Shown piece by piece: positions 1 through 64,000 of a DNA stretch of 64,000 nucleotides. Position 1 is the stretch's first letter. Each line of letters starts with the position of its first letter. The notes below the pieces were generated by a model that worked only from the letters and a program-made list of their open reading frames with translations, was not told the origin of the DNA and searched no databases. The stretch is from Lentzea tibetensis (lineage in GTDB: Bacteria > Actinomycetota > Actinomycetes > Mycobacteriales > Pseudonocardiaceae), in the NCBI RefSeq assembly GCF_007845675.1, contig NZ_VOBR01000005.1, positions 380,163 to 444,162 of the forward strand, read 5' to 3'. The translations under genes and the position numbers were made by a program.

Positions 1-23
1 CCGACCCCGATCGGACGTGCCAG

Positions 24-1013
24 GTGAAAGCGGCCGTCATCAGCGCACCCGACGTGGTCGAGGTGACCACTGTGGACGATCCGGCGCCCGGCAGGCGCGA
101 GGTCGTCGTGGACGTCGCCGCGTGCGGGCTGTGCGGAACGGACCTGCACATCCTGCAGGGCGAGTTCGCGCCGACGCTGCCGGTCGTGCCGGGGCACGAG
201 TTCGCGGGCGTGGTCGCCGAGGTCGGAACGGAGGTCACCGAGCTGCGCGTCGGCGACCGGGTGGCCGTCGACCCGTCGCTGTACTGCTACGAGTGCCGGT
301 TCTGCCGGTCCGGGCGCAACAACCTGTGCGAGCGCTGGGCCGCGATCGGGGTGACGACGAGCGGCGGCGCGGCCGAGTTCGCGGTCGCGCCGGTCGCGAA
401 CTGCGTGAAGCTGCCGGACCACGTGCGGCTGGAGGACGCCGCGCTGATCGAGCCGCTGTCGTGCGCGGTGCGCGGGTACGACGTGCTGCGGTCGCAGCTC
501 GCGACCCGCGTGCTGATCTACGGGTCGGGCACGATGGGCCTGATGATGCTCCAGCTCGGCAAGCTGACCGGTGCGGCGTCGATCGAGGTGGTCGACGTGA
601 ACTCCGAACGGCTGGAGACCGCCCGTCTGCTCGGCGTCTCGGCGGCCGCGACGTCCGCCGACGAACTGGACCGGCCGGACGGCTGGGACGTCGTGATCGA
701 CGCGACCGGCAACGAGAAGGCGATCCAGGACGGGCTCGGCCGGGTCGCGCGCGGCGGAACGTTCCTGCAGTTCGGCGTCTCGGACTACTCGGCGCGGGCG
801 ACGATCGAGCCGTACAAGATCTACAACCAGGAGATCACGATCACCGGTTCGATGGCCGTGCTGCACTCGTTCGAACGCGCGTCTGACCTGTTCGCGAACG
901 GTGTGCTCGACGCGGAGGTGTTCATCAGCGACCGGCTGCCGCTCGACGAGTACGCCGCCGCGCTGGACGCGTTCAAGTCCGGGAAGGGGCGCAAGATCCA
1001 GGTGCTGCCGTAG
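24..1013 (+). CDS. Zinc-dependent alcohol/polyol dehydrogenase (MDR superfamily)
   Basis: NAD(P)-dependent medium-chain dehydrogenase, 329 aa, probably oxidising a secondary alcohol or polyol in the cytoplasm. The N-terminal GroES-like domain shows the catalytic zinc ligands (CGLCGTDLH near residue 34, then PGHEFAG) and a structural zinc lobe with four cysteines (CYECRFC...C near residues 89-103). The Rossmann domain has YGSGTMGLMM near residue 167. Length is typical of sorbitol/threonine-dehydrogenase-like members. The GTG at 24 is the first start; only 23 bases lie upstream, so promoter and operon partners are outside the window. Substrate cannot be told from sequence. The family is clear. 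Confidence 0.92.
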   Translation: MKAAVISAPDVVEVTTVDDPAPGRREVVVDVAACGLCGTDLHILQGEFAPTLPVVPGHEFAGVVAEVGTEVTELRVGDRVAVDPSLYCYECRFCRSGRNNLCERWAAIGVTTSGGAAEFAVAPVANCVKLPDHVRLEDAALIEPLSCAVRGYDVLRSQLATRVLIYGSGTMGLMMLQLGKLTGAASIEVVDVNSERLETARLLGVSAAATSADELDRPDGWDVVIDATGNEKAIQDGLGRVARGGTFLQFGVSDYSARATIEPYKIYNQEITITGSMAVLHSFERASDLFANGVLDAEVFISDRLPLDEYAAALDAFKSGKGRKIQVLP

Positions 1014-1094
1014 GACATCTCGTATCCAGGCCGCACGCACTCCCCTCTTGCCATACTGGACGCGCCGCCAGGCGCTCCGGGGGGAGGATCAACG

Positions 1095-1349
1095 ATGACG
1101 TTGGACGAGTTCCTGGACTCGGTTCAGGACTTACCGGACGACGAGTTGCTGGCCTGGTACGACGCGTTCGAGGGGCGGGCCACGGCGCCTGAGGCCGATG
1201 ACGCGGACTTCGATCACGAGCACGAGCCGTTGAAGTACTCGGTCGACGACCTGCGGGCGATACTGGTCAAGATCGCGGAGAACCGGGATGTGCACACCTC
1301 GAATCCCGGTTCTCCATGGCACAACCTGTGGCACTGGATGCGCCGGTAG
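1095..1349 (+). CDS. Small acidic protein of unknown function
   Basis: An 84-aa acidic protein beginning MTLDEFLDSVQDLPDDELLA, preceded by a good ribosome-binding site (GGGGGAGGATCAACG). It has no membrane segment and no recognised domain. The first half is rich in Asp and Glu, and the end is HNLWHWMRR. It lies directly before the histidine kinase: its stop TAG at 1347 overlaps an in-frame GTG of the kinase, which suggests translational coupling. A role as an accessory to the two-component system is inference from position only. Confidence 0.6.
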   Translation: MTLDEFLDSVQDLPDDELLAWYDAFEGRATAPEADDADFDHEHEPLKYSVDDLRAILVKIAENRDVHTSNPGSPWHNLWHWMRR

Positions 1350-3268
1350 TGGAGCCGGCCGCTCTGCGCGGGGAGATCGTCGCGGCGCGCGCGTTGGGCG
1401 TCGCGGTCGCGGCGTGCGTGCTGTTCGCCGCCGTGCACGCGACGATCGCGGGCACCATCGGGGTCTCACACCCCCGCAACTGGCTCGTCGCGATCGGCTG
1501 CACCCTGCTCGGCCTGCGCGTCGTCGCACACGTCCAGCGCAACTCGGTCGGCTGGATGCTGCTCGCGATGGGCGCGTTCGGCGCCGTCGCCGTGGCGGTG
1601 GCCGGCTGGCGCGACGTGCCCGCCGCCGCGTGGGTCGACGCCTGGGTGTGGTGGCCGACGTACGCGCTGCTGCCCGCCGTGGCACTCGTGTTCCCCACCG
1701 GGAGCCCCGTGTCGCGGCGGTGGCGCCCGGTGCTGGTCGCGAGCCTGGTCAGCATCCTGCTCGGCACCGTCGGGCTCGGCTGGGCGTCGTGGTCGTCGCC
1801 GGGGACGTTCTGGGACGACGCGGTGAGCGGTGAGCCGGTGCACGGTTTTCCCAAGCACATCACCATGATCGGTCTGGCCGGTGTGGTGCTCAGCCTGCTC
1901 GCCGCGGTGGTGGCGCTCGCGTTGCGCTGGCGTCGTTCGGCCGGTGACCAGCGGCGGCTGTTCGTGTGGGCGACGAGCCTGCTCGCGATCGCGGTGCTCG
2001 CGTTCCTGCTGGAGATCCCGTTCGGCGACTGGTCGTGGTTCGCGGGCGCCATCGCGTTCCCGGCGGCCGCGGTGATCGCCATCGTGCGCTACGGGCTGTA
2101 CGACATCAGCCTGATCATCCACCGCTCACTGCTGTACGGCACGCTGACGGTCGCGTTGCTCGCGCTGTACACGCTCGTCGCGCTCGCGGCGGGCTCGGTG
2201 TTCTCCGGCCAGGCGGCGGTGTTCGGCACGGCGGCCGCGGTGCTCGCGATCAACCCGTTGCGGCACACCGTGCAGCGCCGCCTCGACCGCTGGCTCTACG
2301 GCACCCGCGCGGATCCCTACGCCGCGCTGTCGACGCTGGGCGGGCGGCTCGAACACTCGCTGGCGCCCAACGAGGTGCTGCCCGCGGTGGCCGCGACGAT
2401 CGCCGAGTCGCTGAAGCTGCCGTACGTCGCGATCCGCGGGGGCGGTGCGCTCGCACTCGCCGAGCACGGCTCGTCGCACGGCTGGCCGCAGCTGCGGTTC
2501 CCGATGACCTACCGCGGCAAGACGATCGGCGACCTGGTCGTCGAACCGCGCGCGCCGGACGAGCGCCTGACCGACCGCGAGCTGAGCCTGCTCGCGGACC
2601 TGGCCCGCTCGACCGCGCCCGCCGCCCAGTCGCTGCGCCTGACCGCCGACCTCCAGCTGGCGCGCGAACGCCTGGTCCGCGCGCGGGAGGAGGAACGCCT
2701 GCGGCTGCGCAGGGACCTGCACGACGGCGTCGGCCCGAGCCTCGTCGGCATCCGCCTGCAGCTGCGCGCCGCGCGGCGCGCGTTGAGCCCGTCCGACGCC
2801 GAGGTGCTCGACGCCGTGCTCACCGACGTCGACACCACGGCCGCGGAGGTGCGCGCGCTCGTCGACGGCCTGCGCCCGCCGATCCTCGACCAGGGCCTGG
2901 TGCTGGCGTTGCGCCAGGAGGCGGCCCGGTTCACCGGTCCCGGCCTCTCCGTCGTCGTCGACGCCGACGAGCTGACCGGCCTGCCCGCCGCCGTCGAGGT
3001 GGCCGCGTACCGGATCGCCGCCGAGGCGCTGACCAACACGGCCCGCCACTCCGGCGCGGCGTCGTGCCGGATCACGGTGCGCCGCAACTCGAACCTGGAG
3101 CTGGAGATCGTCGACGACGGCAGCGGTGTCGCCGCGGACGCCACGCCCGGCGTCGGTCTCGGCTCGATGCGCGAACGGTGCGCGGAGCTGGGCGGCTCGT
3201 GCACCGTCGGTGCCGCGTCACCCCGCGGCACGCGCGTCGTAGCCCTGATTCCCCTGGAGGCCCAGTGA
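1349..3268 (+). CDS. Membrane sensor histidine kinase, NarL/DesK class
   Basis: Sensor kinase that autophosphorylates and passes phosphate to the response regulator encoded just downstream. The first ~300 residues hold about nine or ten hydrophobic segments. A GAF-like linker follows, then the HisKA_3 dimerisation helix with phospho-acceptor in LRRDLHDGVGPSL and a C-terminal HATPase with DDGSGV and GVGLGSMRERC. I favour GTG 1349, which shares TAGTG with the stop of the small gene before it; ATG 1316 is 11 codons upstream in frame and is the alternative. The kinase stop overlaps the regulator start (TGATG at 3266). The many-helix sensor suggests a membrane or hydrophobic stimulus, but the signal is unknown. 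Confidence 0.9.
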   Translation: MEPAALRGEIVAARALGVAVAACVLFAAVHATIAGTIGVSHPRNWLVAIGCTLLGLRVVAHVQRNSVGWMLLAMGAFGAVAVAVAGWRDVPAAAWVDAWVWWPTYALLPAVALVFPTGSPVSRRWRPVLVASLVSILLGTVGLGWASWSSPGTFWDDAVSGEPVHGFPKHITMIGLAGVVLSLLAAVVALALRWRRSAGDQRRLFVWATSLLAIAVLAFLLEIPFGDWSWFAGAIAFPAAAVIAIVRYGLYDISLIIHRSLLYGTLTVALLALYTLVALAAGSVFSGQAAVFGTAAAVLAINPLRHTVQRRLDRWLYGTRADPYAALSTLGGRLEHSLAPNEVLPAVAATIAESLKLPYVAIRGGGALALAEHGSSHGWPQLRFPMTYRGKTIGDLVVEPRAPDERLTDRELSLLADLARSTAPAAQSLRLTADLQLARERLVRAREEERLRLRRDLHDGVGPSLVGIRLQLRAARRALSPSDAEVLDAVLTDVDTTAAEVRALVDGLRPPILDQGLVLALRQEAARFTGPGLSVVVDADELTGLPAAVEVAAYRIAAEALTNTARHSGAASCRITVRRNSNLELEIVDDGSGVAADATPGVGLGSMRERCAELGGSCTVGAASPRGTRVVALIPLEAQ

Positions 3269-3912
3269 TGCGCGTCGTGATCGCGGACGACCACCCCGTG
3301 TTCCGGCGCGGGCTGCGGGCGTTGCTGGACAGCACACCGGGCCTCGAGGTCGTGGCCGAGGCGTCGACCGGCAACGAGGCCGTCGCTCTCGTGTCGGAGC
3401 TGTCGCCGGACGTGGTGGTGCTGGACCTGCACATGCCGGACGGCACCGGTGTGGAGGCGGCCCAGCGGATCCTCGACGCCCGTCCGGGCACCGGCGTGCT
3501 GGTGCTGACCATGCACGAGGACGACGAGCTCGTGTTCGCGGCCATGCGCGCGGGCGCCCGCGGCTACCTGGTGAAGACCGTGGACGACGACGAGATCGTC
3601 CGCGCGGTCCACGTCATCGGCGCGGGCGAGGCGATCTTCAGCCCCACCATCGCGCAACGCATGATGGGTTACTTCACCGCGATCTCCGGCCCCAGCGCGG
3701 CCGAGCTCGCCTTCCCGTCCCTGACCGAACGCGAACGCGACGTGCTGACGTTGCTCGCCTCCGGGATCGGCAACGCCGAGATCGCGCACCGGTTGTCGCT
3801 GAGCCCCAAGACCGTCCGCAACCGCATCTCCAGCATCTTCACCAAGCTGCAGGTGGCCGACCGCGCGCAGGCGATCGTCCGGGCCCGGTCGGCGGGACTG
3901 GGCGGTCCCTGA
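3268..3912 (+). CDS. NarL/FixJ-type response regulator
   Basis: DNA-binding partner of the upstream kinase, 214 aa. The receiver domain starts MRVVIADDHPVFRRGLRALL (acidic pair DD, phospho-acceptor Asp in VVVLDLHMPDGTG, Lys in YLVKTV). The C-terminal LuxR-type helix-turn-helix is LTERERDVLTLLASGIGNAE followed by LSPKTVRNRISSIFTKL. The start overlaps the kinase stop by one base. Length and layout are normal. A perfect 6-2-6 palindrome, GGGGACACGTCCCC, lies just downstream at 3939-3952. Confidence 0.95.
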   Translation: MRVVIADDHPVFRRGLRALLDSTPGLEVVAEASTGNEAVALVSELSPDVVVLDLHMPDGTGVEAAQRILDARPGTGVLVLTMHEDDELVFAAMRAGARGYLVKTVDDDEIVRAVHVIGAGEAIFSPTIAQRMMGYFTAISGPSAAELAFPSLTERERDVLTLLASGIGNAEIAHRLSLSPKTVRNRISSIFTKLQVADRAQAIVRARSAGLGGP

Positions 3913-3938
3913 AAGTGGGGACACCGGTCACCTGTGCC

Positions 3939-3952
3939 GGGGACACGTCCCC
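3939..3952. promoter_or_regulatory. Perfect dyad upstream of radical-SAM-like gene
   Basis: GGGGAC-AC-GTCCCC sits between the response regulator stop and the start of the next gene (3991). It could be a binding site of the adjacent regulator or a weak hairpin; no U-tract follows. The sequence alone cannot decide. Confidence 0.35.
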
Positions 3953-3990
3953 CACCACCATCGACCCCACTGGTGATCAGGGGGAGAACG

Positions 3991-4554
3991 ATGGACATCA
4001 CTTGGGAAGTCGCCTACGCACGGCTGAGCCACGACCGCATGCTGCGCACCGCCGACGCACTCATCTCGATGCGGCCGGACTCGGTCACGCTCACCGGCGG
4101 TGAGCCGCTGTCCGTGCCGGGCCTGTTCGAGGTGGCCGAACGCTTCCGCGCGGCGGGCATCGACATCGTGCTGCGCACCGGCGGCATCGGCCTGCACCCG
4201 TCGATGGTCGCCACGCTGCTCGGCCTGTGCCGCCGGATCGAGGTGACCGTCGAGTCGTTCGCACACGCGTTGCAGGCGCTGCACATGCTCAACGTCGGCG
4301 CGGTGAAGCTGAGGGGCACACCGGTCGCCGACTTCGGGCTCGACGCGACGGCCGTGCGGCACGGGTTCGACCGGCTCGAGGAGTTCTGCTCGTCGGCCGC
4401 CTCGGAGCTGTCCGAGCTGTCGTTCGTGATGCTCGGAGACGCGGTCGCCGCGGACCACGCCCAGTACCTGCAGGCCCTTGCGCCGCACCGGATCCGCGTG
4501 TGCGTGACGACCGCCTGCACCACCGACGCGGTGCTCAGGTCACGCCACTGCTGA
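3991..4554 (+). CDS. Radical-SAM-fold-like protein lacking the [4Fe-4S] cysteines
   Basis: 187-aa protein, start chosen at ATG 3991 after a GGGGGAGAACG ribosome-binding site. Residues 20-70 read like the second strand of radical SAM enzymes: LTGGEPLSVPGLFEVAERF at residues 34-52 keeps the GGEP motif that contacts SAM, followed by GIDIVLRTGGIGLHP. The N-terminal CX3CX2C motif that binds the iron-sulfur cluster is absent, and the remaining cysteines are scattered. It may bind SAM or act as a non-catalytic partner or relic. It follows the two-component genes on the same strand. Its last codons lie in an imperfect tandem duplication (4509-4582). Confidence 0.6.
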   Translation: MDITWEVAYARLSHDRMLRTADALISMRPDSVTLTGGEPLSVPGLFEVAERFRAAGIDIVLRTGGIGLHPSMVATLLGLCRRIEVTVESFAHALQALHMLNVGAVKLRGTPVADFGLDATAVRHGFDRLEEFCSSAASELSELSFVMLGDAVAADHAQYLQALAPHRIRVCVTTACTTDAVLRSRHC

Positions 4555-4582
4555 CCGCGTGCACCACCGAAGCTGTGCTCAG
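4509..4582. repeat. Imperfect 30-bp direct repeat, 44-bp period
   Basis: The 30 bases at 4509-4538 recur at 4553-4582 with three mismatches. The first copy is the 3' end of the radical-SAM-like gene; the second lies between its stop and the stop of the convergent GntR gene. The duplication may have altered the protein's C-terminus. Confidence 0.75.
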
Positions 4583-4588
4583 ACCGCG

Positions 4589-5227
4589 TCACGACAGCGT
4601 CGAGCGAGACTCCTCGATGGCACGAAGCGTCGCGGCGAGGTGGTCGCGGGTGAGGCGCTCCGCGGCGTCGAGGTCTCCATCGCGCAGGTGCGCGAGCAGC
4701 TCGGCGTGCTCGGCGTTGCTGTCCGCGCGCTGGTCGGGCTTGGCGAGTGACAGCGCGACGTAGGGGATCGCGCTGTCCCGCAACGAAGCCACGATGTCGC
4801 CGAGCCGCGTGCCGTCGGCGGGGGCGAAGAGCGTGTGGTGGAACTCGCGGTTCAGCTCGGCCCACCGGGAGACGTCCTGCTCGGTCTCCATCCGCTCGTA
4901 CAACCGCCGCGCGTGGTCGAGTTCCTTGCCGTCCAGTTCGGACACGGCTTTCCTGAGCAGCATGGGTTCCAGCACCATGCGCAGCTCGTAGATCTCCCGC
5001 ACCTCGTCGAGGCTCAGCGACCGCACGACGGCGCCCCGGTGCGGGTCGAGCAGCACGAGTCCCTCGCGAGCCAGGTCCTGCAACGCCTCGCGCACCGGCG
5101 TCGTGGAGACGTCGAGGCGTTTCGCCAGCTCGGTCTGCACGAGTCGCGCGCCGGGTTCGATGACGCCCTCGATGATCTCCGACCGCAGCGTCTGCCGGAC
5201 GAATTCGTAGTTGGTCTTCGGTCTCAC
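4589..5227 (-). CDS. GntR-family (FadR/FCD) transcriptional regulator
   Basis: 212-aa regulator with an N-terminal winged helix (LAKRLDVSTTPVREALQDLA near residues 34-53) and a C-terminal FCD ligand domain with metal-binding histidines (NREFHHTLF). Its start overlaps the asparaginase stop (5224-5227), so the two are co-translated. The FCD family usually binds small carboxylic acids or sugars acids; here aspartate or a sugar acid is a reasonable guess given asparaginase and the two divergent MFS genes. A 12-bp palindrome at 6191-6202 is a candidate operator. Confidence 0.92.
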   Translation of the reverse strand: MRPKTNYEFVRQTLRSEIIEGVIEPGARLVQTELAKRLDVSTTPVREALQDLAREGLVLLDPHRGAVVRSLSLDEVREIYELRMVLEPMLLRKAVSELDGKELDHARRLYERMETEQDVSRWAELNREFHHTLFAPADGTRLGDIVASLRDSAIPYVALSLAKPDQRADSNAEHAELLAHLRDGDLDAAERLTRDHLAATLRAIEESRSTLS

Positions 5228-6183
5228 CAGATGCTCCCGCGCTTCTCGAACTCATCGGCCAGCTGCTCCTGGCTCGCGTTCGCCCCGAGCAGCAGGGCCA
5301 GCAGGATCCGCGCCTTGCGCGGGCACAGCCACCCGGCCATCAAAACACCCCGCGCGATCAGGTCGGACTCCGAGCCCTGGAAACCGTAGGTGCGGCGGAA
5401 CGTGGTGCCCGCCCCCGTCCGGCTGGCGACCACCACCGGGAACGGCGCGGCGGCGATCGCGTCCGCCATGCCCGTGGACACGTGGCCGACGCCTGTCGCC
5501 GCCACCACGGCGCCGTCGACCCGCAGTGCGCGGACCAGGCTTCCGTCATCGCCGAGCGTGGCTTCCAGCAGCGCGACGCTCGGCACCGCCGATGGACGGG
5601 ACAACGCCCCAAAGCGTTCCGCGACGGGGTGGAAGTAGTGGACCTCCTGCTCGGCGACGAGGCCGAGCGGGCCTGCCGGTGCGGACTGGAACGCGTCCAA
5701 CCTGCTGGAGTGCGTCTTGCGCACCCAGCGCGCCGCGTGCACCTCGTCGTTGAGGACGAGCAGGCAGCCGCGGCCGCTGCTGTTCGGTGAACCGGCGACG
5801 GTGACGGCGGCGGCGAGGTTCGCGGGCCCGTCCGCGCCGGGCAACGCGGGGTGCCGCATCGCCCCGGTCACCACGACGGGCGCGTCGAACGGCCACAGGC
5901 AGTCGAAGAAGTACGCGGTCTCTTCCAGCGTGTCCGTGCCCTGCACGATCACGACTCCCCTGGCACCCCGCTCGACCTGCGTCTTAGCCCAGTCGAGCGC
6001 CGTCAGCAGCGTGTCGAACGTCAGCGACGCGCCCGGAGTGGTCGCCAGTGTGACGACTTCGCCGACAGCCAGGCCTTCGACGAGGTCAGCGGCGCTCTTG
6101 GTCGGCACCACGCCCTGGCCCGTCGGCGTCATCGCGATCGTTCCACCCAGTGAGGCCACGGCCACCAAGGTATTGCAATCCAT
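5224..6183 (-). CDS. L-asparaginase, bacterial type
   Basis: Hydrolyses L-asparagine to aspartate and ammonia. The 319-aa protein begins MDCNTLVAVASLGGTIAMTP with the first catalytic Thr in GGTIAMT. The second signature is GVVIVQGTDTLEETAYFFD, and NDEVHAARWVRKTH is the usual C-terminal-half motif. No signal peptide is seen, so it is likely cytoplasmic. The start at 6183 is chosen because homology begins there; an upstream extension in frame has no family character. It is co-translated with the GntR gene and diverges from the MFS genes. Confidence 0.9.
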   Translation of the reverse strand: MDCNTLVAVASLGGTIAMTPTGQGVVPTKSAADLVEGLAVGEVVTLATTPGASLTFDTLLTALDWAKTQVERGARGVVIVQGTDTLEETAYFFDCLWPFDAPVVVTGAMRHPALPGADGPANLAAAVTVAGSPNSSGRGCLLVLNDEVHAARWVRKTHSSRLDAFQSAPAGPLGLVAEQEVHYFHPVAERFGALSRPSAVPSVALLEATLGDDGSLVRALRVDGAVVAATGVGHVSTGMADAIAAAPFPVVVASRTGAGTTFRRTYGFQGSESDLIARGVLMAGWLCPRKARILLALLLGANASQEQLADEFEKRGSIW

Positions 6184-6190
6184 ACTGTGC

Positions 6191-6202
6191 ACTTTATAAA
6201 GT
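6191..6202. promoter_or_regulatory. Palindrome ACTTTATAAAGT, candidate GntR operator
   Basis: Perfect 12-bp palindrome in the 48-bp gap between the divergent asparaginase and MFS starts, unusually AT-rich for this genome. Its position suits control of both directions by the GntR regulator encoded downstream of the asparaginase. Binding is inferred. Confidence 0.5.
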
Positions 6203-6231
6203 CTGCCCTCCCCCGAGCAAGGGAGAGCGAA

Positions 6232-7542
6232 GTGAGCAGGTACCGGTACGTGATCTTCGGCCTCCTGGTCGTGGTCGCGTTGATCAACTACATCGACCGC
6301 GGCGCCATCTCGTACGCGGCGGGATCGATCACCGCGGAGTTCGGCTTCGACAAGAAGTCCTGGGGTGAGGTGCTCGGGTTCTTCGGCTACGGCTACATGT
6401 TCGGCGCGCTCGTCGGCGGCTGGTTCGCCGACCGGCTCGGCCCGCGCCGGGTGTGGCTGTGGGCGGGTGCGGCGTGGTCGGTGCTGGAGATCGCGTCGGC
6501 CTTCGCGGGTGAGCTCGGCCTGCTGCTCGGCTCCGCGCTGTGGGGCTTCGCGGTGGTGCGCGTGCTGTTCGGCTTCGCCGAGGGGCCCGCGTACTCGACG
6601 ATCAACCGCACGATGGCGGACTGGGCCGCCCCGAAGGAACGCGGCTTCGCGGTGTCGCTCGGCCTGCTCAGCACTCCCCTGGGCGCACTGCTCACCGCAC
6701 CCGTGTCCGTCGGGCTGCTGACGCTGACCGGCAACTGGCGGGTCACCTTCATCGTCCTCGGAGCCGCCGGGTTGTTGCTGCTCGTGGCGTTCTACCGGTT
6801 GTTCCGGAACAGGCCGGAGGAGCACCCGAGCGTCTCCCCCGACGAGCTCGCGCTGATCCGCTCGTCGGCGGGCCCCGAGGCGGTCGCCCGGCCGCTGCCC
6901 GCCGCGGCGTTCTTCCGCAGCCGCACGCTGCTGCTGAACGCGGTGGGCTACTTCGCCTTCATGTTCGTCAACTTCACCATCCTGACGTGGGTGCCGAAGT
7001 ACCTGCAGGACGAGTTCGGCTTCTCACTGGGATCGCTGTGGTACCTGGGCATGGTCCCGTGGGTCGGCGCGTGCGTGACGATCGTCCTGGGTGGACGGAT
7101 CTCGGACTGGCTGCGCCGCCGCACCGGCAACCTGCGCATCGCCCGCAACGCGCTGGCGGTGGCGTCGATGGCGCTCACGGCCACCTGCTTCCTGCTCATC
7201 CCCTTCGTGTCCGGACCGGTCGCCGTGCTCTCACTGATGGCGCTGGGGAACGCGCTGAACTCGTTGCCCAACGCGGTGTTCTGGAGCGTCATCATCGACA
7301 CGGCGCCGTCCCGCGCAGGAACGTTCGGCGGCTTCACCCACTTCATCGCGAACATCGCCACGATCCTCGCCCCCACGCTCGCCGGGTACCTCGCGACGTC
7401 GTACGGCTACTCGTCGATGTTCGTCGCGGCCGGCGCCGCGACGGTGCTCGGGATGTGCGCCATGGCACTCATCCGACCCGGCCGTCTCAATGCGCGGGAC
7501 GAATTGTCCCCTGTGGAACGTCCGGCGAACATGGGAGCGTGA
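6232..7542 (+). CDS. MFS transporter, anion:cation symporter-like
   Basis: 436-aa permease with about 12 membrane segments. The first helix contains VVALINYIDRGAISYAAGSI, typical of the hexuronate/galactonate-type symporter group, and GWFADRLGPRRVW is the MFS loop 2-3 motif. GTG 6232 after GGGAGAGC is preferred to an upstream ATG at 6187 that lies inside the operator region. Its stop overlaps the start of the next MFS gene (GTGA at 7539). The substrate is likely an organic or sugar acid, possibly linked to the GntR ligand. Confidence 0.88.
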   Translation: MSRYRYVIFGLLVVVALINYIDRGAISYAAGSITAEFGFDKKSWGEVLGFFGYGYMFGALVGGWFADRLGPRRVWLWAGAAWSVLEIASAFAGELGLLLGSALWGFAVVRVLFGFAEGPAYSTINRTMADWAAPKERGFAVSLGLLSTPLGALLTAPVSVGLLTLTGNWRVTFIVLGAAGLLLLVAFYRLFRNRPEEHPSVSPDELALIRSSAGPEAVARPLPAAAFFRSRTLLLNAVGYFAFMFVNFTILTWVPKYLQDEFGFSLGSLWYLGMVPWVGACVTIVLGGRISDWLRRRTGNLRIARNALAVASMALTATCFLLIPFVSGPVAVLSLMALGNALNSLPNAVFWSVIIDTAPSRAGTFGGFTHFIANIATILAPTLAGYLATSYGYSSMFVAAGAATVLGMCAMALIRPGRLNARDELSPVERPANMGA

Positions 7543-8936
7543 CCATCCAGATCCGCAACGCCCGTGACGTCAACGACCTGGTGAACTCCGGCGCGGCCGC
7601 GGGCAGCAACGCCCGCATGATCGTCTTCCTCGCGCTGGGCGGCATCTTCCTCGACGCCTACGACTTCACGTCACTGGCCTACGGCATGAAGGACATCACG
7701 GCCGAGTTCGGGCTGTCCCCGGTGTGGGCGGGCGTCGTGAACGTGTCGATCATGGTCGGCGCCGTCGTCGGAGCGCTCTTCGGCGGGGTGCTGGTCGACC
7801 GGATCGGCCGCTACCGCGTGTTCATGGCGGACATGCTGTTCTTCGTGGTCGCCGCGCTCGGCTGCGCGTTCGCGCCGAACGAGTACGTGCTCGTGTTCTT
7901 CCGGTTCCTGATGGGCATCGGCGTCGGCATGGACCTGCCGGTCGCGATGGCGTTCCTCGCCGAGTTCTCCCGGCTGACCGGCAAGGGCAGCAAAGCGTCG
8001 CGCACCGCCGCGTGGGCGCCGGCGTGGTTCACCGCGACGAGCGCCTGCTACCTGATCATCCTCGGCCTGTACCAGGTGGTTCCGCACGCCGACCTGTGGC
8101 GCTACACCGTCGGCTTCGGCGCGGTTCCGGCCGTCGTGATCCTGCTGGTGCGCAAGAAGTACATGAACGAGTCCCCGGCGTGGGCCGCGCAGCGGGGCGA
8201 CCTGGAACGAGCGGCCGCGATCCTGCGGGACTCGTACGGGGTGGACGCGGTGGCCGTCTCCTCCGCTCCGGTCCCGACGCCACCGCGCGGGTCGTTCCGG
8301 CCGCTGTTCAACCGGACGTACCGCCTGCGGACCGCGCTGGCGCTGGCCGTGGCGCTGGCGCAGACGTTCGCCTACAACGCGGTCGCGTACGGCCTGCCGG
8401 TGATCATCGCGTCGTTCCTGGCGCAGGGTCCGCTGACCACGATCACGGCTTCGCTGGTGCTGAACCTCGGGTTCGCCGTGACGGGCGGCCTGCTCGGCAT
8501 CCGCTGGGCGCGTTCGGGCGCGTGGCGGATGACCGTGCTCGGCTTCGCCGTGCAGCTCGTCTCGCTGGTGGCGCTGGCGTTGATCGGCAAGCCGTCGTCG
8601 GTGCTGGCGCTCGCGGCGCTGCTGTCGCTGGGCGCGTTCCTGTTCGCGCAGGCCTGGGGGCCGGGTGCGCACTACATGACGTTCGCGTCGCTGAGCTACC
8701 CGACGTCGCTGCGCGGCGTGGGGGTCGGGTTCAACCAGGGCGTGCTGCGGGTGGGGTCGACGCTGTCGCTGTTCCTGTTCCCGATCCTCGCGGCGTCGCT
8801 GGGGCCCCGCGTGTTCTGGGTGATCGCAGCGGCGCCCGCACTCGGGTTGCTGGCGCTGCTGCTGATCAGGTGGGAGCCGGTCGGTTACGACGTCGATGCC
8901 GAGGACGAGCTCATCCCTGCCGGTGACCGGCCATGA
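7539..8936 (+). CDS. MFS transporter, sugar/aromatic acid porter-like
   Basis: 465-aa permease, about 12 membrane segments. The first segment is GGIFLDAYDFTSLAYGMKDI, followed by FGGVLVDRIGRYRVF (the DRxGR signature). It has a cytoplasmic middle loop and the pattern of metabolite:H+ symporters. GTG 7539 overlaps the previous stop, so the two transporters are translationally coupled, either as two systems for related substrates or as an unusual pair. Its 3' end overlaps the convergent mtnD gene by 26 bp. Confidence 0.87.
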   Translation: MTIQIRNARDVNDLVNSGAAAGSNARMIVFLALGGIFLDAYDFTSLAYGMKDITAEFGLSPVWAGVVNVSIMVGAVVGALFGGVLVDRIGRYRVFMADMLFFVVAALGCAFAPNEYVLVFFRFLMGIGVGMDLPVAMAFLAEFSRLTGKGSKASRTAAWAPAWFTATSACYLIILGLYQVVPHADLWRYTVGFGAVPAVVILLVRKKYMNESPAWAAQRGDLERAAAILRDSYGVDAVAVSSAPVPTPPRGSFRPLFNRTYRLRTALALAVALAQTFAYNAVAYGLPVIIASFLAQGPLTTITASLVLNLGFAVTGGLLGIRWARSGAWRMTVLGFAVQLVSLVALALIGKPSSVLALAALLSLGAFLFAQAWGPGAHYMTFASLSYPTSLRGVGVGFNQGVLRVGSTLSLFLFPILAASLGPRVFWVIAAAPALGLLALLLIRWEPVGYDVDAEDELIPAGDRP

Positions 8937-9483
8937 GCTGGTCGAACGTGGGGAACGACTGCGCGATGTCGCTGCCGGTGAAGTTGCCGACCCAGCCGTC
9001 GTCGTCGTGGAAGAAGCGGATGGACACGTAGTCCGGGGTGGTGCCCATGTCGAACCAGTGGGTGGTGTTGGCAGGCACGCTCAGCAGGTCGCCCGCCTCG
9101 CACAGCACGCCGTAGACGCGACCGCCGACGTGCAGGTAGAACACGCCCGCGCCACGCGCGAAGTAGCGGTCCTCATCATCGTCGTGGGTGTGCTCGGCGA
9201 GGAACTTCTGCCGGAACTCGACCGCTTTCGCGCGGTACTCGTCGGTGTCCGCGGGCGTCATCTCCATCGCGTCGACGAGGATGTAGCCCTCCGTCTCGGT
9301 GACGCGGGCGACCGGACCGGCGTACGCCTCCACCGCGTTGGCCGCCGTCACGCCGTCCAGCACCGGCCAGCGCTCGAAGCGGACGCCGTGTTCCTTCAGC
9401 GCGGCCTCGATCTCCGCGGCATCCGTCGTGCGCACGAGCACGGTGCCCGGATCGGTGTCCGGCCAGACCGTCAGCAGTGTCAT
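8911..9483 (-). CDS. mtnD: Acireductone dioxygenase
   Basis: Last step of the methionine salvage ring: oxidises acireductone to 2-keto-4-methylthiobutyrate and formate (iron form). The 190-aa cupin has the metal site EHTHDDDEDRYF and the later histidine in NTTHWFDMG, matching the ARD family. Start ATG 9483 follows GAGGAGGAGCC and overlaps the mtnB stop by four bases. The stop is inside the 3' end of the convergent MFS gene. It is the distal gene of the mtn operon. Confidence 0.95.
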   Translation of the reverse strand: MTLLTVWPDTDPGTVLVRTTDAAEIEAALKEHGVRFERWPVLDGVTAANAVEAYAGPVARVTETEGYILVDAMEMTPADTDEYRAKAVEFRQKFLAEHTHDDDEDRYFARGAGVFYLHVGGRVYGVLCEAGDLLSVPANTTHWFDMGTTPDYVSIRFFHDDDGWVGNFTGSDIAQSFPTFDQLMAGHRQG

Positions 9484-10070
9484 GATCGGCTCCTCCTCGT
9501 CTCGACCTTGAAGCGCAGCAGCCACTCCAGGCACTCAAGACGGTGCCTGGCCTGGTACAGGTCCTCACCCCACACGTACACCCCGTGCCGGGCGACGAGC
9601 AACGCCGGCACGTCGGCCGACCAGCCCTTCTCGAACGCGTCGCCCAGCTCGGCCATGTCCTGCGAGTTCGGGACGACCGGGATCACGACCTCGTCGTCCG
9701 CCTGGCGGCCGAAGCCCTTCAGCATCTCCAGGTCGCGCAGCACGACGCCGTCCGGCCAGTGCTCGGCCGCCACGACCGGGGCCAGCGCGTGCACGTGCAC
9801 CACGGCACCCGCACCGGCGACCGCGGCGATCCGCGCGTGCAAGCCCGCCTCGGCGGACGGGACCTTGTCCGAGTCCACGGCCGCACCGGACGCGTCGATC
9901 ACGACGTGGTCGTCCGGGGTCATCTCGCCCTTGTCGAGACCGCTCACGGTCACCGCGAGCCGCAACGGATCGCGGCCGAGCACCACGGACAGGTTGCCGG
10001 ACGTGCCGCGCATCCAGCCCATCTCGGTGTAGCGCCCGCACTCCCGCGCCAGTGCCTCGCCCGGCGTCAC
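9480..10070 (-). CDS. mtnB: Methylthioribulose-1-phosphate dehydratase
   Basis: Class II aldolase-fold zinc enzyme, 196 aa, that dehydrates methylthioribulose-1-P to the diketo phosphate. Motifs are RGTSGNLSVV, GLDKGEMTPDDHV, the SAEAGLHARI segment and the zinc histidines VHVHALAP. GTG 10070 (VTPGEALARE) overlaps the mtnC stop; longer upstream frames belong to the mtnC shadow. Order mtnA-C-B-D, all with overlapping stops and starts, argues for stoichiometric translation. Confidence 0.94.
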   Translation of the reverse strand: MTPGEALARECGRYTEMGWMRGTSGNLSVVLGRDPLRLAVTVSGLDKGEMTPDDHVVIDASGAAVDSDKVPSAEAGLHARIAAVAGAGAVVHVHALAPVVAAEHWPDGVVLRDLEMLKGFGRQADDEVVIPVVPNSQDMAELGDAFEKGWSADVPALLVARHGVYVWGEDLYQARHRLECLEWLLRFKVETRRSRS

Positions 10071-10717
10071 AGCGAGTGGACCGTCCTGTGTGGACCGAAG
10101 TCGGCGTCGCCGTACGGTTCGCCGTCCCGTGCGACGCCGACGGTCTTCCAGCCCGCCTCGGCCGCCGCGTCGAGCTCGGCGGGGACGTCCGAGTAGAACG
10201 TGATGTCGTCGGAGTCCAGCACTGCCGCGATCGCCTTGTACGAAGCGGCTTCGCGCTTCGGGCCCGCGTTCACCGTGTCGAAGTGGTGCTCGAACAACGG
10301 GGTCAGGTCGCCGTCGACGGTGTGCTTGAAGAACGCGACCTGGCCCGCGACCGAGCCGGACGAGAAGATCGCCAGCCGGGTCCCGGCCTCGTGCCACGCG
10401 CGGATCGCGGGCACCACGTCCGGGAAGAACGACGCCACCAGGTCGCCCCGCTCGTAGCCGCGCTGCCAGATGAGGCCCTGCAACGTCTTCAGCGGCGTGA
10501 CCTTCTGGTCGGCGGCCATCCACGCGTGCAGCGCGCCCACCACGTCGTCGTGCCCGCTGAGCTCCTTGATCTGGCGCACGGCCTCGACGACCACCGGGTC
10601 GTCGGCGTGCTCTTCGATCCACGGGCCGAGGCGCGGCCGCGCGTAGTCGTACAGCACCACGAGCACCTGGTCGGTCGCGCTCAGGGTGCCCTCGATGTCG
10701 AGTACGACCCAGCTCAC
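10067..10717 (-). CDS. mtnC: Acireductone synthase (enolase-phosphatase E1)
   Basis: HAD-superfamily bifunctional enolase/phosphatase of methionine salvage, 216 aa. The nucleophile motif is VVLDIEGTLS at residues 4-13, with FSSGSVAGQVAFF in the middle and FYSDVPAELDAA as the distal acidic motif. It converts the diketo phosphate to acireductone. It begins with GTG at 10717, overlapping the mtnA stop. Length and motifs are normal for the family. Confidence 0.95.
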   Translation of the reverse strand: MSWVVLDIEGTLSATDQVLVVLYDYARPRLGPWIEEHADDPVVVEAVRQIKELSGHDDVVGALHAWMAADQKVTPLKTLQGLIWQRGYERGDLVASFFPDVVPAIRAWHEAGTRLAIFSSGSVAGQVAFFKHTVDGDLTPLFEHHFDTVNAGPKREAASYKAIAAVLDSDDITFYSDVPAELDAAAEAGWKTVGVARDGEPYGDADFGPHRTVHSL

Positions 10718-11718
10718 TGTTGTTCCCCTCCTGAGTAGTAGTCCGGCAACCGGTCCGGCGCGAACACGCCCCGGTCGGTCACCACCGACGTGACGAACCG
10801 CGGCGGTGTCACGTCGAACGCGGGGTAGTGCCCGCGCACGCGCGCCGACGCCGTGCGCCTGCCCAAAGTGGACAGCACCTCGGCACCGTCGCGGAACTCG
10901 ATCGGCACGTCCGCCGCCGTCAGCGCCTGCCGGTCCGGCGCCTGCACCAGCGCCAGGAACGGCACGCCGAACGCGGACGCCGCCACGGCCAGGCCGAGCG
11001 TGCCCACCTTGTTCACCACGTGCCCGTCCATGGTGACGCGGTCAGCCGCCGTCACCAAGGCGTGCACCTCCCCCGACTGCAGCACGGCGGCACCCATGCC
11101 GTCCGTGATCACCGTCGTGTCGACACCCATCTCCGCCAGCGTCTCCGCGGTGAGCCGCGCGCCCTGCAGGTACGGACGGGTCTCGGTGCAGACGAAGCGC
11201 AACCGCTTGCCTGCCCGCTGAGCAGCGAAAACGGTCTCGGTCAGGTACAGGTCCGCCCAGCAGTGCGTGAGCACGCAGCCGTCATCGGGCAGCAGCGCTG
11301 CCGTGTGAGTGCCCAGCGCGCGGCTGCGGGAGCGGTACCGCTCGTCACCGGTCCGCGCGCCCTCAACAGCAGCGGCCACGTCCTGCGCCGCGTCGACCGC
11401 CTCCAGCACGATCGCGACGGCCTTGCGCAGCGCGTTGTTCGTGCGCCTGGTGGCCTCCAGCAGCTCACCGGCCCGCGCCAGCTCGGCCCGCGCCTCGGTG
11501 AACGGCCTGCCCTCCAGCGCACGCGCGGCCAGCACCATGCCGTACAGCGTCGCGAAGTACGGGCCCGAGGACTGCGTGACCATGTCCTCGATGGCCTTCG
11601 CGACCTCGTCGACCGTCGCGCAACGCACCCACGAGCGCTCGAACGGGAAGGTGCGCCGGTCGAGGATGAGCACGCCGTCCTCGACGAGGCGCACGCTGTC
11701 CGCGAGCACCGGCTGCAT
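10714..11718 (-). CDS. mtnA: Methylthioribose-1-phosphate isomerase
   Basis: 334-aa eIF2B-like isomerase converting methylthioribose-1-P to methylthioribulose-1-P. The middle holds CVLTHCWADLYLTETVF and the signature FVCTETRPYLQGARLTAETL, followed by ITDGMGAAVL and GHVVNKVGTLGLA. In the usual family motif the catalytic Cys and Asp lie at CTETRP and ADRV.MDG; both are present. The start ATG shares a base with the stop of the upstream flavoprotein gene. No MTA phosphorylase gene is in the operon. Confidence 0.95.
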   Translation of the reverse strand: MQPVLADSVRLVEDGVLILDRRTFPFERSWVRCATVDEVAKAIEDMVTQSSGPYFATLYGMVLAARALEGRPFTEARAELARAGELLEATRRTNNALRKAVAIVLEAVDAAQDVAAAVEGARTGDERYRSRSRALGTHTAALLPDDGCVLTHCWADLYLTETVFAAQRAGKRLRFVCTETRPYLQGARLTAETLAEMGVDTTVITDGMGAAVLQSGEVHALVTAADRVTMDGHVVNKVGTLGLAVAASAFGVPFLALVQAPDRQALTAADVPIEFRDGAEVLSTLGRRTASARVRGHYPAFDVTPPRFVTSVVTDRGVFAPDRLPDYYSGGEQQ

Positions 11719-12824
11719 CAGCTGTACCCCGTGCACGCGGGCCGCGCGCCGGTCAGGTAGTTCTCGCCGACCTCGCGCGCCTTGTAGACGACCGGGTCGT
11801 GCAGGGTGAGGGTGCGGGCGTTGCGCCAGAACCGGTCCAGGCCGTAGCCGGCCGCGGTGCCGCGCGCGCCGACCTGCTCGAAGATCCGCGACGTCACCTC
11901 GTTCGCGACCTTCGTGGACACGACCTTGGCGGCCGAGATCGTGACCGCCACCTCGCCGCGCTTCTCCTTGGTGAGCGCGGTTCCCGCCTCGGACGCCTCC
12001 AGCAGCTCGGCGCCGGCCTGGTCCGCGAGCAGCCCGGCCGCGCGCACCTGGGCGACCATCTCGCCGTAGCTGACCAGGATGTGCGGGTCCTCGACGGCCG
12101 CGTCGACGCCGCTGACGAACCACGGGCGCGTCTTGGACCTGGTGTACTCGGCGGCCTCGGCGAGCGCGCCCTCGGCCATCGCCACGTACAGCTGGGCCAG
12201 CACGAGCTGGAAGCCCAGTGCGGCAAGGGAAAGCCTCGGGTGCTCGCCGGTCGGCTGCACACCCAGCACCGCCTCGGCGGGCACCTCGACGTTCTCGAAC
12301 AGGACGCCGCCGGACGCGGTGAGCCGCTGCCCGATGTTGTCCCAGTCGCCGGGGAACGAGAGGCCGGACGCCTTGCCGTCCACGAGGAACGTGATCTTTT
12401 CGCCGTTGTCCGTGCGCGTCGCGCTGACCACGAGCCGGTCCGCGACCGCCGCGCCGGTCGCGAACGTCTTGCGCCCGTTGACGACGAACCCCGACTCGGT
12501 GGGCATCAGCTCCAACGCGGCGTCGAGCGGGTTGCTGACGCCGGCCCAGAACCAGTCCGGCTGGGTGCGCACGGGCTTGTCGAACAGCCCGGAGCGCCAG
12601 ATCTGCAGGTAGTGGTAGCCGAGGAGGTGGCCGATGTTGGCGTCGGCGGCGCCGATGATCCGCCCGACGGCGAGCTGCGTCGTCCAGTCCGCGACGCCGA
12701 GCAGGCCGGACTGGCGGAGCAGCTCGACCTCCTTGACCGGGGCTTGGTTCGCGCGGTCGCGGTCGGCGGCGTCGGACGACAGCCGGGTGGCGAGCTCACG
12801 CGCAACGGCCAGCCAGTCGGTCAT
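11718..12824 (-). CDS. DszC/SfnB-like flavin-dependent monooxygenase (acyl-CoA dehydrogenase fold)
   Basis: 368-aa acyl-CoA-dehydrogenase-fold protein and first gene of the mtn operon. Segments such as GFVVNGRKTFATGAAVADRL and the C-terminal EQVGARGTAAGYGLDRFWRN match the DszC/SfnB group, which uses reduced flavin and O2 on organosulfur compounds, rather than true acyl-CoA dehydrogenases. No flavin reductase is adjacent. Its coupling to mtnA suggests that it feeds a sulfur compound into methionine salvage or disposes of a methylthio by-product; this is inference. Confidence 0.82.
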   Translation of the reverse strand: MTDWLAVARELATRLSSDAADRDRANQAPVKEVELLRQSGLLGVADWTTQLAVGRIIGAADANIGHLLGYHYLQIWRSGLFDKPVRTQPDWFWAGVSNPLDAALELMPTESGFVVNGRKTFATGAAVADRLVVSATRTDNGEKITFLVDGKASGLSFPGDWDNIGQRLTASGGVLFENVEVPAEAVLGVQPTGEHPRLSLAALGFQLVLAQLYVAMAEGALAEAAEYTRSKTRPWFVSGVDAAVEDPHILVSYGEMVAQVRAAGLLADQAGAELLEASEAGTALTKEKRGEVAVTISAAKVVSTKVANEVTSRIFEQVGARGTAAGYGLDRFWRNARTLTLHDPVVYKAREVGENYLTGARPACTGYS

Positions 12825-12880
12825 GCTTCACACCCCGTATCTCCTGCGGCAACGGCTCCAATTTAGCCCGTGACACCGAC

Positions 12881-12892
12881 CGGTCATGACCG
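12881..12892. promoter_or_regulatory. Palindrome CGGTCATGACCG upstream of the salvage operon
   Basis: Perfect 12-bp palindrome 57-68 bp before the first codon of the mtn operon, in the region shared with the divergent cold-shock gene. A candidate repressor site; the cognate regulator is not in view. I looked for a SAM riboswitch in this short leader and saw none. Confidence 0.4.
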
Positions 12893-13010
12893 TTGTCCAC
12901 AGGTTGGTACCTACGCCCGACAGGGTTAACCGGAGTGTCGAACGCCTTGATCACTGGCAGACTGCCCGCACCCCGCGAAGGGGCACGGCTCGGCTGAGGG
13001 AGCAAGAAGC

Positions 13011-13214
13011 ATGGCGCAGGGCACTGTGAAGTGGTTCAACGGCGAGAAGGGCTTCGGGTTCATCGCGCAGGACGGCGGCGGACCTGACGTCTTCGTGCAC
13101 TACTCGCAGATCACGGGCAACGGGTTCCGCTCGCTGGAGGAGAAGCAGCGCGTGGAGTTCGACATCGGCCAGGGTCAGAAGGGACCACAGGCGCAGGCTG
13201 TCCGCGCCATCTGA
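13011..13214 (+). CDS. Cold-shock domain protein (CspA family)
   Basis: 67-aa single-stranded nucleic-acid binding protein. The OB fold carries RNP-1 (KGFGFI) and RNP-2 (VFVHYS), and starts [19 protein letters not shown] strong ribosome-binding site (GAGGGAGCAAGAAGC) precedes it. It acts as an RNA chaperone during cold or general stress. It is transcribed alone and ends in a strong terminator at 13227-13266. Confidence 0.97.
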
Positions 13215-13226
13215 GTGCTTCACGAC

Positions 13227-13266
13227 GAAGGGCCCGCTCCGACCTGACGGCAGGAGCGGGCCCTTC
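13227..13266 (+). terminator. Strong intrinsic terminator after the csp gene
   Basis: A perfect 14-bp stem (13227-13240 with 13253-13266) and 12-base loop start 13 bases after the csp stop. No long U-run follows, which is common in high-GC actinomycetes. Confidence 0.9.
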
Positions 13267-13284
13267 TGCATGCACGAACAAGGC

Positions 13285-13368
13285 GGCAACCGAGGGACTC
13301 GAACCCTGCACGGCTTATGAAGGCGGTGCTCGTTACCGGCCTCACCCCTTGGCGAAGCGACGGCTGCC
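13285..13368 (-). tRNA. Degenerate tRNA-like gene, Met(CAT)-like anticodon loop
   Basis: On the minus strand GGCAGCC (13368-13362) pairs over seven bases with GGTTGCC (13291-13285). The T-arm is standard (GGGTTCGAGTCCC), and an ideal anticodon loop TTCATAA places CAT at 34-36. Faults are one mismatch in the anticodon stem, one at the base of the T stem, a D-loop about 11 bases too long, and no encoded CCA. Total length is about 84. An alternative fold with a long variable arm lacks U33. It may be a relic, a special tRNA or a former attachment site. Confidence 0.5.
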
Positions 13369-13450
13369 TGGACTCAGTGTTCCCACTGTGTTAAACGTCT
13401 AAACGGCTGAGAACGTTTCATGTTTCACCCGTTTAGGTGACTCTGGTCAC

Positions 13451-14650
13451 GTGCGATACCTCCCTGCCGTCGCTTTCCTGATCATCGCTTTCCTGGTCCC
13501 GGCGCCTGCTCACGCGGCTCCCGAGGGCATCTACTACCTGCAGAGCGTGAGCACCGGACTGAACCTCTCCCAGAGTGGCACGGGCGTCGCTATGCATCGC
13601 CCTAAAGGCAATGAGGACCACCAGCAGTGGTCGCTCAGGGGCGGTCGGATCGAGAACACCGACACCCCCGGCTCGTGCCTCGGCAAGTCGCTGACCGTCG
13701 TCACCTGCTCGGGTGACACCACCTGGACGTTCAACCAGACCGGCGACCAGTGGGACATCCCCGGCCTCACGCTCGCCAGCCGGTGGTACCTGACGCCGGT
13801 GTCCGGTGGGACGCAACCGTTCCCGGCGGACCCGCGCCTCGACGAGGCCACGTTCCTGACGTCCCACAACGCCTACGCCAACGGCGTCGACGGCGGGTTC
13901 GCGCCGCCGTTCGCCAACCTCGCCAAGAACCAGACCCGCGGTGTCGCGCAGCAGCTGAACGACGGCGTGCGCGGCCTGATGCTGGACATCCACCAGACCT
14001 CGGACGGCGCGATCCTGTGCCACAACAGCTGCACGTGGGTCTCGAAGCCGGTGGCGCTGTGGGTGGACGTGCAGCGGGTCGTGGACTTCCTGCGCGCCAA
14101 CCCGTCCGAGATCGTGACGATCTTCCTGGAGGACTACGTGTCGTCCCAGGTGCTCGGCGCGGAGCTGGCGCGGGTGAACGGCCTGTCGTCGGTGCTGTTC
14201 CGGCCGGACCAGTCCGGTGTGCGCGAGAACGGCTGGCCGAAGCTGTCCCAGATGCGCGCGTCCGGCAAGCGGCTGCTGATCTTCACCGACCACTCGCCGG
14301 ACGGACGTGACGCGCACGGCGTGATGTACCAGCGCGACTGGACCGTCGAGAACTACTGGTCGATGGGCGGCGGCATGGGCAGCTCCGACTGGTCCTGCTA
14401 CAGCCGGTGGGACGACCGCCCGCTGTCCACGACCGCCCGGTTCCAGCCGCTGTTCGTGATGAACCACTTCCGGGACGTCCCGTTCACGGGCACGGCCACG
14501 ACGGACAACTCGAAACTGGCCGACCGCGCGCAGCGGTTCTGCCAGCCCGCGGCCCGCAAGAAGCCCACGTACCTGGCCGTCGACCACTACAACCTCGGCA
14601 ACGCCGCATCGGCTGCGTCCCTGCTCAACACCTACGCATACCGGCCATAA
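13451..14650 (+). CDS. Secreted PI-PLC X-domain-like phosphodiesterase
   Basis: 399-aa exported protein with a signal peptide (residues 1-22, cleavage after PAHA). Residues ~25-95 look like a small ricin-type lectin unit (DHQQWSL). The rest is a phosphatidylinositol phospholipase C X-like TIM barrel with the two catalytic histidines in FLTSHNAYAN and GAILCHNSC, and GVRGLMLDIHQT between them. Such bacterial proteins cleave phospho-head groups or GPI-like anchors outside the cell. GTG 13451 is the only suitable start. It stands alone, followed by the aminotransferase 30 bp later. Confidence 0.85.
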   Translation: MRYLPAVAFLIIAFLVPAPAHAAPEGIYYLQSVSTGLNLSQSGTGVAMHRPKGNEDHQQWSLRGGRIENTDTPGSCLGKSLTVVTCSGDTTWTFNQTGDQWDIPGLTLASRWYLTPVSGGTQPFPADPRLDEATFLTSHNAYANGVDGGFAPPFANLAKNQTRGVAQQLNDGVRGLMLDIHQTSDGAILCHNSCTWVSKPVALWVDVQRVVDFLRANPSEIVTIFLEDYVSSQVLGAELARVNGLSSVLFRPDQSGVRENGWPKLSQMRASGKRLLIFTDHSPDGRDAHGVMYQRDWTVENYWSMGGGMGSSDWSCYSRWDDRPLSTTARFQPLFVMNHFRDVPFTGTATTDNSKLADRAQRFCQPAARKKPTYLAVDHYNLGNAASAASLLNTYAYRP

Positions 14651-14680
14651 CCCAGATTCTGAGAGCGGTACGCTCCGCGC

Positions 14681-15757
14681 ATGGCCCCGATTCTGTTCAC
14701 GCGCGGAGCGCCCTCTCTCGACATCATCGACCAGGAGGGTCTGCGCGACGCGGCGCAGCAGGCCTTCACGAAGGACCCCGGCGGGACGTTCGCCTACGGC
14801 ACGTCCGTCGGCTACGTACCGCTGCGCGAGTGGATCGCGGAGAAGCACGGGGTCGACGTGAACCAGGTGCTCGTCACCAACGGGTCGATGCAGGCGGACG
14901 CGTTCCTGTTCGAGCTGCTCGTCTCCCCCGGCGACGACGTGGTGGTCGAGGCGCCGACGTACGACCGCACGCTGCTGAACCTGCGCCAGCGCGGCGCGAA
15001 GGTCACCGCCATCGACCTGCAGACCGACGGCATCGACGTCGACGCGTTCCAGACGCTCCTCGAGAGCGGCACCCGCCCGTCGCTCGCGCACATCATCCCG
15101 AACTTCCAGAACCCGGCCGGCTACACGCTTTCGGCCGAGAAGCGCGCCCGCCTGCTGGCGCTCGCCGCCCAGCACGACTTCGTGCTGTTCGAGGACGACC
15201 CGTACTACGAGGTCCGCTTCGAGGGCACGCCGCTGCCGACGATGCTGTCGCAGGACGAGAACAACCGCGTCGTGTACGCGTCGTCGTTCTCGAAGACCAT
15301 GTGCCCCGGCATCCGCTGCGGCTACCTGGTCGGCCCGGCGGACGTCATCGCGAAGGTCCAGAAGATCGCGACCAACACCTACATCTCGCCGAACATGGTG
15401 GCGCAGTCGATCGTCAACGAGTTCTGCCGCTCGGGCCGCATCGACCAGTCCGTCGCCACCGTCCGCGTCGCCCTGCGCGAGCGCAAGGACGCGTTGGTGA
15501 ACGCGCTCAAGCGCGAACTGCCGGACGCTGTCTACACGGCACCGCAGGGCGGCTACTTCATGTGGGTCGAGCTGCCGGGCGTGAGCATCGAGAAGCTGTT
15601 CCCCGTGGCCAAGGAGCACGGCGTCGAGTTCGTGAAGGGCTCCGACTTCCTGCTCGAGGGCGGCGACAACGCCATGCGCATGGCGTTCTCCGGCGTAACC
15701 CCCGAGCAGATCGACGAGGGCATCACCCGCCTCGCGACGGCGGTTCGCTCGCTGTAG
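14681..15757 (+). CDS. PLP-dependent aminotransferase, 2-aminoadipate/MocR-type
   Basis: 358-aa fold-type I transaminase. It opens with ILFTRGAPSLDII. Other landmarks are NGSMQADAFLFELL for phosphate binding, IIPNFQNPAGYTLS, DDPYYEVRFEG, and the PLP lysine in ASSFSKTMCPGIRCGY. The layout matches stand-alone 2-aminoadipate aminotransferase-like enzymes without a GntR domain. The amino donor and substrate are unknown. It could be the transaminase missing from the mtn operon 2 kb away, but it has no linkage beyond proximity. Confidence 0.92.
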   Translation: MAPILFTRGAPSLDIIDQEGLRDAAQQAFTKDPGGTFAYGTSVGYVPLREWIAEKHGVDVNQVLVTNGSMQADAFLFELLVSPGDDVVVEAPTYDRTLLNLRQRGAKVTAIDLQTDGIDVDAFQTLLESGTRPSLAHIIPNFQNPAGYTLSAEKRARLLALAAQHDFVLFEDDPYYEVRFEGTPLPTMLSQDENNRVVYASSFSKTMCPGIRCGYLVGPADVIAKVQKIATNTYISPNMVAQSIVNEFCRSGRIDQSVATVRVALRERKDALVNALKRELPDAVYTAPQGGYFMWVELPGVSIEKLFPVAKEHGVEFVKGSDFLLEGGDNAMRMAFSGVTPEQIDEGITRLATAVRSL

Positions 15758-16013
15758 ACGTTTGACCCTGTACGACGGCGCGGGCTGCAGACATGCACCC
15801 GCGCCGTTGTCGTTGCTGGGCCCGCGAAACCGAGGTGCGGAAGCCCGCAACTTCCGCGGCGCGGCAGACACCCCGCGAGCGAAGCGAAGCCAGCACACCA
15901 AGCGCCCCGACCACGACCCGGCAGAAACCACGGCGACCCACACACCAACGGGCCGCACGAGGCGAGCACCTGCCTGCCCAGCGGGCAAGAGCCTGGCGGG
16001 CGTGCCATGCGGC
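15758..16013. other. Gene-free GC-rich spacer
   Basis: No convincing gene. It contains a GCGAGCGAAGCG...CCAGCACACC segment near 15874-15898 that also occurs, inverted, inside the second repeat copy around 40676-40702. Overlapping frames here have repeat-like composition and no homology signals. Confidence 0.5.
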
Positions 16014-16325
16014 CATGCTCACGCAGGCGTCCCCCGCGCATGAGAACCCCCCGATCCATGCTCGCAGCCAGCACCGACAATCCCCGGCGGCGCAGCCACC
16101 TCAGCCACGAAACCGGCAGGTACCAAGCGAGCAGCGCCGAAACCGGCAGATACCAAAGGAAAGAGCGGCCGCCGCACTGCCAACCCCCGCACTGCCAACC
16201 GGGCGCGGCCCCCGAGCACAAACCGGCGGCCGAACAATCCCAAGCATCCGAAGGGCCGGGGGCGGGGAGGGGCTCGCGGATCAGGCGCAGCCTTGCCACC
16301 TCTGGTGATCCGCGAGCCCCTCCCC
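16014..16325. repeat. Dispersed intergenic repeat, copy A
   Basis: About 310 bp that matches the reverse complement of 40380-40800. Shared blocks are CGAC-AATCCCCGGC near 16076, two spaced ACCGGCAG-(G/A)TACCAA subrepeats (16111-16156), the CACTGCCAACCCCCGCACTG block, and a terminal hairpin. That hairpin (16264-16283 with 16306-16325) is a perfect 20-bp stem with loop containing GCGCAGCCTTGCCA. It lies just before the MarR gene. Confidence 0.85.
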
Positions 16326-16386
16326 ACCCCACACCGCAACGAAGCTCACACCCCCAACCAGGCACAACGTGATACCTTGTACACAA

Positions 16387-16830
16387 ATGATTAGTACACC
16401 AAGCATCCCGGACCCCCTGGCGCTGGAACGACAGGTCTGCTTCGCCCTGTCCGTGGCGTCGCGCAGCGTCGTAGCCGTCTACCGCCCCCTGCTGGAACCG
16501 ATGGGCCTGACCCACCCCCAGTACCTGGTGATGCTGGCCCTCTGGGAGAAGTCCCCACTCTCGATCAAGGACCTGAGCGGCCTGCTGCAGCTGGACCCAG
16601 GCACTCTCTCCCCGCTCGTGAAGCGCCTGGAGGCGATCGGCTACGTCAAGAAGGACCGAGACCCCCGAGACGAGCGATCCCTCGCCCTCAAACTCACCCC
16701 CGAGGGCCAAAAACTGCGAGAAGAAGCCTTGAAAATCCCGTTCAAGGTCGTCGACCGGCTGGGCATGACATTCGAGGAGCTCATGGTGCTGAACAAGGTG
16801 CTGCACCGCGTGATCGAGGCAGCGACGTGA
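16387..16830 (+). CDS. MarR-family regulator, OhrR-like
   Basis: 147-aa winged-helix repressor. Its N-terminal RQVCFALSVASRSVVAVYRP resembles OhrR, where the equivalent cysteine senses organic peroxides. The recognition region is LSGLLQLDPGTLSPLVKRLE and the wing has KKDRDPRDERS. Start ATG 16387 fits homology; a GTG at 16369 would add six residues across TTGTACACAA, which looks like an operator. Its stop overlaps the start of the DUF5313 gene, so the two are co-translated. No ohr gene is adjacent. Confidence 0.88.
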   Translation: MISTPSIPDPLALERQVCFALSVASRSVVAVYRPLLEPMGLTHPQYLVMLALWEKSPLSIKDLSGLLQLDPGTLSPLVKRLEAIGYVKKDRDPRDERSLALKLTPEGQKLREEALKIPFKVVDRLGMTFEELMVLNKVLHRVIEAAT

Positions 16831-17240
16831 GCACGTCAACCGCACCGAACATCGCGCTGCGCCTGTGGTACATCGCGGGCGGACGGCTGCCGATGCGTCA
16901 CCGCGAGTGGGTCAAAGACGACGTGACGGGCACGAACTGGTTGCTGCGCTTCACCTTCCGGTCCCTCACGCAGGTCTTCCCGCTCACCGCGGCCATCACG
17001 CTCACGCTCGTGTTAGGACTCGACTCCCCGTGGCCACTGGCGATAGCCTGCGGCGCGCTCGGCCTGATCGTCGGGTTGTACTTCGCACTGTCCTACGCAC
17101 CCGAAAGCGTGGATTACCGCCTCACCAAGTACAGGTACCCCAGGGGATCCGCCACGGAAGGGCGCCGGGAGCGAAACGCTGAGCGTGAGTCCGAGCGACA
17201 AGCGAGGTACGACGCGGCCTGGCGCAGCAGCGAGGAGTAA
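16827..17240 (+). CDS. DUF5313-like membrane protein
   Basis: 137-aa protein with GGRLPMRHREWVKDDVTG near the N-terminus, two membrane segments (residues ~50-66 and 70-88), and a charged tail rich in Arg and Glu. This pattern matches the actinobacterial DUF5313 family, whose function is unknown. GTG 16827 overlaps the MarR stop (GTGA). Being second in a MarR operon suggests a stress-related membrane role, but this is inference. Confidence 0.75.
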   Translation: MSTSTAPNIALRLWYIAGGRLPMRHREWVKDDVTGTNWLLRFTFRSLTQVFPLTAAITLTLVLGLDSPWPLAIACGALGLIVGLYFALSYAPESVDYRLTKYRYPRGSATEGRRERNAERESERQARYDAAWRSSEE

Positions 17241-17244
17241 TGAC

Positions 17245-17571
17245 ATGGCTTGGGTGGACACCGAAGCGGAATTCACCCGGCCTCAGCTCCTCACCCTTGT
17301 GGCCGGAGTGCTGCAGCTGGCCCTCGGCCTTTTGGACGTTTTTCCCCTCAGCCCGGAGTACCACGTGCTGCAGCTCGGCGTGGGCGCGCTGGGTGTCGTG
17401 ATGTCGATCCGGCACGATCTCGCCCGCATGTACGGGCTCGCGCTGCTGCTCTTCTTCGGCTGGATGTCGTTGGGGCTCAACGAAGTCAACGCCGAAGGGT
17501 TCCTCGAGGTCCGCACCGCCGTGGTCGGCGCGGTGATCACTCTCGTGCGGCCTGGCAGGTCGGCCGAATAG
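17245..17571 (+). CDS. Small DUF4383-like integral membrane protein
   Basis: 108-aa protein with three or four hydrophobic segments, starting MAWVDTEAEFTRPQLLTLVA. The repeated LALGLLDVFPLSPEYHVLQL layout resembles DUF4383-type small membrane proteins. ATG 17245 follows the GAGGAG of the previous gene's end and lies five bases after its stop, so it belongs to the MarR operon. No function is known. Confidence 0.65.
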   Translation: MAWVDTEAEFTRPQLLTLVAGVLQLALGLLDVFPLSPEYHVLQLGVGALGVVMSIRHDLARMYGLALLLFFGWMSLGLNEVNAEGFLEVRTAVVGAVITLVRPGRSAE

Positions 17572-17640
17572 CCGATGTCCCCCTCCGGTGGCCCCGGTCA
17601 CCGTCCTTGACGCCCCCTCGTCCCGTCGGCATGCTCGCAC

Positions 17641-17666
17641 CATTCCACTAAGGGGTTAGTGGAATG
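17641..17666. promoter_or_regulatory. CCACTA-N6-TAGTGG operator, site 1
   Basis: Perfect inverted repeat with 10-bp arms (17641-17650 and 17657-17666) upstream of the small secreted-protein gene. The core CCACTA-N6-TAGTGG recurs at 18087-18104 before the YtrA-type GntR gene, so both are likely bound by that regulator. Confidence 0.75.
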
Positions 17667-17687
17667 AGGGAATCCACGGGAGGAACC

Positions 17688-18074
17688 ATGAAGAAGTTCG
17701 CGATCGCGGCTGCTGTCGTCGGTGCGCTGGCGGCCGGCGGCGGGTGGCTCGCGCTGGGACAGTCGGAGGTCGTCGCGGCCACCGCGAAGACGGGCCGCGT
17801 GTCCGACCTGAGCATCAGCGCCGACGACAAGAACGCCATCACCGTCAAGGTCACCGGCGGTCCCGAAGGCGACCGCGAGGTGCAGGTCGCCGCTGGTCAG
17901 GTCACCAAGGTGCCGAGCACCGGCGGTGCGAAGTACACGCTCACCGCGACGACGGCGGACAGCACCGAGATCGGTGACGTGACGGTGCCCGGCGGGACCG
18001 AGGAGGGCTGGGACTGCTTCGCGTCGGACGACTACGGCCCGCTGCAGTTCGGCTGCGTCATCGGCGTCGGCTGA
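17688..18074 (+). CDS. Small exported protein of unknown function
   Basis: 128-aa protein starting MKKFAIAAAVVGALAAGGGW, with a signal peptide or membrane anchor (residues 1-22) and an extracytoplasmic domain of beta-rich composition. The C-terminus has two cysteines (WDCFAS and FGCVIG) that could form a disulfide. ATG 17688 follows GGGAGGAACC; an upstream in-frame start crosses the operator. It shares its operator with the GntR/ABC operon and so probably belongs to the same envelope response. No family was recognised. Confidence 0.75.
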   Translation: MKKFAIAAAVVGALAAGGGWLALGQSEVVAATAKTGRVSDLSISADDKNAITVKVTGGPEGDREVQVAAGQVTKVPSTGGAKYTLTATTADSTEIGDVTVPGGTEEGWDCFASDDYGPLQFGCVIGVG

Positions 18075-18086
18075 TCTAGGCTGCCA

Positions 18087-18104
18087 CCACTAATGCCTTA
18101 GTGG
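18087..18104. promoter_or_regulatory. CCACTA-N6-TAGTGG operator, site 2
   Basis: Second copy of the dyad, 15 bp before the GntR start at 18119, fitting autorepression. The earlier GTG at 18101 lies inside this site, an argument for the later start. Confidence 0.75.
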
Positions 18105-18118
18105 AAGGGTGCGCCGGA

Positions 18119-18514
18119 GTGCTGGAGTTCCGGATCGACCGCCAGTCCGGCGTACCCACCTACCTCCAGATCGTCGACCAGGTGAAGCAGGCGCTGCGGC
18201 TCGGCGTCCTGTCCCCCGGCGACCGGCTGCCGACCGCGAAGGACGTCGTGGCGGCGACCGCGATCAACCCGAACACCGTGCTCAAGGCGTATCGCGAGCT
18301 CGAACGCGAAGGCCTCGTCGCGCCGCAGCCGGGCAGGGGCACGTTCGTCCGCAAGTCGCTCGCGAGTCCGGGTGCGGGCGAGAACTCGCCGCTGCGGACC
18401 GAGCTGACCAACTGGATGAACCGCGCCCGCCTCGCGGGCATGGACCGCGACGACGTGATCGCCTTGTTCACCGCGGTGCTCAACGAGAACCACCCCGTGA
18501 AGGACGCCGAATGA
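18119..18514 (+). CDS. GntR-family regulator, YtrA subfamily
   Basis: 131-aa repressor with the short YtrA layout. The winged helix spans LEFRIDRQSGVPTYLQIVDQ to LEREGLVAPQPGRGTFVRKS, followed by a short dimerisation tail. The YtrA group usually sits in and represses an ABC-transporter operon of the bacitracin/envelope-stress kind, exactly as here. The stop overlaps the ATG of the ATPase gene (ATGA). Two matching operators are visible at 17641 and 18087. Confidence 0.92.
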   Translation: MLEFRIDRQSGVPTYLQIVDQVKQALRLGVLSPGDRLPTAKDVVAATAINPNTVLKAYRELEREGLVAPQPGRGTFVRKSLASPGAGENSPLRTELTNWMNRARLAGMDRDDVIALFTAVLNENHPVKDAE

Positions 18515-19320
18515 TCGCACTGGCAGCCGACCGAGTCGGCAGGCGCTTCGGGCGCACGTGGGCGTTGCGCGACTGCTCGTTCGAGATCCCCGACGGCAGC
18601 GTCACCGCGCTGGTCGGCGTGAACGGCGCGGGCAAGAGCACGCTGCTCACGCTCGCGACCGGCCTGCTCGCCCCGACCGAAGGCGCGGTCCGCGTGCTCG
18701 GCACGGCGCCCGGCAGCCGGGGCATTCACCCGCGGGTGTCGTTCCTGGCGCAGGACAAGCCGACCCACCGCGGGTTCACGGTCGCCGAGATGCTCCGGTT
18801 CGGCCGCGAGCTCAACCCGACGTGGGACGACGAGTACGCCCGGCGGCTCGTCGACGAGGCAGGCGTCGGGCTGGACGCGAAGATCCGCACCCTGTCCGGC
18901 GGGCAACGCACCCGCGTCGCGCTGGCCGTCGCGCTCGGCAAGCGCCCCGAGCTGCTGCTGCTCGACGAGCCGATCGCGGACCTCGACCCGGTCGCCCGCG
19001 ACGAGGTGCTGCGGATGCTCATGGCCGAGGTCGCGGACACCGGCACGACCGTCGTGCTCTCGTCGCACGCGCTGTCCGAGCTGGGCAACGTCTGCGACCA
19101 CCTGCTGCTGCTCGGCTCCGGCCGGGTCCGGCTCGCGGGCGACGTCGACGAGCTGCTGCGAAGCCACCGCGTCCTGGTGCACGAACCGGCGGGCGCGCAC
19201 CACGTCGTCGAGGCGCGCGGCTCGATCCGGCTGGTGCGCACCGAGGATCCGGCGGCGGGAACCGCGCCGAACCTAGAGGAGCTCGTGCTGGCCTACCTGC
19301 GGACGGAGGACGCGTCATGA
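18511..19320 (+). CDS. ABC transporter ATP-binding protein
   Basis: 269-aa ATPase with Walker A VGVNGAGKSTL, signature LSGGQRTRVALA, Walker B LLLLDEPIADLD and the switch histidine in VVLSSHALSEL. A C-terminal extension of ~50 residues follows the core, as in drug/peptide export ATPases. It is coupled by overlaps to the GntR gene before it and the permease after it. The role is probably export or sensing of a membrane-active compound. Confidence 0.95.
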   Translation: MIALAADRVGRRFGRTWALRDCSFEIPDGSVTALVGVNGAGKSTLLTLATGLLAPTEGAVRVLGTAPGSRGIHPRVSFLAQDKPTHRGFTVAEMLRFGRELNPTWDDEYARRLVDEAGVGLDAKIRTLSGGQRTRVALAVALGKRPELLLLDEPIADLDPVARDEVLRMLMAEVADTGTTVVLSSHALSELGNVCDHLLLLGSGRVRLAGDVDELLRSHRVLVHEPAGAHHVVEARGSIRLVRTEDPAAGTAPNLEELVLAYLRTEDAS

Positions 19321-20060
19321 CCTGGCTCGCCTGGCGGCAGCAGCGCGCGACGGTCGTGACCATCGCGGCACTGCTGATGCTCTGCGCCATCACCGTGCTG
19401 ATCCTCGAGATCCGCACGAGCGGGCTGGTCGAAGCGACGCAGGGCGAGCCCGAGTTCTTCGCCGGCTACCGCGACGCTTTCGGGGCGGCGAACGGGCTGA
19501 TCTTCGTGCTCCCCGTGCTGCTGGGCGCGTTCGTCGGCGCACCGCTCTTCGCGCGGGAACGCGAGCAGCGCACGCACGTGCTCGCGCTGACCCAGTCGGT
19601 CAGCCGAACCCGGTGGCTCACCACGAAAACGGCGATGGCCGCCGGATCCGCGCTCGCCGCGACCGGGCTGTACCAGGCGCTCTACCTGTGGTGGGCGTTC
19701 TCGCTGCGCCCGCTGGAACCACGCGACTTCACCACCGACGCGCGCTCGTTCCTCGACGCCACCGGCCCGGTTCCGCTGGCGTGGACGTTGTTCGCGGTCG
19801 TGCTCGGCGCCGCGCTCGGCCTGCTGCTCGGCAACGCGCTGAGCGCGGTCGTGCTGACGTTCGGTGTGGTGCTCGGGCTGTCCTACGCGGACCGCGCGCT
19901 GTTGCGCGTGAACGTCGGCCACGACCCCGGCTGGGGCGGCGGCCGCTGGCAGACGCTCTGGCCGTCACCGTGGGTCGAGGCGGGAACGCTGGTGCTCGCA
20001 GCGGCCGCGATCATCGCGACCATGCTGTGGTGGCTGCGTTCCCGCCTCGTCACGGCGTAG
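19317..20060 (+). CDS. ABC transporter permease
   Basis: 247-aa membrane partner of the preceding ATPase, beginning MTWLAWRQQRATVVTIAALL, with six hydrophobic segments and the FAREREQRTHVLALTQSVSR cytoplasmic motif found in ABC-2-type permeases. The overlap ATGA with the ATPase gene sets the start at 19317. It ends seven bases before the convergent hexosaminidase stop. Confidence 0.9.
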   Translation: MTWLAWRQQRATVVTIAALLMLCAITVLILEIRTSGLVEATQGEPEFFAGYRDAFGAANGLIFVLPVLLGAFVGAPLFAREREQRTHVLALTQSVSRTRWLTTKTAMAAGSALAATGLYQALYLWWAFSLRPLEPRDFTTDARSFLDATGPVPLAWTLFAVVLGAALGLLLGNALSAVVLTFGVVLGLSYADRALLRVNVGHDPGWGGGRWQTLWPSPWVEAGTLVLAAAAIIATMLWWLRSRLVTA

Positions 20061-20067
20061 TCACGGC

Positions 20068-21795
20068 CTAGCAGGGACCGTCGTCTCGCCAGACGCCCCA
20101 CTGGCCGGTGGTGCCGGGCTCCTCGCCCTGCGTCCACCACTTCGCGGTCCACTTGTGCGCCTTGTGCTGCACGACGTTCCCGCCGACGTAGACCTTGGTG
20201 CGGTCCCACGTCGGCTGCGTGCACGGACCGGGCGGCGGGCCTCCGGTCTCCCACGGCACCTGCGTCGACTTGTAGTAGTTGATGCCCATCGTGGCCCAGC
20301 GCGGCGCCTGCGCGCCCAGCCGCAGCTTGAAGGACTCCCAGTTGTGCGTCGACCACGGCGACCAGCCGAGCTCGGCGTGCACGGACAACCTGGGGAACGC
20401 CATGAACTCCAGGTCGGCCGACGTCACGATGGTCTCCGTCCACAGTGGAGCCTCGACGCCGCGCACCGCGGACTCGGGCACGCCGCTGAGGTGCGTGCCG
20501 GGGTTCCAGTTGTACGCGTCCTGCACCTCGATGAAGCCGGCCCACGAGAGCCCGAGCGGCGTGCTGGAGTTGTACTTCATGTCCAGGTACGCCTTGTTGG
20601 CCGGTGACATCAGCACCTTGTTGCCGCGCTGCACCGCCGCCTGCACGGTCGCGTTGGACGTCGTGGTGCCCCAGTACTGCGGGATCGCCGCGGTGTCCGT
20701 CGTGGTCTTCACGAACTCGTGCCAGCCGAGCACGGTCTTGCCGTACTTCTTCACGATCGGCAGCGCGCGGTTCATGAAAGCCTGGTAGTCCGCGTCGGAC
20801 GTCGCGTTGGCCTCGTCACCGCCGAGGTGGAAGTACGGTCCGGGCGTGATCGCCGAGATCTCGCGCACCACGTCGTCGATGAACTTGTAGGTGATGTCCT
20901 TGCTGACGCACAACGACGAGTAGCCGACCTCGATGTCCGTGCGCAGTCCCGGCGCGACGCCGTTGCAGTTCAGCTCCGCGTAGGACGCCAGTGCCGCGTT
21001 GGTGTGGCCGGGCATGTCGACCTCGGGGATCACCGTGATGTGCCGGGCGGCCGCGTACGCGACGACCTCCTGGTACTGCGCCTTGGTGTAGTAGCCACCG
21101 GCGCCGCCGCCGACCTGCGTGCTGCCGCCGTACGTGGCCAGGCGCGGCCAGCTGTCGATCGCGATCCGCCAGCCCTGGTCGTCGGTCAGGTGCCAGTGGA
21201 AGTAATTGATCTTGTACAGCGCCATCTGGTCGAGGTACTTCTTGATCGCGCTCACGGAGTGGAAGTGCCGTGCCACGTCCAGCATCGCGCCCCGGTGGGT
21301 GAAGCGCGGGTGGTCGACAATCGTCGCACCCGGCACGGTCCACGGACCGGTCTGCACGGTGGCGCTCTCCACCTTGGCGGGCAACAGCTGGCGCAACGTC
21401 TGCACGCCGCCGAACAGCCCGGCCGCGGTGTTCGCGCGGAGCACGACGTTCCCCGCGTTGACGTCGAGCTGGTAGCCCTGCTGCCCCACCGACGACGGCG
21501 CACCGGACAGCAGCAGCGAGATGCCGTCGGACGGCGTGCCCGACGCGGCGCTGACCGGGAACGGGTAACCGGTCGAGCGGCGCAGCAGGTCGGCGAGGAA
21601 CGTGCCGACGCCCTCCGCGCCGGCCGCCGTGTAGATCTTGGTCGAGGCGGTCAGGGTGTGCGTGACACCGGATTTCGCCTGCACCGAGACGGGTACGGGC
21701 ACGAGGCTCTGCAACGGTTCCGCGGCCTGCGACTGGCCGGAGACTGCCGTTGCCGCGACCAGCGCGGCGACGACAGCCAGAACGCGTGCTCTCAC
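20068..21795 (-). CDS. Secreted beta-N-acetylhexosaminidase (GH20) with chitin-binding module
   Basis: 575-aa exported glycosidase that removes terminal N-acetylglucosamine from chitin or peptidoglycan oligosaccharides. Signal peptide 1-24 (SQA|AEP). Residues ~30-165 form the GH20 N-terminal domain. The catalytic barrel has NYFHWHLTDDQGWRI and the Asp-Glu pair in YFHLGGDEAN. The last ~50 residues (KVYVGGNVVQHKAHKWTAKW) are a CBM5/12-type chitin-binding module. GTG start follows GAGGAGGACTC. A dre-like DasR site overlaps its promoter. Confidence 0.95.
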   Translation of the reverse strand: MRARVLAVVAALVAATAVSGQSQAAEPLQSLVPVPVSVQAKSGVTHTLTASTKIYTAAGAEGVGTFLADLLRRSTGYPFPVSAASGTPSDGISLLLSGAPSSVGQQGYQLDVNAGNVVLRANTAAGLFGGVQTLRQLLPAKVESATVQTGPWTVPGATIVDHPRFTHRGAMLDVARHFHSVSAIKKYLDQMALYKINYFHWHLTDDQGWRIAIDSWPRLATYGGSTQVGGGAGGYYTKAQYQEVVAYAAARHITVIPEVDMPGHTNAALASYAELNCNGVAPGLRTDIEVGYSSLCVSKDITYKFIDDVVREISAITPGPYFHLGGDEANATSDADYQAFMNRALPIVKKYGKTVLGWHEFVKTTTDTAAIPQYWGTTTSNATVQAAVQRGNKVLMSPANKAYLDMKYNSSTPLGLSWAGFIEVQDAYNWNPGTHLSGVPESAVRGVEAPLWTETIVTSADLEFMAFPRLSVHAELGWSPWSTHNWESFKLRLGAQAPRWATMGINYYKSTQVPWETGGPPPGPCTQPTWDRTKVYVGGNVVQHKAHKWTAKWWTQGEEPGTTGQWGVWRDDGPC

Positions 21796-21868
21796 GATGA
21801 GTCCTCCTCCACGAGCACGAGAAAGGGGCGGCGGCCCGTTGTCCAGCCTGAATGGGCGATTCGCCCGT

Positions 21869-21888
21869 TGTCAATGGTCTGAACCAAT
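21869..21888 (-). promoter_or_regulatory. DasR-like operator (dre) and -35 of the hexosaminidase promoter
   Basis: AATGGTCTGAACCAAT at 21873-21888 closely fits the DasR consensus built on TGGTCTAGACCA. On the minus strand it abuts TTGACA (21874-21869), a likely -35. DasR represses chitin and GlcNAc genes in Streptomyces; no dasR gene is in this window. Confidence 0.65.
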
Positions 21889-21956
21889 AAGACAGCATTG
21901 ATCGGGACTGCCACGATGGGTGCGCGCCGCCGCTCCCGTCGATCAGAGGAGCCGCA

Positions 21957-22322
21957 ATGCGCATTCTCCTGCTAGCCGCCGCACTGCTGACCGCGCTGGC
22001 CGCACCCGTGCAGGCCGATCCGGTCAGGACGCACGTCGTCGATGTCGTCGGCCTGCAGTTCAAACCCGAGGTCCTGCACATCAAGCAGGGCGACAAAGTG
22101 AAATGGGTGTTCAAGGGCCCCGGCGTGCACAGCGTGCGCAAGGGCCTCGACCCGTCCAAGCCGTGCAAGTCGATGAACGAGCCCAACAGCGGGCCGAAGC
22201 GGCCCGGCCAGACCTTCACGTACAAGTTCACGCGGCCGATCGACTACGTCTACCACTCCGACGTCGACGGCGACTGCTACAAGGGCATGATGGGCAAGAT
22301 CATCATCGATGGCGAGGGGTGA
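21957..22322 (+). CDS. Secreted cupredoxin-like protein
   Basis: 121-aa exported protein with signal peptide 1-20 (VQA|DPV) and a plastocyanin/azurin-like fold. GLQFKPEVLHIKQGDKVKWV is the typical first half. The likely copper ligands are the His in PGVHSVRKG, then Cys, His and Met across YHSDVDGDCYKGMMGKI. It may carry electrons or copper outside the membrane. ATG 21957 follows AGAGGAGCC. It diverges from the hexosaminidase gene. Confidence 0.82.
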   Translation: MRILLLAAALLTALAAPVQADPVRTHVVDVVGLQFKPEVLHIKQGDKVKWVFKGPGVHSVRKGLDPSKPCKSMNEPNSGPKRPGQTFTYKFTRPIDYVYHSDVDGDCYKGMMGKIIIDGEG

Positions 22323-22815
22323 TCAGCGCCGCAGCGTGAACCAGTCGGCGACCACGTCCGCGAGCGTGTGGACGAGGTACTGCTCGCCAGGGGTCGGCTC
22401 CCACGGCTGGTCGAAGTGCGTGGACAGCACCCCGATCAGCTGACCGCTCGAGTTGACCAGCGGGGGTCGACTGCACGGACAGCGCCCCGGCGTCCAGCAT
22501 GATCCGCTTCGCCCTCAGGTCGAAGATCGGACTGCGCTGGACGTCGGGGACGACCACGACCCGGTTGCGCGCCATCGCCTCACCGCACGCGGAGCCGTCG
22601 TCCGCGACGAGCTCGAAGAAGTCGAGGAACGGCCGGGAGAATCCGTGCTGCGCGGCGATCCGCAGCCCGCCGAGCCCGCGGTCGAACAGCTGGAGGTTGC
22701 CGCGGTCCGCACCGTTGATCTTGCGCGCGATCTCGACCACGACGCTGAGCACGTCGTGCTCTTCCCAGTGCTCGGTCAGCAGCGAGAACATCGAGCTGTT
22801 CGTGCGGTAGTCCAT
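22323..22815 (-). pseudogene. GAF-domain protein, frameshifted at a G5 run
   Basis: From ATG 22815 the frame encodes a GAF domain (ADRGNLQLFDRGLGGLRIAA, PIFDLRAKRIMLDAGALSVQ) up to the five G at 22462-22466. Past that point homology continues only in another frame: VNSSGQLIGVLSTHFDQPWE onward to DVVADWFTLRR and a stop at 22323. Removing one base from the run restores a ~163-aa GAF protein. This is either a sequencing error or a real frameshift. GAF domains bind small ligands in signalling; the partner is unknown. Confidence 0.8.
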
Positions 22816-22881
22816 GACGACCCCCTCGCGTGAGGCAGCGACTCAGCGTAGGCACGCCATCAGACGAAATGCCAGTCCACG

Positions 22882-23787
22882 TCACACAGCCGTGAGCTGC
22901 GGCATCGCCCGCCACGCGGCTAGCGGCTGCTGGAGGCCGTCGGCGAGCATCGGCAGCTGCGGCACGAGCGCGAGGCACGACACGACCTGCAACATCCGGG
23001 CGACGTCGAGCACGCGCAGGACCCGCTCGTCCAGCGGCCGCAGCCCGAGCTCGACCGCCGCCGCGTCGTACACCGCGCCGAGGTCGGGCCCGACCAGCGT
23101 CAGGTCCCACTCGACGGGGCCGAGCGTGGCGTCCTCGAAGTCCGAGAAGCGCTCGCCGATGAGGTTGAACGGCGGTGAGTCGCCGTGGATCGGCTGCACG
23201 GTGACCTCCGGAAATGCAGCCGTGAAGGCATCGTGCGAGGTCAGGACGGGTGCGACGACCTCCCACTCGGCGCGGGCGCGGGCCAGGTCCTCGGCGCCGA
23301 TCAGCTCGGGCTGCTTCTCCAGCAGGCCGAGGCTGTCCGGGATGTAGCCACCGAGCGGTGACAGGAACGGCAGCGAGCCGGGGTAGTCGCGCAGCGCGGC
23401 GTGCAGCGACGGCGTCAGACCGACGTTCTTGACGTAGTCCGGCTCGCCTTCCGGCACGTCGACCAGCTGCCACAGCGTCATCGAGAAACCGTCGAGCTGC
23501 ACCGGCTCGCCGTGCGCGGGTGGGACGACGGGGTGGCCGTTCGACGCGAGCCAGCTGACGACGGCGAGCTCGTCGGACTGCCTGACGGCCTGCGCCGCGA
23601 GATCCGACTGGAGTGAGCTCGGCAGCACGACCGGCACGCGCACCACGACCGGTTCCGGCGCCAGGTGCACGACGACCGAGAAGACGTCGTGCAGCACCTT
23701 CGGCTCGGTGGACGTGACGCCGATGGTGCGCCCGGCGGCGACCGCGGCGGCGACGGCGCGGTCGGTGCGGGTGGAGAGATCTGACAT
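22882..23787 (-). CDS. Aminoglycoside phosphotransferase-like kinase
   Basis: 301-aa protein of the APH/choline-kinase fold, starting MSDLSTRTDRAVAAAV. The catalytic loop reads QPIHGDSPPFNLIG and the metal motif FEDATLGPVEWDL; the usual HGDLHPGN is changed to HGDSPPFN, but the catalytic Asp and the Asn remain. It phosphorylates an unknown small molecule; antibiotic resistance cannot be claimed. Start ATG 23787 is chosen because family similarity begins there, and the longer upstream frame is shared with the divergent gene's promoter. Confidence 0.85.
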   Translation of the reverse strand: MSDLSTRTDRAVAAAVAAGRTIGVTSTEPKVLHDVFSVVVHLAPEPVVVRVPVVLPSSLQSDLAAQAVRQSDELAVVSWLASNGHPVVPPAHGEPVQLDGFSMTLWQLVDVPEGEPDYVKNVGLTPSLHAALRDYPGSLPFLSPLGGYIPDSLGLLEKQPELIGAEDLARARAEWEVVAPVLTSHDAFTAAFPEVTVQPIHGDSPPFNLIGERFSDFEDATLGPVEWDLTLVGPDLGAVYDAAAVELGLRPLDERVLRVLDVARMLQVVSCLALVPQLPMLADGLQQPLAAWRAMPQLTAV

Positions 23788-23838
23788 GTGACCGATCGTT
23801 GCATGCGCCTGCAAAGGTTTTTGCGGCACGATGCGATC

Positions 23839-25467
23839 ATGGGGACCTTCGAGGGGGACGTCGCGGCGGCCGCGGCTCAGATCGTGGAGCTGATCCCGAG
23901 CACGCCGGCGGCGGCGCTGGGGCGTTTCGAACCGCGCTGGGTGCACGCAACGGACTCACGGGTCCGGCGGGGGCTGCACGCGCTGGACCGCATGGTGGTG
24001 GAGCGGCTGCTGGGTGCGCTGGAGCTGGCCGTCGACCGGCTCGCGCTGCGCGCACCCGCCGAGCTCGTCGCACGGGTCGGTCCGGCGCCGACCGGGACGT
24101 TCAGCGTCATCGGGCAGGACAGCGAGGCCAAGGACGGCCTGTCGTTCGTCGAGCTGCTGCACCCCGGCGCGGCCGATCTCGTGCTCGAGCTCGTCGAGTC
24201 GTTGCGGGACAAGGCTTTTGTCGCGGACGCGGCAGGCGACGAGGAGTCGATCTCAGCCCGGCACGGCGCCGCGCACCTGGCGCTCGCGGTGGCCGTGTCG
24301 GCGGCCGTGCTGCGCGCGGTGGGCAAGCCGAAGGCCGCCGCGATCATCGGCGTCGCGCTCGGCGTCACCGCGGCCGTGCTCCCGGACTCCCCCAAGCCGC
24401 CCGCGCACGCGGCGGCGGCACTCGACAAGCGGCGCGCCGAGTACGGGTACGGCGCCACGTCCGAGAACGCGGTCGTGACCGGCCACCGGTTCGCGCTGGC
24501 CGACGGCGAGTTACCCGAGCACGTCGACTTCTCCGGCAACGGACTCGTCGCCGCGGTGCCCGGTGGCGTGGTGGTCAGGACGGGCATGGCGGACGGTGCG
24601 GCGCCGGTGTTCTTCCGGGTGTCGCAACAACCTCCGGCCGAGGTCGACCTGCGCGGCTGGGACGAGGTGGTCGAGCTGAGCTGGACCGCCGCCTCGGGTG
24701 GCGCGACGTTGTCCGGGACGCGGAAGTCGATGTGGAACAGGCAGAACGAGACACCGCCGTGGCCGGGTGACTACCGGGCGCTGGTGTCCGCGTCCGGCCG
24801 CGACGGCGACTTCCGCGAGCACTACGACGTGGTGGTGTGGCAGGCGCCGCTCGCGCCGGAGGTCGTGCACAAGAGGTCGGACCGGCTCGGGCACCGGCTG
24901 CGCGGCGAGCCGGAACCACCCGTGGTCGTCGCACCGGAGGCCAGGTACCGGTGGATCGCGGAGCGGTTCGGTGTGGCCGCGACCGTCACGTTCGTCGTCG
25001 GGGCACCGTTCACGCACGTCATCCGGGCGTTCGGCGCGAACCTCGGCGAGGGCGAGCCGTTGTCGGACCACCACGAGCTGTGGTTCGCGGCGACCGGACT
25101 CCCCAGCGGCCTGGTGGTCGTCGTCGAGGAGAACCACTACCGGGGCGCGCAGCCGGAGACGCTGAAGGAGCTGTCGCGCTACGGCCGGGCGGCGAGCATG
25201 TTCTGGAATGTCAACGCGGTGACCCGGTTGTCGTTCGCGCGCAAGGGAAAGGTCCTCGCCTCCGCGAAACCCGGCTACGACGCCGACGACGACTGGGACC
25301 CGTTCCGGGGCAGCGCCGCCGAGGTGCGCGCGGCGCTGAACGGCATCGACTTCCACGACTGGCGGGAGCTGTACGCGAAGGGCGTGACGGCCGCGCTGCG
25401 GTTCGTCGGCGGGGAGCTCGTCCCCGCCGACCTCGACCGCCTCACCGTCTACCCGATCGCCGAGTAG
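23839..25467 (+). CDS. Large protein with C-terminal DUF6461-like domain
   Basis: 542-aa cytoplasmic protein beginning MGTFEGDVAAAAAQIVELIP. The first ~160 residues are Ala/Leu-rich helices, with a weakly hydrophobic stretch (VGKPKAAAIIGVALGVTAAV). The middle has beta-rich segments, and the last ~150 residues (GLPSGLVVVVEENHYRGAQP, MFWNVNAVTRLSFARKGKVL) resemble the actinobacterial DUF6461 family. The function is unknown. ATG 23839 is my choice; in-frame starts at 23788 and 23803 are alternatives. Its end overlaps the convergent monooxygenase by 19 bp. Confidence 0.7.
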   Translation: MGTFEGDVAAAAAQIVELIPSTPAAALGRFEPRWVHATDSRVRRGLHALDRMVVERLLGALELAVDRLALRAPAELVARVGPAPTGTFSVIGQDSEAKDGLSFVELLHPGAADLVLELVESLRDKAFVADAAGDEESISARHGAAHLALAVAVSAAVLRAVGKPKAAAIIGVALGVTAAVLPDSPKPPAHAAAALDKRRAEYGYGATSENAVVTGHRFALADGELPEHVDFSGNGLVAAVPGGVVVRTGMADGAAPVFFRVSQQPPAEVDLRGWDEVVELSWTAASGGATLSGTRKSMWNRQNETPPWPGDYRALVSASGRDGDFREHYDVVVWQAPLAPEVVHKRSDRLGHRLRGEPEPPVVVAPEARYRWIAERFGVAATVTFVVGAPFTHVIRAFGANLGEGEPLSDHHELWFAATGLPSGLVVVVEENHYRGAQPETLKELSRYGRAASMFWNVNAVTRLSFARKGKVLASAKPGYDADDDWDPFRGSAAEVRAALNGIDFHDWRELYAKGVTAALRFVGGELVPADLDRLTVYPIAE

Positions 25468-26615
25468 TCCTTGAGCCGCAACGAGTTGACGACCTCGTAG
25501 AAGTCGTCCATCGTCGGCAGCTCACCGATCTCCTCGCCCTGCGCCTGTCGCGCCTCGGCCTCGTGGCGGGCCTTGTTGTCCAGCGCTAGCTGCTGGTTCG
25601 CCCGCACGTAGTCGCGGATCTCGGCCTCGTAGCGGGCGAACGCGACGGTGTGGTCGCCGTTGGCCGCCTTCAGCTCGCCCGCGAGGACGTACGCGCCGAC
25701 GAGCGCCATGCTGGTGCCCTGACCGGACAGCGGCGAACCGCAGTACCCGGCGTCGCCGAGCAGCGTGACCCGGCCGCGCGACCAGGTGTCCATGTGGATC
25801 TGGCTCATCGAGTCGAAGTGGAAGTCCGGCGCGTTCCACATGAACGTCAGCGCGCGCTGGAACTCCCAGCCCGACCCGGCGAACGCGTCCGCGATCAACT
25901 GCCGCTGCGCCTCGGTGTCGCGGTAGTCGTAGGTGATCGGCTCGACCGACTCGAAGCCGAGGTAGAAGCGGGCCTCGGTGTTCTTGCGGGCGCTCATCAC
26001 GCCACCGCCGACGACACCGGCCTGGCAGAACACCTGCCAGTGGTCGAGGTCGAGGAAGTTGGGCGTGGTGAACACCGACAGGTAGGTGCCGAGGTGGCGG
26101 ATGAACTGCTGCTCCGGCCCGAACACGAGGTTGCGCACGTTGGAGTGCAGGCCGTCCGCGCCGACGACGAGGTCGAACTTCCGGGGCGCGGTGCGCTCGA
26201 ACGTGACGAGCACGCCGTCGCCGGTGTCCTCGAGCGCGGCGATCGAGTCGTCGAAGAGGTACTCGACGTCGGCCAGCTTGAAGATCAGCTCGCTGAGGTC
26301 GTCGCGCATGATCTCGATGTCGGGGCTGTCGACGTCGCCGCCGGTGAGCGTGCGCTCGGTGGTGCTGAACAGCTCGTTGCCCTCGGGGTCGACGACGGTC
26401 ATGCCGCGCATCCCGGTGCTGAGCGCGCGCACGTCCTCGAGGATGCCCATCTTGTCAGCGACGTCGAGCGCCGGGCCGCGGACGTCGACGGCCTGGCCGC
26501 CGAAACGCAGGTGCGGCGCGCGCTCGACGACCGTGACGTCGAAGCCGTGGTGGTTGAGCCAGTACGCGAGTGCGGGGCCGCCGATGCTGGCGCCGGAGAT
26601 CAGGATGTTCGTCAT
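25449..26615 (-). CDS. FAD-dependent monooxygenase (PHBH fold)
   Basis: 388-aa flavoprotein hydroxylase. The dinucleotide motif is ILISGASIGGPALAYWL at the N-terminus, the DG motif is VVGADGLHSNVRNLVFG, and the third FAD motif is VTLLGDAGYCGSPLSGQGTS. Such enzymes hydroxylate aromatics, polyketides or antibiotics (tetracycline monooxygenase-like). ATG 26615 fits the beta-strand start. A VOC-family gene lies upstream on the same strand. The substrate is unknown. Confidence 0.92.
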   Translation of the reverse strand: MTNILISGASIGGPALAYWLNHHGFDVTVVERAPHLRFGGQAVDVRGPALDVADKMGILEDVRALSTGMRGMTVVDPEGNELFSTTERTLTGGDVDSPDIEIMRDDLSELIFKLADVEYLFDDSIAALEDTGDGVLVTFERTAPRKFDLVVGADGLHSNVRNLVFGPEQQFIRHLGTYLSVFTTPNFLDLDHWQVFCQAGVVGGGVMSARKNTEARFYLGFESVEPITYDYRDTEAQRQLIADAFAGSGWEFQRALTFMWNAPDFHFDSMSQIHMDTWSRGRVTLLGDAGYCGSPLSGQGTSMALVGAYVLAGELKAANGDHTVAFARYEAEIRDYVRANQQLALDNKARHEAEARQAQGEEIGELPTMDDFYEVVNSLRLKDYSAIG

Positions 26616-26683
26616 GCCGACACTGTGCTGAGCAGGGCTGACAGCGGACTGACCGCCTGCTGACCGGGCCGCTGACCGGCCGG

Positions 26684-27046
26684 TCAGCCGAAGTTCGGCA
26701 GCGGGCTGGGATGCCTCGGCTCGTACAGCCCGATGTCGCCGCCGCCCGGCACCTTCAGCCGGGTGACCAGGCCCCATCCCTGGTCGGTGACCGGCTCGAC
26801 GAACTCGACGCCCTTCGTCTGCAACTCAGCTCGGGTCGCATGTACGTCCTTGCACATCAGGTACAGCTCGTGCACCGGCTCGCCGTCCGTCGGGTGCACG
26901 GCGACCTCGGCCGGCGGCAGCGCGAAGATCAGCCAGCCGCCGCCCGCGTCCACGCCGGACAGGCCGAGCACGTCGCGGAAGAAGGCCCTGGCCGCCTCGG
27001 CGTCCTGGCCGAACACGATCGCGTGCACACCTTCGATCACGGCCAC
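26684..27046 (-). CDS. VOC-superfamily (glyoxalase/dioxygenase-fold) protein
   Basis: 120-aa protein of two paired beta-alpha-beta-beta-beta units: VHAIVFGQDAEAARAFFRDV and later LQTKGVEFVEPVTDQGWGLV, ending in GGDIGLYEPRHP. Metal ligands (His at VHAIV, Glu at GLYEP) are plausible. Such proteins include glyoxalases and resistance proteins. It starts with GTG 27046 and may be co-transcribed with the flavin monooxygenase 68 bp downstream. Confidence 0.88.
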   Translation of the reverse strand: MAVIEGVHAIVFGQDAEAARAFFRDVLGLSGVDAGGGWLIFALPPAEVAVHPTDGEPVHELYLMCKDVHATRAELQTKGVEFVEPVTDQGWGLVTRLKVPGGGDIGLYEPRHPSPLPNFG

Positions 27047-27120
27047 ACCGTACGCGTGTCGAAAGCGGCCCGCTGAGTCCGACGTTTCCGTGAGGGCTCA
27101 CCGGACGAAGGGGAACCGCG

Positions 27121-28467
27121 ATGACACGCAAGGCCATCACCATCGCGTTGTTGCTGGTCACGACACTGGGAGTGGCCATGCCGGCGAAGGCTGCCGGACG
27201 GCGCACGTACACCGGCGCGATCGACGGCGCGAACTACCGCGTCGAGGTGCCGGACCGCTGGAACGGCACGCTCGTGCTGTTCAGCCACGGCTACGTGCCA
27301 CCGGAGGACGGCATCCCGGGCGGGATCTGGGTCGCGAACCGCGCCGAGACCGCGGCGTGGCTGCTCGACCACGGGTACGCGCTCGCCGCGTCCGACTACC
27401 GGGGCCGCACCGGCTGGGCCGTCGAGCCCGCGCTGCACGACCAGGTCGCGCTGCTCGACTGGTTCACCCGCACGGTCGGCAAGCCGCGCCGCACGGTGCT
27501 CAACGGGATGTCCATGGGCGGCGGGATCGCCGTCCAGCTCGCCGAACGCCACCCGCACCGGTTCGACGGCGTGCTCACCACGTGCGCGGCGCACGACGTC
27601 CACGCGGGGCTGAACGTCCAGCTGGACATGGCGTTCGTGATCCGCACGCTGCTCTCCTCCCCCGGCGTCGACCTGGTGAAAGCCCGTGATCCGGAGGCCA
27701 GCAGGGACGCGCTGCTCGCCGCGGTCGAGCAGGCGGTCACCACGCCACAGGGCCGGGCGCGGCTGGCGCTCGCCGGGTCGTTCGGCAACGTCCCCACCTG
27801 GTACTCGGCGCACCTCCCGCAGCCGGAGGGGCTGGAGGACCGCATCCGCGCGATGGCCGCGGTGCTGCACGACGCCTACATCTGGGGCATGGGCCCGACC
27901 GGGCGGGTCGACCTGGAACGCCGCGCGGGCGGCAACCCGTCGTGGAACACCGGCGTCGACTACCGGTTCCAGCTCGCCAGGTCCGCGCGCAAGGACCTCG
28001 TGCGCGACGCCTACCGCGCGGCGGGCATCGACCTGGCCGCCGATCTCGACGCGCTCGCCGCGGCACCCCGCATCAGCCCGGACCCCGCCGCGCTGCGGTA
28101 CGCGTACCGGACGTTCGTCCCGCGCGGCACGGCTCGGGTGCCGATCCTGACCATGCACAACACCGGTGACGGCGGCGCGCTGCCCGACCAGGAGCGGTGG
28201 CTCGCGTCGCAGGTGCCGGTGAAGCAGCTGTGGGTGGACCGCGGGCAGCACTGCGCGTTCAGCGCCGCCGACGAGATCGTGGCGCTGCGGGCGTTGATCG
28301 ATCGCATCGACACCGGGAAGTGGCACACCGACCGGCTCAACGAGCAGGTGGCCGCGCTCGGCCCCGCCTACCACCGGGTGTTCGACCTGACCACGTTCAC
28401 CGACGAGGAGATGCCGCCCGCCTTCACGCGGTTCGCGCCACCCGCGCTCCAGCGCCCGTCACGCTGA
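27121..28467 (+). CDS. Secreted alpha/beta hydrolase
   Basis: 448-aa exported hydrolase: signal peptide 1-24 (AKA|AGR), then an alpha/beta fold with VLFSHGYVPPEDG as the oxyanion region and the nucleophile serine in NGMSMGGGIAVQL. The C-terminal histidine is probably that of DRGQHCAFSAADE. The family resembles secreted esterases or lipases and prolyl-peptidase-like proteins of actinomycetes. A ribosome-binding site (GAAGGGGAACCGCG) precedes ATG 27121. Its end overlaps the convergent methyltransferase by nine bases. Confidence 0.85.
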   Translation: MTRKAITIALLLVTTLGVAMPAKAAGRRTYTGAIDGANYRVEVPDRWNGTLVLFSHGYVPPEDGIPGGIWVANRAETAAWLLDHGYALAASDYRGRTGWAVEPALHDQVALLDWFTRTVGKPRRTVLNGMSMGGGIAVQLAERHPHRFDGVLTTCAAHDVHAGLNVQLDMAFVIRTLLSSPGVDLVKARDPEASRDALLAAVEQAVTTPQGRARLALAGSFGNVPTWYSAHLPQPEGLEDRIRAMAAVLHDAYIWGMGPTGRVDLERRAGGNPSWNTGVDYRFQLARSARKDLVRDAYRAAGIDLAADLDALAAAPRISPDPAALRYAYRTFVPRGTARVPILTMHNTGDGGALPDQERWLASQVPVKQLWVDRGQHCAFSAADEIVALRALIDRIDTGKWHTDRLNEQVAALGPAYHRVFDLTTFTDEEMPPAFTRFAPPALQRPSR

Positions 28468-29283
28468 GAGCTTGATCCCGACGCCGCACCACGGCACGGC
28501 GTTGATCTCGGCGTTCGCGGAGAAGTCGCCCTGGCCCTCCGGCCGCCACGCCGGGCAGCCGACGAGACCGGGTTCGACCAGCTCGAACCCGTCGAAGAAG
28601 CGCAGCACCTCGTCGCGGGTGCGCAGGTACGCCTGGTTCTGCGCGCTCTTCTGGTTGTAGGTCTGCACGGCCTCGTCCATCCCTGCGGGCTTCGCCTCGG
28701 CCGCGACGTGCGAGAGCGCGAGGATGCTTCCCGGCGGGAGGCGGTCGCGGTACTTCGCGAGAATGGCGGCCGGGTCCCATTCGTCCGGAACGAAGTGCAG
28801 CAGCAACAACATGAAGAGACCGACCGGCCGGTCGAGGTCGATCTGCGCCTTCACCTGTTCCGACTCGAAGATGTCGTCGAGATCGCGCAGATCGGCGCGC
28901 AACGCGGCGGTGCGGTCGTTGCCGGCGAGCAGCAGCTCGCCGTGCGCGACCGCCACCGGGTCCTTGTCGACGTAGACGACCCGGCATTCGGGCGCGGCGT
29001 CCTGGACGATCTCGTGCAGGTTTCCGACGGTCGGGATGCCGGCACCGATGTCGAGGAACTGCCGGACTCCGGACTCCACCATGAACAACGCGGCGCGGCG
29101 CAGGAACGACCTGTTCAGCCTGGCCGCGTCCCGGATGCCCGGCATGAGCTGGATGATCTTCTCCGCGAGCGCGCGATCCGGGTGGAAGTTGTGGCCGCCA
29201 CCGAGCCAGTAGTCGTACACGCGCGCCGGGCTGGGCACGGTCGTGTCGACCTCCGGGGGCACCCAGCTCCGGTCGTGGCTCAC
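28459..29283 (-). CDS. SAM-dependent methyltransferase, DUF574 family
   Basis: 274-aa protein of the large actinomycete family. The hallmark start is PSPARVYDYWLGGGHNFHPD, followed by FLRRAALFMVESGVRQFLDI and the SAM-binding GAGIPT with VVYVDKDPVAVAH. These proteins are numerous in streptomycetes and their substrates are unknown. GTG 29283 (VSHDRSW) is chosen; a GTG two codons earlier is possible. It diverges from the P450 gene. Confidence 0.92.
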   Translation of the reverse strand: MSHDRSWVPPEVDTTVPSPARVYDYWLGGGHNFHPDRALAEKIIQLMPGIRDAARLNRSFLRRAALFMVESGVRQFLDIGAGIPTVGNLHEIVQDAAPECRVVYVDKDPVAVAHGELLLAGNDRTAALRADLRDLDDIFESEQVKAQIDLDRPVGLFMLLLLHFVPDEWDPAAILAKYRDRLPPGSILALSHVAAEAKPAGMDEAVQTYNQKSAQNQAYLRTRDEVLRFFDGFELVEPGLVGCPAWRPEGQGDFSANAEINAVPWCGVGIKLSA

Positions 29284-29362
29284 ACGCACGAAGCTTAGGC
29301 CCGATGGCCTACAGCGGCCATGACACATCCGATCGAGTGGTTCTCCTCGCTTCGGACCAGTC

Positions 29363-30709
29363 GTGCTCCATAGGGTTGCCCGCGTGGATGTTCCTGGCCG
29401 TTGGCCGTTGGTCGGGCACACCGTGCGATTACTGCGCACCCCGGTCGAGTTCCTCTCGTCGCTGCCCGCGAGTGGTGACGTGGTGCGGATCTTCCTGGGC
29501 CCGCTGCCGGTGTTCCTGGTGACGACGCCGGAACTCGCGTGGCAGGTGCTCACCACCGACGCCGACAAGTTCGACAAGGGCGTCGTTTTCGACAAGATGC
29601 GCCCGTTGTTCGGCGACGGTCTCGCGACGTCCAACGGCAAGTTCAACCAGCGGCAGCGGCGGATGGTGCTGCCCGCGTTCAGCCGGGCGCGGATCGAGGA
29701 CTACGCCGAGGACACCATGACCCGGTTCGCCGTCCAGCTCGCCGCGTCGTGGCAGCCGGGCGAGGTCGTGCGGGTCGACCAGCGGATGCAGGACGTCGTG
29801 CTGTCCATCGCCGGCCGCACGCTGTTCTCGGCCGACTTGGGCCCCGAGGTGCTCGACGAGATCAAGCGGTCGATCCCGATCATGCTGAAGCACGTGCTGG
29901 TGCGTGCTTTCACGCCGGGTTTCGTGGCGAAGCTGCCGATCCCGGCCAACCGCCGGTTCGACGAGGCGGCCGCCCGGCTGCGGCGGGTCATCCCGGAAGT
30001 CGTTGTGGCGGCGCGGAAAGAGGGCGGCGACCACGGCGACCTGCTCTCCACGTTCCTGCGGGCGCGCGACGAGGTGACCGGCGAGGGCATGACCGACGAG
30101 CAGATCCACGACGAGGTCGTCACGATCCTCACCACCGGCGCCGAGACCACGGCCGTCGCGCTCTCCTGGTTCTTCCACGAGATCGGCGCGCGACCCGAGG
30201 TCGAGCGCCGGTTCCACGCCGAGCTGGACGACGTGGTCGGCGACCGGCAGGTGACGTTCGGGGACCTGCCGAAGCTCGAGTTCACCCAGCGGATCATCAA
30301 CGAGATCCTGCGCCTCACCCCGCCGTTGATCCTCATGCGCCGCGCCCGGCAGAACATCGTGCTCGGCGGCGTGCGCATCAAGAAGGGCACCGAGGTCGCC
30401 GTCAGCCAGCACACGCTGCACCGCGATCCGCGCTGGTTCCCGGACCCGGACTCGTTCAACCCGGACCGCTGGGAACCCGAGCTCGCGGTGGCGTTGCCGA
30501 AGGGCGCGTTCATCCCGTTCGGCGCGGGTGCCCGCTTCTGCCCCGGCCACTTCTTCGCGCAGACCGAGATCGCACTCGTCGCGGCGACCGTCGCCCGGCG
30601 CTGGCGGCTCGTGCCGGTTGCGGGCGAACGCGTGTACCCGCAAGTGAAAGCCACGATGCAGCCCAACCAGCTGCCGATGACCGCGGTACCCCGGAGGGAT
30701 CTCCCGTGA
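29363..30709 (+). CDS. Cytochrome P450
   Basis: 448-aa haem monooxygenase. It shows the proline-rich start (VPGRWPLVGHTVRLL), the I-helix oxygen motif TTGAETTAVALSW, the ExxR in INEILRLTPPLIL, and the haem loop FIPFGAGARFCPGHF with the cysteine ligand. It resembles terpene-oxidising P450s such as the CYP183 group, but substrate is not determined. No ferredoxin gene is adjacent. The stop overlaps the GTG of the secreted hydrolase (GTGA at 30706), so the two are translationally coupled. Confidence 0.94.
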   Translation: MLHRVARVDVPGRWPLVGHTVRLLRTPVEFLSSLPASGDVVRIFLGPLPVFLVTTPELAWQVLTTDADKFDKGVVFDKMRPLFGDGLATSNGKFNQRQRRMVLPAFSRARIEDYAEDTMTRFAVQLAASWQPGEVVRVDQRMQDVVLSIAGRTLFSADLGPEVLDEIKRSIPIMLKHVLVRAFTPGFVAKLPIPANRRFDEAAARLRRVIPEVVVAARKEGGDHGDLLSTFLRARDEVTGEGMTDEQIHDEVVTILTTGAETTAVALSWFFHEIGARPEVERRFHAELDDVVGDRQVTFGDLPKLEFTQRIINEILRLTPPLILMRRARQNIVLGGVRIKKGTEVAVSQHTLHRDPRWFPDPDSFNPDRWEPELAVALPKGAFIPFGAGARFCPGHFFAQTEIALVAATVARRWRLVPVAGERVYPQVKATMQPNQLPMTAVPRRDLP

Positions 30710-31731
30710 GACTGCTGACCGCCTCGCTGCTCGCCTGCTGCGCCCTGCTCGGAGGCGCCGTCGCCGCACCGCGGGCAGACGCGACCGGGGTGACGTGCTC
30801 GGTCACCGACCTCCCGGTGACCGGCCCGACCGGTGGCGCGGCCGTCGTGCAGGGCCAGCTGTGCGTACCTTCCGGATCGACGCCGGCGTCCGTGCAGCTG
30901 CTGGTGCACGGCGGCACGTACAACCGCGCGTACTGGGACCTCCCGGTCGAGGGTTACTCGTACCAGAAGGACATGGCGCGCAACGGTTTCGCCACGTTCG
31001 CCGTCGACCGGCTCGGCGCGGGCGCGAGCACGCACCCGCCGAGCGTGCCGATGCTGATCGGCGCGGAGGCGCGGTCGTTGCACGAGGTGATCTCGCACCT
31101 GCGCGCGGGCCACGTCGGCGGCACGTCGTTCGCGAAGGTCGTGATCGTCGGCCACTCGGTCGGGTCCGGCATCGTGGCGGCGGAAGCAGCGACGTACCAC
31201 GACGTCGACGGCGTGATCCTGTCCGGCATGACGCACATGCCCGCCGTGCCCGTGCTGGTCGTCAGCGCCGCGCTCGGCCTCACGCCGGTGTTCGTGGACT
31301 CGCAGCTGGCACACCTCGGCACCGACCCGCTGTGGTTCACGACCAGGCCCGGCGCGCGCAAGCCGTTGTTCTACTCGGACAACGCGGATCCGGCCGTGAT
31401 CGCGGCGGACGAGGCGACCAAGGACGAGGTGTCCGTGCCGGGCATGGGCACCGTCGCCGTGTTCGGCATCGTGCTGCCCACGACGTACGGCATCGACGTC
31501 CCGGTGTTCCAGGCCGTCGGCTCGCAGGACGTGCTGTTCTGCGGCCTGCTCGCGTTGCGCGACTGCTCGTCGGCCGCGTCGTTGTGCGCCGGGGAAGCCG
31601 CGTACTACCGGCCCGAGGCCCAGCTGCAGACGTACGTGCTGCCGGGCGCCGGGCACTCGCTCGGCCTGCACCGCAACGCCGCCGAGTACTACGCGGCGTC
31701 GCGCACCTGGTTGTCCGCCAAGGGTTTCTAG
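30706..31731 (+). CDS. Secreted alpha/beta hydrolase coupled to the P450
   Basis: 341-aa exported hydrolase with a signal peptide (residues 1-24, VRLLTASLLACCALLGGAVA). LLVHGGTYNRAYWDLPV is the oxyanion region, VVIVGHSVGSGIVAAEA holds the nucleophile serine, and VLPGAGHSLGLH the catalytic histidine. Cysteine pairs suggest disulfides. Start GTG 30706 overlaps the P450 stop. A secreted esterase fused by translation to a P450 could act on a product of that enzyme after export; this is inference. It overlaps the convergent ltrA-like gene by four bases. Confidence 0.85.
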   Translation: MRLLTASLLACCALLGGAVAAPRADATGVTCSVTDLPVTGPTGGAAVVQGQLCVPSGSTPASVQLLVHGGTYNRAYWDLPVEGYSYQKDMARNGFATFAVDRLGAGASTHPPSVPMLIGAEARSLHEVISHLRAGHVGGTSFAKVVIVGHSVGSGIVAAEAATYHDVDGVILSGMTHMPAVPVLVVSAALGLTPVFVDSQLAHLGTDPLWFTTRPGARKPLFYSDNADPAVIAADEATKDEVSVPGMGTVAVFGIVLPTTYGIDVPVFQAVGSQDVLFCGLLALRDCSSAASLCAGEAAYYRPEAQLQTYVLPGAGHSLGLHRNAAEYYAASRTWLSAKGF

Positions 31732-32852
31732 GCCGGCTTCCACACCAGCAGCAGCGGCCGCTCGGTGGTGACCCAGAAGTACTCGAGACCGTTCAGCGCG
31801 ATCAGCACGACGGTGCAGAGCACGGCGGTCACCACCAGCGGCAGCAGCGGAGCGGCGAGCCCGAGCAACGCGCACGCGACCACACCTGCCGAGCGGAAGA
31901 GCGTGGGAGCGCCGAACATCCGCCACCGGCTGTAGGCGAACCCGGCGAGGAAGATCGCGACACCGGGCGCCAGCAGCAGCTCGGGCATCGAGTGCGGCGC
32001 GTCCAGCGGGTGCAGCACCAGCTTCTTCAAGCCCACCGCGATGCACAGGATGCCCACCACGTAGGCGAGATGGGCGTAGGCGAACACCTGCCGCACGATC
32101 CGGCCCTGCAACTTCGTGGTGCGCAACGAGTGGTGCATCGCGGACGCACCGAAGTGGAAGTACGTCCACCACAGCGCGCAGATCATCACGAACGCGAGCG
32201 CCATCAACCCGAGCGCGCCCGCCGTGACGTCACCGGCGGACAGCTGCGTGCCCAGTGCCACGACGGTCTCGCCGATCGCGATGATGATGAACAACCCGAA
32301 GCGCTCGGGCAGGTGCGCGGTCTCGAACGTCAGCGTGCCGGTGGCCCCGCGCATCAGTGCGGGGCTGCCGATCTCGACGAGCGCCGCCAGCGTCCACACG
32401 GCGACGCGCCAGCCGTCCGGCAGCAGGCCGCCGAGCACGAAGAGCGGTGCGGCGAGGAACAGTCCGACGGTGAACGGGTCGAGCTTCGCGCCGCCGTAGA
32501 AGTGCAGCGGCCGCATCGCCAGCCACAGCACGAGCCGCAGCGCCAGGTACGCCAGACCGAACATCAGCCCGCGGCCGTCGTACGCCTGCGGGATCGCCAC
32601 CGCGACCCCGAGCCCGGCCGCGGCGACCCCGAACAGGGTGAGGCGCCCGCCCACGATGTCGATCTTCTGGCCGGCCGCGTTGCTGTACACGGTCACGCCG
32701 ACCCAGCCCCACCAGACGGGCACGAGCAGCAGCAGCGCGAGCCCCTGCCCGGCCGCGAGCAGGCTCGCCAGCTGGGCGATCGCGAACACCCAGATCAGGT
32801 CGATGAACAGTTCGGACCAGATGACCCGCTGCTCGCTGGTCTCCTCGGACAT
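31728..32852 (-). CDS. Low temperature requirement A (LtrA)-family membrane protein
   Basis: 374-aa integral membrane protein with about 11 hydrophobic segments. LtrA hallmarks are VIWSELFIDLIWVFAIAQLA at the N-terminus and ERFGLFIIIAIGETVVALG mid-protein. LtrA was named from Listeria growth at low temperature; the biochemical role is unknown. ATG 32852 (MSEETSEQRV) is preferred over an upstream ATG that would cover the divergent small gene's promoter. Confidence 0.92.
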   Translation of the reverse strand: MSEETSEQRVIWSELFIDLIWVFAIAQLASLLAAGQGLALLLLVPVWWGWVGVTVYSNAAGQKIDIVGGRLTLFGVAAAGLGVAVAIPQAYDGRGLMFGLAYLALRLVLWLAMRPLHFYGGAKLDPFTVGLFLAAPLFVLGGLLPDGWRVAVWTLAALVEIGSPALMRGATGTLTFETAHLPERFGLFIIIAIGETVVALGTQLSAGDVTAGALGLMALAFVMICALWWTYFHFGASAMHHSLRTTKLQGRIVRQVFAYAHLAYVVGILCIAVGLKKLVLHPLDAPHSMPELLLAPGVAIFLAGFAYSRWRMFGAPTLFRSAGVVACALLGLAAPLLPLVVTAVLCTVVLIALNGLEYFWVTTERPLLLVWKPA

Positions 32853-32913
32853 GGCGGTCCCCCGTGCGGTGGAGCAGACTTCGAGTTGCGCAACGATGCC
32901 ACGGGAGAAGCCG

Positions 32914-33018
32914 ATGAGCACACCGCACAGCGAAGAGCACGTCCGGACCGACGGGGAGATCAGCGTCGACGACGCGATCGGCGCCGCGGACGACCCGCAG
33001 GCGGAGCCCCGCCAGTAG
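32914..33018 (+). CDS. Possible 34-aa acidic peptide
   Basis: Short frame MSTPHSEEHVRTDGEISV...QAEPRQ preceded by GGGAGAAGCCG at good spacing, with codon bias like neighbouring genes. It lies between the divergent LtrA gene and the CopC-like gene 11 bp downstream. No domain can be assigned. Confidence 0.4.
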   Translation: MSTPHSEEHVRTDGEISVDDAIGAADDPQAEPRQ

Positions 33019-33029
33019 CATCCGCTGCC

Positions 33030-35899
<2,870 letters not shown>

Positions 35900-35977
35900 T
35901 CAGGTGAGGACCCGCAAGCACCAGTTATTCCACTCGACCGGACGATCCGCTCGTATCAATAGGACTCTGCGTAATGG

Positions 35978-36006
35978 TTGACATCGACTAGTCAGAGTCG
36001 GATAGT
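35978..36006 (+). promoter_or_regulatory. Promoter of the PadR operon with dyad in the spacer
   Basis: TTGACA at 35978, a 17-bp spacer and GATAGT at 36001 look like a sigma-A-type promoter. The spacer holds the palindrome GACTAGTC (35986-35993), a possible autoregulatory site. GACTCTG (35963) and CAGAGTC (35993) also form a longer inverted pair. Confidence 0.55.
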
Positions 36007-36027
36007 TGAAGCTGACTAAGGAGTGAG

Positions 36028-36618
36028 ATGCGACGCAAGGTGGCCAACCCGTTGGCGCTGGCGGTGCTCGCGCACCTCGTCATGGGGCCGATGCACCCGT
36101 ACGAGCTGGGCAAGCAGCTGAAGGAGACCGGCAAGGACCGCAACATCAAGTACAACCGCGGCTCGCTCTACATGGTGGTCGAGCAGCTGCGGAAGGCCGG
36201 TTTCATCGTCGAGCACGAGACGGTCAAGGACACGCAGCGGCCGGAGCGCACGGTCTACGCGCTCACCGACGCCGGGCGCGACGAGATGTACGACTGGATG
36301 CGCCAGCTCGTCTCGGACCCGCAACACGAGTACCCGCAGTTCGGGGTCGCGCTGTCGCTGATCGCGGTGCTGTCGCCGACCGAGGCGGTGGAGCTGCTGC
36401 GCGACCGGGTGGGCGCGCTCGCGAAGGAGATCAGCGAGACCCGGTCGCTCATCGGCAAGGCGGGCGACGACGGCGTCGAGTGGGTGTTCCTCGTCGAGGA
36501 GGAGTACCGGATCTCGTTGCTGGACGCGGAGCTCCGGTTCGTCACCGGCCTCATCTCCTCCTTCGAGGGAACGGACTACCGCCGTTCGTGGGAACAGCAC
36601 TTCGGGAGGGAACCATGA
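36028..36618 (+). CDS. PadR-family transcriptional regulator
   Basis: 196-aa repressor with N-terminal winged helix (HLVMGPMHPYELGKQLKETG, NRGSLYMVVEQLRKAGFIVE) and a helical C-terminal dimerisation domain (VirR-like). PadR proteins usually repress a linked detoxification or transport gene in response to a small molecule. Its stop overlaps the ATG of the flavin monooxygenase, its probable target. ATG 36028 follows AAGGAGTGAG. Confidence 0.93.
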   Translation: MRRKVANPLALAVLAHLVMGPMHPYELGKQLKETGKDRNIKYNRGSLYMVVEQLRKAGFIVEHETVKDTQRPERTVYALTDAGRDEMYDWMRQLVSDPQHEYPQFGVALSLIAVLSPTEAVELLRDRVGALAKEISETRSLIGKAGDDGVEWVFLVEEEYRISLLDAELRFVTGLISSFEGTDYRRSWEQHFGREP

Positions 36619-37766
36619 AGGCACTGATCATCGGGGGCGGCATCGCGGGGCCGGTCACCGCGCTGGCACTGCGGAAAGCCGGCATCGACTCGGTCGTGCA
36701 CGAGGCGTACGAGACGACCGCGGACGGCATCGGCGGCATCCTCAACATCACCCCCAACGGCTTGGACGCGCTGCGCATCGTCGGCCTCGGGCAGGAGCTG
36801 GTCGGCGAACCCGTGCGGCGCATGGTGATCGCCGACAGCAGGGGTCGCACGCTCGGCAGCATCGACAGCGCGGAACCGAGCCGCGTGGTGTGGCGCGCCG
36901 ATCTCTACCGCGCGCTGCACGACCAGGCGTCGGCGCAGGGCATCAAGGTCGAGCACGGCAAACGACTCGTGGGTGTGGACGAGTCCGGCGGGACCGTCAC
37001 GGCGCGGTTCTCGGACGGCACCGCCGACACCGGCGACCTGCTGGTCGGCGCGGACGGCATCCGCTCGACGGTCCGCACGATCATCGACCCGGCCGCGCCC
37101 GGTCCCGAGTACGTCGGCCTGCAGGGCTTCGGCTCGTACGCGATCGGCAGCGGGGTGCGCGGCGAGCCCGAGACCATGTACTTCGTGTTCGGCAGCTCGT
37201 TCCTCGGCTACTGGTCGCTGCCGGACGGCACGGTGGCCTGGTTCAACAACCTCGCCGTGCGGGAACCGATGTCGCTCGCGGAGGCCCGTGCGATCCCGGC
37301 GGCCACCTGGCTGGCCCGCCTGCGCGAGGCGTACGGCGACGACATGCCGGCCAAGCAGCTGCTCGCGCACAGCGACGAGCTCTTCGTCGCCGGACCGATG
37401 GAGATCATGCCTCGGGTGCCGCGCTGGCACCGCGGCCGCATGGTGCTGGTCGGCGACTCGGCGCACGCACCGAGCGCCAGCTCCGGCCAGGGCGCGTCGC
37501 TCGCCGCGGAGTCCGGGGTGCAGCTGGCCCGCTGCCTGCGCGACATCCCGGACGTGTCACAGGCTTTCGCCGCGTACGAGCGCCTGCGCAGGCCGCGCGT
37601 CGAGAGGATCGCCGCGCGTGCCGCGCGCACGAACAACAACAAGAAGGCGGGCCCGGTGGCGGGCGCGATCATGCGTCTGGTCATGCCGGTCATGCTGAGG
37701 GCGTTCGGCCGAAAGGCCTTCGCCAAAGAGCAGGCCCATCGAATCGACTGGGATGCCAGGATCTGA
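36615..37766 (+). CDS. FAD-dependent monooxygenase (PHBH fold)
   Basis: 383-aa flavoprotein: MKALIIGGGIAGPVTALALR (GxGxxG), DLLVGADGIRSTVRTII (DG motif) and MVLVGDSAHAPSASSGQGAS (GD motif). It resembles TetX-like and aromatic hydroxylases. Coupled by ATGA overlap to the PadR gene, it is a likely drug- or aromatic-inducible hydroxylase. A Lys/Arg-rich tail near GRKAFAKEQAHRIDWD may be membrane-associated. The substrate is unknown. Confidence 0.93.
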   Translation: MKALIIGGGIAGPVTALALRKAGIDSVVHEAYETTADGIGGILNITPNGLDALRIVGLGQELVGEPVRRMVIADSRGRTLGSIDSAEPSRVVWRADLYRALHDQASAQGIKVEHGKRLVGVDESGGTVTARFSDGTADTGDLLVGADGIRSTVRTIIDPAAPGPEYVGLQGFGSYAIGSGVRGEPETMYFVFGSSFLGYWSLPDGTVAWFNNLAVREPMSLAEARAIPAATWLARLREAYGDDMPAKQLLAHSDELFVAGPMEIMPRVPRWHRGRMVLVGDSAHAPSASSGQGASLAAESGVQLARCLRDIPDVSQAFAAYERLRRPRVERIAARAARTNNNKKAGPVAGAIMRLVMPVMLRAFGRKAFAKEQAHRIDWDARI

Positions 37767-37916
37767 CCAGAAACGGAAAGATCCAGGTCAGGGCATCACT
37801 GTCCGAACACCGGCGCCGACACACCGTTACGCCAACACGCCGGTCCAGTAGCCCGAACGGATGACGACGGCGTCAGGGTTTGGCATGGGCCCCCATCGCT
37901 GAGTCATGATTCGCGC

Positions 37917-40361
37917 ATGGCTGCGCATGACAGTGACAGACCGTCACATCAGGCGCCGGTCATGAGCGGCCGCGGAAACCTGCCGGCCGAGACCACCACG
38001 TTCGTCGGCCGGGAAACGCTGCTCGCCGAGACCGGCGGTCGGCTACGTCAGGCGCGGCTGGTCACGTTGACCGGCACGGGTGGAGTGGGCAAGACGCGCG
38101 CCGCCGTCCAACTGGGACGGCAGGCGCGCGACGCCGGTGTGTACCGGCACGGTGTGTGGATGGTGTCGCTGGCCGGGCTCAAGGACCCCGGTCTGCTGGC
38201 GCGCACCGTCGCGCAGTCGCTGGACATCGTCGACAACTCGCGCGAGGCGGGCCTCGCGCACCTGATCGAGTCGTTGCGCGACAAGCACCTGCTGCTGATC
38301 CTGGACAACTGCGAGCACCTGCTCGCCGCCGCTCAGCACCTGGTCCACGACCTGCTGCGCGCGTGCGACGGTCTCACCGTGCTCACGACCAGCCGCGAAC
38401 GCATCGGCACCTACGGCGAGCACATCGTCCGCGTACCTCCGCTCGGCGTGACCGAGGGCGAGGCGGTGCGGCTGTTCCTCGACCGCGCCGGGGCGACGGG
38501 CGCCGAGCTCGACGACAGCCAGCTCGGCGAGATCACCGAGCTGTGCCACCTGCTGGACGGCCTGCCGCTCGCCATCGAGCTGGCCGCCGCCCGGCTCGGT
38601 GAGCTGTCGCTGACCGACATCCTCGAGCAGCTCGTCGACCGCCGGTTCTCGCTGCTGGTCGGTGGCGACGACATGGGCCTGCCGCACCACCAGACGCTGC
38701 AGCGCGCCTTCGAGTGGTCGGCCGCGCACTGCAGTCCTGGCGAGAAGTTGTTGTGGTCGCGTCTGTCGGTGTTCCCGGCGAACTTCAGCCGCGCGGCGGC
38801 CGAGGCGGTGTGCACGGGCGAGGGCATCGACCGCGAGGACGTGCTGGACCTGCTGACCGGCCTGGTCCGCAAGTCGATCCTGATCGCCGAGCCGAGCCCG
38901 GTGTCCCGCCGCACCCGCTACCGCATGCTGGAGACGGTGGCCCAGTTCGGCGCTCGCATGCTCGCACCGGACGAGCGCGTCCCGGTGCGTCAGGCACACG
39001 CGGACCACTACCGCGACCTGATCGCCGAGGCCGCGCGCGACTGGTTCTCGCCGCACGAGGTCCGCTGGATGGGCACGCTGCGCGAGGAGTGGCAGAACAT
39101 CCGCGTCGCGATCGCGTTCTACCTGTCGCAGCCAGCGCAGGTCGAGTTCGCCGCCCAGCTCGCGATCGACGTGGGCCGCACCCGCTTCGCCACGTTCGCC
39201 GGCCTGCTGGGCCAGACGCTGGACCTGCTGGAGAACGCCTACCGCGCCCAGCCGTCCGCCGCGATCCTCGCCCACCGCGCGTGGATCCTGCTCGTGCAGG
39301 GCGACGCCGAGGCCGCCGCACCGCACCTGCGCCAGGCCCGCATCCTGGCCCCGCACGACCCCCAGCTGCTGTACACCGAGGCCGCGCACCAGTTCCTGGC
39401 CGAGGAGAACCCGGTGCGCGCCAAGGGGTGCGTGGCCACGTTCCGCGTGGTGCTCGACCAGCTGATCGCCGATGGCGACACCCCTGGCGACGCCCACATG
39501 GTCGAGCTGTTCTACGCGATGTCCGCCTGCTTCCTCGGCGACCGCGACACCGCGGACCGCTCCACCCGCGGCCTGCTGACGTCCGTCGAAGAGCACCACG
39601 CCGAGTGGTCCGGCTCGTGGGCGCTGTGGACGCGCGGCCTGTTCGAGCTGCTGCACGGCGAACCGCACCAGGCATACCTGCTGGCGCAACAGGCATTGGC
39701 GACGCAGCACGACATCGGCGACACGTGGGGCCCCGCGTTCAACCTGTGGCTGCTCGCGTGCGCCACCGCCGAGCTCGGCGCCCACCAGCGCGCCGCGCGG
39801 TTGTTCGGCGGCCACTGGTCCCAGGAACGCACCTCCCGCATCCGGTTCGCCGGACTGCGGCCGTGGGCCCGCGTGCGCGAGAAGATCGACCGGCGCATCC
39901 GGCAGGCACTCGGGGACGACGAGTACACCGCCGAGCTGGCCCGCGGTGCCGCGCTGCGACCCGAGCAGGTGCTCGCGCTCGCACTCGAACCGCTGCCCGC
40001 CGCAGAGCGCAAGCCGTCCGGCAAACAAGCGCTGCCCGGTGGGTTGACCAAGCAGGAGTACACGATCGCCGGGCTCGTCGCCGATGGGTTGACCAGCAAG
40101 CAGATCGGGGAGCGGCTGTTCATCTCGCCCCGCACCGCTGATCGGCACGTGGTCAACATTCGGGCCAAGTTGGGGTTGCCCAACCGGCTCGCGCTCGCCG
40201 CTTGGCATCACGAGCAGATTCGGCGGTTCGAGCGTGGCGGCATTGATCCTGGGCCTGTTGAGCGGGCGTTGGACGCTGCTCTCGAGGGTGGGGACATGAT
40301 GGCGCCTGCTCTTTATGACGAGTACGTGCGGGTTGAGCGGGATCGGTATCGGGGGCCGTGA
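37917..40361 (+). CDS. NB-ARC/LuxR-type ATPase regulator
   Basis: 814-aa STAND-class regulator. Residues ~28-300 form the ATPase (Walker A LTGTGGVGKTRAAV, Walker B LLLILDNCEHLL, LDGLPLAIELAAARLGELS). Helical, TPR-like repeats follow (~430-640). A LuxR helix-turn-helix closes the protein (LTKQEYTIAGLVADGLTSKQ, SPRTADRHVVNIRAKLGLPN). Such proteins switch transcription after binding ATP and a signal; targets are unknown. The last ~250 bp switch to a different codon choice (more TTG, GCT). It is monocistronic. Confidence 0.93.
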   Translation: MAAHDSDRPSHQAPVMSGRGNLPAETTTFVGRETLLAETGGRLRQARLVTLTGTGGVGKTRAAVQLGRQARDAGVYRHGVWMVSLAGLKDPGLLARTVAQSLDIVDNSREAGLAHLIESLRDKHLLLILDNCEHLLAAAQHLVHDLLRACDGLTVLTTSRERIGTYGEHIVRVPPLGVTEGEAVRLFLDRAGATGAELDDSQLGEITELCHLLDGLPLAIELAAARLGELSLTDILEQLVDRRFSLLVGGDDMGLPHHQTLQRAFEWSAAHCSPGEKLLWSRLSVFPANFSRAAAEAVCTGEGIDREDVLDLLTGLVRKSILIAEPSPVSRRTRYRMLETVAQFGARMLAPDERVPVRQAHADHYRDLIAEAARDWFSPHEVRWMGTLREEWQNIRVAIAFYLSQPAQVEFAAQLAIDVGRTRFATFAGLLGQTLDLLENAYRAQPSAAILAHRAWILLVQGDAEAAAPHLRQARILAPHDPQLLYTEAAHQFLAEENPVRAKGCVATFRVVLDQLIADGDTPGDAHMVELFYAMSACFLGDRDTADRSTRGLLTSVEEHHAEWSGSWALWTRGLFELLHGEPHQAYLLAQQALATQHDIGDTWGPAFNLWLLACATAELGAHQRAARLFGGHWSQERTSRIRFAGLRPWARVREKIDRRIRQALGDDEYTAELARGAALRPEQVLALALEPLPAAERKPSGKQALPGGLTKQEYTIAGLVADGLTSKQIGERLFISPRTADRHVVNIRAKLGLPNRLALAAWHHEQIRRFERGGIDPGPVERALDAALEGGDMMAPALYDEYVRVERDRYRGP

Positions 40362-40379
40362 GGTTTCTGGTGTGGGGTG

Positions 40380-40800
40380 GGGAGGTTCTCGCTGATCACC
40401 TCACGGTCGCCATATTTTCAGGGCGGGGTCAAGACAAAAAGACGTCTTGACCCCGCCCTGAAAATATGGCAAGGCTGCGCCTGATCAGCGAGCCCCTCCC
40501 CACCCCTGCCCTCCGGGAAAGTTTGTTCTGATCATTTGGCCGCCGGTTTGTGCTCGGGGGCCGCGCCCGCTTGGCAGTGCGGGGGTTGGGAGTGCGGCGG
40601 GCGCTCCTTTCTTTTGGTACCTGCCGGTTCTCGCTGGGCTCTCTTGGTGCCTGCCGGATCGTGGTGGGTCGCCGGGTGTGCTGGCGTCGCTTCGCTCGCG
40701 CGTTCTCGGCTTGCGTGCCTGCGGGGCCGGGGATTGTCGGTGCTGGCTGAGACCATCGATCGGGGGGTTCTCACTGCCAGGGGACGCCTGCGTGAGCGTG
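40380..40800. repeat. Dispersed intergenic repeat, copy B (inverted relative to copy A)
   Basis: Reverse complement of 16014-16325 with the same order of blocks: terminal hairpin (40380-40398 with 40482-40500), CACTGCC/CCCCGC block (40565-40600), spaced GGTACCTGCCGG subrepeats (40615-40660) and GGGGATTGTCGGTGCTGGCT (40729-40748). It carries an extra perfect palindrome within the hairpin loop. Confidence 0.85.
40410..40469. repeat. Perfect 26-bp inverted repeat with 8-base loop inserted in copy B
   Basis: Arms 40410-40435 and 40444-40469 are exact complements; the loop is AAAAAGAC. It lies within the loop of the outer hairpin of copy B, where copy A has no such sequence. It would also serve as a strong terminator for the regulator gene ending at 40361. 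Confidence 0.92.
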
Positions 40801-41034
40801 CCCCAGCCCCAGCGAGCGACCGGACACGTCGACACGCCGAAACCACGGTCAGGTTGGGGCATCCCTGCCCACGGCGAAGCCCCGAACCCGAGGCCGGGAG
40901 CGCCCAGAACCGGGCAAACACCTCGGCCACACCTGGGAACCCCGATGGCGAGCGGCCACGGACACACCCCGCGCGCACAACGGTGCCGCCCAGGCCAACC
41001 CCGTGCCCAGGCGGCACCAGAACATGGAGATGCG

Positions 41035-41076
41035 GCATCGGGCCCCGGCGTGGGCTGGCACGCTGGGGCCCGATGC
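41035..41076 (-). terminator. Hairpin terminator after the VOC gene
   Basis: 18-bp stem (41035-41052 with 41059-41076, one G-U pair) and 6-base loop, 44 bases past the minus-strand VOC gene's stop. Between 40801 and 41034 I see no gene. Confidence 0.75.
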
Positions 41077-41119
41077 CCCGGTGGTGCGGCTCAAATCCCT
41101 CAGGTGATGCGCACGGACC

Positions 41120-41494
41120 TCACTTGGCACTCCTTCGCGCAGTGCTGATGCAGAACGGATAACCGGCGGGGTCGATCAACACCCGCCACGCGTCGCCGGG
41201 TTGGAAGTCCGGCTTGGTGGCGCCCAGCTTCACGCACCGGGCCTCGGCCTCGTCCAGGTCGTCGGCCGTCAGGTTCAGGTGGAACTGCTTGGGTGAGTCC
41301 GGGTCGGGCCAGCGCGGGGGGACTCCGTCCACGCGCCAGAAGACTATGGGGACGCCGTCGCCCTTGATGGTCGCGTGGTCGTCGTCGGCGTCCATGATCT
41401 GCCAGCCGAGTACCTGGTGGTAGAAGTCCGCCAGGGCTTTGGGCTCAGCACAGCCGATACCGATCATGGCCAGGTTGGCCGATCCAGCCGCCAT
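41120..41494 (-). CDS. VOC-superfamily glyoxalase-like protein
   Basis: 124-aa protein, ATG 41494 (MAAGSANLAMIGIGCAEPKA). Two VOC half-units are visible: ALADFYHQVLGWQIMDADDD and AEARCVKLGATKPDFQPGDA, closing with VLIDPAGYPFCIST. It matches the Glyoxalase_6-type small family of actinomycetes. Its substrate is unknown. An upstream extension to 41584 reads through a hairpin and has no family likeness. Confidence 0.88.
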   Translation of the reverse strand: MAAGSANLAMIGIGCAEPKALADFYHQVLGWQIMDADDDHATIKGDGVPIVFWRVDGVPPRWPDPDSPKQFHLNLTADDLDEAEARCVKLGATKPDFQPGDAWRVLIDPAGYPFCISTARRSAK

Positions 41495-41944
41495 GCCACA
41501 CCGCCTTCGACAGGGAGAACGGTGCCAGGCGGGCTCACCGTGGCGGCGGACCACGGTGAACCCGCCTGATTGCACCTCCAGCACGCGGACGCCACGGTCG
41601 AGGCGGTGCCTGACGAATCCGCGGCCACTCCCCCGTGACCGCGGCCATCACCTCGGCCAGACACCATCGTCTCCCGGCCCTGGTCGGCTGACGGTCTGAC
41701 CGGGCTGGGCGACTCACCTCGTTCGTGGTGTCCGCTCGACACGGGTTGCGTGCCGGTCCACAGGTTCAACCAAGTGAGAGTCCACCCGCATCGGCAAATT
41801 GACCCATTCCAACACTATGTAGCCAATGATCCTATCTTTGAGCCCTCAGAACGGCAGACCAACCCGAATGAGGGCAGTTACATCCGATGTCTGTCGCTAG
41901 ACTGCCGCTTGCCGTCGCCAGCGAGCACCCCAACGGGAGGGTCT
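41495..41944. other. Intergenic region with a strong hairpin
   Basis: No gene is supported. A 17-bp near-perfect hairpin (41527-41543 with 41551-41567, loop CGGCGGA) sits near the VOC start. Bases 41790-41900 are unusually AT-rich (e.g. ACACTATGTAGCCAATGATC) and probably hold the fucosidase promoter, but no clear -35/-10 pair stands out. Confidence 0.55.
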
Positions 41945-43681
41945 ATGCGGGCAGTGGCGGCAGTACTCGCTCTAGTCGCGGCGATGGCGGCACCGGCAAC
42001 AGCGGCACCCAGTACCCCGGCGGACGACGCGTTCACCTCGCCGCGCACGCAGTGGTGGCGGGACGCGAAGTTCGGCATGTTCATCCACTTCGGCACCTAC
42101 GCGTACTGGGGTGGCGAGTACACGCGCAAGGACGGCACGGTCTGCCAGGACGCCGAGTGGATCCAGCTCCGGTGCGAGATCCCGTGGGCCGAGTACGAGG
42201 CGGGCGCTAAGAAGTTCAACCCGGCGAAGTTCGACGCGGGTGCGATCACGCAGCTCGCGAAGGACGCGGGGCAGCGGTACGTCGTCTTCACCGCCAAGCA
42301 CCACGACGGGTACGCGATGTGGCCGACCAAGACGAACAAGTGGAACCTGCGCGACCACTCCTCGTTCGACCGCAACCGCGACGTCCTCGCCGAGCTGAAG
42401 CGGGAGGCCGACAAGAAGGACATCAGGTTCGGGCTCTACTACTCGATCACCGACTGGCACGACCCCGGCACGGCAGGCGACGCGGCCGCGTACAAGAAGA
42501 CGATGCGCGAGCAGCTGACCGAGCTGGTGCGGAACTACCACCCGGCGACGCTGTGGTTCGACGGCCACGCGCGGGAGTGGTGGACGCTCAAGGACGGCGA
42601 GGACCTGCAGGACTACCTCAGGAAGCTCGACCCCAACCTGATCATCAACGACCGGGTCGGCAAGAGCCGGTTCGTCGACGGTGACCACGAGACGCCCGAA
42701 CGCCACCAGAACATCCCGGCTGCACCGATCGAGGGCACGCTCTGGGAGTCGTGCGTGACCACCAGCAACCGCTGGGGCTGGGCCCGCTACGACACGGCGT
42801 TCAAGCCGGCGAGCCAGCTCACCCGCTTCCTGACCGACATCGTCGGCCGTGACGGCAACCTGCTGCAGAACGTCGGGCCGGACAACACCGGTGTCATCCC
42901 CGAAGGGGCCGCGAACAGCCTGCGCGGCGTCGGCGACTGGTTGCGCGCCAACGGGCAGCACCAGGCCGTGTACGGCACGGCGCTCACCGGACTCGTCGCG
43001 GACCCCGCGTGGGGCGCGGTCAGCCGCAAGGGCGACAAGCTCTACCTCTCGGTCTACGACTGGGGGCCGAAGCTGCACCTGACCGCCAAGGACAACTTCG
43101 GCATCACCGGCGCGAAGGTGCTCGGCAGCGACCAGGAGGTGACGTGGCAGAAGGCGGGCGACGGCTACGACATCAGCCCCAAGGGCGCCGCCACCAACCC
43201 GGTTGCGACCGTGGTCGAGCTGACCATCACCGCACCCAAGGCCCAAGTCGGACACGGCATCGGACTGAAGGCCCAGTACTGGAAGAACCCGGACTTCACC
43301 GGCAAGCCCGCCACCACGAAGACCGAGCCCACGCTCAACTTCGCCTGGCGCCAAGGTGGTTCGCCGCAGGGCGTCGGCACGGACAACTTCGCCGCGCGCT
43401 GGACGGGGTTCGTGCAGCCGCAGTTCACCGGCGAGCACACGTTCCTGACGGTGTCCGACGAGACGGTGAAGGTGTGGGTCGACGGCAAGGTCGTCATCGA
43501 CAACACCACGCCGCACGGCCCGAAGCTCGACAAGGGCACCGTCACCCTGCAGGCGGGCAAGAGGTACTCGATCCGGGTCGACTACACCGAACGCACCGGT
43601 GAGGCGTATCTGAAGCTGTTGTGGTCCAACCCGAACCGCCAGCAGCACGTCATCCCCGCCACGCAGCTCTATCCCATGTGA
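41945..43681 (+). CDS. Secreted alpha-L-fucosidase (GH29) with PA14 domain
   Basis: 578-aa exported glycosidase releasing L-fucose. Signal peptide 1-21 (ATA|APS). The GH29 barrel shows WWRDAKFGMFIHFGTYAYWG, VFTAKHHDGYAMWPTKTNKW and the nucleophile Asp in ATLWFDGHAREWW. A beta-sandwich domain follows, then a C-terminal PA14 domain (LKAQYWKNPDFTGKPATTKT) that binds carbohydrate. ATG 41945 follows GGGAGGGTCT. It is monocistronic. Confidence 0.94.
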   Translation: MRAVAAVLALVAAMAAPATAAPSTPADDAFTSPRTQWWRDAKFGMFIHFGTYAYWGGEYTRKDGTVCQDAEWIQLRCEIPWAEYEAGAKKFNPAKFDAGAITQLAKDAGQRYVVFTAKHHDGYAMWPTKTNKWNLRDHSSFDRNRDVLAELKREADKKDIRFGLYYSITDWHDPGTAGDAAAYKKTMREQLTELVRNYHPATLWFDGHAREWWTLKDGEDLQDYLRKLDPNLIINDRVGKSRFVDGDHETPERHQNIPAAPIEGTLWESCVTTSNRWGWARYDTAFKPASQLTRFLTDIVGRDGNLLQNVGPDNTGVIPEGAANSLRGVGDWLRANGQHQAVYGTALTGLVADPAWGAVSRKGDKLYLSVYDWGPKLHLTAKDNFGITGAKVLGSDQEVTWQKAGDGYDISPKGAATNPVATVVELTITAPKAQVGHGIGLKAQYWKNPDFTGKPATTKTEPTLNFAWRQGGSPQGVGTDNFAARWTGFVQPQFTGEHTFLTVSDETVKVWVDGKVVIDNTTPHGPKLDKGTVTLQAGKRYSIRVDYTERTGEAYLKLLWSNPNRQQHVIPATQLYPM

Positions 43682-43732
43682 GACGCGGGGAGCGAGACGG
43701 AAGTGGAACGGGATCGGTGATCACGACCCTCG

Positions 43733-44509
43733 GTGCTCGTGACATCGATCCTGCTCCGCGCGGCGTCCCACCCCTACCTCGCCGACCACGAGATCGGCGG
43801 GACGCCGGTCGTGCCGGTGGCGCTGGTGCTGGAGTGGTTCGCGGCCGCGGCGGCCGACCGGCCGAAGCCGCTGGTGCTGCGCAGAACGAACGTGCTGCGC
43901 AAGATCTCGCTCACCGGGTTCCGCGCGGCCGGTGACCGGTACGCGGTGCGCCGCGAGGTCACCGGCCCCGACCTGGGGCTGACCCTGGTCGACGACAACG
44001 GGCTCCCGCACTACCGCGCGTCGGTGACGCGCAACGAGGCGCTGGAACCGAGTGCGCCGTGGACGGTGCCGTCCGGCCTGCGCCCGCCGCCGCGGCTCAA
44101 CACCTACGACGGCAACGTCCTCTTCCACGGGCCTGCTTTCCGCTCCATCAAACGGTTCCACGGCCTGTCGCCGACGGGCGCGGTCGGTGTCGTCGTCGGC
44201 CTCCGCGAGCTCGGCTGGCCGGACGACGGCTGGCACACCGACCCGCCCGCGGTCGACGGCGGCATCCAGCTGGCCGTGCTGTGGGCCGAGCAGGTCATCG
44301 GCGCCGCGACGCTGCCGATGTCCGTCCGCGAGTTCCGCGTGCACCGGCCGGGCCCGTTCCCCGGGCCGGTGCGCGGCTTCGTGCGCAGGCGCCGGGCCGA
44401 CGCGCTGTCCGCCGAGTGCGACATCGGTTTTGTGGGCGTCGACGGCGTGCCGCGCCTCGAGCTCGTTGGTGTGTCCCTGATCGCCCGGCCAGACGGAGCA
44501 ACCCGATGA
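43733..44509 (+). CDS. Stand-alone polyketide-synthase-type dehydratase-like protein
   Basis: 258-aa double hot-dog protein. The first half reads HPYLADHEIGGTPVVPVALV, matching the substrate-tunnel and catalytic-His region of PKS dehydratase domains. The second half has PAVDGGIQLAVLWAEQ, the place of the catalytic Asp. It lacks other PKS domains. GTG 43733 is chosen; GTG 43739 is possible. It overlaps the start of the catalase-like gene (ATGA at 44506), so the two probably act together, perhaps on a lipid or polyketide. Confidence 0.7.
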   Translation: MLVTSILLRAASHPYLADHEIGGTPVVPVALVLEWFAAAAADRPKPLVLRRTNVLRKISLTGFRAAGDRYAVRREVTGPDLGLTLVDDNGLPHYRASVTRNEALEPSAPWTVPSGLRPPPRLNTYDGNVLFHGPAFRSIKRFHGLSPTGAVGVVVGLRELGWPDDGWHTDPPAVDGGIQLAVLWAEQVIGAATLPMSVREFRVHRPGPFPGPVRGFVRRRRADALSAECDIGFVGVDGVPRLELVGVSLIARPDGATR

Positions 44510-45510
44510 TGATCTCCAAGGGTTGCGACGACCCGCAGCTGCGCGACGTCGACACCGAGTTCCGCGAGGTGCTCACCTCGATGCTGCCCATGGTGCGGGC
44601 CAGCGTGGTGAGCAGGCGGAGGTTCTTCCACTCCCGCTCGACGACGCTGCGCGGCGGCATCCGCGTGCTGGAGGACCCGGACCTCCCCGAGCACGGCTTC
44701 TTCCGCCCCGGCAGGCGGTTCGACGTCATCGCCAGGTACGCCAACGGGTACGGCACCGACGACATCGCACCGGCCGTGCGCGGGCTGACCCTGCGCCTGG
44801 TGGAGAACGCGCGGACGACCGACGGCCTGCTCGACCTGCCGCTCAACACCGGCGAGTGCTTCTACGTGCCCACGGCGGACGCGTTCCGGCGCGCGCAGCA
44901 CGACGGCCCGGAGCGCGACGACCTGCTGCGCCGCAACCCGCACTACCGCGACGTCATCTGGCGCAGCGTCCGCAGGCCGACGTCGTTCACCACCTACCGC
45001 TACTACTCGCAGGCACCGACGTGCTTCGTCGACACCGCGGGCGCGCTGTCGTTCGCGCGCTACCGGGTGCTGCCCGGCCCCGGCCAGGGCGGGTCGCAGG
45101 ACCGCAGCGCGGTGAGCCCGGCGGGCATGTGGATGCCGCCGCACCCGCCGAACACGCTGTCGCGCGACCCCGACGACCGGCGCCCGCGCTCGTACCTGCA
45201 CGACGACCTGCGCTACCGGGTGCTCACCGCACCGGTGCAGGGTCTGCTCCAGGTCCAGCTGCACCCCGGCGAGGACGGCGACGCCGCGCTCGACGCGACC
45301 CGCCCGTGGCCGGAGCGCTGGCGCGACCTCGCGGAGTTCTCCCTGGACCGGCTGATGGACGACGAGCTGGTGGAGCCACTGCGGTTCAGCCCCGCGACCG
45401 CCCCGCCCGAGCTGGGCATCGCACTGGCCAGGTCCCCGCACGAGAACGCCTCGCTCAACCACCTCCGCGCACTCGTCTACCACCTGGCGTCCTCGGCCCG
45501 AATCACGTAG
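44506..45510 (+). CDS. Catalase-like haem protein
   Basis: 334-aa protein with the catalase core pattern: HGFFRPGRRFDVIARYANGY, VRGLTLRLVEN and a C-terminal helix. It is shorter than true catalases and resembles the catalase-related peroxidase/allene-oxide-synthase-like group that acts on lipid hydroperoxides. A haem Tyr is plausible but not certain. It is coupled to the dehydratase-like gene upstream and followed by a TetR gene 49 bp later. Confidence 0.75.
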   Translation: MMISKGCDDPQLRDVDTEFREVLTSMLPMVRASVVSRRRFFHSRSTTLRGGIRVLEDPDLPEHGFFRPGRRFDVIARYANGYGTDDIAPAVRGLTLRLVENARTTDGLLDLPLNTGECFYVPTADAFRRAQHDGPERDDLLRRNPHYRDVIWRSVRRPTSFTTYRYYSQAPTCFVDTAGALSFARYRVLPGPGQGGSQDRSAVSPAGMWMPPHPPNTLSRDPDDRRPRSYLHDDLRYRVLTAPVQGLLQVQLHPGEDGDAALDATRPWPERWRDLAEFSLDRLMDDELVEPLRFSPATAPPELGIALARSPHENASLNHLRALVYHLASSARIT

Positions 45511-45539
45511 TTGACACCGCAGGCTAATGGCATTAGCTT
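45511..45539 (+). promoter_or_regulatory. TetR promoter with palindromic operator
   Basis: TTGACA at 45511, 17-bp spacer, TAGCTT at 45534. The palindrome GCTAATGGCATTAGC (45523-45537) lies between them, a good self-operator for the TetR gene starting at 45560. Confidence 0.7.
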
Positions 45540-45559
45540 TTCGGCTATGGGAGATAGCC

Positions 45560-46117
45560 GTGGCTAGGCCGGCGTTGTCGACGTCCGCCGTCGTGGACGC
45601 CGCGCTGGCCGTCGTGGACGAGCTGGGCGCGACCGCCTTGACGCTGGCGAACGTCGCGAGCCGCACCGGTGTCGCGACGCCGTCGCTGTACAAGCACGTC
45701 GGCGGTCTCGCGGACCTCCAGAAGCTGGTCGGCGTGCGGATACTCGACGAGATGACCGCGCGGTTCAGCTCGGCCGCGATGGGCCGCAGCGGCGACGACG
45801 CGGTGGCGGCGCTGATGCGCGAGTACCGCGCGTACGCCGCCGAGCACCCGAAGCGCTACCCGCTCGCGCCCGTGGATCCGCTGCACGACCCGGCGCAGCG
45901 CGAAGCGGGGGTGCGGCTGCTCGAGGTGATGCTCGCGGCGCTGCGCGAGTACGGCCTGTCCGGCTCGGCGGCCATCCACGCCACGCGGCGCCTGCGGGTG
46001 GTCGTGCACGGCTTCGCGTCCATCGAGGCGGCGGGCGGTTTCGGCCTGCCGGAGGAGCTGGACGACACCTACGAGCAGCTCATCGACATGTACCTGGCGA
46101 GCCTGAGGAGAGACTGA
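45560..46117 (+). CDS. TetR-family transcriptional regulator
   Basis: 185-aa repressor. The HTH is ALTLANVASRTGVATPSLYK; the C-terminal domain carries the WHG-type HGFASIEAAGGFGLPEELDD. GTG 45560 is chosen because the ATG at 45527 lies inside the promoter and operator. Its stop shares a base with the ATG of the following membrane protein. It probably represses that gene and itself; the ligand is unknown. Confidence 0.92.
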   Translation: MARPALSTSAVVDAALAVVDELGATALTLANVASRTGVATPSLYKHVGGLADLQKLVGVRILDEMTARFSSAAMGRSGDDAVAALMREYRAYAAEHPKRYPLAPVDPLHDPAQREAGVRLLEVMLAALREYGLSGSAAIHATRRLRVVVHGFASIEAAGGFGLPEELDDTYEQLIDMYLASLRRD

Positions 46118-46716
46118 TGTCAACGAATCGCATGGGCGCGGTGTTACTCGCGGCCGCCGGCGTGCTGTTCCTGCTCTACCCCGCCATCCGCCCGTGGGAG
46201 GACGAGTCCACTGTGGAGGGAGCGACCAAGGCGATCGGCTCCGACGCCTGGGTCGCATCGCACCTCTTCGCGATGCTCGGGTTCATCCTGGTGCCGCTGG
46301 CACTGCTCGCCATCCGGGTCACCGGCGCGGCGCTCGTGACGTTCTGGGTCGGCGTCGGCCTGACGCTCCCCTACTACGGCGCCGAGGACTTCGCGCTGAA
46401 CGCCGCGGCGAAGAACCAGTCCGACCTGCTCGCCATCGTCGAGGACTTCCGGTACGGCACGGTCGCGGTCACGACGTTCTCGATCGGCCTGCTGCTCATC
46501 GCGGTCGGCGCGATCCTCACCGCCAGGGCGATCGCGCGCACCGAACTGCGGTGGAGCGCAGTGCTGTTCGCCGCCGGCTTCGCGCTGTTCCTGCCGCAGT
46601 TCTTCACGCCACCGGCCGTGCGGATCGCGCACGGCGTGCTGCTGGCCGCGGGCTGCGTCGGGTTCGCCGTGGCCGTCTGGCGCGCGGACGCCAAGCGGCC
46701 TGTCACCGCGAGCTGA
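46117..46716 (+). CDS. Integral membrane protein co-translated with TetR
   Basis: 199-aa protein with six hydrophobic segments, beginning MSTNRMGAVLLAAAGVLFLL. It has no recognised family motif. Overlap TGATG with the TetR stop marks it as the regulator's likely target. It may be a small transporter or a stress membrane protein; this is not decidable from sequence. Confidence 0.75.
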   Translation: MSTNRMGAVLLAAAGVLFLLYPAIRPWEDESTVEGATKAIGSDAWVASHLFAMLGFILVPLALLAIRVTGAALVTFWVGVGLTLPYYGAEDFALNAAAKNQSDLLAIVEDFRYGTVAVTTFSIGLLLIAVGAILTARAIARTELRWSAVLFAAGFALFLPQFFTPPAVRIAHGVLLAAGCVGFAVAVWRADAKRPVTAS

Positions 46717-46742
46717 ACACCAGGTCCACAAAGGACCAACGG

Positions 46743-47282
46743 TCACAGCTTGCGCAGACCCGTCAGCACCCGCTCCAGCAGCCCCATGTCCGGCCGGTCC
46801 GCGCCGTTCGACGACGCCGTGAGGTGCACGTCGAGCAGCCCGCGACCGGCCATGTCACCGAGCAGCACGCGCGCGACGCCGAGCGGAAGCCCGCGCAGCG
46901 CGGCGATCTCGGCGACCGAACGGGGTTGCCCGCACAGGTCCAGCACCTCGTGGTGCTCCGGCTGCAGCGCCGCGAGCTGCGCCCGGTCGTTCACCGAGAC
47001 CAGCGTCTCGATCTCCAGGTGGTAGTCCGACTTCGTGCGGCCACCGGTCCACGCGTAGGCGCGCACGATCGACGCCGACGTGTCCACCGGGTGCGCCGGG
47101 AACAGGTCGAACTGCTGCGTCTCGAACATGTCGTCCGGCAGCTCGTCGTCGGCGGGTTCGGGTGACGGCTCCGGTTCCTCCGGCGCGTCGTCACGCCGTC
47201 GAATCCGTGCGCTGTCAAGGCTGAACCCGTTGAGCAGGTCGGCGAACGACTGCTCGACGGGCTCTTCTTCGTCGAATCTCAC
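46743..47282 (-). CDS. cvnC: Conservon protein C (DUF742)
   Basis: 179-aa cytoplasmic protein of the DUF742 family: an acidic, low-complexity first half and a C-terminal winged-helix-like domain (SIVRAYAWTGGRTKSDYHLE, VAEIAALRGLPLGVARVLLG). In Streptomyces conservons CvnC acts with the CvnA kinase, CvnB and the CvnD GTPase. It starts three bases after cvnB. No CvnD GTPase follows; the next gene downstream lies on the other strand. Confidence 0.92.
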   Translation of the reverse strand: MRFDEEEPVEQSFADLLNGFSLDSARIRRRDDAPEEPEPSPEPADDELPDDMFETQQFDLFPAHPVDTSASIVRAYAWTGGRTKSDYHLEIETLVSVNDRAQLAALQPEHHEVLDLCGQPRSVAEIAALRGLPLGVARVLLGDMAGRGLLDVHLTASSNGADRPDMGLLERVLTGLRKL

Positions 47283-47285
47283 AGG

Positions 47286-47690
47286 TCACGCCCTATGGAG
47301 CTCAGCACGCAGTTCCGGGGTCAGCAGCTCGCCGACCTGCCGGACGATCACGGTCATCTCGTACGCGACCTGACTGACGTCGCTGTCAGCGGACGCGAGA
47401 ACGGCAAGGCACGCACCGTCTCGAATGGACATCAACAGCATGACGCCGCGCTCCATCTGCACGACGGTGCGCACGACGGACTCGCCTGCGAAGCAACGGG
47501 AAGCCGTCTCCGCGAGGCTCGACACACCGGCCGCGATGGCGGCGAACTGGTGCGCGCGGTCCTCGGGCAGCTTCGACGACGACAGGAGCAACAAGCCGTC
47601 GACCGAGATCACGACGGCGTGCGAGACACCGGGTACGCGCTCGGTGAAGCTGGTGATCAGCCAGCCGAACTGGTCGACCTGCGTCGTCAT
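47286..47690 (-). CDS. cvnB: Conservon protein B (roadblock/LC7 domain)
   Basis: 134-aa roadblock/LC7 protein that normally regulates a small GTPase. It starts MTTQVDQFGWLITSFTERVP and has HAVVISVDGLLLLSSSKLPE and VSSLAETASRCFAGESVVRT. ATG 47690 overlaps the cvnA stop by four bases. Family and order (A-B-C) are standard. Confidence 0.95.
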   Translation of the reverse strand: MTTQVDQFGWLITSFTERVPGVSHAVVISVDGLLLLSSSKLPEDRAHQFAAIAAGVSSLAETASRCFAGESVVRTVVQMERGVMLLMSIRDGACLAVLASADSDVSQVAYEMTVIVRQVGELLTPELRAELHRA

Positions 47691-49783
47691 CGACTCTCCT
47701 GGAAACCCTGCTGCACGCCGCGTTGGTAGTTGACGAGGAAACCTCTTGCCTGCTCGGGTGTTTGCCGCCCTGTCGTCGCAGGAGCGCTGTTCTCGAACCA
47801 CGACATTCCTCGCACGGCGCCATCATCCACGGCTTGACCGCGGAACGACGACCAGGTCTCCTCTTCCGGCCCCTGCTCCCGGACGGGCACCAGCTCGGCG
47901 GGAACGTCCACGACCGCACGCACACCGGTGCCGTGCGGGGCGTGGTGCAGCCGCACCGAAACGCGGTGCCGCGCAGCCAGCCTGCCCACCACGAAGAGGC
48001 CCATCTCGCGGAACACCTGGACCTCGGCGCCGTCGTGCGCGGCGAGCCGGTCGTTGGCCGCCACCAGGTCATCCGGGCTCATGCCGATGCCGGAGTCGAT
48101 GATCTCGACCTGCACCGAGCCGTCGGCGGCGGCGCGCGCGCCGATCATCACCTGGGTGTGCGGCGGGGAGAACGCGGCGCCGTTGTCGAGCAGTTCGGCG
48201 ATGAGGCGGACGAGGTCGCCCGCCACGTAGCCGAGCACGTCGACGGACGGCGTCGCGAGCACCACGACCCGTTGGTACTGCTCGATCTCCTGCGCTCCGG
48301 CGCGCAGCACGTCCGCAAGAGGAACCGATCGGGTGAACCTGCGGGTGGCGTCGCTGCCGGACAGCACCATCAGGTTCTCGTTGTTGCGGCGCATCCGGGT
48401 CGCGAGGTGGTCCAGCTTGAACAGGTTCGCGAGCTGCTCAGGGTCCTCCTCGAACTTCTCCAGCTCCTCCATGAGCTTCAGCTGCCGCTCGACGAGGCTC
48501 TGGCTGCGCCGGGAGAGGTTCACGAAGATGTTGCGCATGTTCGCGCGCAGGCCCGCCTGCTCGATCGCCGCGCGGACGGCCTGCTGGTGCACCGCGTCGA
48601 ACGCGCGCGCCAGCTCGCCCAGCTCCTCGGTGGTGTGCACCGGGACCGGCTCGATCTCCGTCTCGGCACGCCCGGTCGAGACGACCTTCGGCAGCTGGTT
48701 CCACGCGACGTTGAGCGCCGCGCGGCGCAACGTGTTCAGCGACCGCAGCAGCGTGCGGCCGATGATGAAGCCGACGGTGATCGCGACGATCAGGCTGGCG
48801 AACAGGATCACCGACGCGCCACCGGCCTGGTCGCTGGTCTCGTTGCGCAGCTTGTCCGCCGCGGTGCGCAGCTCGCCGAGCAGACCCTGCGCGACCTCGT
48901 CGAGCGACGCCGCGGTGGAGGCGCAGACCCGCTTCCACTCCTCCGGCGAGATCGGCAGCGCCTCGGGCTTCGGCGGTTTCGCCAGGCCCGCGGGCTTCTC
49001 GTCCAGCGCCGGGTGGGTGAGCGCCGTCTCCAGCAGCTTCTTGTGGGTCTCGATGTCCGGGCCGTTGAAGCGCTTCCAGTACATGTCGAGCTGCGCGGGC
49101 GTCACGAGCGCGGCGAACTTGCCGCTCGTGTACTTGAGCCGCACGTTCGTCTCGTACAGCGTCCTGATCTCGGCACCGAGCAGCTGGCCGCGGGCGAGCC
49201 CGGCCAGCACGATCGCCTGCTGGTGGCGCACCTGCTCCTGCACGTTCGCGACCTCGTGCAGCGCCACGGCCGTGCGGGACAACCCGGCGTCGCCGAACTC
49301 GCTGCCCAGCGCCTCGTCGACGTCGAGCAGCGCGTCGACGACCTCGCTGTAGTCGCCGATGGCGGACGGCCGGTCGACCTCACCCGTGCGCACCTGCTCG
49401 CGCAACGCGGGCAGCCCGTCGAGCCGCTTGCCCGCCTCGACGAGCCTGGTCGTGACGACCTCGCCGAGCCCGTCCGCGCGGTCGACGGACTGCCTCAGCG
49501 CGGTGCGCGCGACCTCGGTCTTCGCGGTCTGGCCGGTGTACGCCGGTGACGCACCGCCCTCGGCCGCGAGCCAGCGCTCCGCCTGCACCCCGTTCAGCAC
49601 GGGGAGCAGGGCGGAGCGCAGCTTCACCAGCCGTTGCATGGCCGCGTAGGAGTCGGCGCGCTCGACGTAGCCCTGGATCTGCAGCACGCCCGCGCCGATC
49701 GCGATGGTGACGGGCACGACCAGCACCGCCGCCAACTTGACGGGCAGGCGCCAGTTTCGCCAGTCGACGATCTTCTGGATCAT
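47687..49783 (-). CDS. cvnA: Conservon sensor kinase A
   Basis: 698-aa membrane histidine-kinase-like protein. It has an N-terminal membrane helix (LPVKLAAVLVVPVTIAIGAG), an extracytoplasmic nitrate/sensor-like region, a second helix (~365-385), a HAMP-like segment, and a GHKL ATPase at the C-terminus (VRLIAELLDNGAAFSPPHTQ, IIDSGIGMSPDDL). ATG 49783 starts two bases after the stop of the 35-aa gene. This implies transcription with the OFA transporter. Confidence 0.92.
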   Translation of the reverse strand: MIQKIVDWRNWRLPVKLAAVLVVPVTIAIGAGVLQIQGYVERADSYAAMQRLVKLRSALLPVLNGVQAERWLAAEGGASPAYTGQTAKTEVARTALRQSVDRADGLGEVVTTRLVEAGKRLDGLPALREQVRTGEVDRPSAIGDYSEVVDALLDVDEALGSEFGDAGLSRTAVALHEVANVQEQVRHQQAIVLAGLARGQLLGAEIRTLYETNVRLKYTSGKFAALVTPAQLDMYWKRFNGPDIETHKKLLETALTHPALDEKPAGLAKPPKPEALPISPEEWKRVCASTAASLDEVAQGLLGELRTAADKLRNETSDQAGGASVILFASLIVAITVGFIIGRTLLRSLNTLRRAALNVAWNQLPKVVSTGRAETEIEPVPVHTTEELGELARAFDAVHQQAVRAAIEQAGLRANMRNIFVNLSRRSQSLVERQLKLMEELEKFEEDPEQLANLFKLDHLATRMRRNNENLMVLSGSDATRRFTRSVPLADVLRAGAQEIEQYQRVVVLATPSVDVLGYVAGDLVRLIAELLDNGAAFSPPHTQVMIGARAAADGSVQVEIIDSGIGMSPDDLVAANDRLAAHDGAEVQVFREMGLFVVGRLAARHRVSVRLHHAPHGTGVRAVVDVPAELVPVREQGPEEETWSSFRGQAVDDGAVRGMSWFENSAPATTGRQTPEQARGFLVNYQRGVQQGFQESR

Positions 49784-49785
49784 TT

Positions 49786-49893
49786 CTACGAGAACAGCTT
49801 GGCCGCGTTCAGGGTCAGCCGGTACAGGCCGTACAGCAGCGGCACGGTCACCCACGTCCACGCCGCGAGCAGCAACAACCTCTGGGACTTCAC
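49786..49893 (-). CDS. MFS transporter small subunit (35 aa)
   Basis: Single-pass membrane peptide starting MKSQRLLLLAAWTWVTVPLL and ending RLTLNAAKLFS. It has one hydrophobic helix. Its GTG overlaps the OFA transporter stop (GTGA at 49893-49890). Tiny partners like this are known beside actinobacterial oxalate/formate-type MFS genes. The coupling and conserved place support it as a real gene despite its size. Confidence 0.75.
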   Translation of the reverse strand: MKSQRLLLLAAWTWVTVPLLYGLYRLTLNAAKLFS

Positions 49894-51314
49894 TTGCGCA
49901 CCACGCCTTCTTCCGACTCCACTTCGGACTGCACGGCTTCCGCCTCCGCGGCGTTCCACTTGGCTGCGGTCGCCTCGTCCGTCTTGACCGGCCCTGAGCC
50001 GGATTCATGCGAGGCGGCCTCGGTGGCGGGTTCGTGGAACCGCGCGTTCACCGGGCGGATCAGCTCGTTGGCGACGAAGCCGATCACCAGCAGCGTGATC
50101 ATGATGTAGAACGAGGCGGTGTACAACTCGGGACCGGTGCGGCCGGCCGACTTGCCCGCGTCGGCGATCGCGTTGACGATCAGCGGCCCGAGGACACCCG
50201 CCACCGACCACGCGGTCAGCAGCCTGCCGTGGATGGCGCCGACCTGGTACGTGCCGAAGAGGTCCTTGAGGTACGCCGGGATCGTCGCGAAACCGCCGCC
50301 GTAGAACGACAGGATCACCATAGCGCTCACCACGAAGAGAAGCTTCGAGGAATCACCCGCAAGTGCGATGGTGAGGTACATCAGCGCGCCGACACCGAGG
50401 TAGAGGCGGTAGATGTTCTTGCGTCCCACCAGGTCCGATGTGGACGACCAAACGATACGGCCCGCCATGTTCGCCGCGGAGAGCAGCGCGACGAAACCGG
50501 CCGCCGCGGTGAGCGCGATCGGGGTGCTCGTGTTCTTGAAGAAGTCGACCAGCATGGGCGCGGCCTTCTCCAGGATGCCGATGCCCGCCGTGACGTTGAA
50601 GCAGAGCACGACCCACAGGCACCAGAACTGGGGCGTCTTGATGGCGTTGCGGGCGGAGACGTTGAACGCGCTCGCCGCCACCTTCTGCTCGACGGACTGC
50701 GCGGGCACGCGGATCAGCAGGACGCCGACGCTCATGAACACGGCGTAGACCACGCCGTGCACGAGGAACGTCTGCCCGATGCCGACAGGGGTCGCACCGA
50801 ACGAGGCGAGCATCTGCGAGGACCACGGCGACGCGATCAGCGCGCCACCACCGAAACCCATGATGGCGATGCCGGTCGCCATGCCCGGCCGGTCGGGGAA
50901 CCACTTGATCAGCGTGGACACCGGCGAGATGTAGCCGATGCCGAGCCCGATGCCGCCGACGATGCCGTAGCCGAACACGATCAGCCAGTACTGCTGGGTG
51001 AACGCGCCCGCGGCCGAGATCAGCAGGCCGGAGCAGAAGCACACCAGCGACACGAACATGGCCCAGCGCGGACCCTTGCGCTCCACGAGCGTCCCACCGA
51101 GCGCGGCGGACAGGCCCAGCATCACGATGCCGAGCTGGAACGGGAGCGCACTCGCCGTTCCGGAGATCCCGAGCGATTTCTCCAGTGGCGTCTTGAACAC
51201 ACTCCACGCGTATGCCTGTCCAATTGACAGGTGAATCGCGAGTGCGGCGGGAGGAACTAACCAGCGGTTCCATCCGGGGTGCGCGACTGTTCTAGAGCGG
51301 TCCAGCAGACCCAC
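49890..51314 (-). CDS. MFS transporter, oxalate:formate antiporter (OFA) family
   Basis: 474-aa permease with 12 membrane segments. It begins MGLLDRSRTVAHPGWNRWLV, with IHLSIGQAYAWSVFKTPLEK and the OFA-like GIGLGIGYISPVSTLIKWFP. A hydrophilic acidic tail of ~50 residues follows helix 12. Members exchange dicarboxylates or monocarboxylates. It is the first gene of an unusual operon with the 35-aa peptide and cvnABC, and diverges from the DUF485/acetate symporter genes. Confidence 0.92.
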   Translation of the reverse strand: MGLLDRSRTVAHPGWNRWLVPPAALAIHLSIGQAYAWSVFKTPLEKSLGISGTASALPFQLGIVMLGLSAALGGTLVERKGPRWAMFVSLVCFCSGLLISAAGAFTQQYWLIVFGYGIVGGIGLGIGYISPVSTLIKWFPDRPGMATGIAIMGFGGGALIASPWSSQMLASFGATPVGIGQTFLVHGVVYAVFMSVGVLLIRVPAQSVEQKVAASAFNVSARNAIKTPQFWCLWVVLCFNVTAGIGILEKAAPMLVDFFKNTSTPIALTAAAGFVALLSAANMAGRIVWSSTSDLVGRKNIYRLYLGVGALMYLTIALAGDSSKLLFVVSAMVILSFYGGGFATIPAYLKDLFGTYQVGAIHGRLLTAWSVAGVLGPLIVNAIADAGKSAGRTGPELYTASFYIMITLLVIGFVANELIRPVNARFHEPATEAASHESGSGPVKTDEATAAKWNAAEAEAVQSEVESEEGVVRK

Positions 51315-51431
51315 TTTATCTCTACCTTCCCCATTAGGTGGACCGAGCGATCGTAGGCCAGAGATGCACCCCCGACAATGCTCTTATTTGTTGACTGCGC
51401 AAAGACCTACTCGTGAGTCACCCTCACATGC

Positions 51432-51528
51432 GTCCATTTGAGACGAATGGACTGTCCCAAAACGGACAGATCGCCAGCTGTCGGTATGACTAACTGTCAT
51501 TGACTGGACACGTGTTACCGCTACCCTG
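51432..51528 (+). promoter_or_regulatory. Promoter and inverted repeats before DUF485/symporter operon
   Basis: A promoter TTGACT (51500) - 17 bp - TACCCT (51523) precedes the DUF485 gene. Upstream are GTCCATT-N7-AATGGAC (51432-51452) and CTGTCC-N6-GGACAG (51452-51469), plus TGAC-N5-GTCA (51487-51499). These are likely operator sites in the divergent OFA/symporter control region. Confidence 0.55.
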
Positions 51529-51555
51529 GACGCCGCCGACGAGGGGTGGGGGTTC

Positions 51556-51972
51556 ATGACGAAGGCGCTGTGGTCGCCTGTCGAAACGCGTCAAGCGCAT
51601 CAGGAAAACTCGGGATTCGCGACGTTCGCAGATCCCGATGTTCCGTCATATGTCGACGCCGACGGAAAGCCCGACTTCGAACTCATCCGCGACAGCGATG
51701 ATTTCCGGCTGCTGCGCAGGCGGCTCGTTCTGTTCGTCTTTCCGATGAGCGCGCTGTTCCTCTGCTCGTACATGACGTTCGTGCTGCTGTCCGCTTATGC
51801 GTACGACTTCGTGAGCCACCGCGTCTTCGGTGTGGTCAACGTCGGCATCCTGCTCGGACTGGGCCAGTTCGTGACCACCATCATCATCACCTTGACCTAC
51901 GCCAGGTACGCCAAGCGCAAGCTCGATCCCCAGACCAAGGTGATCAGGGGCATGGCCGGGCTCCCGGACTAG
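51556..51972 (+). CDS. DUF485 membrane protein
   Basis: 138-aa protein with a hydrophilic start and two membrane segments (LFVFPMSALFLCSYMTFVLL, GVVNVGILLGLGQFVTTIII), typical of DUF485. The family is nearly always encoded next to ActP-type acetate symporters and is thought to assist them. The next gene is such a symporter, 23 bp downstream. It has a GGGGTGGGGGTTC ribosome-binding stretch. Confidence 0.93.
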   Translation: MTKALWSPVETRQAHQENSGFATFADPDVPSYVDADGKPDFELIRDSDDFRLLRRRLVLFVFPMSALFLCSYMTFVLLSAYAYDFVSHRVFGVVNVGILLGLGQFVTTIIITLTYARYAKRKLDPQTKVIRGMAGLPD

Positions 51973-51995
51973 AAGCAACGGAGACCACGCAAGCC

Positions 51996-53570
51996 ATGGA
52001 GACCGGCAACCCGGCGCTGAACCTCAGCGTCTTCGCGGTGTTCGTCCTGATCACCCTGTACATCGTCTACCGGGCGAGCAGCCGCAACGTGACGGCGTCG
52101 GACTACTACGCCGCAGGTAGCAGCTTCAACGGCGTGCAGAACGGGGTCGCGCTGTCCGGCGACTTCCTGTCCGCCGCGTCGTTCCTCGGCATCTCGGGCG
52201 GCATCGCGGCGCACGGCTACGACGGCTTCCTGTACTCCGTCGGCTGGGTGGTCGCCTGGCTCGTCGGCCTGCTGCTGATCGCCGAGCGCCTGCGCAACAC
52301 CGGCCGGTTCACCGTCGGCGACGTGCTCGCCTACCGGATGAAGCAGCGCCCGGTCCGCGCCGCCGCGGCCAACGCGACGCTGGTCATCTCGTTCTTCTAC
52401 ATGATCGCGCAGATGGCGGGTGCCGGCGGCCTGATCGCGTTGCTGCTCAACGTGGAGTCGAAGGTCGGCCAGGCCGCGCTGATCGCGGTGGTCGGCGCGG
52501 TGATGGTGTTCTACGTGCTGGTCGGCGGCATGAAGGGCACCACGTGGGTGCAGATCATCAAGGCCGTGCTCCTGCTGCTGTGCGTGACGCTGATGAGCGT
52601 GTTCCTGCTGGGCAAGTTCGGCTTCAGCGTGTCGTCGATCATGGAGACCGGCGCGGAGCACAACGAGCTCGGTGAGGCCGTGCTCTCCCCCGGCGCCCAG
52701 TACGGCAAGTCGTTCATCTCGAAGCTGGACTTCGTCTCGCTCGCGCTGTCGCTGGTGCTGGGCATCGCCTCGCTGCCGCACGTGCTGATGCGGTTCTACA
52801 CGGTGCCGAACGCCGCCGAGGCGCGCCGCTCGGTCGTCTGGGCGACCTGGACGATGGTGACCTTCTACCTGTGCACGCTGGTGATCGGCTTCGGCGCGAT
52901 GGCGCTGGTCGGCACGGACGTCATCAAGGCCGCGCCCGGTGGCGAGAACTCGGCCGCGCCGCTGCTGGCGTTCCACATCGGCGGCGCGGTGCTGCTCGGC
53001 GTGGTCTCGGCCGTCGCGTTCGCCACGATCCTCGCCGTCGTCGCCGGCCTGACGCTCGCCGCGTCCGCGTCCTTCGCGCACGACGTCTACGCGAGCGTGA
53101 TCAAGCGCGGCAACGCGGACCCGCGCAAGGAGGTGCGGGTCGCCCGCATCACCGCCATCGTCGTCGGCTTCCTGTCGATCATCGGCGGCATCGCGGCCAA
53201 CGGCCAGAACGTCGCGTTCCTGGTGTCGCTGGCACTGGCGCTCGCCGCGTCCGCGAACCTGTCGACGATCCTGTACTCGCTGTTCTGGCGGCGGTTCAAC
53301 ACCACCGGCACGCTGTGGTCGATCTACGGCGGCCTGGTGTCGTGCCTGGTGCTGATCATCTTCTCGCCGGTCGTGTCCGGCGGGCCCAAGTCGTTGCTGC
53401 CGGACGTGGACTTCGCGTGGTTCCCTCTCGGCAACCCCGGCCTGGTCTCGATCCCGCTGTCGTTCCTCTGCGGGTTCCTCGGGACGATCTTCAGCAAGCG
53501 CGAGGCCCACACCAGGAAGACCGCCGAGATGGAGGTCAGGGCCTTCACCGGCGTCGGCTCCGGCCTGTAG
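51996..53570 (+). CDS. Acetate/monocarboxylate:cation symporter (ActP/SSS family)
   Basis: 524-aa sodium:solute symporter with 13 membrane segments. The core is SDYYAAGSSFNGVQNGVALS followed by GDFLSAASFLGISGGI, the ActP/MctC hallmark. Additional motifs are LPHVLMRFYTVPNAAEARRS and LTLAASASFAHDVYASVIKR. It imports acetate or other short monocarboxylates. It is in one operon with DUF485. Confidence 0.94.
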   Translation: METGNPALNLSVFAVFVLITLYIVYRASSRNVTASDYYAAGSSFNGVQNGVALSGDFLSAASFLGISGGIAAHGYDGFLYSVGWVVAWLVGLLLIAERLRNTGRFTVGDVLAYRMKQRPVRAAAANATLVISFFYMIAQMAGAGGLIALLLNVESKVGQAALIAVVGAVMVFYVLVGGMKGTTWVQIIKAVLLLLCVTLMSVFLLGKFGFSVSSIMETGAEHNELGEAVLSPGAQYGKSFISKLDFVSLALSLVLGIASLPHVLMRFYTVPNAAEARRSVVWATWTMVTFYLCTLVIGFGAMALVGTDVIKAAPGGENSAAPLLAFHIGGAVLLGVVSAVAFATILAVVAGLTLAASASFAHDVYASVIKRGNADPRKEVRVARITAIVVGFLSIIGGIAANGQNVAFLVSLALALAASANLSTILYSLFWRRFNTTGTLWSIYGGLVSCLVLIIFSPVVSGGPKSLLPDVDFAWFPLGNPGLVSIPLSFLCGFLGTIFSKREAHTRKTAEMEVRAFTGVGSGL

Positions 53571-53580
53571 GAACGACGCC

Positions 53581-54723
53581 ATGGGCGTTCGGCGACTGGC
53601 AGACATCCCTGGGTTCAGCATCGACCGCGTCGCCGCTGCCGCCGGTGACGACCCGGACGTGCTCCGCCTGGAGAACCTCGACACCGACCTCGCACCACCC
53701 GCGGGCGTGGTCGAGGCGACCGCGGCGGCGGTCGGCGAGGACGCTGCCAACAGCTGGCTGCCCTTCACCGGACGCGACGACCTGAAGGACGCGGTGGCCG
53801 CGTTCGTCGAACGCCGGGGCGGGCCGCGCTACGACGGACGGCGCGAGATCGTCATCACCTCGGGCCAGGGCGACGCCATGCTCGACGCGCTGTTCTGCCT
53901 GACCGATCCCGGCGACGAGGTCGTCCTCACCGACCCGACGTACGCGGGCATGCTCAACCGCGTCCGCCTCGTGGGCGCCGTGCCGCGCCTCGTCCCGTTG
54001 CACGTCGTCGCCGGCCACTGGCGGCTGGACCTCGACCGGCTGCGCGCGGCGATCACCGGCCGGACCAGGGTCGTCTTCGTCAACAACCCGTCGTTCCCGA
54101 GCGGCTGGGTCGCGAGCGACGAGGAGTGGGACGCGATCGCCGGGATCTGCCGCGAGCACGACGTGCGGCTGCTCTACTGGGCGGACTTCGAGAGCGTCCT
54201 GTTCGACGGCCGTCCGCTCCGGCACCCCGCGGCGCTGCCGGGCATGCGGGACCGGACCGTGACGATCGGGTCCCCGCTGGAGAAGCGCATGATCGCCTGG
54301 CGCGTCGGGTGGGTCGTCGCACCGGGTGACCTGGTGAACGACGTCTCCCGCGTGCACATCTACAACGGCCTGGTGGCGAGCGGTTTCGCGCAGGTCGGTG
54401 CCCGCGTCGCGCTCGGCGAACCCGACTCGGGCCAGGCGGCCGCGAACGCCGAGTGGGAGCGCAGGCGCGACGAGACCGTGCGTCAGCTCGCCGGGTTGCC
54501 CGTGGTCAGCGCGGCGGGCGGGTGGTCGTTGCTGCTCGACACCGCCGCCATGGGCGTCGACTGCGGCGAGCTCTCCGCACGGCTGCTGGAGCAGCAGGTG
54601 GCGGCGACACCGATGCGCGGCTGGGGCGGCGAGGTCGCCGACCGGCACCTCCGGTTCGTCTTCAGCAACGAGCCCGTGGAACGGATCGCGTTGCTGGGCG
54701 AACGACTGCGCCGAGCGCTGTGA
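53581..54723 (+). CDS. PLP-dependent aminotransferase class I/II
   Basis: 380-aa fold-type I enzyme. PLP phosphate contact is ITSGQGDAMLDALFCL, the Asn-Pro pair is FVNNPSFPSGWV, and the PLP lysine lies in TIGSPLEKRMIAWRVGW. The usual SxSK is PLEK here, but the lysine and the following RxGW are kept. It begins 10 bp after the symporter, so probably in that operon. The substrate is unknown. Confidence 0.9.
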   Translation: MGVRRLADIPGFSIDRVAAAAGDDPDVLRLENLDTDLAPPAGVVEATAAAVGEDAANSWLPFTGRDDLKDAVAAFVERRGGPRYDGRREIVITSGQGDAMLDALFCLTDPGDEVVLTDPTYAGMLNRVRLVGAVPRLVPLHVVAGHWRLDLDRLRAAITGRTRVVFVNNPSFPSGWVASDEEWDAIAGICREHDVRLLYWADFESVLFDGRPLRHPAALPGMRDRTVTIGSPLEKRMIAWRVGWVVAPGDLVNDVSRVHIYNGLVASGFAQVGARVALGEPDSGQAAANAEWERRRDETVRQLAGLPVVSAAGGWSLLLDTAAMGVDCGELSARLLEQQVAATPMRGWGGEVADRHLRFVFSNEPVERIALLGERLRRAL

Positions 54724-54804
54724 CACCGGCCACACCTTCAACGTTCCGAGGTCGTCGGAGGGTTTCCCGTCCGCAACCGTGAACCAGGAACGGAAGGGGG
54801 CGAC

Positions 54805-55308
54805 GTGCCGGACGGGTACGACCAGTTCGTCGCCGATCGACTCGATCGGCTACTGCGGTACGCCACCGCGATCACGTGCGACAAGCACCTGGCACAGGAC
54901 GTCGTGCAGAACGCGCTGCTCAAGGCGCAGCAGCGGTGGGACCGCATCGGTGCGATGGACGCGCCCTACCTGTACGTGAAGCGCATCGTCACCAACGAGT
55001 ACCTGTCGTGGCGGCACCGCAGGGCGGCGCGGGACATCGCGTCGTCGCACAGCGCGCTCGCCGAGATCGGCCCGACGGTCGCCGACCCGGCCGTGCAGCA
55101 CGCGGAACGGGACGCCATGCGCGCCCGGATCGCGGTGCTGCCGCGCAAGCAGCGGGCGGCGCTCGTGCTGCGGTACTACGAGGACAGCACCGACGCGGAG
55201 ATCGCCGCGGTGCTCGGCTGCACGGAGGGCACCGTCCGCAGCCACATCTCGCTCGCGCTGCGGACGTTGCGCGCGAACGCCACCCGGACCGTCGCGGAGG
55301 TGCTGTGA
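54805..55308 (+). CDS. ECF sigma factor, SigE-like family
   Basis: 167-aa sigma-70-family factor. Region 2 is LDRLLRYATAITCDKHLAQD with DVVQNALLKAQQRWDRI, and region 4 is LPRKQRAALVLRYYEDSTDA with GCTEGTVRSHISLALRTLR. It matches the actinobacterial SigE (SCO-type) group. It starts with GTG 54805 after GGAAGGGGGCG. Its stop overlaps the next gene's ATG (TGATG), so that gene product may be its regulator or anti-sigma. Confidence 0.94.
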   Translation: MPDGYDQFVADRLDRLLRYATAITCDKHLAQDVVQNALLKAQQRWDRIGAMDAPYLYVKRIVTNEYLSWRHRRAARDIASSHSALAEIGPTVADPAVQHAERDAMRARIAVLPRKQRAALVLRYYEDSTDAEIAAVLGCTEGTVRSHISLALRTLRANATRTVAEVL

Positions 55309-56303
55309 TGAGTGAGCTCGACAACCTGATCCGGCAGGCCATCGCCGCCGAGGCCGACGAGCGGGTCGACCCGCGAACCGTGCTGGCCGAGCTGCACCGC
55401 AGGCGCCGCCGCCCGCTCGGGCTGATCATCGCGGCGGGCGCGACCGCGGCCGCCGTCGCGATCGCCGTGGCGCTGATCGTCCCTCGCACCACACCGACGG
55501 TGAACAACGCCGCTCCCCCGGCGGGCACCCCGCAGACCGCGTTGCTGATCGGGCTCGACGACCACGCGCACGCCGACGCGATCGTGCTGGCGCGGGTCGG
55601 CGCCGACGGGGAGCTCAGCGCGGTGTCGTTGCCGCGCGACTCGCTGGTGGACGTCGAAGGCCACGGGCTGAACAGGCTGAACGCCGCGTACGCGATCGCG
55701 CACCAGGAGGCGAAGGGCGAGGACCCGGACGAAGCCGGTGCGCGGAGCCTGGTGAAGACGGTCGAGCAGGTCACCGGCACGAAGATCGACCACTACGCGG
55801 CGGTGAAGATGTCGAGCTTCGGACAGGTCGCGTCCGCGCTGGGCGGTGTGGACGTCTGCCTGACGAAGCCCGCGCGCGACCATTACTCCGGTGTGGATCT
55901 CCCGGCCGGCGAGCAGACGCTGTCCGGTGACCAGGCGCTGGCGTTCCTGCGGCAGCGGTTCGGGCTCGACAAGGGCGACCTCGACCGGGTCGCGCGGCAG
56001 CAGGCCTTCCTCGCGTCGGTCGCCGCGAAGCTGGTGCGCAGCCCGGACAAGCTCGACGACCTGGTGCGTGCGGTCGGCCCGCACGTCCGCGTCGACAGCG
56101 GGTGGGACGTGCTGGCATTCGTGAAGCGAATGACTCCGGGCAGCGCGGTGCGCATGGGGACGATCCCGGTCGGCACGCCGTCGAACGAGACGCCGGGCCT
56201 GCCGCTCGACCTGACCGCGGTCCGCGAGTTCGTCGCGAAGTTCCCGGCCGAGGGCGCGCCGACGGGCGGCACACCGGGGAAGACCACTGCCTGCGTGAGC
56301 TGA
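55308..56303 (+). CDS. LytR/CpsA/Psr (LCP) protein with anti-sigma-like N-terminus
   Basis: 331-aa membrane protein. Residues 1-36 (MSELDNLIRQAIAAEADERV) form a short cytoplasmic segment like those of ECF-linked anti-sigma proteins. One helix follows (LGLIIAAGATAAAVAIAVAL), then an extracellular LCP domain with SLPRDSLVDVEGHGLNRLNA and LSGDQALAFLRQRFGLDKGD. LCP enzymes attach cell-wall glycopolymers to peptidoglycan. Co-translation with the ECF factor links wall state to transcription. Confidence 0.88.
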   Translation: MSELDNLIRQAIAAEADERVDPRTVLAELHRRRRRPLGLIIAAGATAAAVAIAVALIVPRTTPTVNNAAPPAGTPQTALLIGLDDHAHADAIVLARVGADGELSAVSLPRDSLVDVEGHGLNRLNAAYAIAHQEAKGEDPDEAGARSLVKTVEQVTGTKIDHYAAVKMSSFGQVASALGGVDVCLTKPARDHYSGVDLPAGEQTLSGDQALAFLRQRFGLDKGDLDRVARQQAFLASVAAKLVRSPDKLDDLVRAVGPHVRVDSGWDVLAFVKRMTPGSAVRMGTIPVGTPSNETPGLPLDLTAVREFVAKFPAEGAPTGGTPGKTTACVS

Positions 56304-56331
56304 AAGTCACCGGAAAGGATCTTGCGCAACG

Positions 56332-56361
56332 GGTGCTGGGTGGCCTTGCCCACCCAGCACC
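56332..56361 (+). terminator. Terminator hairpin after the LCP gene
   Basis: Perfect 12-bp stem (56332-56343 with 56350-56361) and CCTTGC loop, 28 bases after the stop. It separates this operon from the sugar dehydrogenase. Confidence 0.8.
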
Positions 56362-56390
56362 ACGTGGGTAAAGTCTGGCATCCGCCGCTC

Positions 56391-56404
56391 GGAAAGCGCT
56401 TTCC
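56391..56404. promoter_or_regulatory. Perfect palindrome GGAAAGCGCTTTCC, LacI-type operator
   Basis: 14-bp palindrome centred on CG, of the form bound by LacI/GalR regulators (GAAAGCGCTTTC). It is 26 bases before the dehydrogenase ATG at 56430. No LacI gene is in the window. Confidence 0.7.
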
Positions 56405-56429
56405 CGACCGCAACCCACGAGGTGGTGGG

Positions 56430-58484
56430 ATGTCCAGACGCTCGACGTCAGGTGCTGTTGTCGCAATTCTGTTGACGGCCTTGCTCACGCCGGGAGCGAA
56501 CGCACAGGCCGACGAACCCGTCGCCGACCCGATCCCGACCCCGACCGCATCCGGTCTGGGGCTCGAGATCGAGGAAGTCGCGACCCTTCCCCAGTCCACT
56601 GCGGTTCCGCCGCCGACGGACGTGCGGCTGAAGCAGTGGAACCGGATCAACTACTTCGGCGAGGTCCCCGACCGCTCCGGCCGCACGTACGTGCCGGACC
56701 TCAACGGCAGGATGTACCTGCTGGACCACGGCACGCAGCACGTCTACCTGGACGTCGGCGCCGCCGTCGGCGCGGACTTCCACACCTACCGCGGACTCGG
56801 CAGCGGGTTCGGCTTCGTCGCGTTCGACCCGAAGTTCGCCCGCAACGGTCGGTTCTACACCGTCCACACCGAGGCGGGGAACGCTCTCACCACCAAGAAG
56901 CCCGACCTGCCGTCCGCGCCGGACGCCCAGGTGCACGGTGTGATCACCGAGTGGACCGCGACCGACCCGAAGGCGAACACGTTCGCGGGCACCCGCCGCG
57001 AGATGCTGCGGATCGGGTTCGGCACGTTCATCCACGGCCTCCAGGAGATCGGCTTCAACCCGAACTCGAAGTGGTGGGACGACGACTACGGCCTGCTGTA
57101 CATCGCGGCGGGCGACGGCGGCGTCGGCCTGCGCACGACCGTCCCGCAGGACCTCGGCGTGCCGCAGGGCAAGATCCTGCGCATCGACCCGCGCGGGAAG
57201 AACGGCGTGAACGGCCACTACGGCATCCCGGCGAAGAACCCGTTCGTCGGCAAGCCCGGTGCGCTGGGCGAGATCTACGCCTACGGCCTGCGCGACCCGT
57301 ACCGCTTCAGCTGGGACGCGGGCGGGCGGCACCGGATGTTCCTCGGTCACATCGGCGAGAAGGTCGTCGAGTCCGTGTACGAGGTCAAGCCGGGCGCGAA
57401 CTTCGGCTGGAGCGAGCGGGAAGGCCGCTTCAACTACGTCAAGAACGATCCGAGCTGCCGCATCTTCCCGCTGCCCGCGGACGACGCCAAGTTCGGCTAC
57501 AGCTACCCCGTCGCCGGTTTCGACCACGACCGGCTGCCGACGTCACGTCCGTGCAGCGACAGCGGGAACGCGCTGATCGGCGGGTTCGTCTACCGCGGCC
57601 ACAAGATCCCCGAGCTGCGCGGCAAGTACATCTACGGCGAGGGCGTCAAGGGCTACGTCCTGTACGCCAACGAGCGCGAGATGAAGTCGGACTCGATGGC
57701 CGCGACGCACAGCCTGATGCTCTACGACAAGTCCGGCCAGCGCGTCACGTTGCAGCAGCTCGTCGGCAAGGAGCGCGTCGACCTGCGGTTCGGCCAGGAC
57801 AGCCGCGGCGAGCTCTACATACTCGCCAAGGCGAACGGCAAGATCTGGAAGGTCGTCGGCGCTCGCAAGTTCGCGGACTGCCGCACCGGGCACGACTTCG
57901 TCTGGGGCGCCACGAAGGCGCGCGACTGGCAGCCGGTCACGCCGGCGAAGTGGCAGTTCCCCGGCCGTGAGGTCGTGCTGGCCGAGGCGGGCGTGGCGCG
58001 ACCGGGCCCGCGCAGGCCGTTCGAGTACGCGGTGCTCTCCAAGGGACCGTCGTTCGGGTCCGTGCGGATCGACGCCGAGGTCAGGCTGGACACACCGGTC
58101 GAGGTGTCGAACCGCGACGTGATCATCGTGTTCGGCTACAAGTCCGACACCGAGTTCTACTACGCGCATCTGTCGTCGGACAACAAGATCTACCCGCACA
58201 ACGGGATCTTCGCGGTGAACAACGCGGACCGGGTGCGGCTCGACGACCAGTGGGACGAAGCGCGGTCGGTCGGTGCGCTGCCCGCGGTCAAGGACGCCGC
58301 GTGGCACCGGGTCTCGGTGAAGCACTGCGCGGGGACCGGTGAGATCGCGGTGTACGTGGACGGCTCGTCCGCGCCGCTGATGACGGCGGTGAACAAGACG
58401 TTCTCGTCCGGACGGGTCGGCTTCGGGTCGTTCGACAACATCGGCAGGATCCGGAACCTGCGCGTGCTCGGGGAGGGCGAGTGA
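56430..58484 (+). CDS. Secreted sugar dehydrogenase (glucose/sorbosone type), PQQ-like propeller
   Basis: 684-aa exported protein. Signal peptide 1-25 (ANA|QAD). Residues ~55-500 are a six-bladed propeller of the soluble glucose/sorbosone dehydrogenase family (HTYRGLGSGFGFVAFDPKFA, AAGDGGVGLRTTVPQDLGVP, GLRDPYRFSWDAGGRHRMFL). A C-terminal concanavalin-like domain (~520-684) may bind sugar. It oxidises sugars outside the cell if PQQ is available. ATG 56430 follows GAGGTGGTGGG. It overlaps the LamG gene by four bases. Confidence 0.85.
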   Translation: MSRRSTSGAVVAILLTALLTPGANAQADEPVADPIPTPTASGLGLEIEEVATLPQSTAVPPPTDVRLKQWNRINYFGEVPDRSGRTYVPDLNGRMYLLDHGTQHVYLDVGAAVGADFHTYRGLGSGFGFVAFDPKFARNGRFYTVHTEAGNALTTKKPDLPSAPDAQVHGVITEWTATDPKANTFAGTRREMLRIGFGTFIHGLQEIGFNPNSKWWDDDYGLLYIAAGDGGVGLRTTVPQDLGVPQGKILRIDPRGKNGVNGHYGIPAKNPFVGKPGALGEIYAYGLRDPYRFSWDAGGRHRMFLGHIGEKVVESVYEVKPGANFGWSEREGRFNYVKNDPSCRIFPLPADDAKFGYSYPVAGFDHDRLPTSRPCSDSGNALIGGFVYRGHKIPELRGKYIYGEGVKGYVLYANEREMKSDSMAATHSLMLYDKSGQRVTLQQLVGKERVDLRFGQDSRGELYILAKANGKIWKVVGARKFADCRTGHDFVWGATKARDWQPVTPAKWQFPGREVVLAEAGVARPGPRRPFEYAVLSKGPSFGSVRIDAEVRLDTPVEVSNRDVIIVFGYKSDTEFYYAHLSSDNKIYPHNGIFAVNNADRVRLDDQWDEARSVGALPAVKDAAWHRVSVKHCAGTGEIAVYVDGSSAPLMTAVNKTFSSGRVGFGSFDNIGRIRNLRVLGEGE

Positions 58485-59425
58485 GAAGGGTTCTGGCTGT
58501 TTCCTGCGCGCTGCTGTTGTGCTTCTCGCTGACCGCACCCGCGCAGGCGACACACCTGCCGATCGTGCTGCCGAGCCTGGCGCGCGACCTGGTGTCGTAC
58601 TACGACTTCGAGCACCCGCTGCCGGGCAACCCGGCGCTGGAACGCGATCGCGGTCGTTCCGGCACGCACCTGTCGTTGCTCAACGGCGGCAAGGACATGC
58701 GGGTGCGCGACCGGGCGTTCCCGGCGAGCCGGTCGGCGTTGCAGCTCAAGCAGGTCAACCCGACGGTCGCCGGTAACGACGACTGGAAGGCGGGCGTGTG
58801 GGCGCCGGTGCCCGGTGTGCCGACGTTGCACGCGTTCAACGGCGCGCGCGAAATGTCCATCATGGGCTGGTTCAAGATGACCGGCCAGAACCCGGCGCCG
58901 AACTCGAACTCGGCCAACCCGGACGACTTCTACGGCGCGATCGGGCTGGCCGGGCTGCTGTCCGGTGACTCGAACGGGCACGCGGTGCGCGGGTTGCTCG
59001 AGCTGATGAACGTCAACGGCAAGATGAGCCTGGTGGCGCTCGGCCGTCGCGTCGACGGTGCGGCGTCGCAGTACTTCACGGCCAACGCGGACTGGCAGAC
59101 GTTGTTGCCCGCCAACGAGTGGGTGTTCCTGGCGGCGACGTTCAACTTCGACACCGGGGCCATCGCCTTGTACCGCAACGGAAAGCCGGTCGATGGCTTC
59201 TACGCGGTGACCGGTGACCCGTGGGCGTTGGTGGGCGAGCCGGAGCCGGACCTGGCGTCGCCGACCGATCCGCTCGGCATCAAGATCGGCGGCAGCTACC
59301 CGCAGAACCACCGGGAGACCAACGCCTGCAACTGCCGGATGGACAGCCTGATGTTCCTCGACCGCGCGGTGTCCAAGTGGGAGGTGCACTTCCAGTACGA
59401 GTGGATGAGGCACCTGCCGGGCTGA
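58481..59425 (+). CDS. Secreted LamG/concanavalin-like protein
   Basis: 314-aa exported protein with signal peptide 1-23 (AQA|THL). The body is a jelly-roll lectin-like fold: LARDLVSYYDFEHPLPGNPA, MSIMGWFKMTGQNPAPN, WVFLAATFNFDTGAIALYRN and NACNCRMDSLMFLDRAV. It binds glycans or has a structural role. GTG 58481 overlaps the sugar dehydrogenase stop, so the two are a secreted pair under the LacI-like operator. Confidence 0.82.
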   Translation: MRRVLAVSCALLLCFSLTAPAQATHLPIVLPSLARDLVSYYDFEHPLPGNPALERDRGRSGTHLSLLNGGKDMRVRDRAFPASRSALQLKQVNPTVAGNDDWKAGVWAPVPGVPTLHAFNGAREMSIMGWFKMTGQNPAPNSNSANPDDFYGAIGLAGLLSGDSNGHAVRGLLELMNVNGKMSLVALGRRVDGAASQYFTANADWQTLLPANEWVFLAATFNFDTGAIALYRNGKPVDGFYAVTGDPWALVGEPEPDLASPTDPLGIKIGGSYPQNHRETNACNCRMDSLMFLDRAVSKWEVHFQYEWMRHLPG

Positions 59426-59443
59426 TCCCCTGTCGGTGAGTGG

Positions 59444-59464
59444 CCGGAGCTACTCCAGCTCCGG
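59444..59464. terminator. Bidirectional hairpin between convergent operons
   Basis: CCGGAGCT-ACTCC-AGCTCCGG, perfect 8-bp stem overlapping the minus-strand gene's stop at 59450 and 19 bases after the LamG-like stop. Confidence 0.65.
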
Positions 59465-61699
59465 TCGCTCGCCACCACCCTCGAGTGCCAGCGGCTCGTG
59501 GTGTTCGTTCTCCCAGTCGTTCCACCGGCGTTCGCGGCGTTCCCGCTCCTTCTCGATCCACTCGCGACCCTCGGCGGCGACGGACTCGAGTATCCGCAGC
59601 GCGCTCGTGACGCCCGAGTTCTCCAGCGCCAGCTCCGCCAGCTTCTTCTTGTCCTCGACGGCTTTGTCGACGAGTCCCTCGAAGTTCTCCATCACCACGG
59701 TGATCTCGTCGTCGTTGACGAGCCGGAGCCGGAAAGCCTTGCTGCGCACGTAGTTGTCCGTCTTGTCGGTGATCTCGACCCCGTCCTCGCCGAACACCAG
59801 CACCTGCCGTTCCTCGCCGGCGAACTTGATGCCGACCTCGAGCACCTGCGCCGACGCGAGCGAGCTGTAGCTGAAGGCGTTGCGGTACTCGTTGCGCAGC
59901 GCGCCGGTCTCGAAGTCCAGCTCGATCTCGACCTCGCGGACCCCGTTGTCGGTCAGCAGGAAGACCTTGACCGTGTAGGCCGAGTAGCGCGGCGCCCCGT
60001 GCAGCACCCTGGCGCGCTTGGCCGTCGAGGCTCCCTCGGTGAGCAGGACCTGGGCGATGATGTCCCGGTTGCTGAGTCCGCAGTGCTCGAGCGCCACCGT
60101 CTTGATGTGGGACTTGTCGAAATCCAGCCAGCGGGCGATCTCCGCGTCGGACGGGCGCTCGTCGAGCTCCGCGACGCACTCGTCGTAGGCGATCCGCTGC
60201 TCTTCGACCATGCGCTCGTTGTCGGCGCGTTCCTCCCGCAGGGCGAGGCGGTCGCCGAGGAGCTTGACGCCGTTGACGACGCCGACGCTCCCCGCCGCGA
60301 CCGTGCCCACGAGGACCAGGACGGCCAGGAAGGATGCGCCGGCCAGCTCGATGCCCAGCCCCACCGCGGTGGCGGCCGCGGCCAGTCCGCCGACCATGCC
60401 GAGCAGGTCGGCGGCCATCTCCGTCGGACCGACCTTGCGGAAGGCGTACAGGGACCTGTCGCCCCACTGCTTCGCGATGCGCTCGGCGTGCCACTGGACG
60501 AGCCAGCTCAGCTCGGTCGGCTGGATCTCCTTGCGCTGCCTGCGGCGGGCGCCCTCCTTGTCCCGCGCCTCGTTGATCTTGTCCGAGAAGGTGGAGTCGC
60601 CGAGGTCGGCGACCCGCACGGCGTAGGTGCGGATCAGCCGGTAGGCGAGGCCCCTCCCGATCTTCTCCAGCTCGTCGTCGATGCGCTCGTTGCCCAGCTC
60701 CTTGAGCGGGACGTCCTTCCACACCTTCCAGTCGGAGAACCGGTCGGCGATCAGCTGCTCGACGGCGTACCGGAACCCGCGCTTGCTGAACCGGTCGACG
60801 TCGAGCACGTGGTCGGGCCGTGCGGACTCCTGGCCGAGCTCGAACGCGTGCCGGGCGCGCCGCCGCGACGCGGCCACCGAGACGGCGCCGGCACCCCAGG
60901 CGACCAGTCCGCTCAGCAGCAGGCCGCCGAGCCACCACCCGGCCGCCTGGGTGAGCCACCCGCCGAGCAGCACCAGCCCGCCAGCGAACCCGGCGAGTCC
61001 GAACAGCGCCGCACCCCACGTGCTCGGCGTCATGTGGCCGTTGAAGTAGGGCGCGGGCACCTTCGGTTCGATCGGGTCGGCCTGGAAGAACTTCTTCGTC
61101 CGGTGACTGCGCTCGTCCGCGCTCCGGCCCTCCTCGACCAGGTCGGCGTTGATCCGGTCCAGCTGGTCCTGCACGGAACCGTTGAGCAACGTGGCCAGGT
61201 GCCGGGAGATCTCGATGCGCCGCTCCGTCGGGAGCGTCTGGAGCGTGTCGAGCACGGCGGCCGACCCGTTCCCGCCGTGCTCCTGGGCGAGCACGGACCT
61301 GACCAGCGCGACCACCACCGCCAGCGCGGTGTACCACTGGTCGTGCTCGTGCCTGCGCGCGATCTTCCACGCGAGGTCGAAGTTGTCGAACTCCGCGCGC
61401 CCCAGCTGGTTGAGCGATCGTTCGCTCAGCACCGCGAGCGCGTAGTAGTAAGCGATCTCGGTCGACTCCAGGCCGCCTCGCAGCACCTCGCCGATCATGT
61501 CCTCGGCCACCCTCGGCGAACCGCCCTCGAGGTGGTTGAGCGCGACGAGGTACCGGTTCTTCGGGGTGTCCTCCCCCGTGACCTGGTAGATCGTGTCGTG
61601 CTGGTGGAAGACCGCGTCACCGCTGACGACACCGATCTGGGCCTGCACCTTGGCGTTCCCGGAAGCTGTGTTGCGGTTCCCGCGCGACGGTTCGGTCAC
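59450..61699 (-). CDS. Large membrane protein with N-terminal amyloid-like signalling motif
   Basis: 749-aa protein of unknown family. Residues 14-31 are GNAKVQAQIGVVSGDAVF, almost the same motif as at the C-terminus of the upstream nucleosidase. Residues 50-200 are helical and TPR-like; two membrane hairpins lie at ~227-278 and ~430-480; a beta-rich part (570-670) and a charged coiled-coil tail (675-730) follow. No NACHT/NB-ARC P-loop is visible. Start GTG 61699 follows AGGGAGGGC; an ATG at 61777 would overlap the upstream gene. It lies 31 bp after the nucleosidase. It may be a membrane receptor or pore partner. Confidence 0.75.
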   Translation of the reverse strand: MTEPSRGNRNTASGNAKVQAQIGVVSGDAVFHQHDTIYQVTGEDTPKNRYLVALNHLEGGSPRVAEDMIGEVLRGGLESTEIAYYYALAVLSERSLNQLGRAEFDNFDLAWKIARRHEHDQWYTALAVVVALVRSVLAQEHGGNGSAAVLDTLQTLPTERRIEISRHLATLLNGSVQDQLDRINADLVEEGRSADERSHRTKKFFQADPIEPKVPAPYFNGHMTPSTWGAALFGLAGFAGGLVLLGGWLTQAAGWWLGGLLLSGLVAWGAGAVSVAASRRRARHAFELGQESARPDHVLDVDRFSKRGFRYAVEQLIADRFSDWKVWKDVPLKELGNERIDDELEKIGRGLAYRLIRTYAVRVADLGDSTFSDKINEARDKEGARRRQRKEIQPTELSWLVQWHAERIAKQWGDRSLYAFRKVGPTEMAADLLGMVGGLAAAATAVGLGIELAGASFLAVLVLVGTVAAGSVGVVNGVKLLGDRLALREERADNERMVEEQRIAYDECVAELDERPSDAEIARWLDFDKSHIKTVALEHCGLSNRDIIAQVLLTEGASTAKRARVLHGAPRYSAYTVKVFLLTDNGVREVEIELDFETGALRNEYRNAFSYSSLASAQVLEVGIKFAGEERQVLVFGEDGVEITDKTDNYVRSKAFRLRLVNDDEITVVMENFEGLVDKAVEDKKKLAELALENSGVTSALRILESVAAEGREWIEKERERRERRWNDWENEHHEPLALEGGGERPELE

Positions 61700-61730
61700 C
61701 ACGCCCTCCCTCGCGTTCTCGTTGCTGCGC

Positions 61731-62546
61731 TCAGTTCCCCGCGTCCGAGCCGAACTGGACGTTGCCGTTGACGACACCGGCCTGCATGACGACGCGGGCG
61801 TTGCCGGTGGCGATGTTCTCGACCCGCGGCGCGCGGCTCGAGCCGCCGCCGGTGTCCTCCAGCTCGGCGATGACGGCCGCGGCGAAGTCCGCCGCGGTGC
61901 GGGCCGCCTTCACCTGCGATCCGGCGCGGTCGGCGATCTCCTTGGCGCCGTCGGCGTGGTCGCTGATGGCGCGGATGGTCGCGGTCGGCGCGAGGTTGAG
62001 GTGGCCTGCGTGCGCGACGCCCGCGCTCTCCATCTCGATCGCGACCGCGTCGTTGTAGTGCCTGCGCAGCTGGTTCGCGAGCGGCGAGTCCTTGGCGTTG
62101 AGCACGACCTCGCCCGCCGCGATCGGGCTGAAGTGCACGGACGGCCACTCCCCCGTCCTCGCCACGTGCCTGGCGATCTGCTCGACGTGGTGCGGCGCCT
62201 CGAAGGACCGCGGCCGGGCGCTGAACCCGTCCGTGCCGACGTGGCCGCCGTGGTAGGCGTAGACCTTGGTGGCGAAGACGACGTCACCGAGCTCCAGCGA
62301 CTCGCGCAGGCCGCCCGCGACCCCGACGAACAGCACGAGCCCCGGCCCGAACTCGGCGATCGCGCGTTCGGTGATGGTCGCGGCCACGTGGTTGCCCTTG
62401 CCGACGATCGCGAGCGCCACCCGCCTGCCGGCGATGGTGCCCACCTCGAACAGAGTCCCGGCGGGGTGCCGGTGCGTGCGGATGTCCGCCATGTGCGCTC
62501 GGACGGCGGCGTACTCCACTTCGAGCGCGGTGAGTATCACGACCAT
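61731..62546 (-). CDS. PNP/MTAN-fold nucleosidase with C-terminal amyloid-like motif
   Basis: 271-aa protein of the nucleoside phosphorylase/nucleosidase family. It shows VLFVGVAGGLRESLELGDVV, the ribose-binding AIEMESAGVAHA (residues 169-180) and the catalytic Asp196 in RAISDHADGAK. It would cleave an N-glycosidic bond of a nucleoside. After a short linker it ends with GNARVVMQAGVVNGNVQF (residues 248-265), a motif shared with the next gene's product. PNP_UDP domains are known effectors of NLR-like systems. The salvage role is less likely given this tail. Confidence 0.85.
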   Translation of the reverse strand: MVVILTALEVEYAAVRAHMADIRTHRHPAGTLFEVGTIAGRRVALAIVGKGNHVAATITERAIAEFGPGLVLFVGVAGGLRESLELGDVVFATKVYAYHGGHVGTDGFSARPRSFEAPHHVEQIARHVARTGEWPSVHFSPIAAGEVVLNAKDSPLANQLRRHYNDAVAIEMESAGVAHAGHLNLAPTATIRAISDHADGAKEIADRAGSQVKAARTAADFAAAVIAELEDTGGGSSRAPRVENIATGNARVVMQAGVVNGNVQFGSDAGN

Positions 62547-62563
62547 GCGGAGAAGCTAGCTTA

Positions 62564-62578
62564 TTGTCGAGATGACAA
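62564..62578. promoter_or_regulatory. TTGTC-N5-GACAA operator, site 1
   Basis: Perfect inverted repeat 18 bp before the nucleosidase ATG, with spacer ending AT. It matches two other sites (62616, 63331) in the form TGTCnnnATGACA. Confidence 0.72.
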
Positions 62579-62615
62579 CAACCGATCCATAGCCAAACTC
62601 TATGAATCAAGCCAA

Positions 62616-62630
62616 ATGTCGTAATGACAC
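62616..62630. promoter_or_regulatory. ATGTC-N5-GACAC operator, site 2
   Basis: TGTC-GTAAT-GACA, 70 bp upstream of the nucleosidase, abutting the NrtR-like gene's stop. It has the same spacing as sites 1 and 3. Confidence 0.7.
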
Positions 62631-63322
62631 TAACGGGGGCGCGACATCGGCGGCACCAGCGACTCGGCCTTCCCCGCGCGGTAGAGAGCGGCGGGCCTGC
62701 CGTTGCCCGACGAGCGCTTTCCGCCGGTGGGCTCGATGAACCCGTCCGCGTCCGTGACCTTGCGGTGGAAGTTCGGCTTGTCCAGCGCGATGCCCCACAC
62801 GGCCTGGTAGACCTCGCGCAGCTCGCCGATGGTGAACTCGGGACCGCAGAACGCCGTGGCCACCGTCGTGTGCTGCAGCTTGTCCCGCGCCTGCTCGACG
62901 GCGTCCCGCAGGATCTCGTCGTGGTCGAACGCCAGGCCGACGGCGTCCTCGACGGGCACCCACCGGGCCGCCCGCGCGTCGCCGCCCGCGGTCGGCACCG
63001 GCAGATCGGGCGCGATGGCGAGGTAGGCGCAGGTGATCACCCGCGGGTCGCGGGGGTCGCGGTCCGGCGCCGAGTACACGCCGACCTGCTCGAGGTGCAG
63101 TGCGCCGGGGTCCACGCCGGTCTCCTCGACGAGCTCCCGCGCCGCTGTTTCGTCCAGCGACTCACTCCCGCGCATGAACCCGCCGGGAAGGGCCGCGCTG
63201 CCCCGGAACGGCTCGTTCGCGCGCTCGACGAGCAGCACGTGCAGCTCCCCCGACCTGATCGTGAGGATCACCAGGTCGGCGGTGACGGTGACGCGGAGAT
63301 GACGACTGGCCACGCGTTCCAC
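62630..63322 (-). CDS. NrtR-like Nudix/winged-helix transcriptional regulator
   Basis: 230-aa protein. Residues ~10-140 form a Nudix domain with the complete box GFMRGSESLDETAARELVEE (residues ~48-67). Residues ~150-220 form a winged helix (FTIGELREVYQAVWGIALDK, NFHRKVTDADGFIEPTGGKR), the NrtR layout. NrtR repressors sense ADP-ribose or related nucleotides. Three matching palindromes flank it and the nucleosidase operon, so it probably controls both. GTG 63322 is the start, with site 3 just upstream. The intact Nudix box leaves open residual hydrolase activity. Confidence 0.88.
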   Translation of the reverse strand: MERVASRHLRVTVTADLVILTIRSGELHVLLVERANEPFRGSAALPGGFMRGSESLDETAARELVEETGVDPGALHLEQVGVYSAPDRDPRDPRVITCAYLAIAPDLPVPTAGGDARAARWVPVEDAVGLAFDHDEILRDAVEQARDKLQHTTVATAFCGPEFTIGELREVYQAVWGIALDKPNFHRKVTDADGFIEPTGGKRSSGNGRPAALYRAGKAESLVPPMSRPR

Positions 63323-63330
63323 CCTACTTC

Positions 63331-63345
63331 ATGTCACGATGACAT
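63331..63345. promoter_or_regulatory. ATGTC-N5-GACAT operator, site 3
   Basis: Perfect inverted repeat 9-23 bp before the NrtR-like start, spacer ACGAT. It would block the promoter or ribosome-binding site (autoregulation). Confidence 0.72.
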
Positions 63346-63626
63346 CAAGCAGGGTCCACAGTGGATCCGAGATGGCGGACGACCGCCATCACCCGCCTGC
63401 TGACGCCGGTCGACCCGGCGAGCCCGAGCTTGTCGAAGATCGCGTTGATGTGCTTCTCGGCGGCGCTCAGCGAGATGTGCAGGTCCTCGGAGATGCGGGC
63501 GTTCGTGAGCCCCTGCGCCATCAGGGCGAGCACGTCCTTCTCCCTCGGGGTCAGCCGTTCCAGCGGTGAGCGGTTCAGCAGCCTCCGCACGACCTCGGGG
63601 TCGAACGCGGCACCGCCCTTCGCCAC
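63345..63626 (-). CDS. C-terminal remnant of a NarL-type response regulator
   Basis: 93-aa frame with a complete LuxR helix-turn-helix (LTPREKDVLALMAQGLTNAR, SAAEKHINAIFDKLGLAGST) and the linker AKGGAAFDPEVVRRLLNRS. Upstream in frame the text QFLDALDRV still matches the end of a receiver domain, then it runs into an array of 12-residue repeats instead of the rest of the receiver. The frame is open to the window edge with no clear start. This is either a receiver truncated by the repeat or a partial gene. Confidence 0.6.
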   Translation of the reverse strand: MAKGGAAFDPEVVRRLLNRSPLERLTPREKDVLALMAQGLTNARISEDLHISLSAAEKHINAIFDKLGLAGSTGVSRRVMAVVRHLGSTVDPA

Positions 63627-63670
63627 CCGGTCCAGTGCGTCGAGGAACTGCCCGTTGGGGCTTGGCCTCT

Positions 63671-63838
63671 GCCGGTTTTCATCGGGGCTCGGGTCTTTGC
63701 CTGGCTGCCGGTTGTCGTCGGGGCTCGGGTCTTTGCCTGGCTGCCGGTTGTCGTCGGGGCTGGGTTCTTTGCCTGGCCGCCGGTTTCGCCGGGGCTGGGT
63801 TCTTTGCCTGGCCGCCGGTTTCGCCGGGGCTGGGGTCT
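63671..63838. repeat. Tandem array of 36-bp (and 35-bp) units
   Basis: Units at 63671, 63707, 63743 (36 bp), 63779 (35 bp) and a partial one at 63814. On the minus strand the 36-bp units are in frame with the response-regulator remnant and read DPSPDDNRQPGK-like. They share an AACCGGCAG core with the dispersed repeat at 16.1 and 40.6 kb. Confidence 0.85.
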
Positions 63839-64000
63839 GATGGTTGCTGCGGCTTTGGTGTTTCGGTGTCGGTGGTTGGGTCGCGCCTTCGGCGCAGCGA
63901 TTGGGCCTTGACAGTGAGGATGTGTGTGGTGGTCCTTGCTGGGTGGGTCTGACTCGTGGCTTGACTGACCTGGTGTCTTTCCCAAGATCTGTCGTCCGGC
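63839..64000. other. Window edge, no gene identified
   Basis: The minus-strand frame of the remnant stays open here, but I see no receiver-domain motifs (no DD pair, no phospho-acceptor Asp context). The sequence is low in typical codon bias. Confidence 0.4.

Follow-up and report, generated by a model that had tools for sequence, protein, structure and literature searches.

A candidate NLR-free, RHIM/BASS3-like signalling module with exchangeable outputs in Lentzea tibetensis and related actinobacteria

Three genes at positions 59450-63322 of a 64,000-nucleotide stretch of DNA from the soil bacterium Lentzea tibetensis (hereafter the window) form an operon encoding a membrane protein, referred to as the hub, a PNP nucleosidase and a Nudix protein. 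We consider that these genes probably constitute an NLR-free amyloid signalling module of the RHIM/BASS3-like kind with exchangeable outputs. The nucleosidase and the hub carry a matching motif pair, their genes are linked across relatives, the paired motifs covary, the nucleosidase is exchanged for other partners, and the Nudix gene and operator-like sites are linked to the unit. The recurrence of the pair in filamentous actinobacteria, with swappable enzymes, suggests a prion-style alarm system operating without a classical NLR receptor.

The shared motif lies at the C-terminus of the nucleosidase (GNARVVMQAGVVNGNVQF, residues 248-265) and at the N-terminus of the hub (GNAKVQAQIGVVSGDAVF, residues 14-31, numbered from the GTG at 61699), with identity at 10 of 18 positions; recomputation returned the coordinates, residue numbers and identity given in the original prediction. 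Over an extended stretch the identity was 12/22. As delimited by BLASTP, the effector-side motif comprises nucleosidase residues 244-265 (NIATGNARVVMQAGVVNGNVQF; 61752-61817, minus strand) and is kept at the C-termini of PNP relatives, and the hub-side motif comprises residues 10-31 (NTASGNAKVQAQIGVVSGDAVF; 61607-61672, minus strand). The motif was the top BLASTP match between both proteins (E 0.001 in this single comparison; runner-up E 0.40), and none of 100 shuffles of the hub N-terminus equalled the score of the window pair. In addition, when the organism's own genome (9.36 Mb) was searched with a motif model from which the window sequences had been left out, both copies were retrieved (E 6.8e-9 and 6.4e-8), the third match (E 3.3e-4) falling within an unrelated lipoprotein-like ORF. 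Based on the BLASTP, shuffle and genome-wide results, we therefore rejected chance similarity as the origin of the shared motif. In the AlphaFold2 model of the hub, residues 1-13 and 15-27 have pLDDT values below 50 and the motif is mostly modelled as disordered, as is the corresponding stretch in the partner of one relative (L116).

The hub (59450-61699, minus strand) is 749 residues long when read from GTG 61699, which is preceded by a ribosome-site-like run, GGGAGGG; the longest ORF begins at 61777. Its AlphaFold2 model (pLDDT 84, pTM 0.82) comprises a TPR-like helical region (residues 46-204; 61088-61564), a pair of membrane hairpins and, C-terminally, a beta-rich domain (residues 549-670; 59690-60055), the latter modelled as strands and containing many invariant or near-invariant alignment positions. 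Four hydrophobic segments are present, two in each hairpin: 19-mers at 231-249 and 259-277 within the first (residues 225-287; 60839-61027), which is modelled as two long helices, and at 432-450 and 457-475 within the second (residues 425-512; 60164-60427), which also contains long helices. These features bear out the predicted membrane hairpins. The predicted lack of a P-loop ATPase likewise holds: searches of Pfam, NCBIfam and PADLOC gave no match at E<=1, and among 143 hub sequences, which include 17 repeats, just 8 contain a Walker A pattern, so that a P-loop is not conserved. On these grounds, namely the missing Pfam match and the missing conserved Walker A, we rejected an NLR receptor identity for the hub. 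A Foldseek search of the whole hub against the PDB gave no match at E<=0.001. VIA-align returned TPR-like matches across approximately residues 36-185 and, for residues 208-513, helical ones (TTYH); such folds are too widespread to assign the hub to a family.

The nucleosidase (61731-62546, minus strand; 271 residues), of the PNP/MTAN fold, is the likely effector. It contains a PF01048 domain (E 5.2e-32) and matches solved MTAN structures (best E 2.2e-20), and E11, E173 and D196 are invariant in 31/31 aligned nucleosidases. These three correspond to active-site acids of the E. coli enzyme.

To examine how widely the pair occurs, genome contigs were queried. A first scan with a single protein found no relatives; an alignment query found 141, from which 80 actinobacterial loci were retained. 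The original prediction had set beforehand the condition that the two genes be neighbours elsewhere, and this is what we observed: the nucleosidase adjoins the hub in 68/80 loci and, in a second set drawn from genomes of the same family, PNP lies directly upstream of the hub on the same strand in 56/60 loci, this set overlapping the first (17/63 of its hubs repeat). Within the genus, a hub lies downstream of all 11 motif-bearing nucleosidases and of none of the 9 motif-less ones, and motif, hub and Nudix gene co-occur accordingly (11/11 vs 0/9). A 4-bp overlap of start and stop codons is present in 73 of 79 gene pairs, a count made with a script that favoured such overlaps wherever a start codon existed; the window pair has no overlap. 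Of 249 family genomes, 70 contain a hub homologue, counting that of the window. A phylum-wide scan of 296 genomes gave at least 2 positives, including the window genome itself, which is a weak estimate with three candidates scored per genome. A relative of the system resides on a Streptomyces plasmid. Viral contigs (by a pattern scan) and phage records were each scanned once and gave no relatives, and a phage or viral origin was rejected within this scope.

In 11 of the 80 loci the nucleosidase is replaced by a TIR, SARP/BTAD or small protein, and the motif is present in 10 of these 11. Unrelated partners with a matching motif include TIR proteins (L099, L137), BTAD proteins (L101, L106, L107) and small proteins (L103, L116, L141, L151). 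The four-helix partner tail of L116 had no Foldseek match at E<=0.001, and its relatives gave weak Pfam matches only (best 7.6e-4, to DUF5955 and NMB0537_N). At two hub loci (L056, L057), a motif partner was not found within 12-13 kb. The BTAD partners point to a transcriptional, not lethal, output in some species. In a NACHT-type protein of the same genus (L207), a motif of this kind precedes the NTPase.

Across relatives, at most 5 of 100 shuffles equalled the pair score in 75 of 80 pairs, the remaining five (L112, L113, L149, L156, L158) being not clearly above shuffles; together with the C-termini of PNP relatives, this confirms that the motif is kept in orthologues, as the original prediction had also required. 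The mean motif score was 56 for own pairs and 40 for all pairings, the own-pair mean being reached by 0 of 10000 permutations. With hub-body distance controlled, partner and hub motifs gave a partial Mantel r of 0.45 (0 of 2000 permutations), and the paired motifs thus covary beyond the phylogeny of the membrane protein.

The predicted RHIM/BASS-like character of the motif stands only in part. Its likeness to the RHIM/PP core is only loose: the strict core, quoted as G-(I,V)-Q-(I,V)-G (PMC7885112), was found in 2/79 partners and 4/79 hubs, and the window pair lacks its first G. A relaxed core occurs in 53/79 partners and 19/79 hubs, where shuffles predict 0.7 and 0.4. Alongside V and G, Q varies least among the motif positions. 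When scored with the motif matrix of the present family, which is not a BASS3 profile, a published BASS3 peptide reached -10.4 bits; the score of an archaeal BASS3-like peptide was 1.4 bits.

The third gene (62630-63322, minus strand) encodes a putative regulator with a Nudix domain (PF00293, E 1.6e-20) and a winged helix (PF21906 NrtR_WHD, E 1.3e-16). A Nudix homologue is present at 68/68 nucleosidase loci and at 0/12 remaining loci of the 80-locus set, and an NrtR-type winged helix in 9 of 11 Nudix genes scanned. Operator-like palindromes occur near the Nudix or nucleosidase start in 61/68 loci. In the window, a TGTC-N5-GACA site (62560-62582, no strand assigned) lies between the regulator and nucleosidase genes and another (CTTCATGTCACGATGACATCAAG, 63327-63349) directly upstream of the regulator gene; these are the only two long-form copies in the whole genome. 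At a second operator-like site in the intergenic region (62612-62634; TGTCGTAATGACA at 62617-62629), the core fits and the arms are weaker. Features expected of an NrtR are thus found, namely both domains and a palindrome ahead of its own gene, the latter also in relatives. The protein falls below the curated NCBIfam cut-off of NF050029, a model of ADPR-responsive repressors (118.2 vs 400 bits). A Rfam search of 58000-64000 gave no match. In Mycobacterium smegmatis, NrtR, which also combines a Nudix and a DNA-binding helix domain, is described as controlling NAD synthesis genes and as an auto-repressor acting at a 23-bp palindrome ahead of its own gene (PMC6800001, available text), of which the window regulator is a putative counterpart. 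The two differ in operator (GTTTTCGA-N7-TCGAAAAC vs CTTNNTGTC-N5-GACANNAAG) and in linked targets, NAD synthesis there and putatively the nucleosidase-hub pair here. The originally proposed two-component system accordingly had to be widened: it also includes the Nudix/NrtR-type gene with operator-like sites, and the place of the enzyme can be taken by any of several partners.

The layout resembles known amyloid signalosomes. As summarised in PMC7889193, PMC8086366 and PMC7885112, bacterial NLR signalosomes carry BASS motifs (Dyrka 2020), of which BASS3 is termed RHIM-like. The published order places the motif at the effector C-terminus and the receptor N-terminus, and the effectors named include TIR (PMC7889193). 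The window shares with them a motif common to adjacent genes in this arrangement, and an occurrence in filamentous bacteria. The receptor, however, is an NLR in BASS systems and here a TPR-like membrane protein with no recognised NTPase, neither NACHT nor NB-ARC; the effector is Bell there and PNP, BTAD or a small helical protein here; and the Nudix gene and operator-like sites set the present unit apart from BASS signalosomes as outlined in these sources. PNP domains are indeed effectors elsewhere, as had been predicted: in fungal PUASM pairs, a PNP_UDP protein with a C-terminal amyloid motif is encoded beside its receptor, but these pairs are fungal, have NACHT NLR receptors and use the pattern FxGxGxQxxGxGxF (PMC9815663, available text), which inspection did not find in either window motif. 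EACC1, also from actinobacteria, likewise consists of two genes, one for a constant membrane component and one for a variable effector. Its membrane component has one helix and the next gene is often caspase-like, in contrast to the four hydrophobic segments of the window hub and the PNP, TIR, BTAD and small-protein partners of its family, and the available description mentions no shared amyloid-like motif (PMC7159879). We found no description of the hub/nucleosidase pair among the titles and abstract openings covered, a literature that takes in few subscription journals and not the original BASS publication.

From these observations we infer a direction of signalling, an amyloid state, a substrate, repression, cell death and a role in defence. 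The hub would detect some trigger and then cluster, baring its disordered N-terminal RHIM/BASS3-like motif. The exposed motif would recruit the matching C-terminal motif of the nucleosidase and probably template it into a cross-beta assembly, upon which the clustered enzyme would cut an adenine nucleotide pool and the cell would be harmed or halted. The Nudix/NrtR-like protein would repress the operon via the palindromic operators, and an ADP-ribose-like nucleotide may lift this repression. In other species, the same hub would drive a TIR protein, a SARP/BTAD regulator or a small helical protein.

Three other readings were weighed. The motif may be a specific docking peptide that pairs through beta structure into a small, soluble heterodimer or oligomer, recruiting the enzyme with no propagation. 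The pairing evidence (BLASTP, shuffles, covariation, genus linkage) fits this equally, the amyloid state is proposed by resemblance and the strict RHIM core is rare; yet the models place the motif in mostly disordered stretches, Q is highly constant along with V and G, and the arrangement is that of amyloid pairs already described (PMC7889193, PMC9815663, as far as available), which leaves simple docking unlikely, albeit a serious contender. Signalling could also run in reverse, the nucleosidase or its product sensing infection and the hub acting as executioner that opens the membrane via its two hairpins, with the regulator beside the nucleosidase reading the same nucleotide. We regard this as rather improbable: the membrane protein is constant and its partners vary, as would be expected of a hub serving interchangeable effectors, and its motif is at the end where published receptors carry theirs (PMC7889193, available text).

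An ordinary purine salvage operon, with an MTA-type nucleosidase, a membrane protein, an NAD-linked regulator and the motif as a tag for metabolic channelling, would agree with the PF01048 and MTAN matches and with the control of NAD synthesis genes by M. smegmatis NrtR. However, the nucleosidase misses the curated NCBIfam MTA/SAH nucleosidase cut-offs (101.2 vs 169 bits for the best model; 65.1 vs 73.8 for TIGR01704), and the patchy spread among family genomes, the partner swaps with TIR and BTAD and the plasmid-borne relative make this reading very improbable.

Extending the favoured reading of an NLR-free amyloid module, we tentatively propose a prion-like hub in which a membrane TPR receptor templates a nucleosidase, a TIR protein or a transcription factor, pair-specific motif codes keep systems separate, and a Nudix regulator reading nucleotide breakdown arms the unit; this is possible rather than probable. 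If true, bacterial amyloid signalling would control gene expression as well as death. PMC7889193 (available text) asks whether NLR-independent signalling amyloids exist in fungi and bacteria; the present locus offers a concrete candidate that recurs and is open to direct testing, in which outputs are swapped naturally and a natural series of covarying motif pairs is at hand for a specificity assay.

Finally, we compared the surroundings of the loci with other genomic regions for matches to defence genes. Ninety-eight neighbouring ORFs, drawn at random from 176, matched 55 PADLOC models and 98 control ORFs from elsewhere in 20 family genomes matched 20, both counts being of models, not proteins; methyltransferase or helicase models, which single proteins match, account for many of the 55. 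Neighbour matches include two Lamassu-type and two CARF matches, and control matches include Cas12f-like and Csx1.

The module comprises three minus-strand genes, which encode a Nudix/NrtR-like regulator (62630-63322), a PNP/MTAN-fold nucleosidase (PNP; 61731-62546) and a TPR-like membrane protein, the hub (59450-61699). The original observation that the latter two share a sequence motif was borne out, with 10 of 18 residues identical in the C-terminal region of PNP and the N-terminal region of the hub, and 12 of 22 in a longer alignment. This stretch was the top match between the two proteins (runner-up E 0.40), and the score of the window pair was reached by none of 100 shuffles. When the 9.36-Mb genome was searched with a profile built without the window sequences, PNP and hub were recovered as strong matches (E 6.8e-9 and 6.4e-8), the next match following at 3.3e-4. 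A lipoprotein-like ORF of the same genome (L176) contains the internal stretch DNAQVDAQVGVVSG, which is probably a chance occurrence. The secreted-looking protein encoded convergently with the hub gene (58481-59425, plus strand), with a weak Laminin_G_3 match below cut-off, is outside the hub/PNP system.

Conservation of the motif was evaluated with a 20-column matrix for which 80 pairs served as the training set, and in which both partners display first N-x-A, then V-G-x-Q-x-G and later a further G; the strict RHIM core is seldom met by these motifs. Within these training data, 78 partners and 75 hubs of 79 wider-set pairs scored above 6 bits, 74 of them on both sides. In held-out loci the motif was likewise kept in orthologues, as had been anticipated, exceeding 6 bits in 42/46 hubs and 39/40 PNPs, the single failing PNP being a second, unpaired paralogue in L038. 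Passing rates of the controls were 30/2300 and 65/2000 for shuffles, 6/268 for other hub stretches and 2/40 for PNP catalytic parts.

The predicted co-occurrence of the two genes also held elsewhere. Hub homologues were present in 70 of 249 same-family genomes (the window's own counted), and a PNP homologue was found directly upstream on the same strand in 56 of 60 family-set loci. Among the other four, a small motif protein takes the place of PNP in L050, and no motif partner was seen in the 12-13 kb around the hub gene in L056 and L057, where the matched hub C-terminal stretches are each listed with one in-frame TGA. L064 represents half of one system whose other half, including PNP, is L065; in this genome, the hub N-terminal part and PNP lie ~18 kb from the hub C-terminal part, as if split by an insertion. 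L063 is a degraded remnant in which a short piece of PNP remains alongside C-terminal hub fragments that lie in differing frames. In the wider set (141 relatives from a pattern scan, 80 kept, all actinobacteria by title), which overlaps the family set (17/63 hub proteins are repeats), PNP is upstream of the hub in 68 loci, another partner in 11, and no partner is visible in one (L167). NUDIX, nucleosidase and hub genes also occur in a row on a Streptomyces sp. M54 plasmid (NZ_CP059899), and a tandem second hub gene follows the first in L102, L111, L126, L045, L049 and L052.

As a control within the genus, 28 matches to a PNP profile were obtained across 25 genomes, 20 read at their locus with 1.5 kb flanks and 8 without a locus. 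All 11 PNPs carrying the motif, the window's among them, were accompanied by a downstream hub gene and by a NUDIX homologue, whereas the nine lacking it had neither within the 1.5 kb flank.

The partners replacing PNP upstream of the hub comprise TIR proteins (L099, L137), BTAD/SARP proteins (L101, L106, L107, L112), an ORF (L109) that by reading resembles the BTAD C-termini but itself matches no Pfam family, and small proteins of no known domain (L103, L116, L141, L151). Ten of these 11 exceeded 6 bits for the motif, the exception being L112, which hardly pairs with its hub (6/100 shuffles reach the score); pairing is weak in L106 and L107 (1/100). A tail of at least 60 residues follows the motif in 58/80 partners. 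In L116 it forms four predicted helices (pLDDT mostly >90) and can be aligned with the corresponding tails in PNP, TIR, BTAD and small-protein partners; the motif and its tail thus behave as a cassette would. Among six genes scanned upstream of such other partners, HTH regulators were found in L099, L137 and L101, and not in L116, L141 and L151.

The paired motifs furthermore covary. Own pairs aligned with a mean score of 56 compared with 40 for all pairings (0/10000 permutations, in a test that ignores phylogeny), and partner-motif and hub-motif distances remained correlated with hub-body distance partialled out (r 0.45, 0/2000; 75/80 pairs kept), phylogenetic non-independence being controlled in part only in these statistics. 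Relative to the three closest hubs below 70% body identity, the excess of own-pair identity is small (0.49 versus 0.45; Wilcoxon p 0.001). Unusual residues are mirrored on both sides, as in L099 (QGIVHG/QGIVYG), L095 and L150 (QQNG/QQNA), L135 (GIVARDV/GIVADSV) and L171 (GFQA/GFQA).

An AlphaFold2 model of the hub (42 sequences; pLDDT 84, pTM 0.82) predicts TPR-like packed helices (residues 46-204) and two membrane hairpins (225-287 and 425-512) separated by a helical stretch; these are followed by a beta domain (549-670) and, at the C-terminal end, by a further helical part (684-734). The pLDDT is <50 at residues 1-13 and 15-27. No conserved P-loop was found in the hub, a Walker A pattern occurring in 8/143 sequences. 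PNP matches PF01048 (E 5.2e-32), does not reach curated MTA/SAH nucleosidase cut-offs, and could be aligned with related structures. Its residues E11, E173 and D196, which we take to be the counterparts of the E. coli MTAN catalytic residues, are invariant (31/31). PADLOC assigns it to the effector model PN-superfamily; PNP effectors include ATP nucleosidases.

A Nudix homologue (tblastn E<=1e-5) was detected in 68/68 wider-set PNP loci, lying upstream and on the same strand in 62, and in 0/12 others; the Nudix gene is therefore tied to the nucleosidase rather than to the hub. Among L033-L093 it was present in 54/61 loci and not found in seven: L050, L056, L057 and L064, plus L063, L070 and L081, the last three of which do contain PNP sequence. 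An NrtR winged helix was identified in 9/11 scanned proteins (the window's counted), the Nudix domain alone in two short ones (L096, where a long one is also present, and L105). The window regulator has a full Nudix box by reading; as only 20/83 copies contain the strict box, many may act as sensors rather than hydrolases. In 61/68 PNP loci, an operator-like palindrome built around TGTC-N5-GACA is found no more than 300 bp from a Nudix or PNP start, the seven exceptions being L098, L105, L110, L113, L130, L159 and L162; its density is 0.82 per kb near these starts versus 0.008 outside. In the window's genome, a longer form occurs at 62560 and 63327 only. Because mycobacterial NrtR is described (PMC6800001) as an auto-repressor released by ADP-ribose, the regulator may similarly repress this locus.

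These observations suggest a model in which a trigger would cluster the hub, which would then recruit the partner through the motif and probably template it into a cross-beta form. Proximity would switch on the enzyme, resulting in nucleotide loss and dormancy or death, with expression level set by the Nudix regulator. Motif-driven recruitment is very likely, an amyloid state of the assembly is fairly probable, and a lethal or defensive output is slightly favoured. Signalling would run from hub to partner, because the hub is the constant part and the published order (PMC7889193) places effector motifs C-terminally and receptor motifs N-terminally.

A NACHT-type protein from a same-genus genome (L207:1375-3066, plus strand; PF24883 E 4e-7, NACHT 2e-5, just below its cut-off) carries GSAAVVLQAGVVYGDVH ahead of its NTPase (motif E 1.3e-4); a motif of this kind thus appears to be used by an NLR in that genome and by a non-NLR hub in the window. 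Several motif-like copies occur in two further proteins of the genus, one (L200:412-1704, plus strand; two pass the model, more by reading) preceding a Prim-Pol gene (PF09250), and the other (L204, minus-strand frame 595-1587 in reversed coordinates; one passes, more by reading) adjoining an apparent cytosine methyltransferase gene, identified by reading. Both may be carried by mobile elements and could function as hub decoys or triggers.
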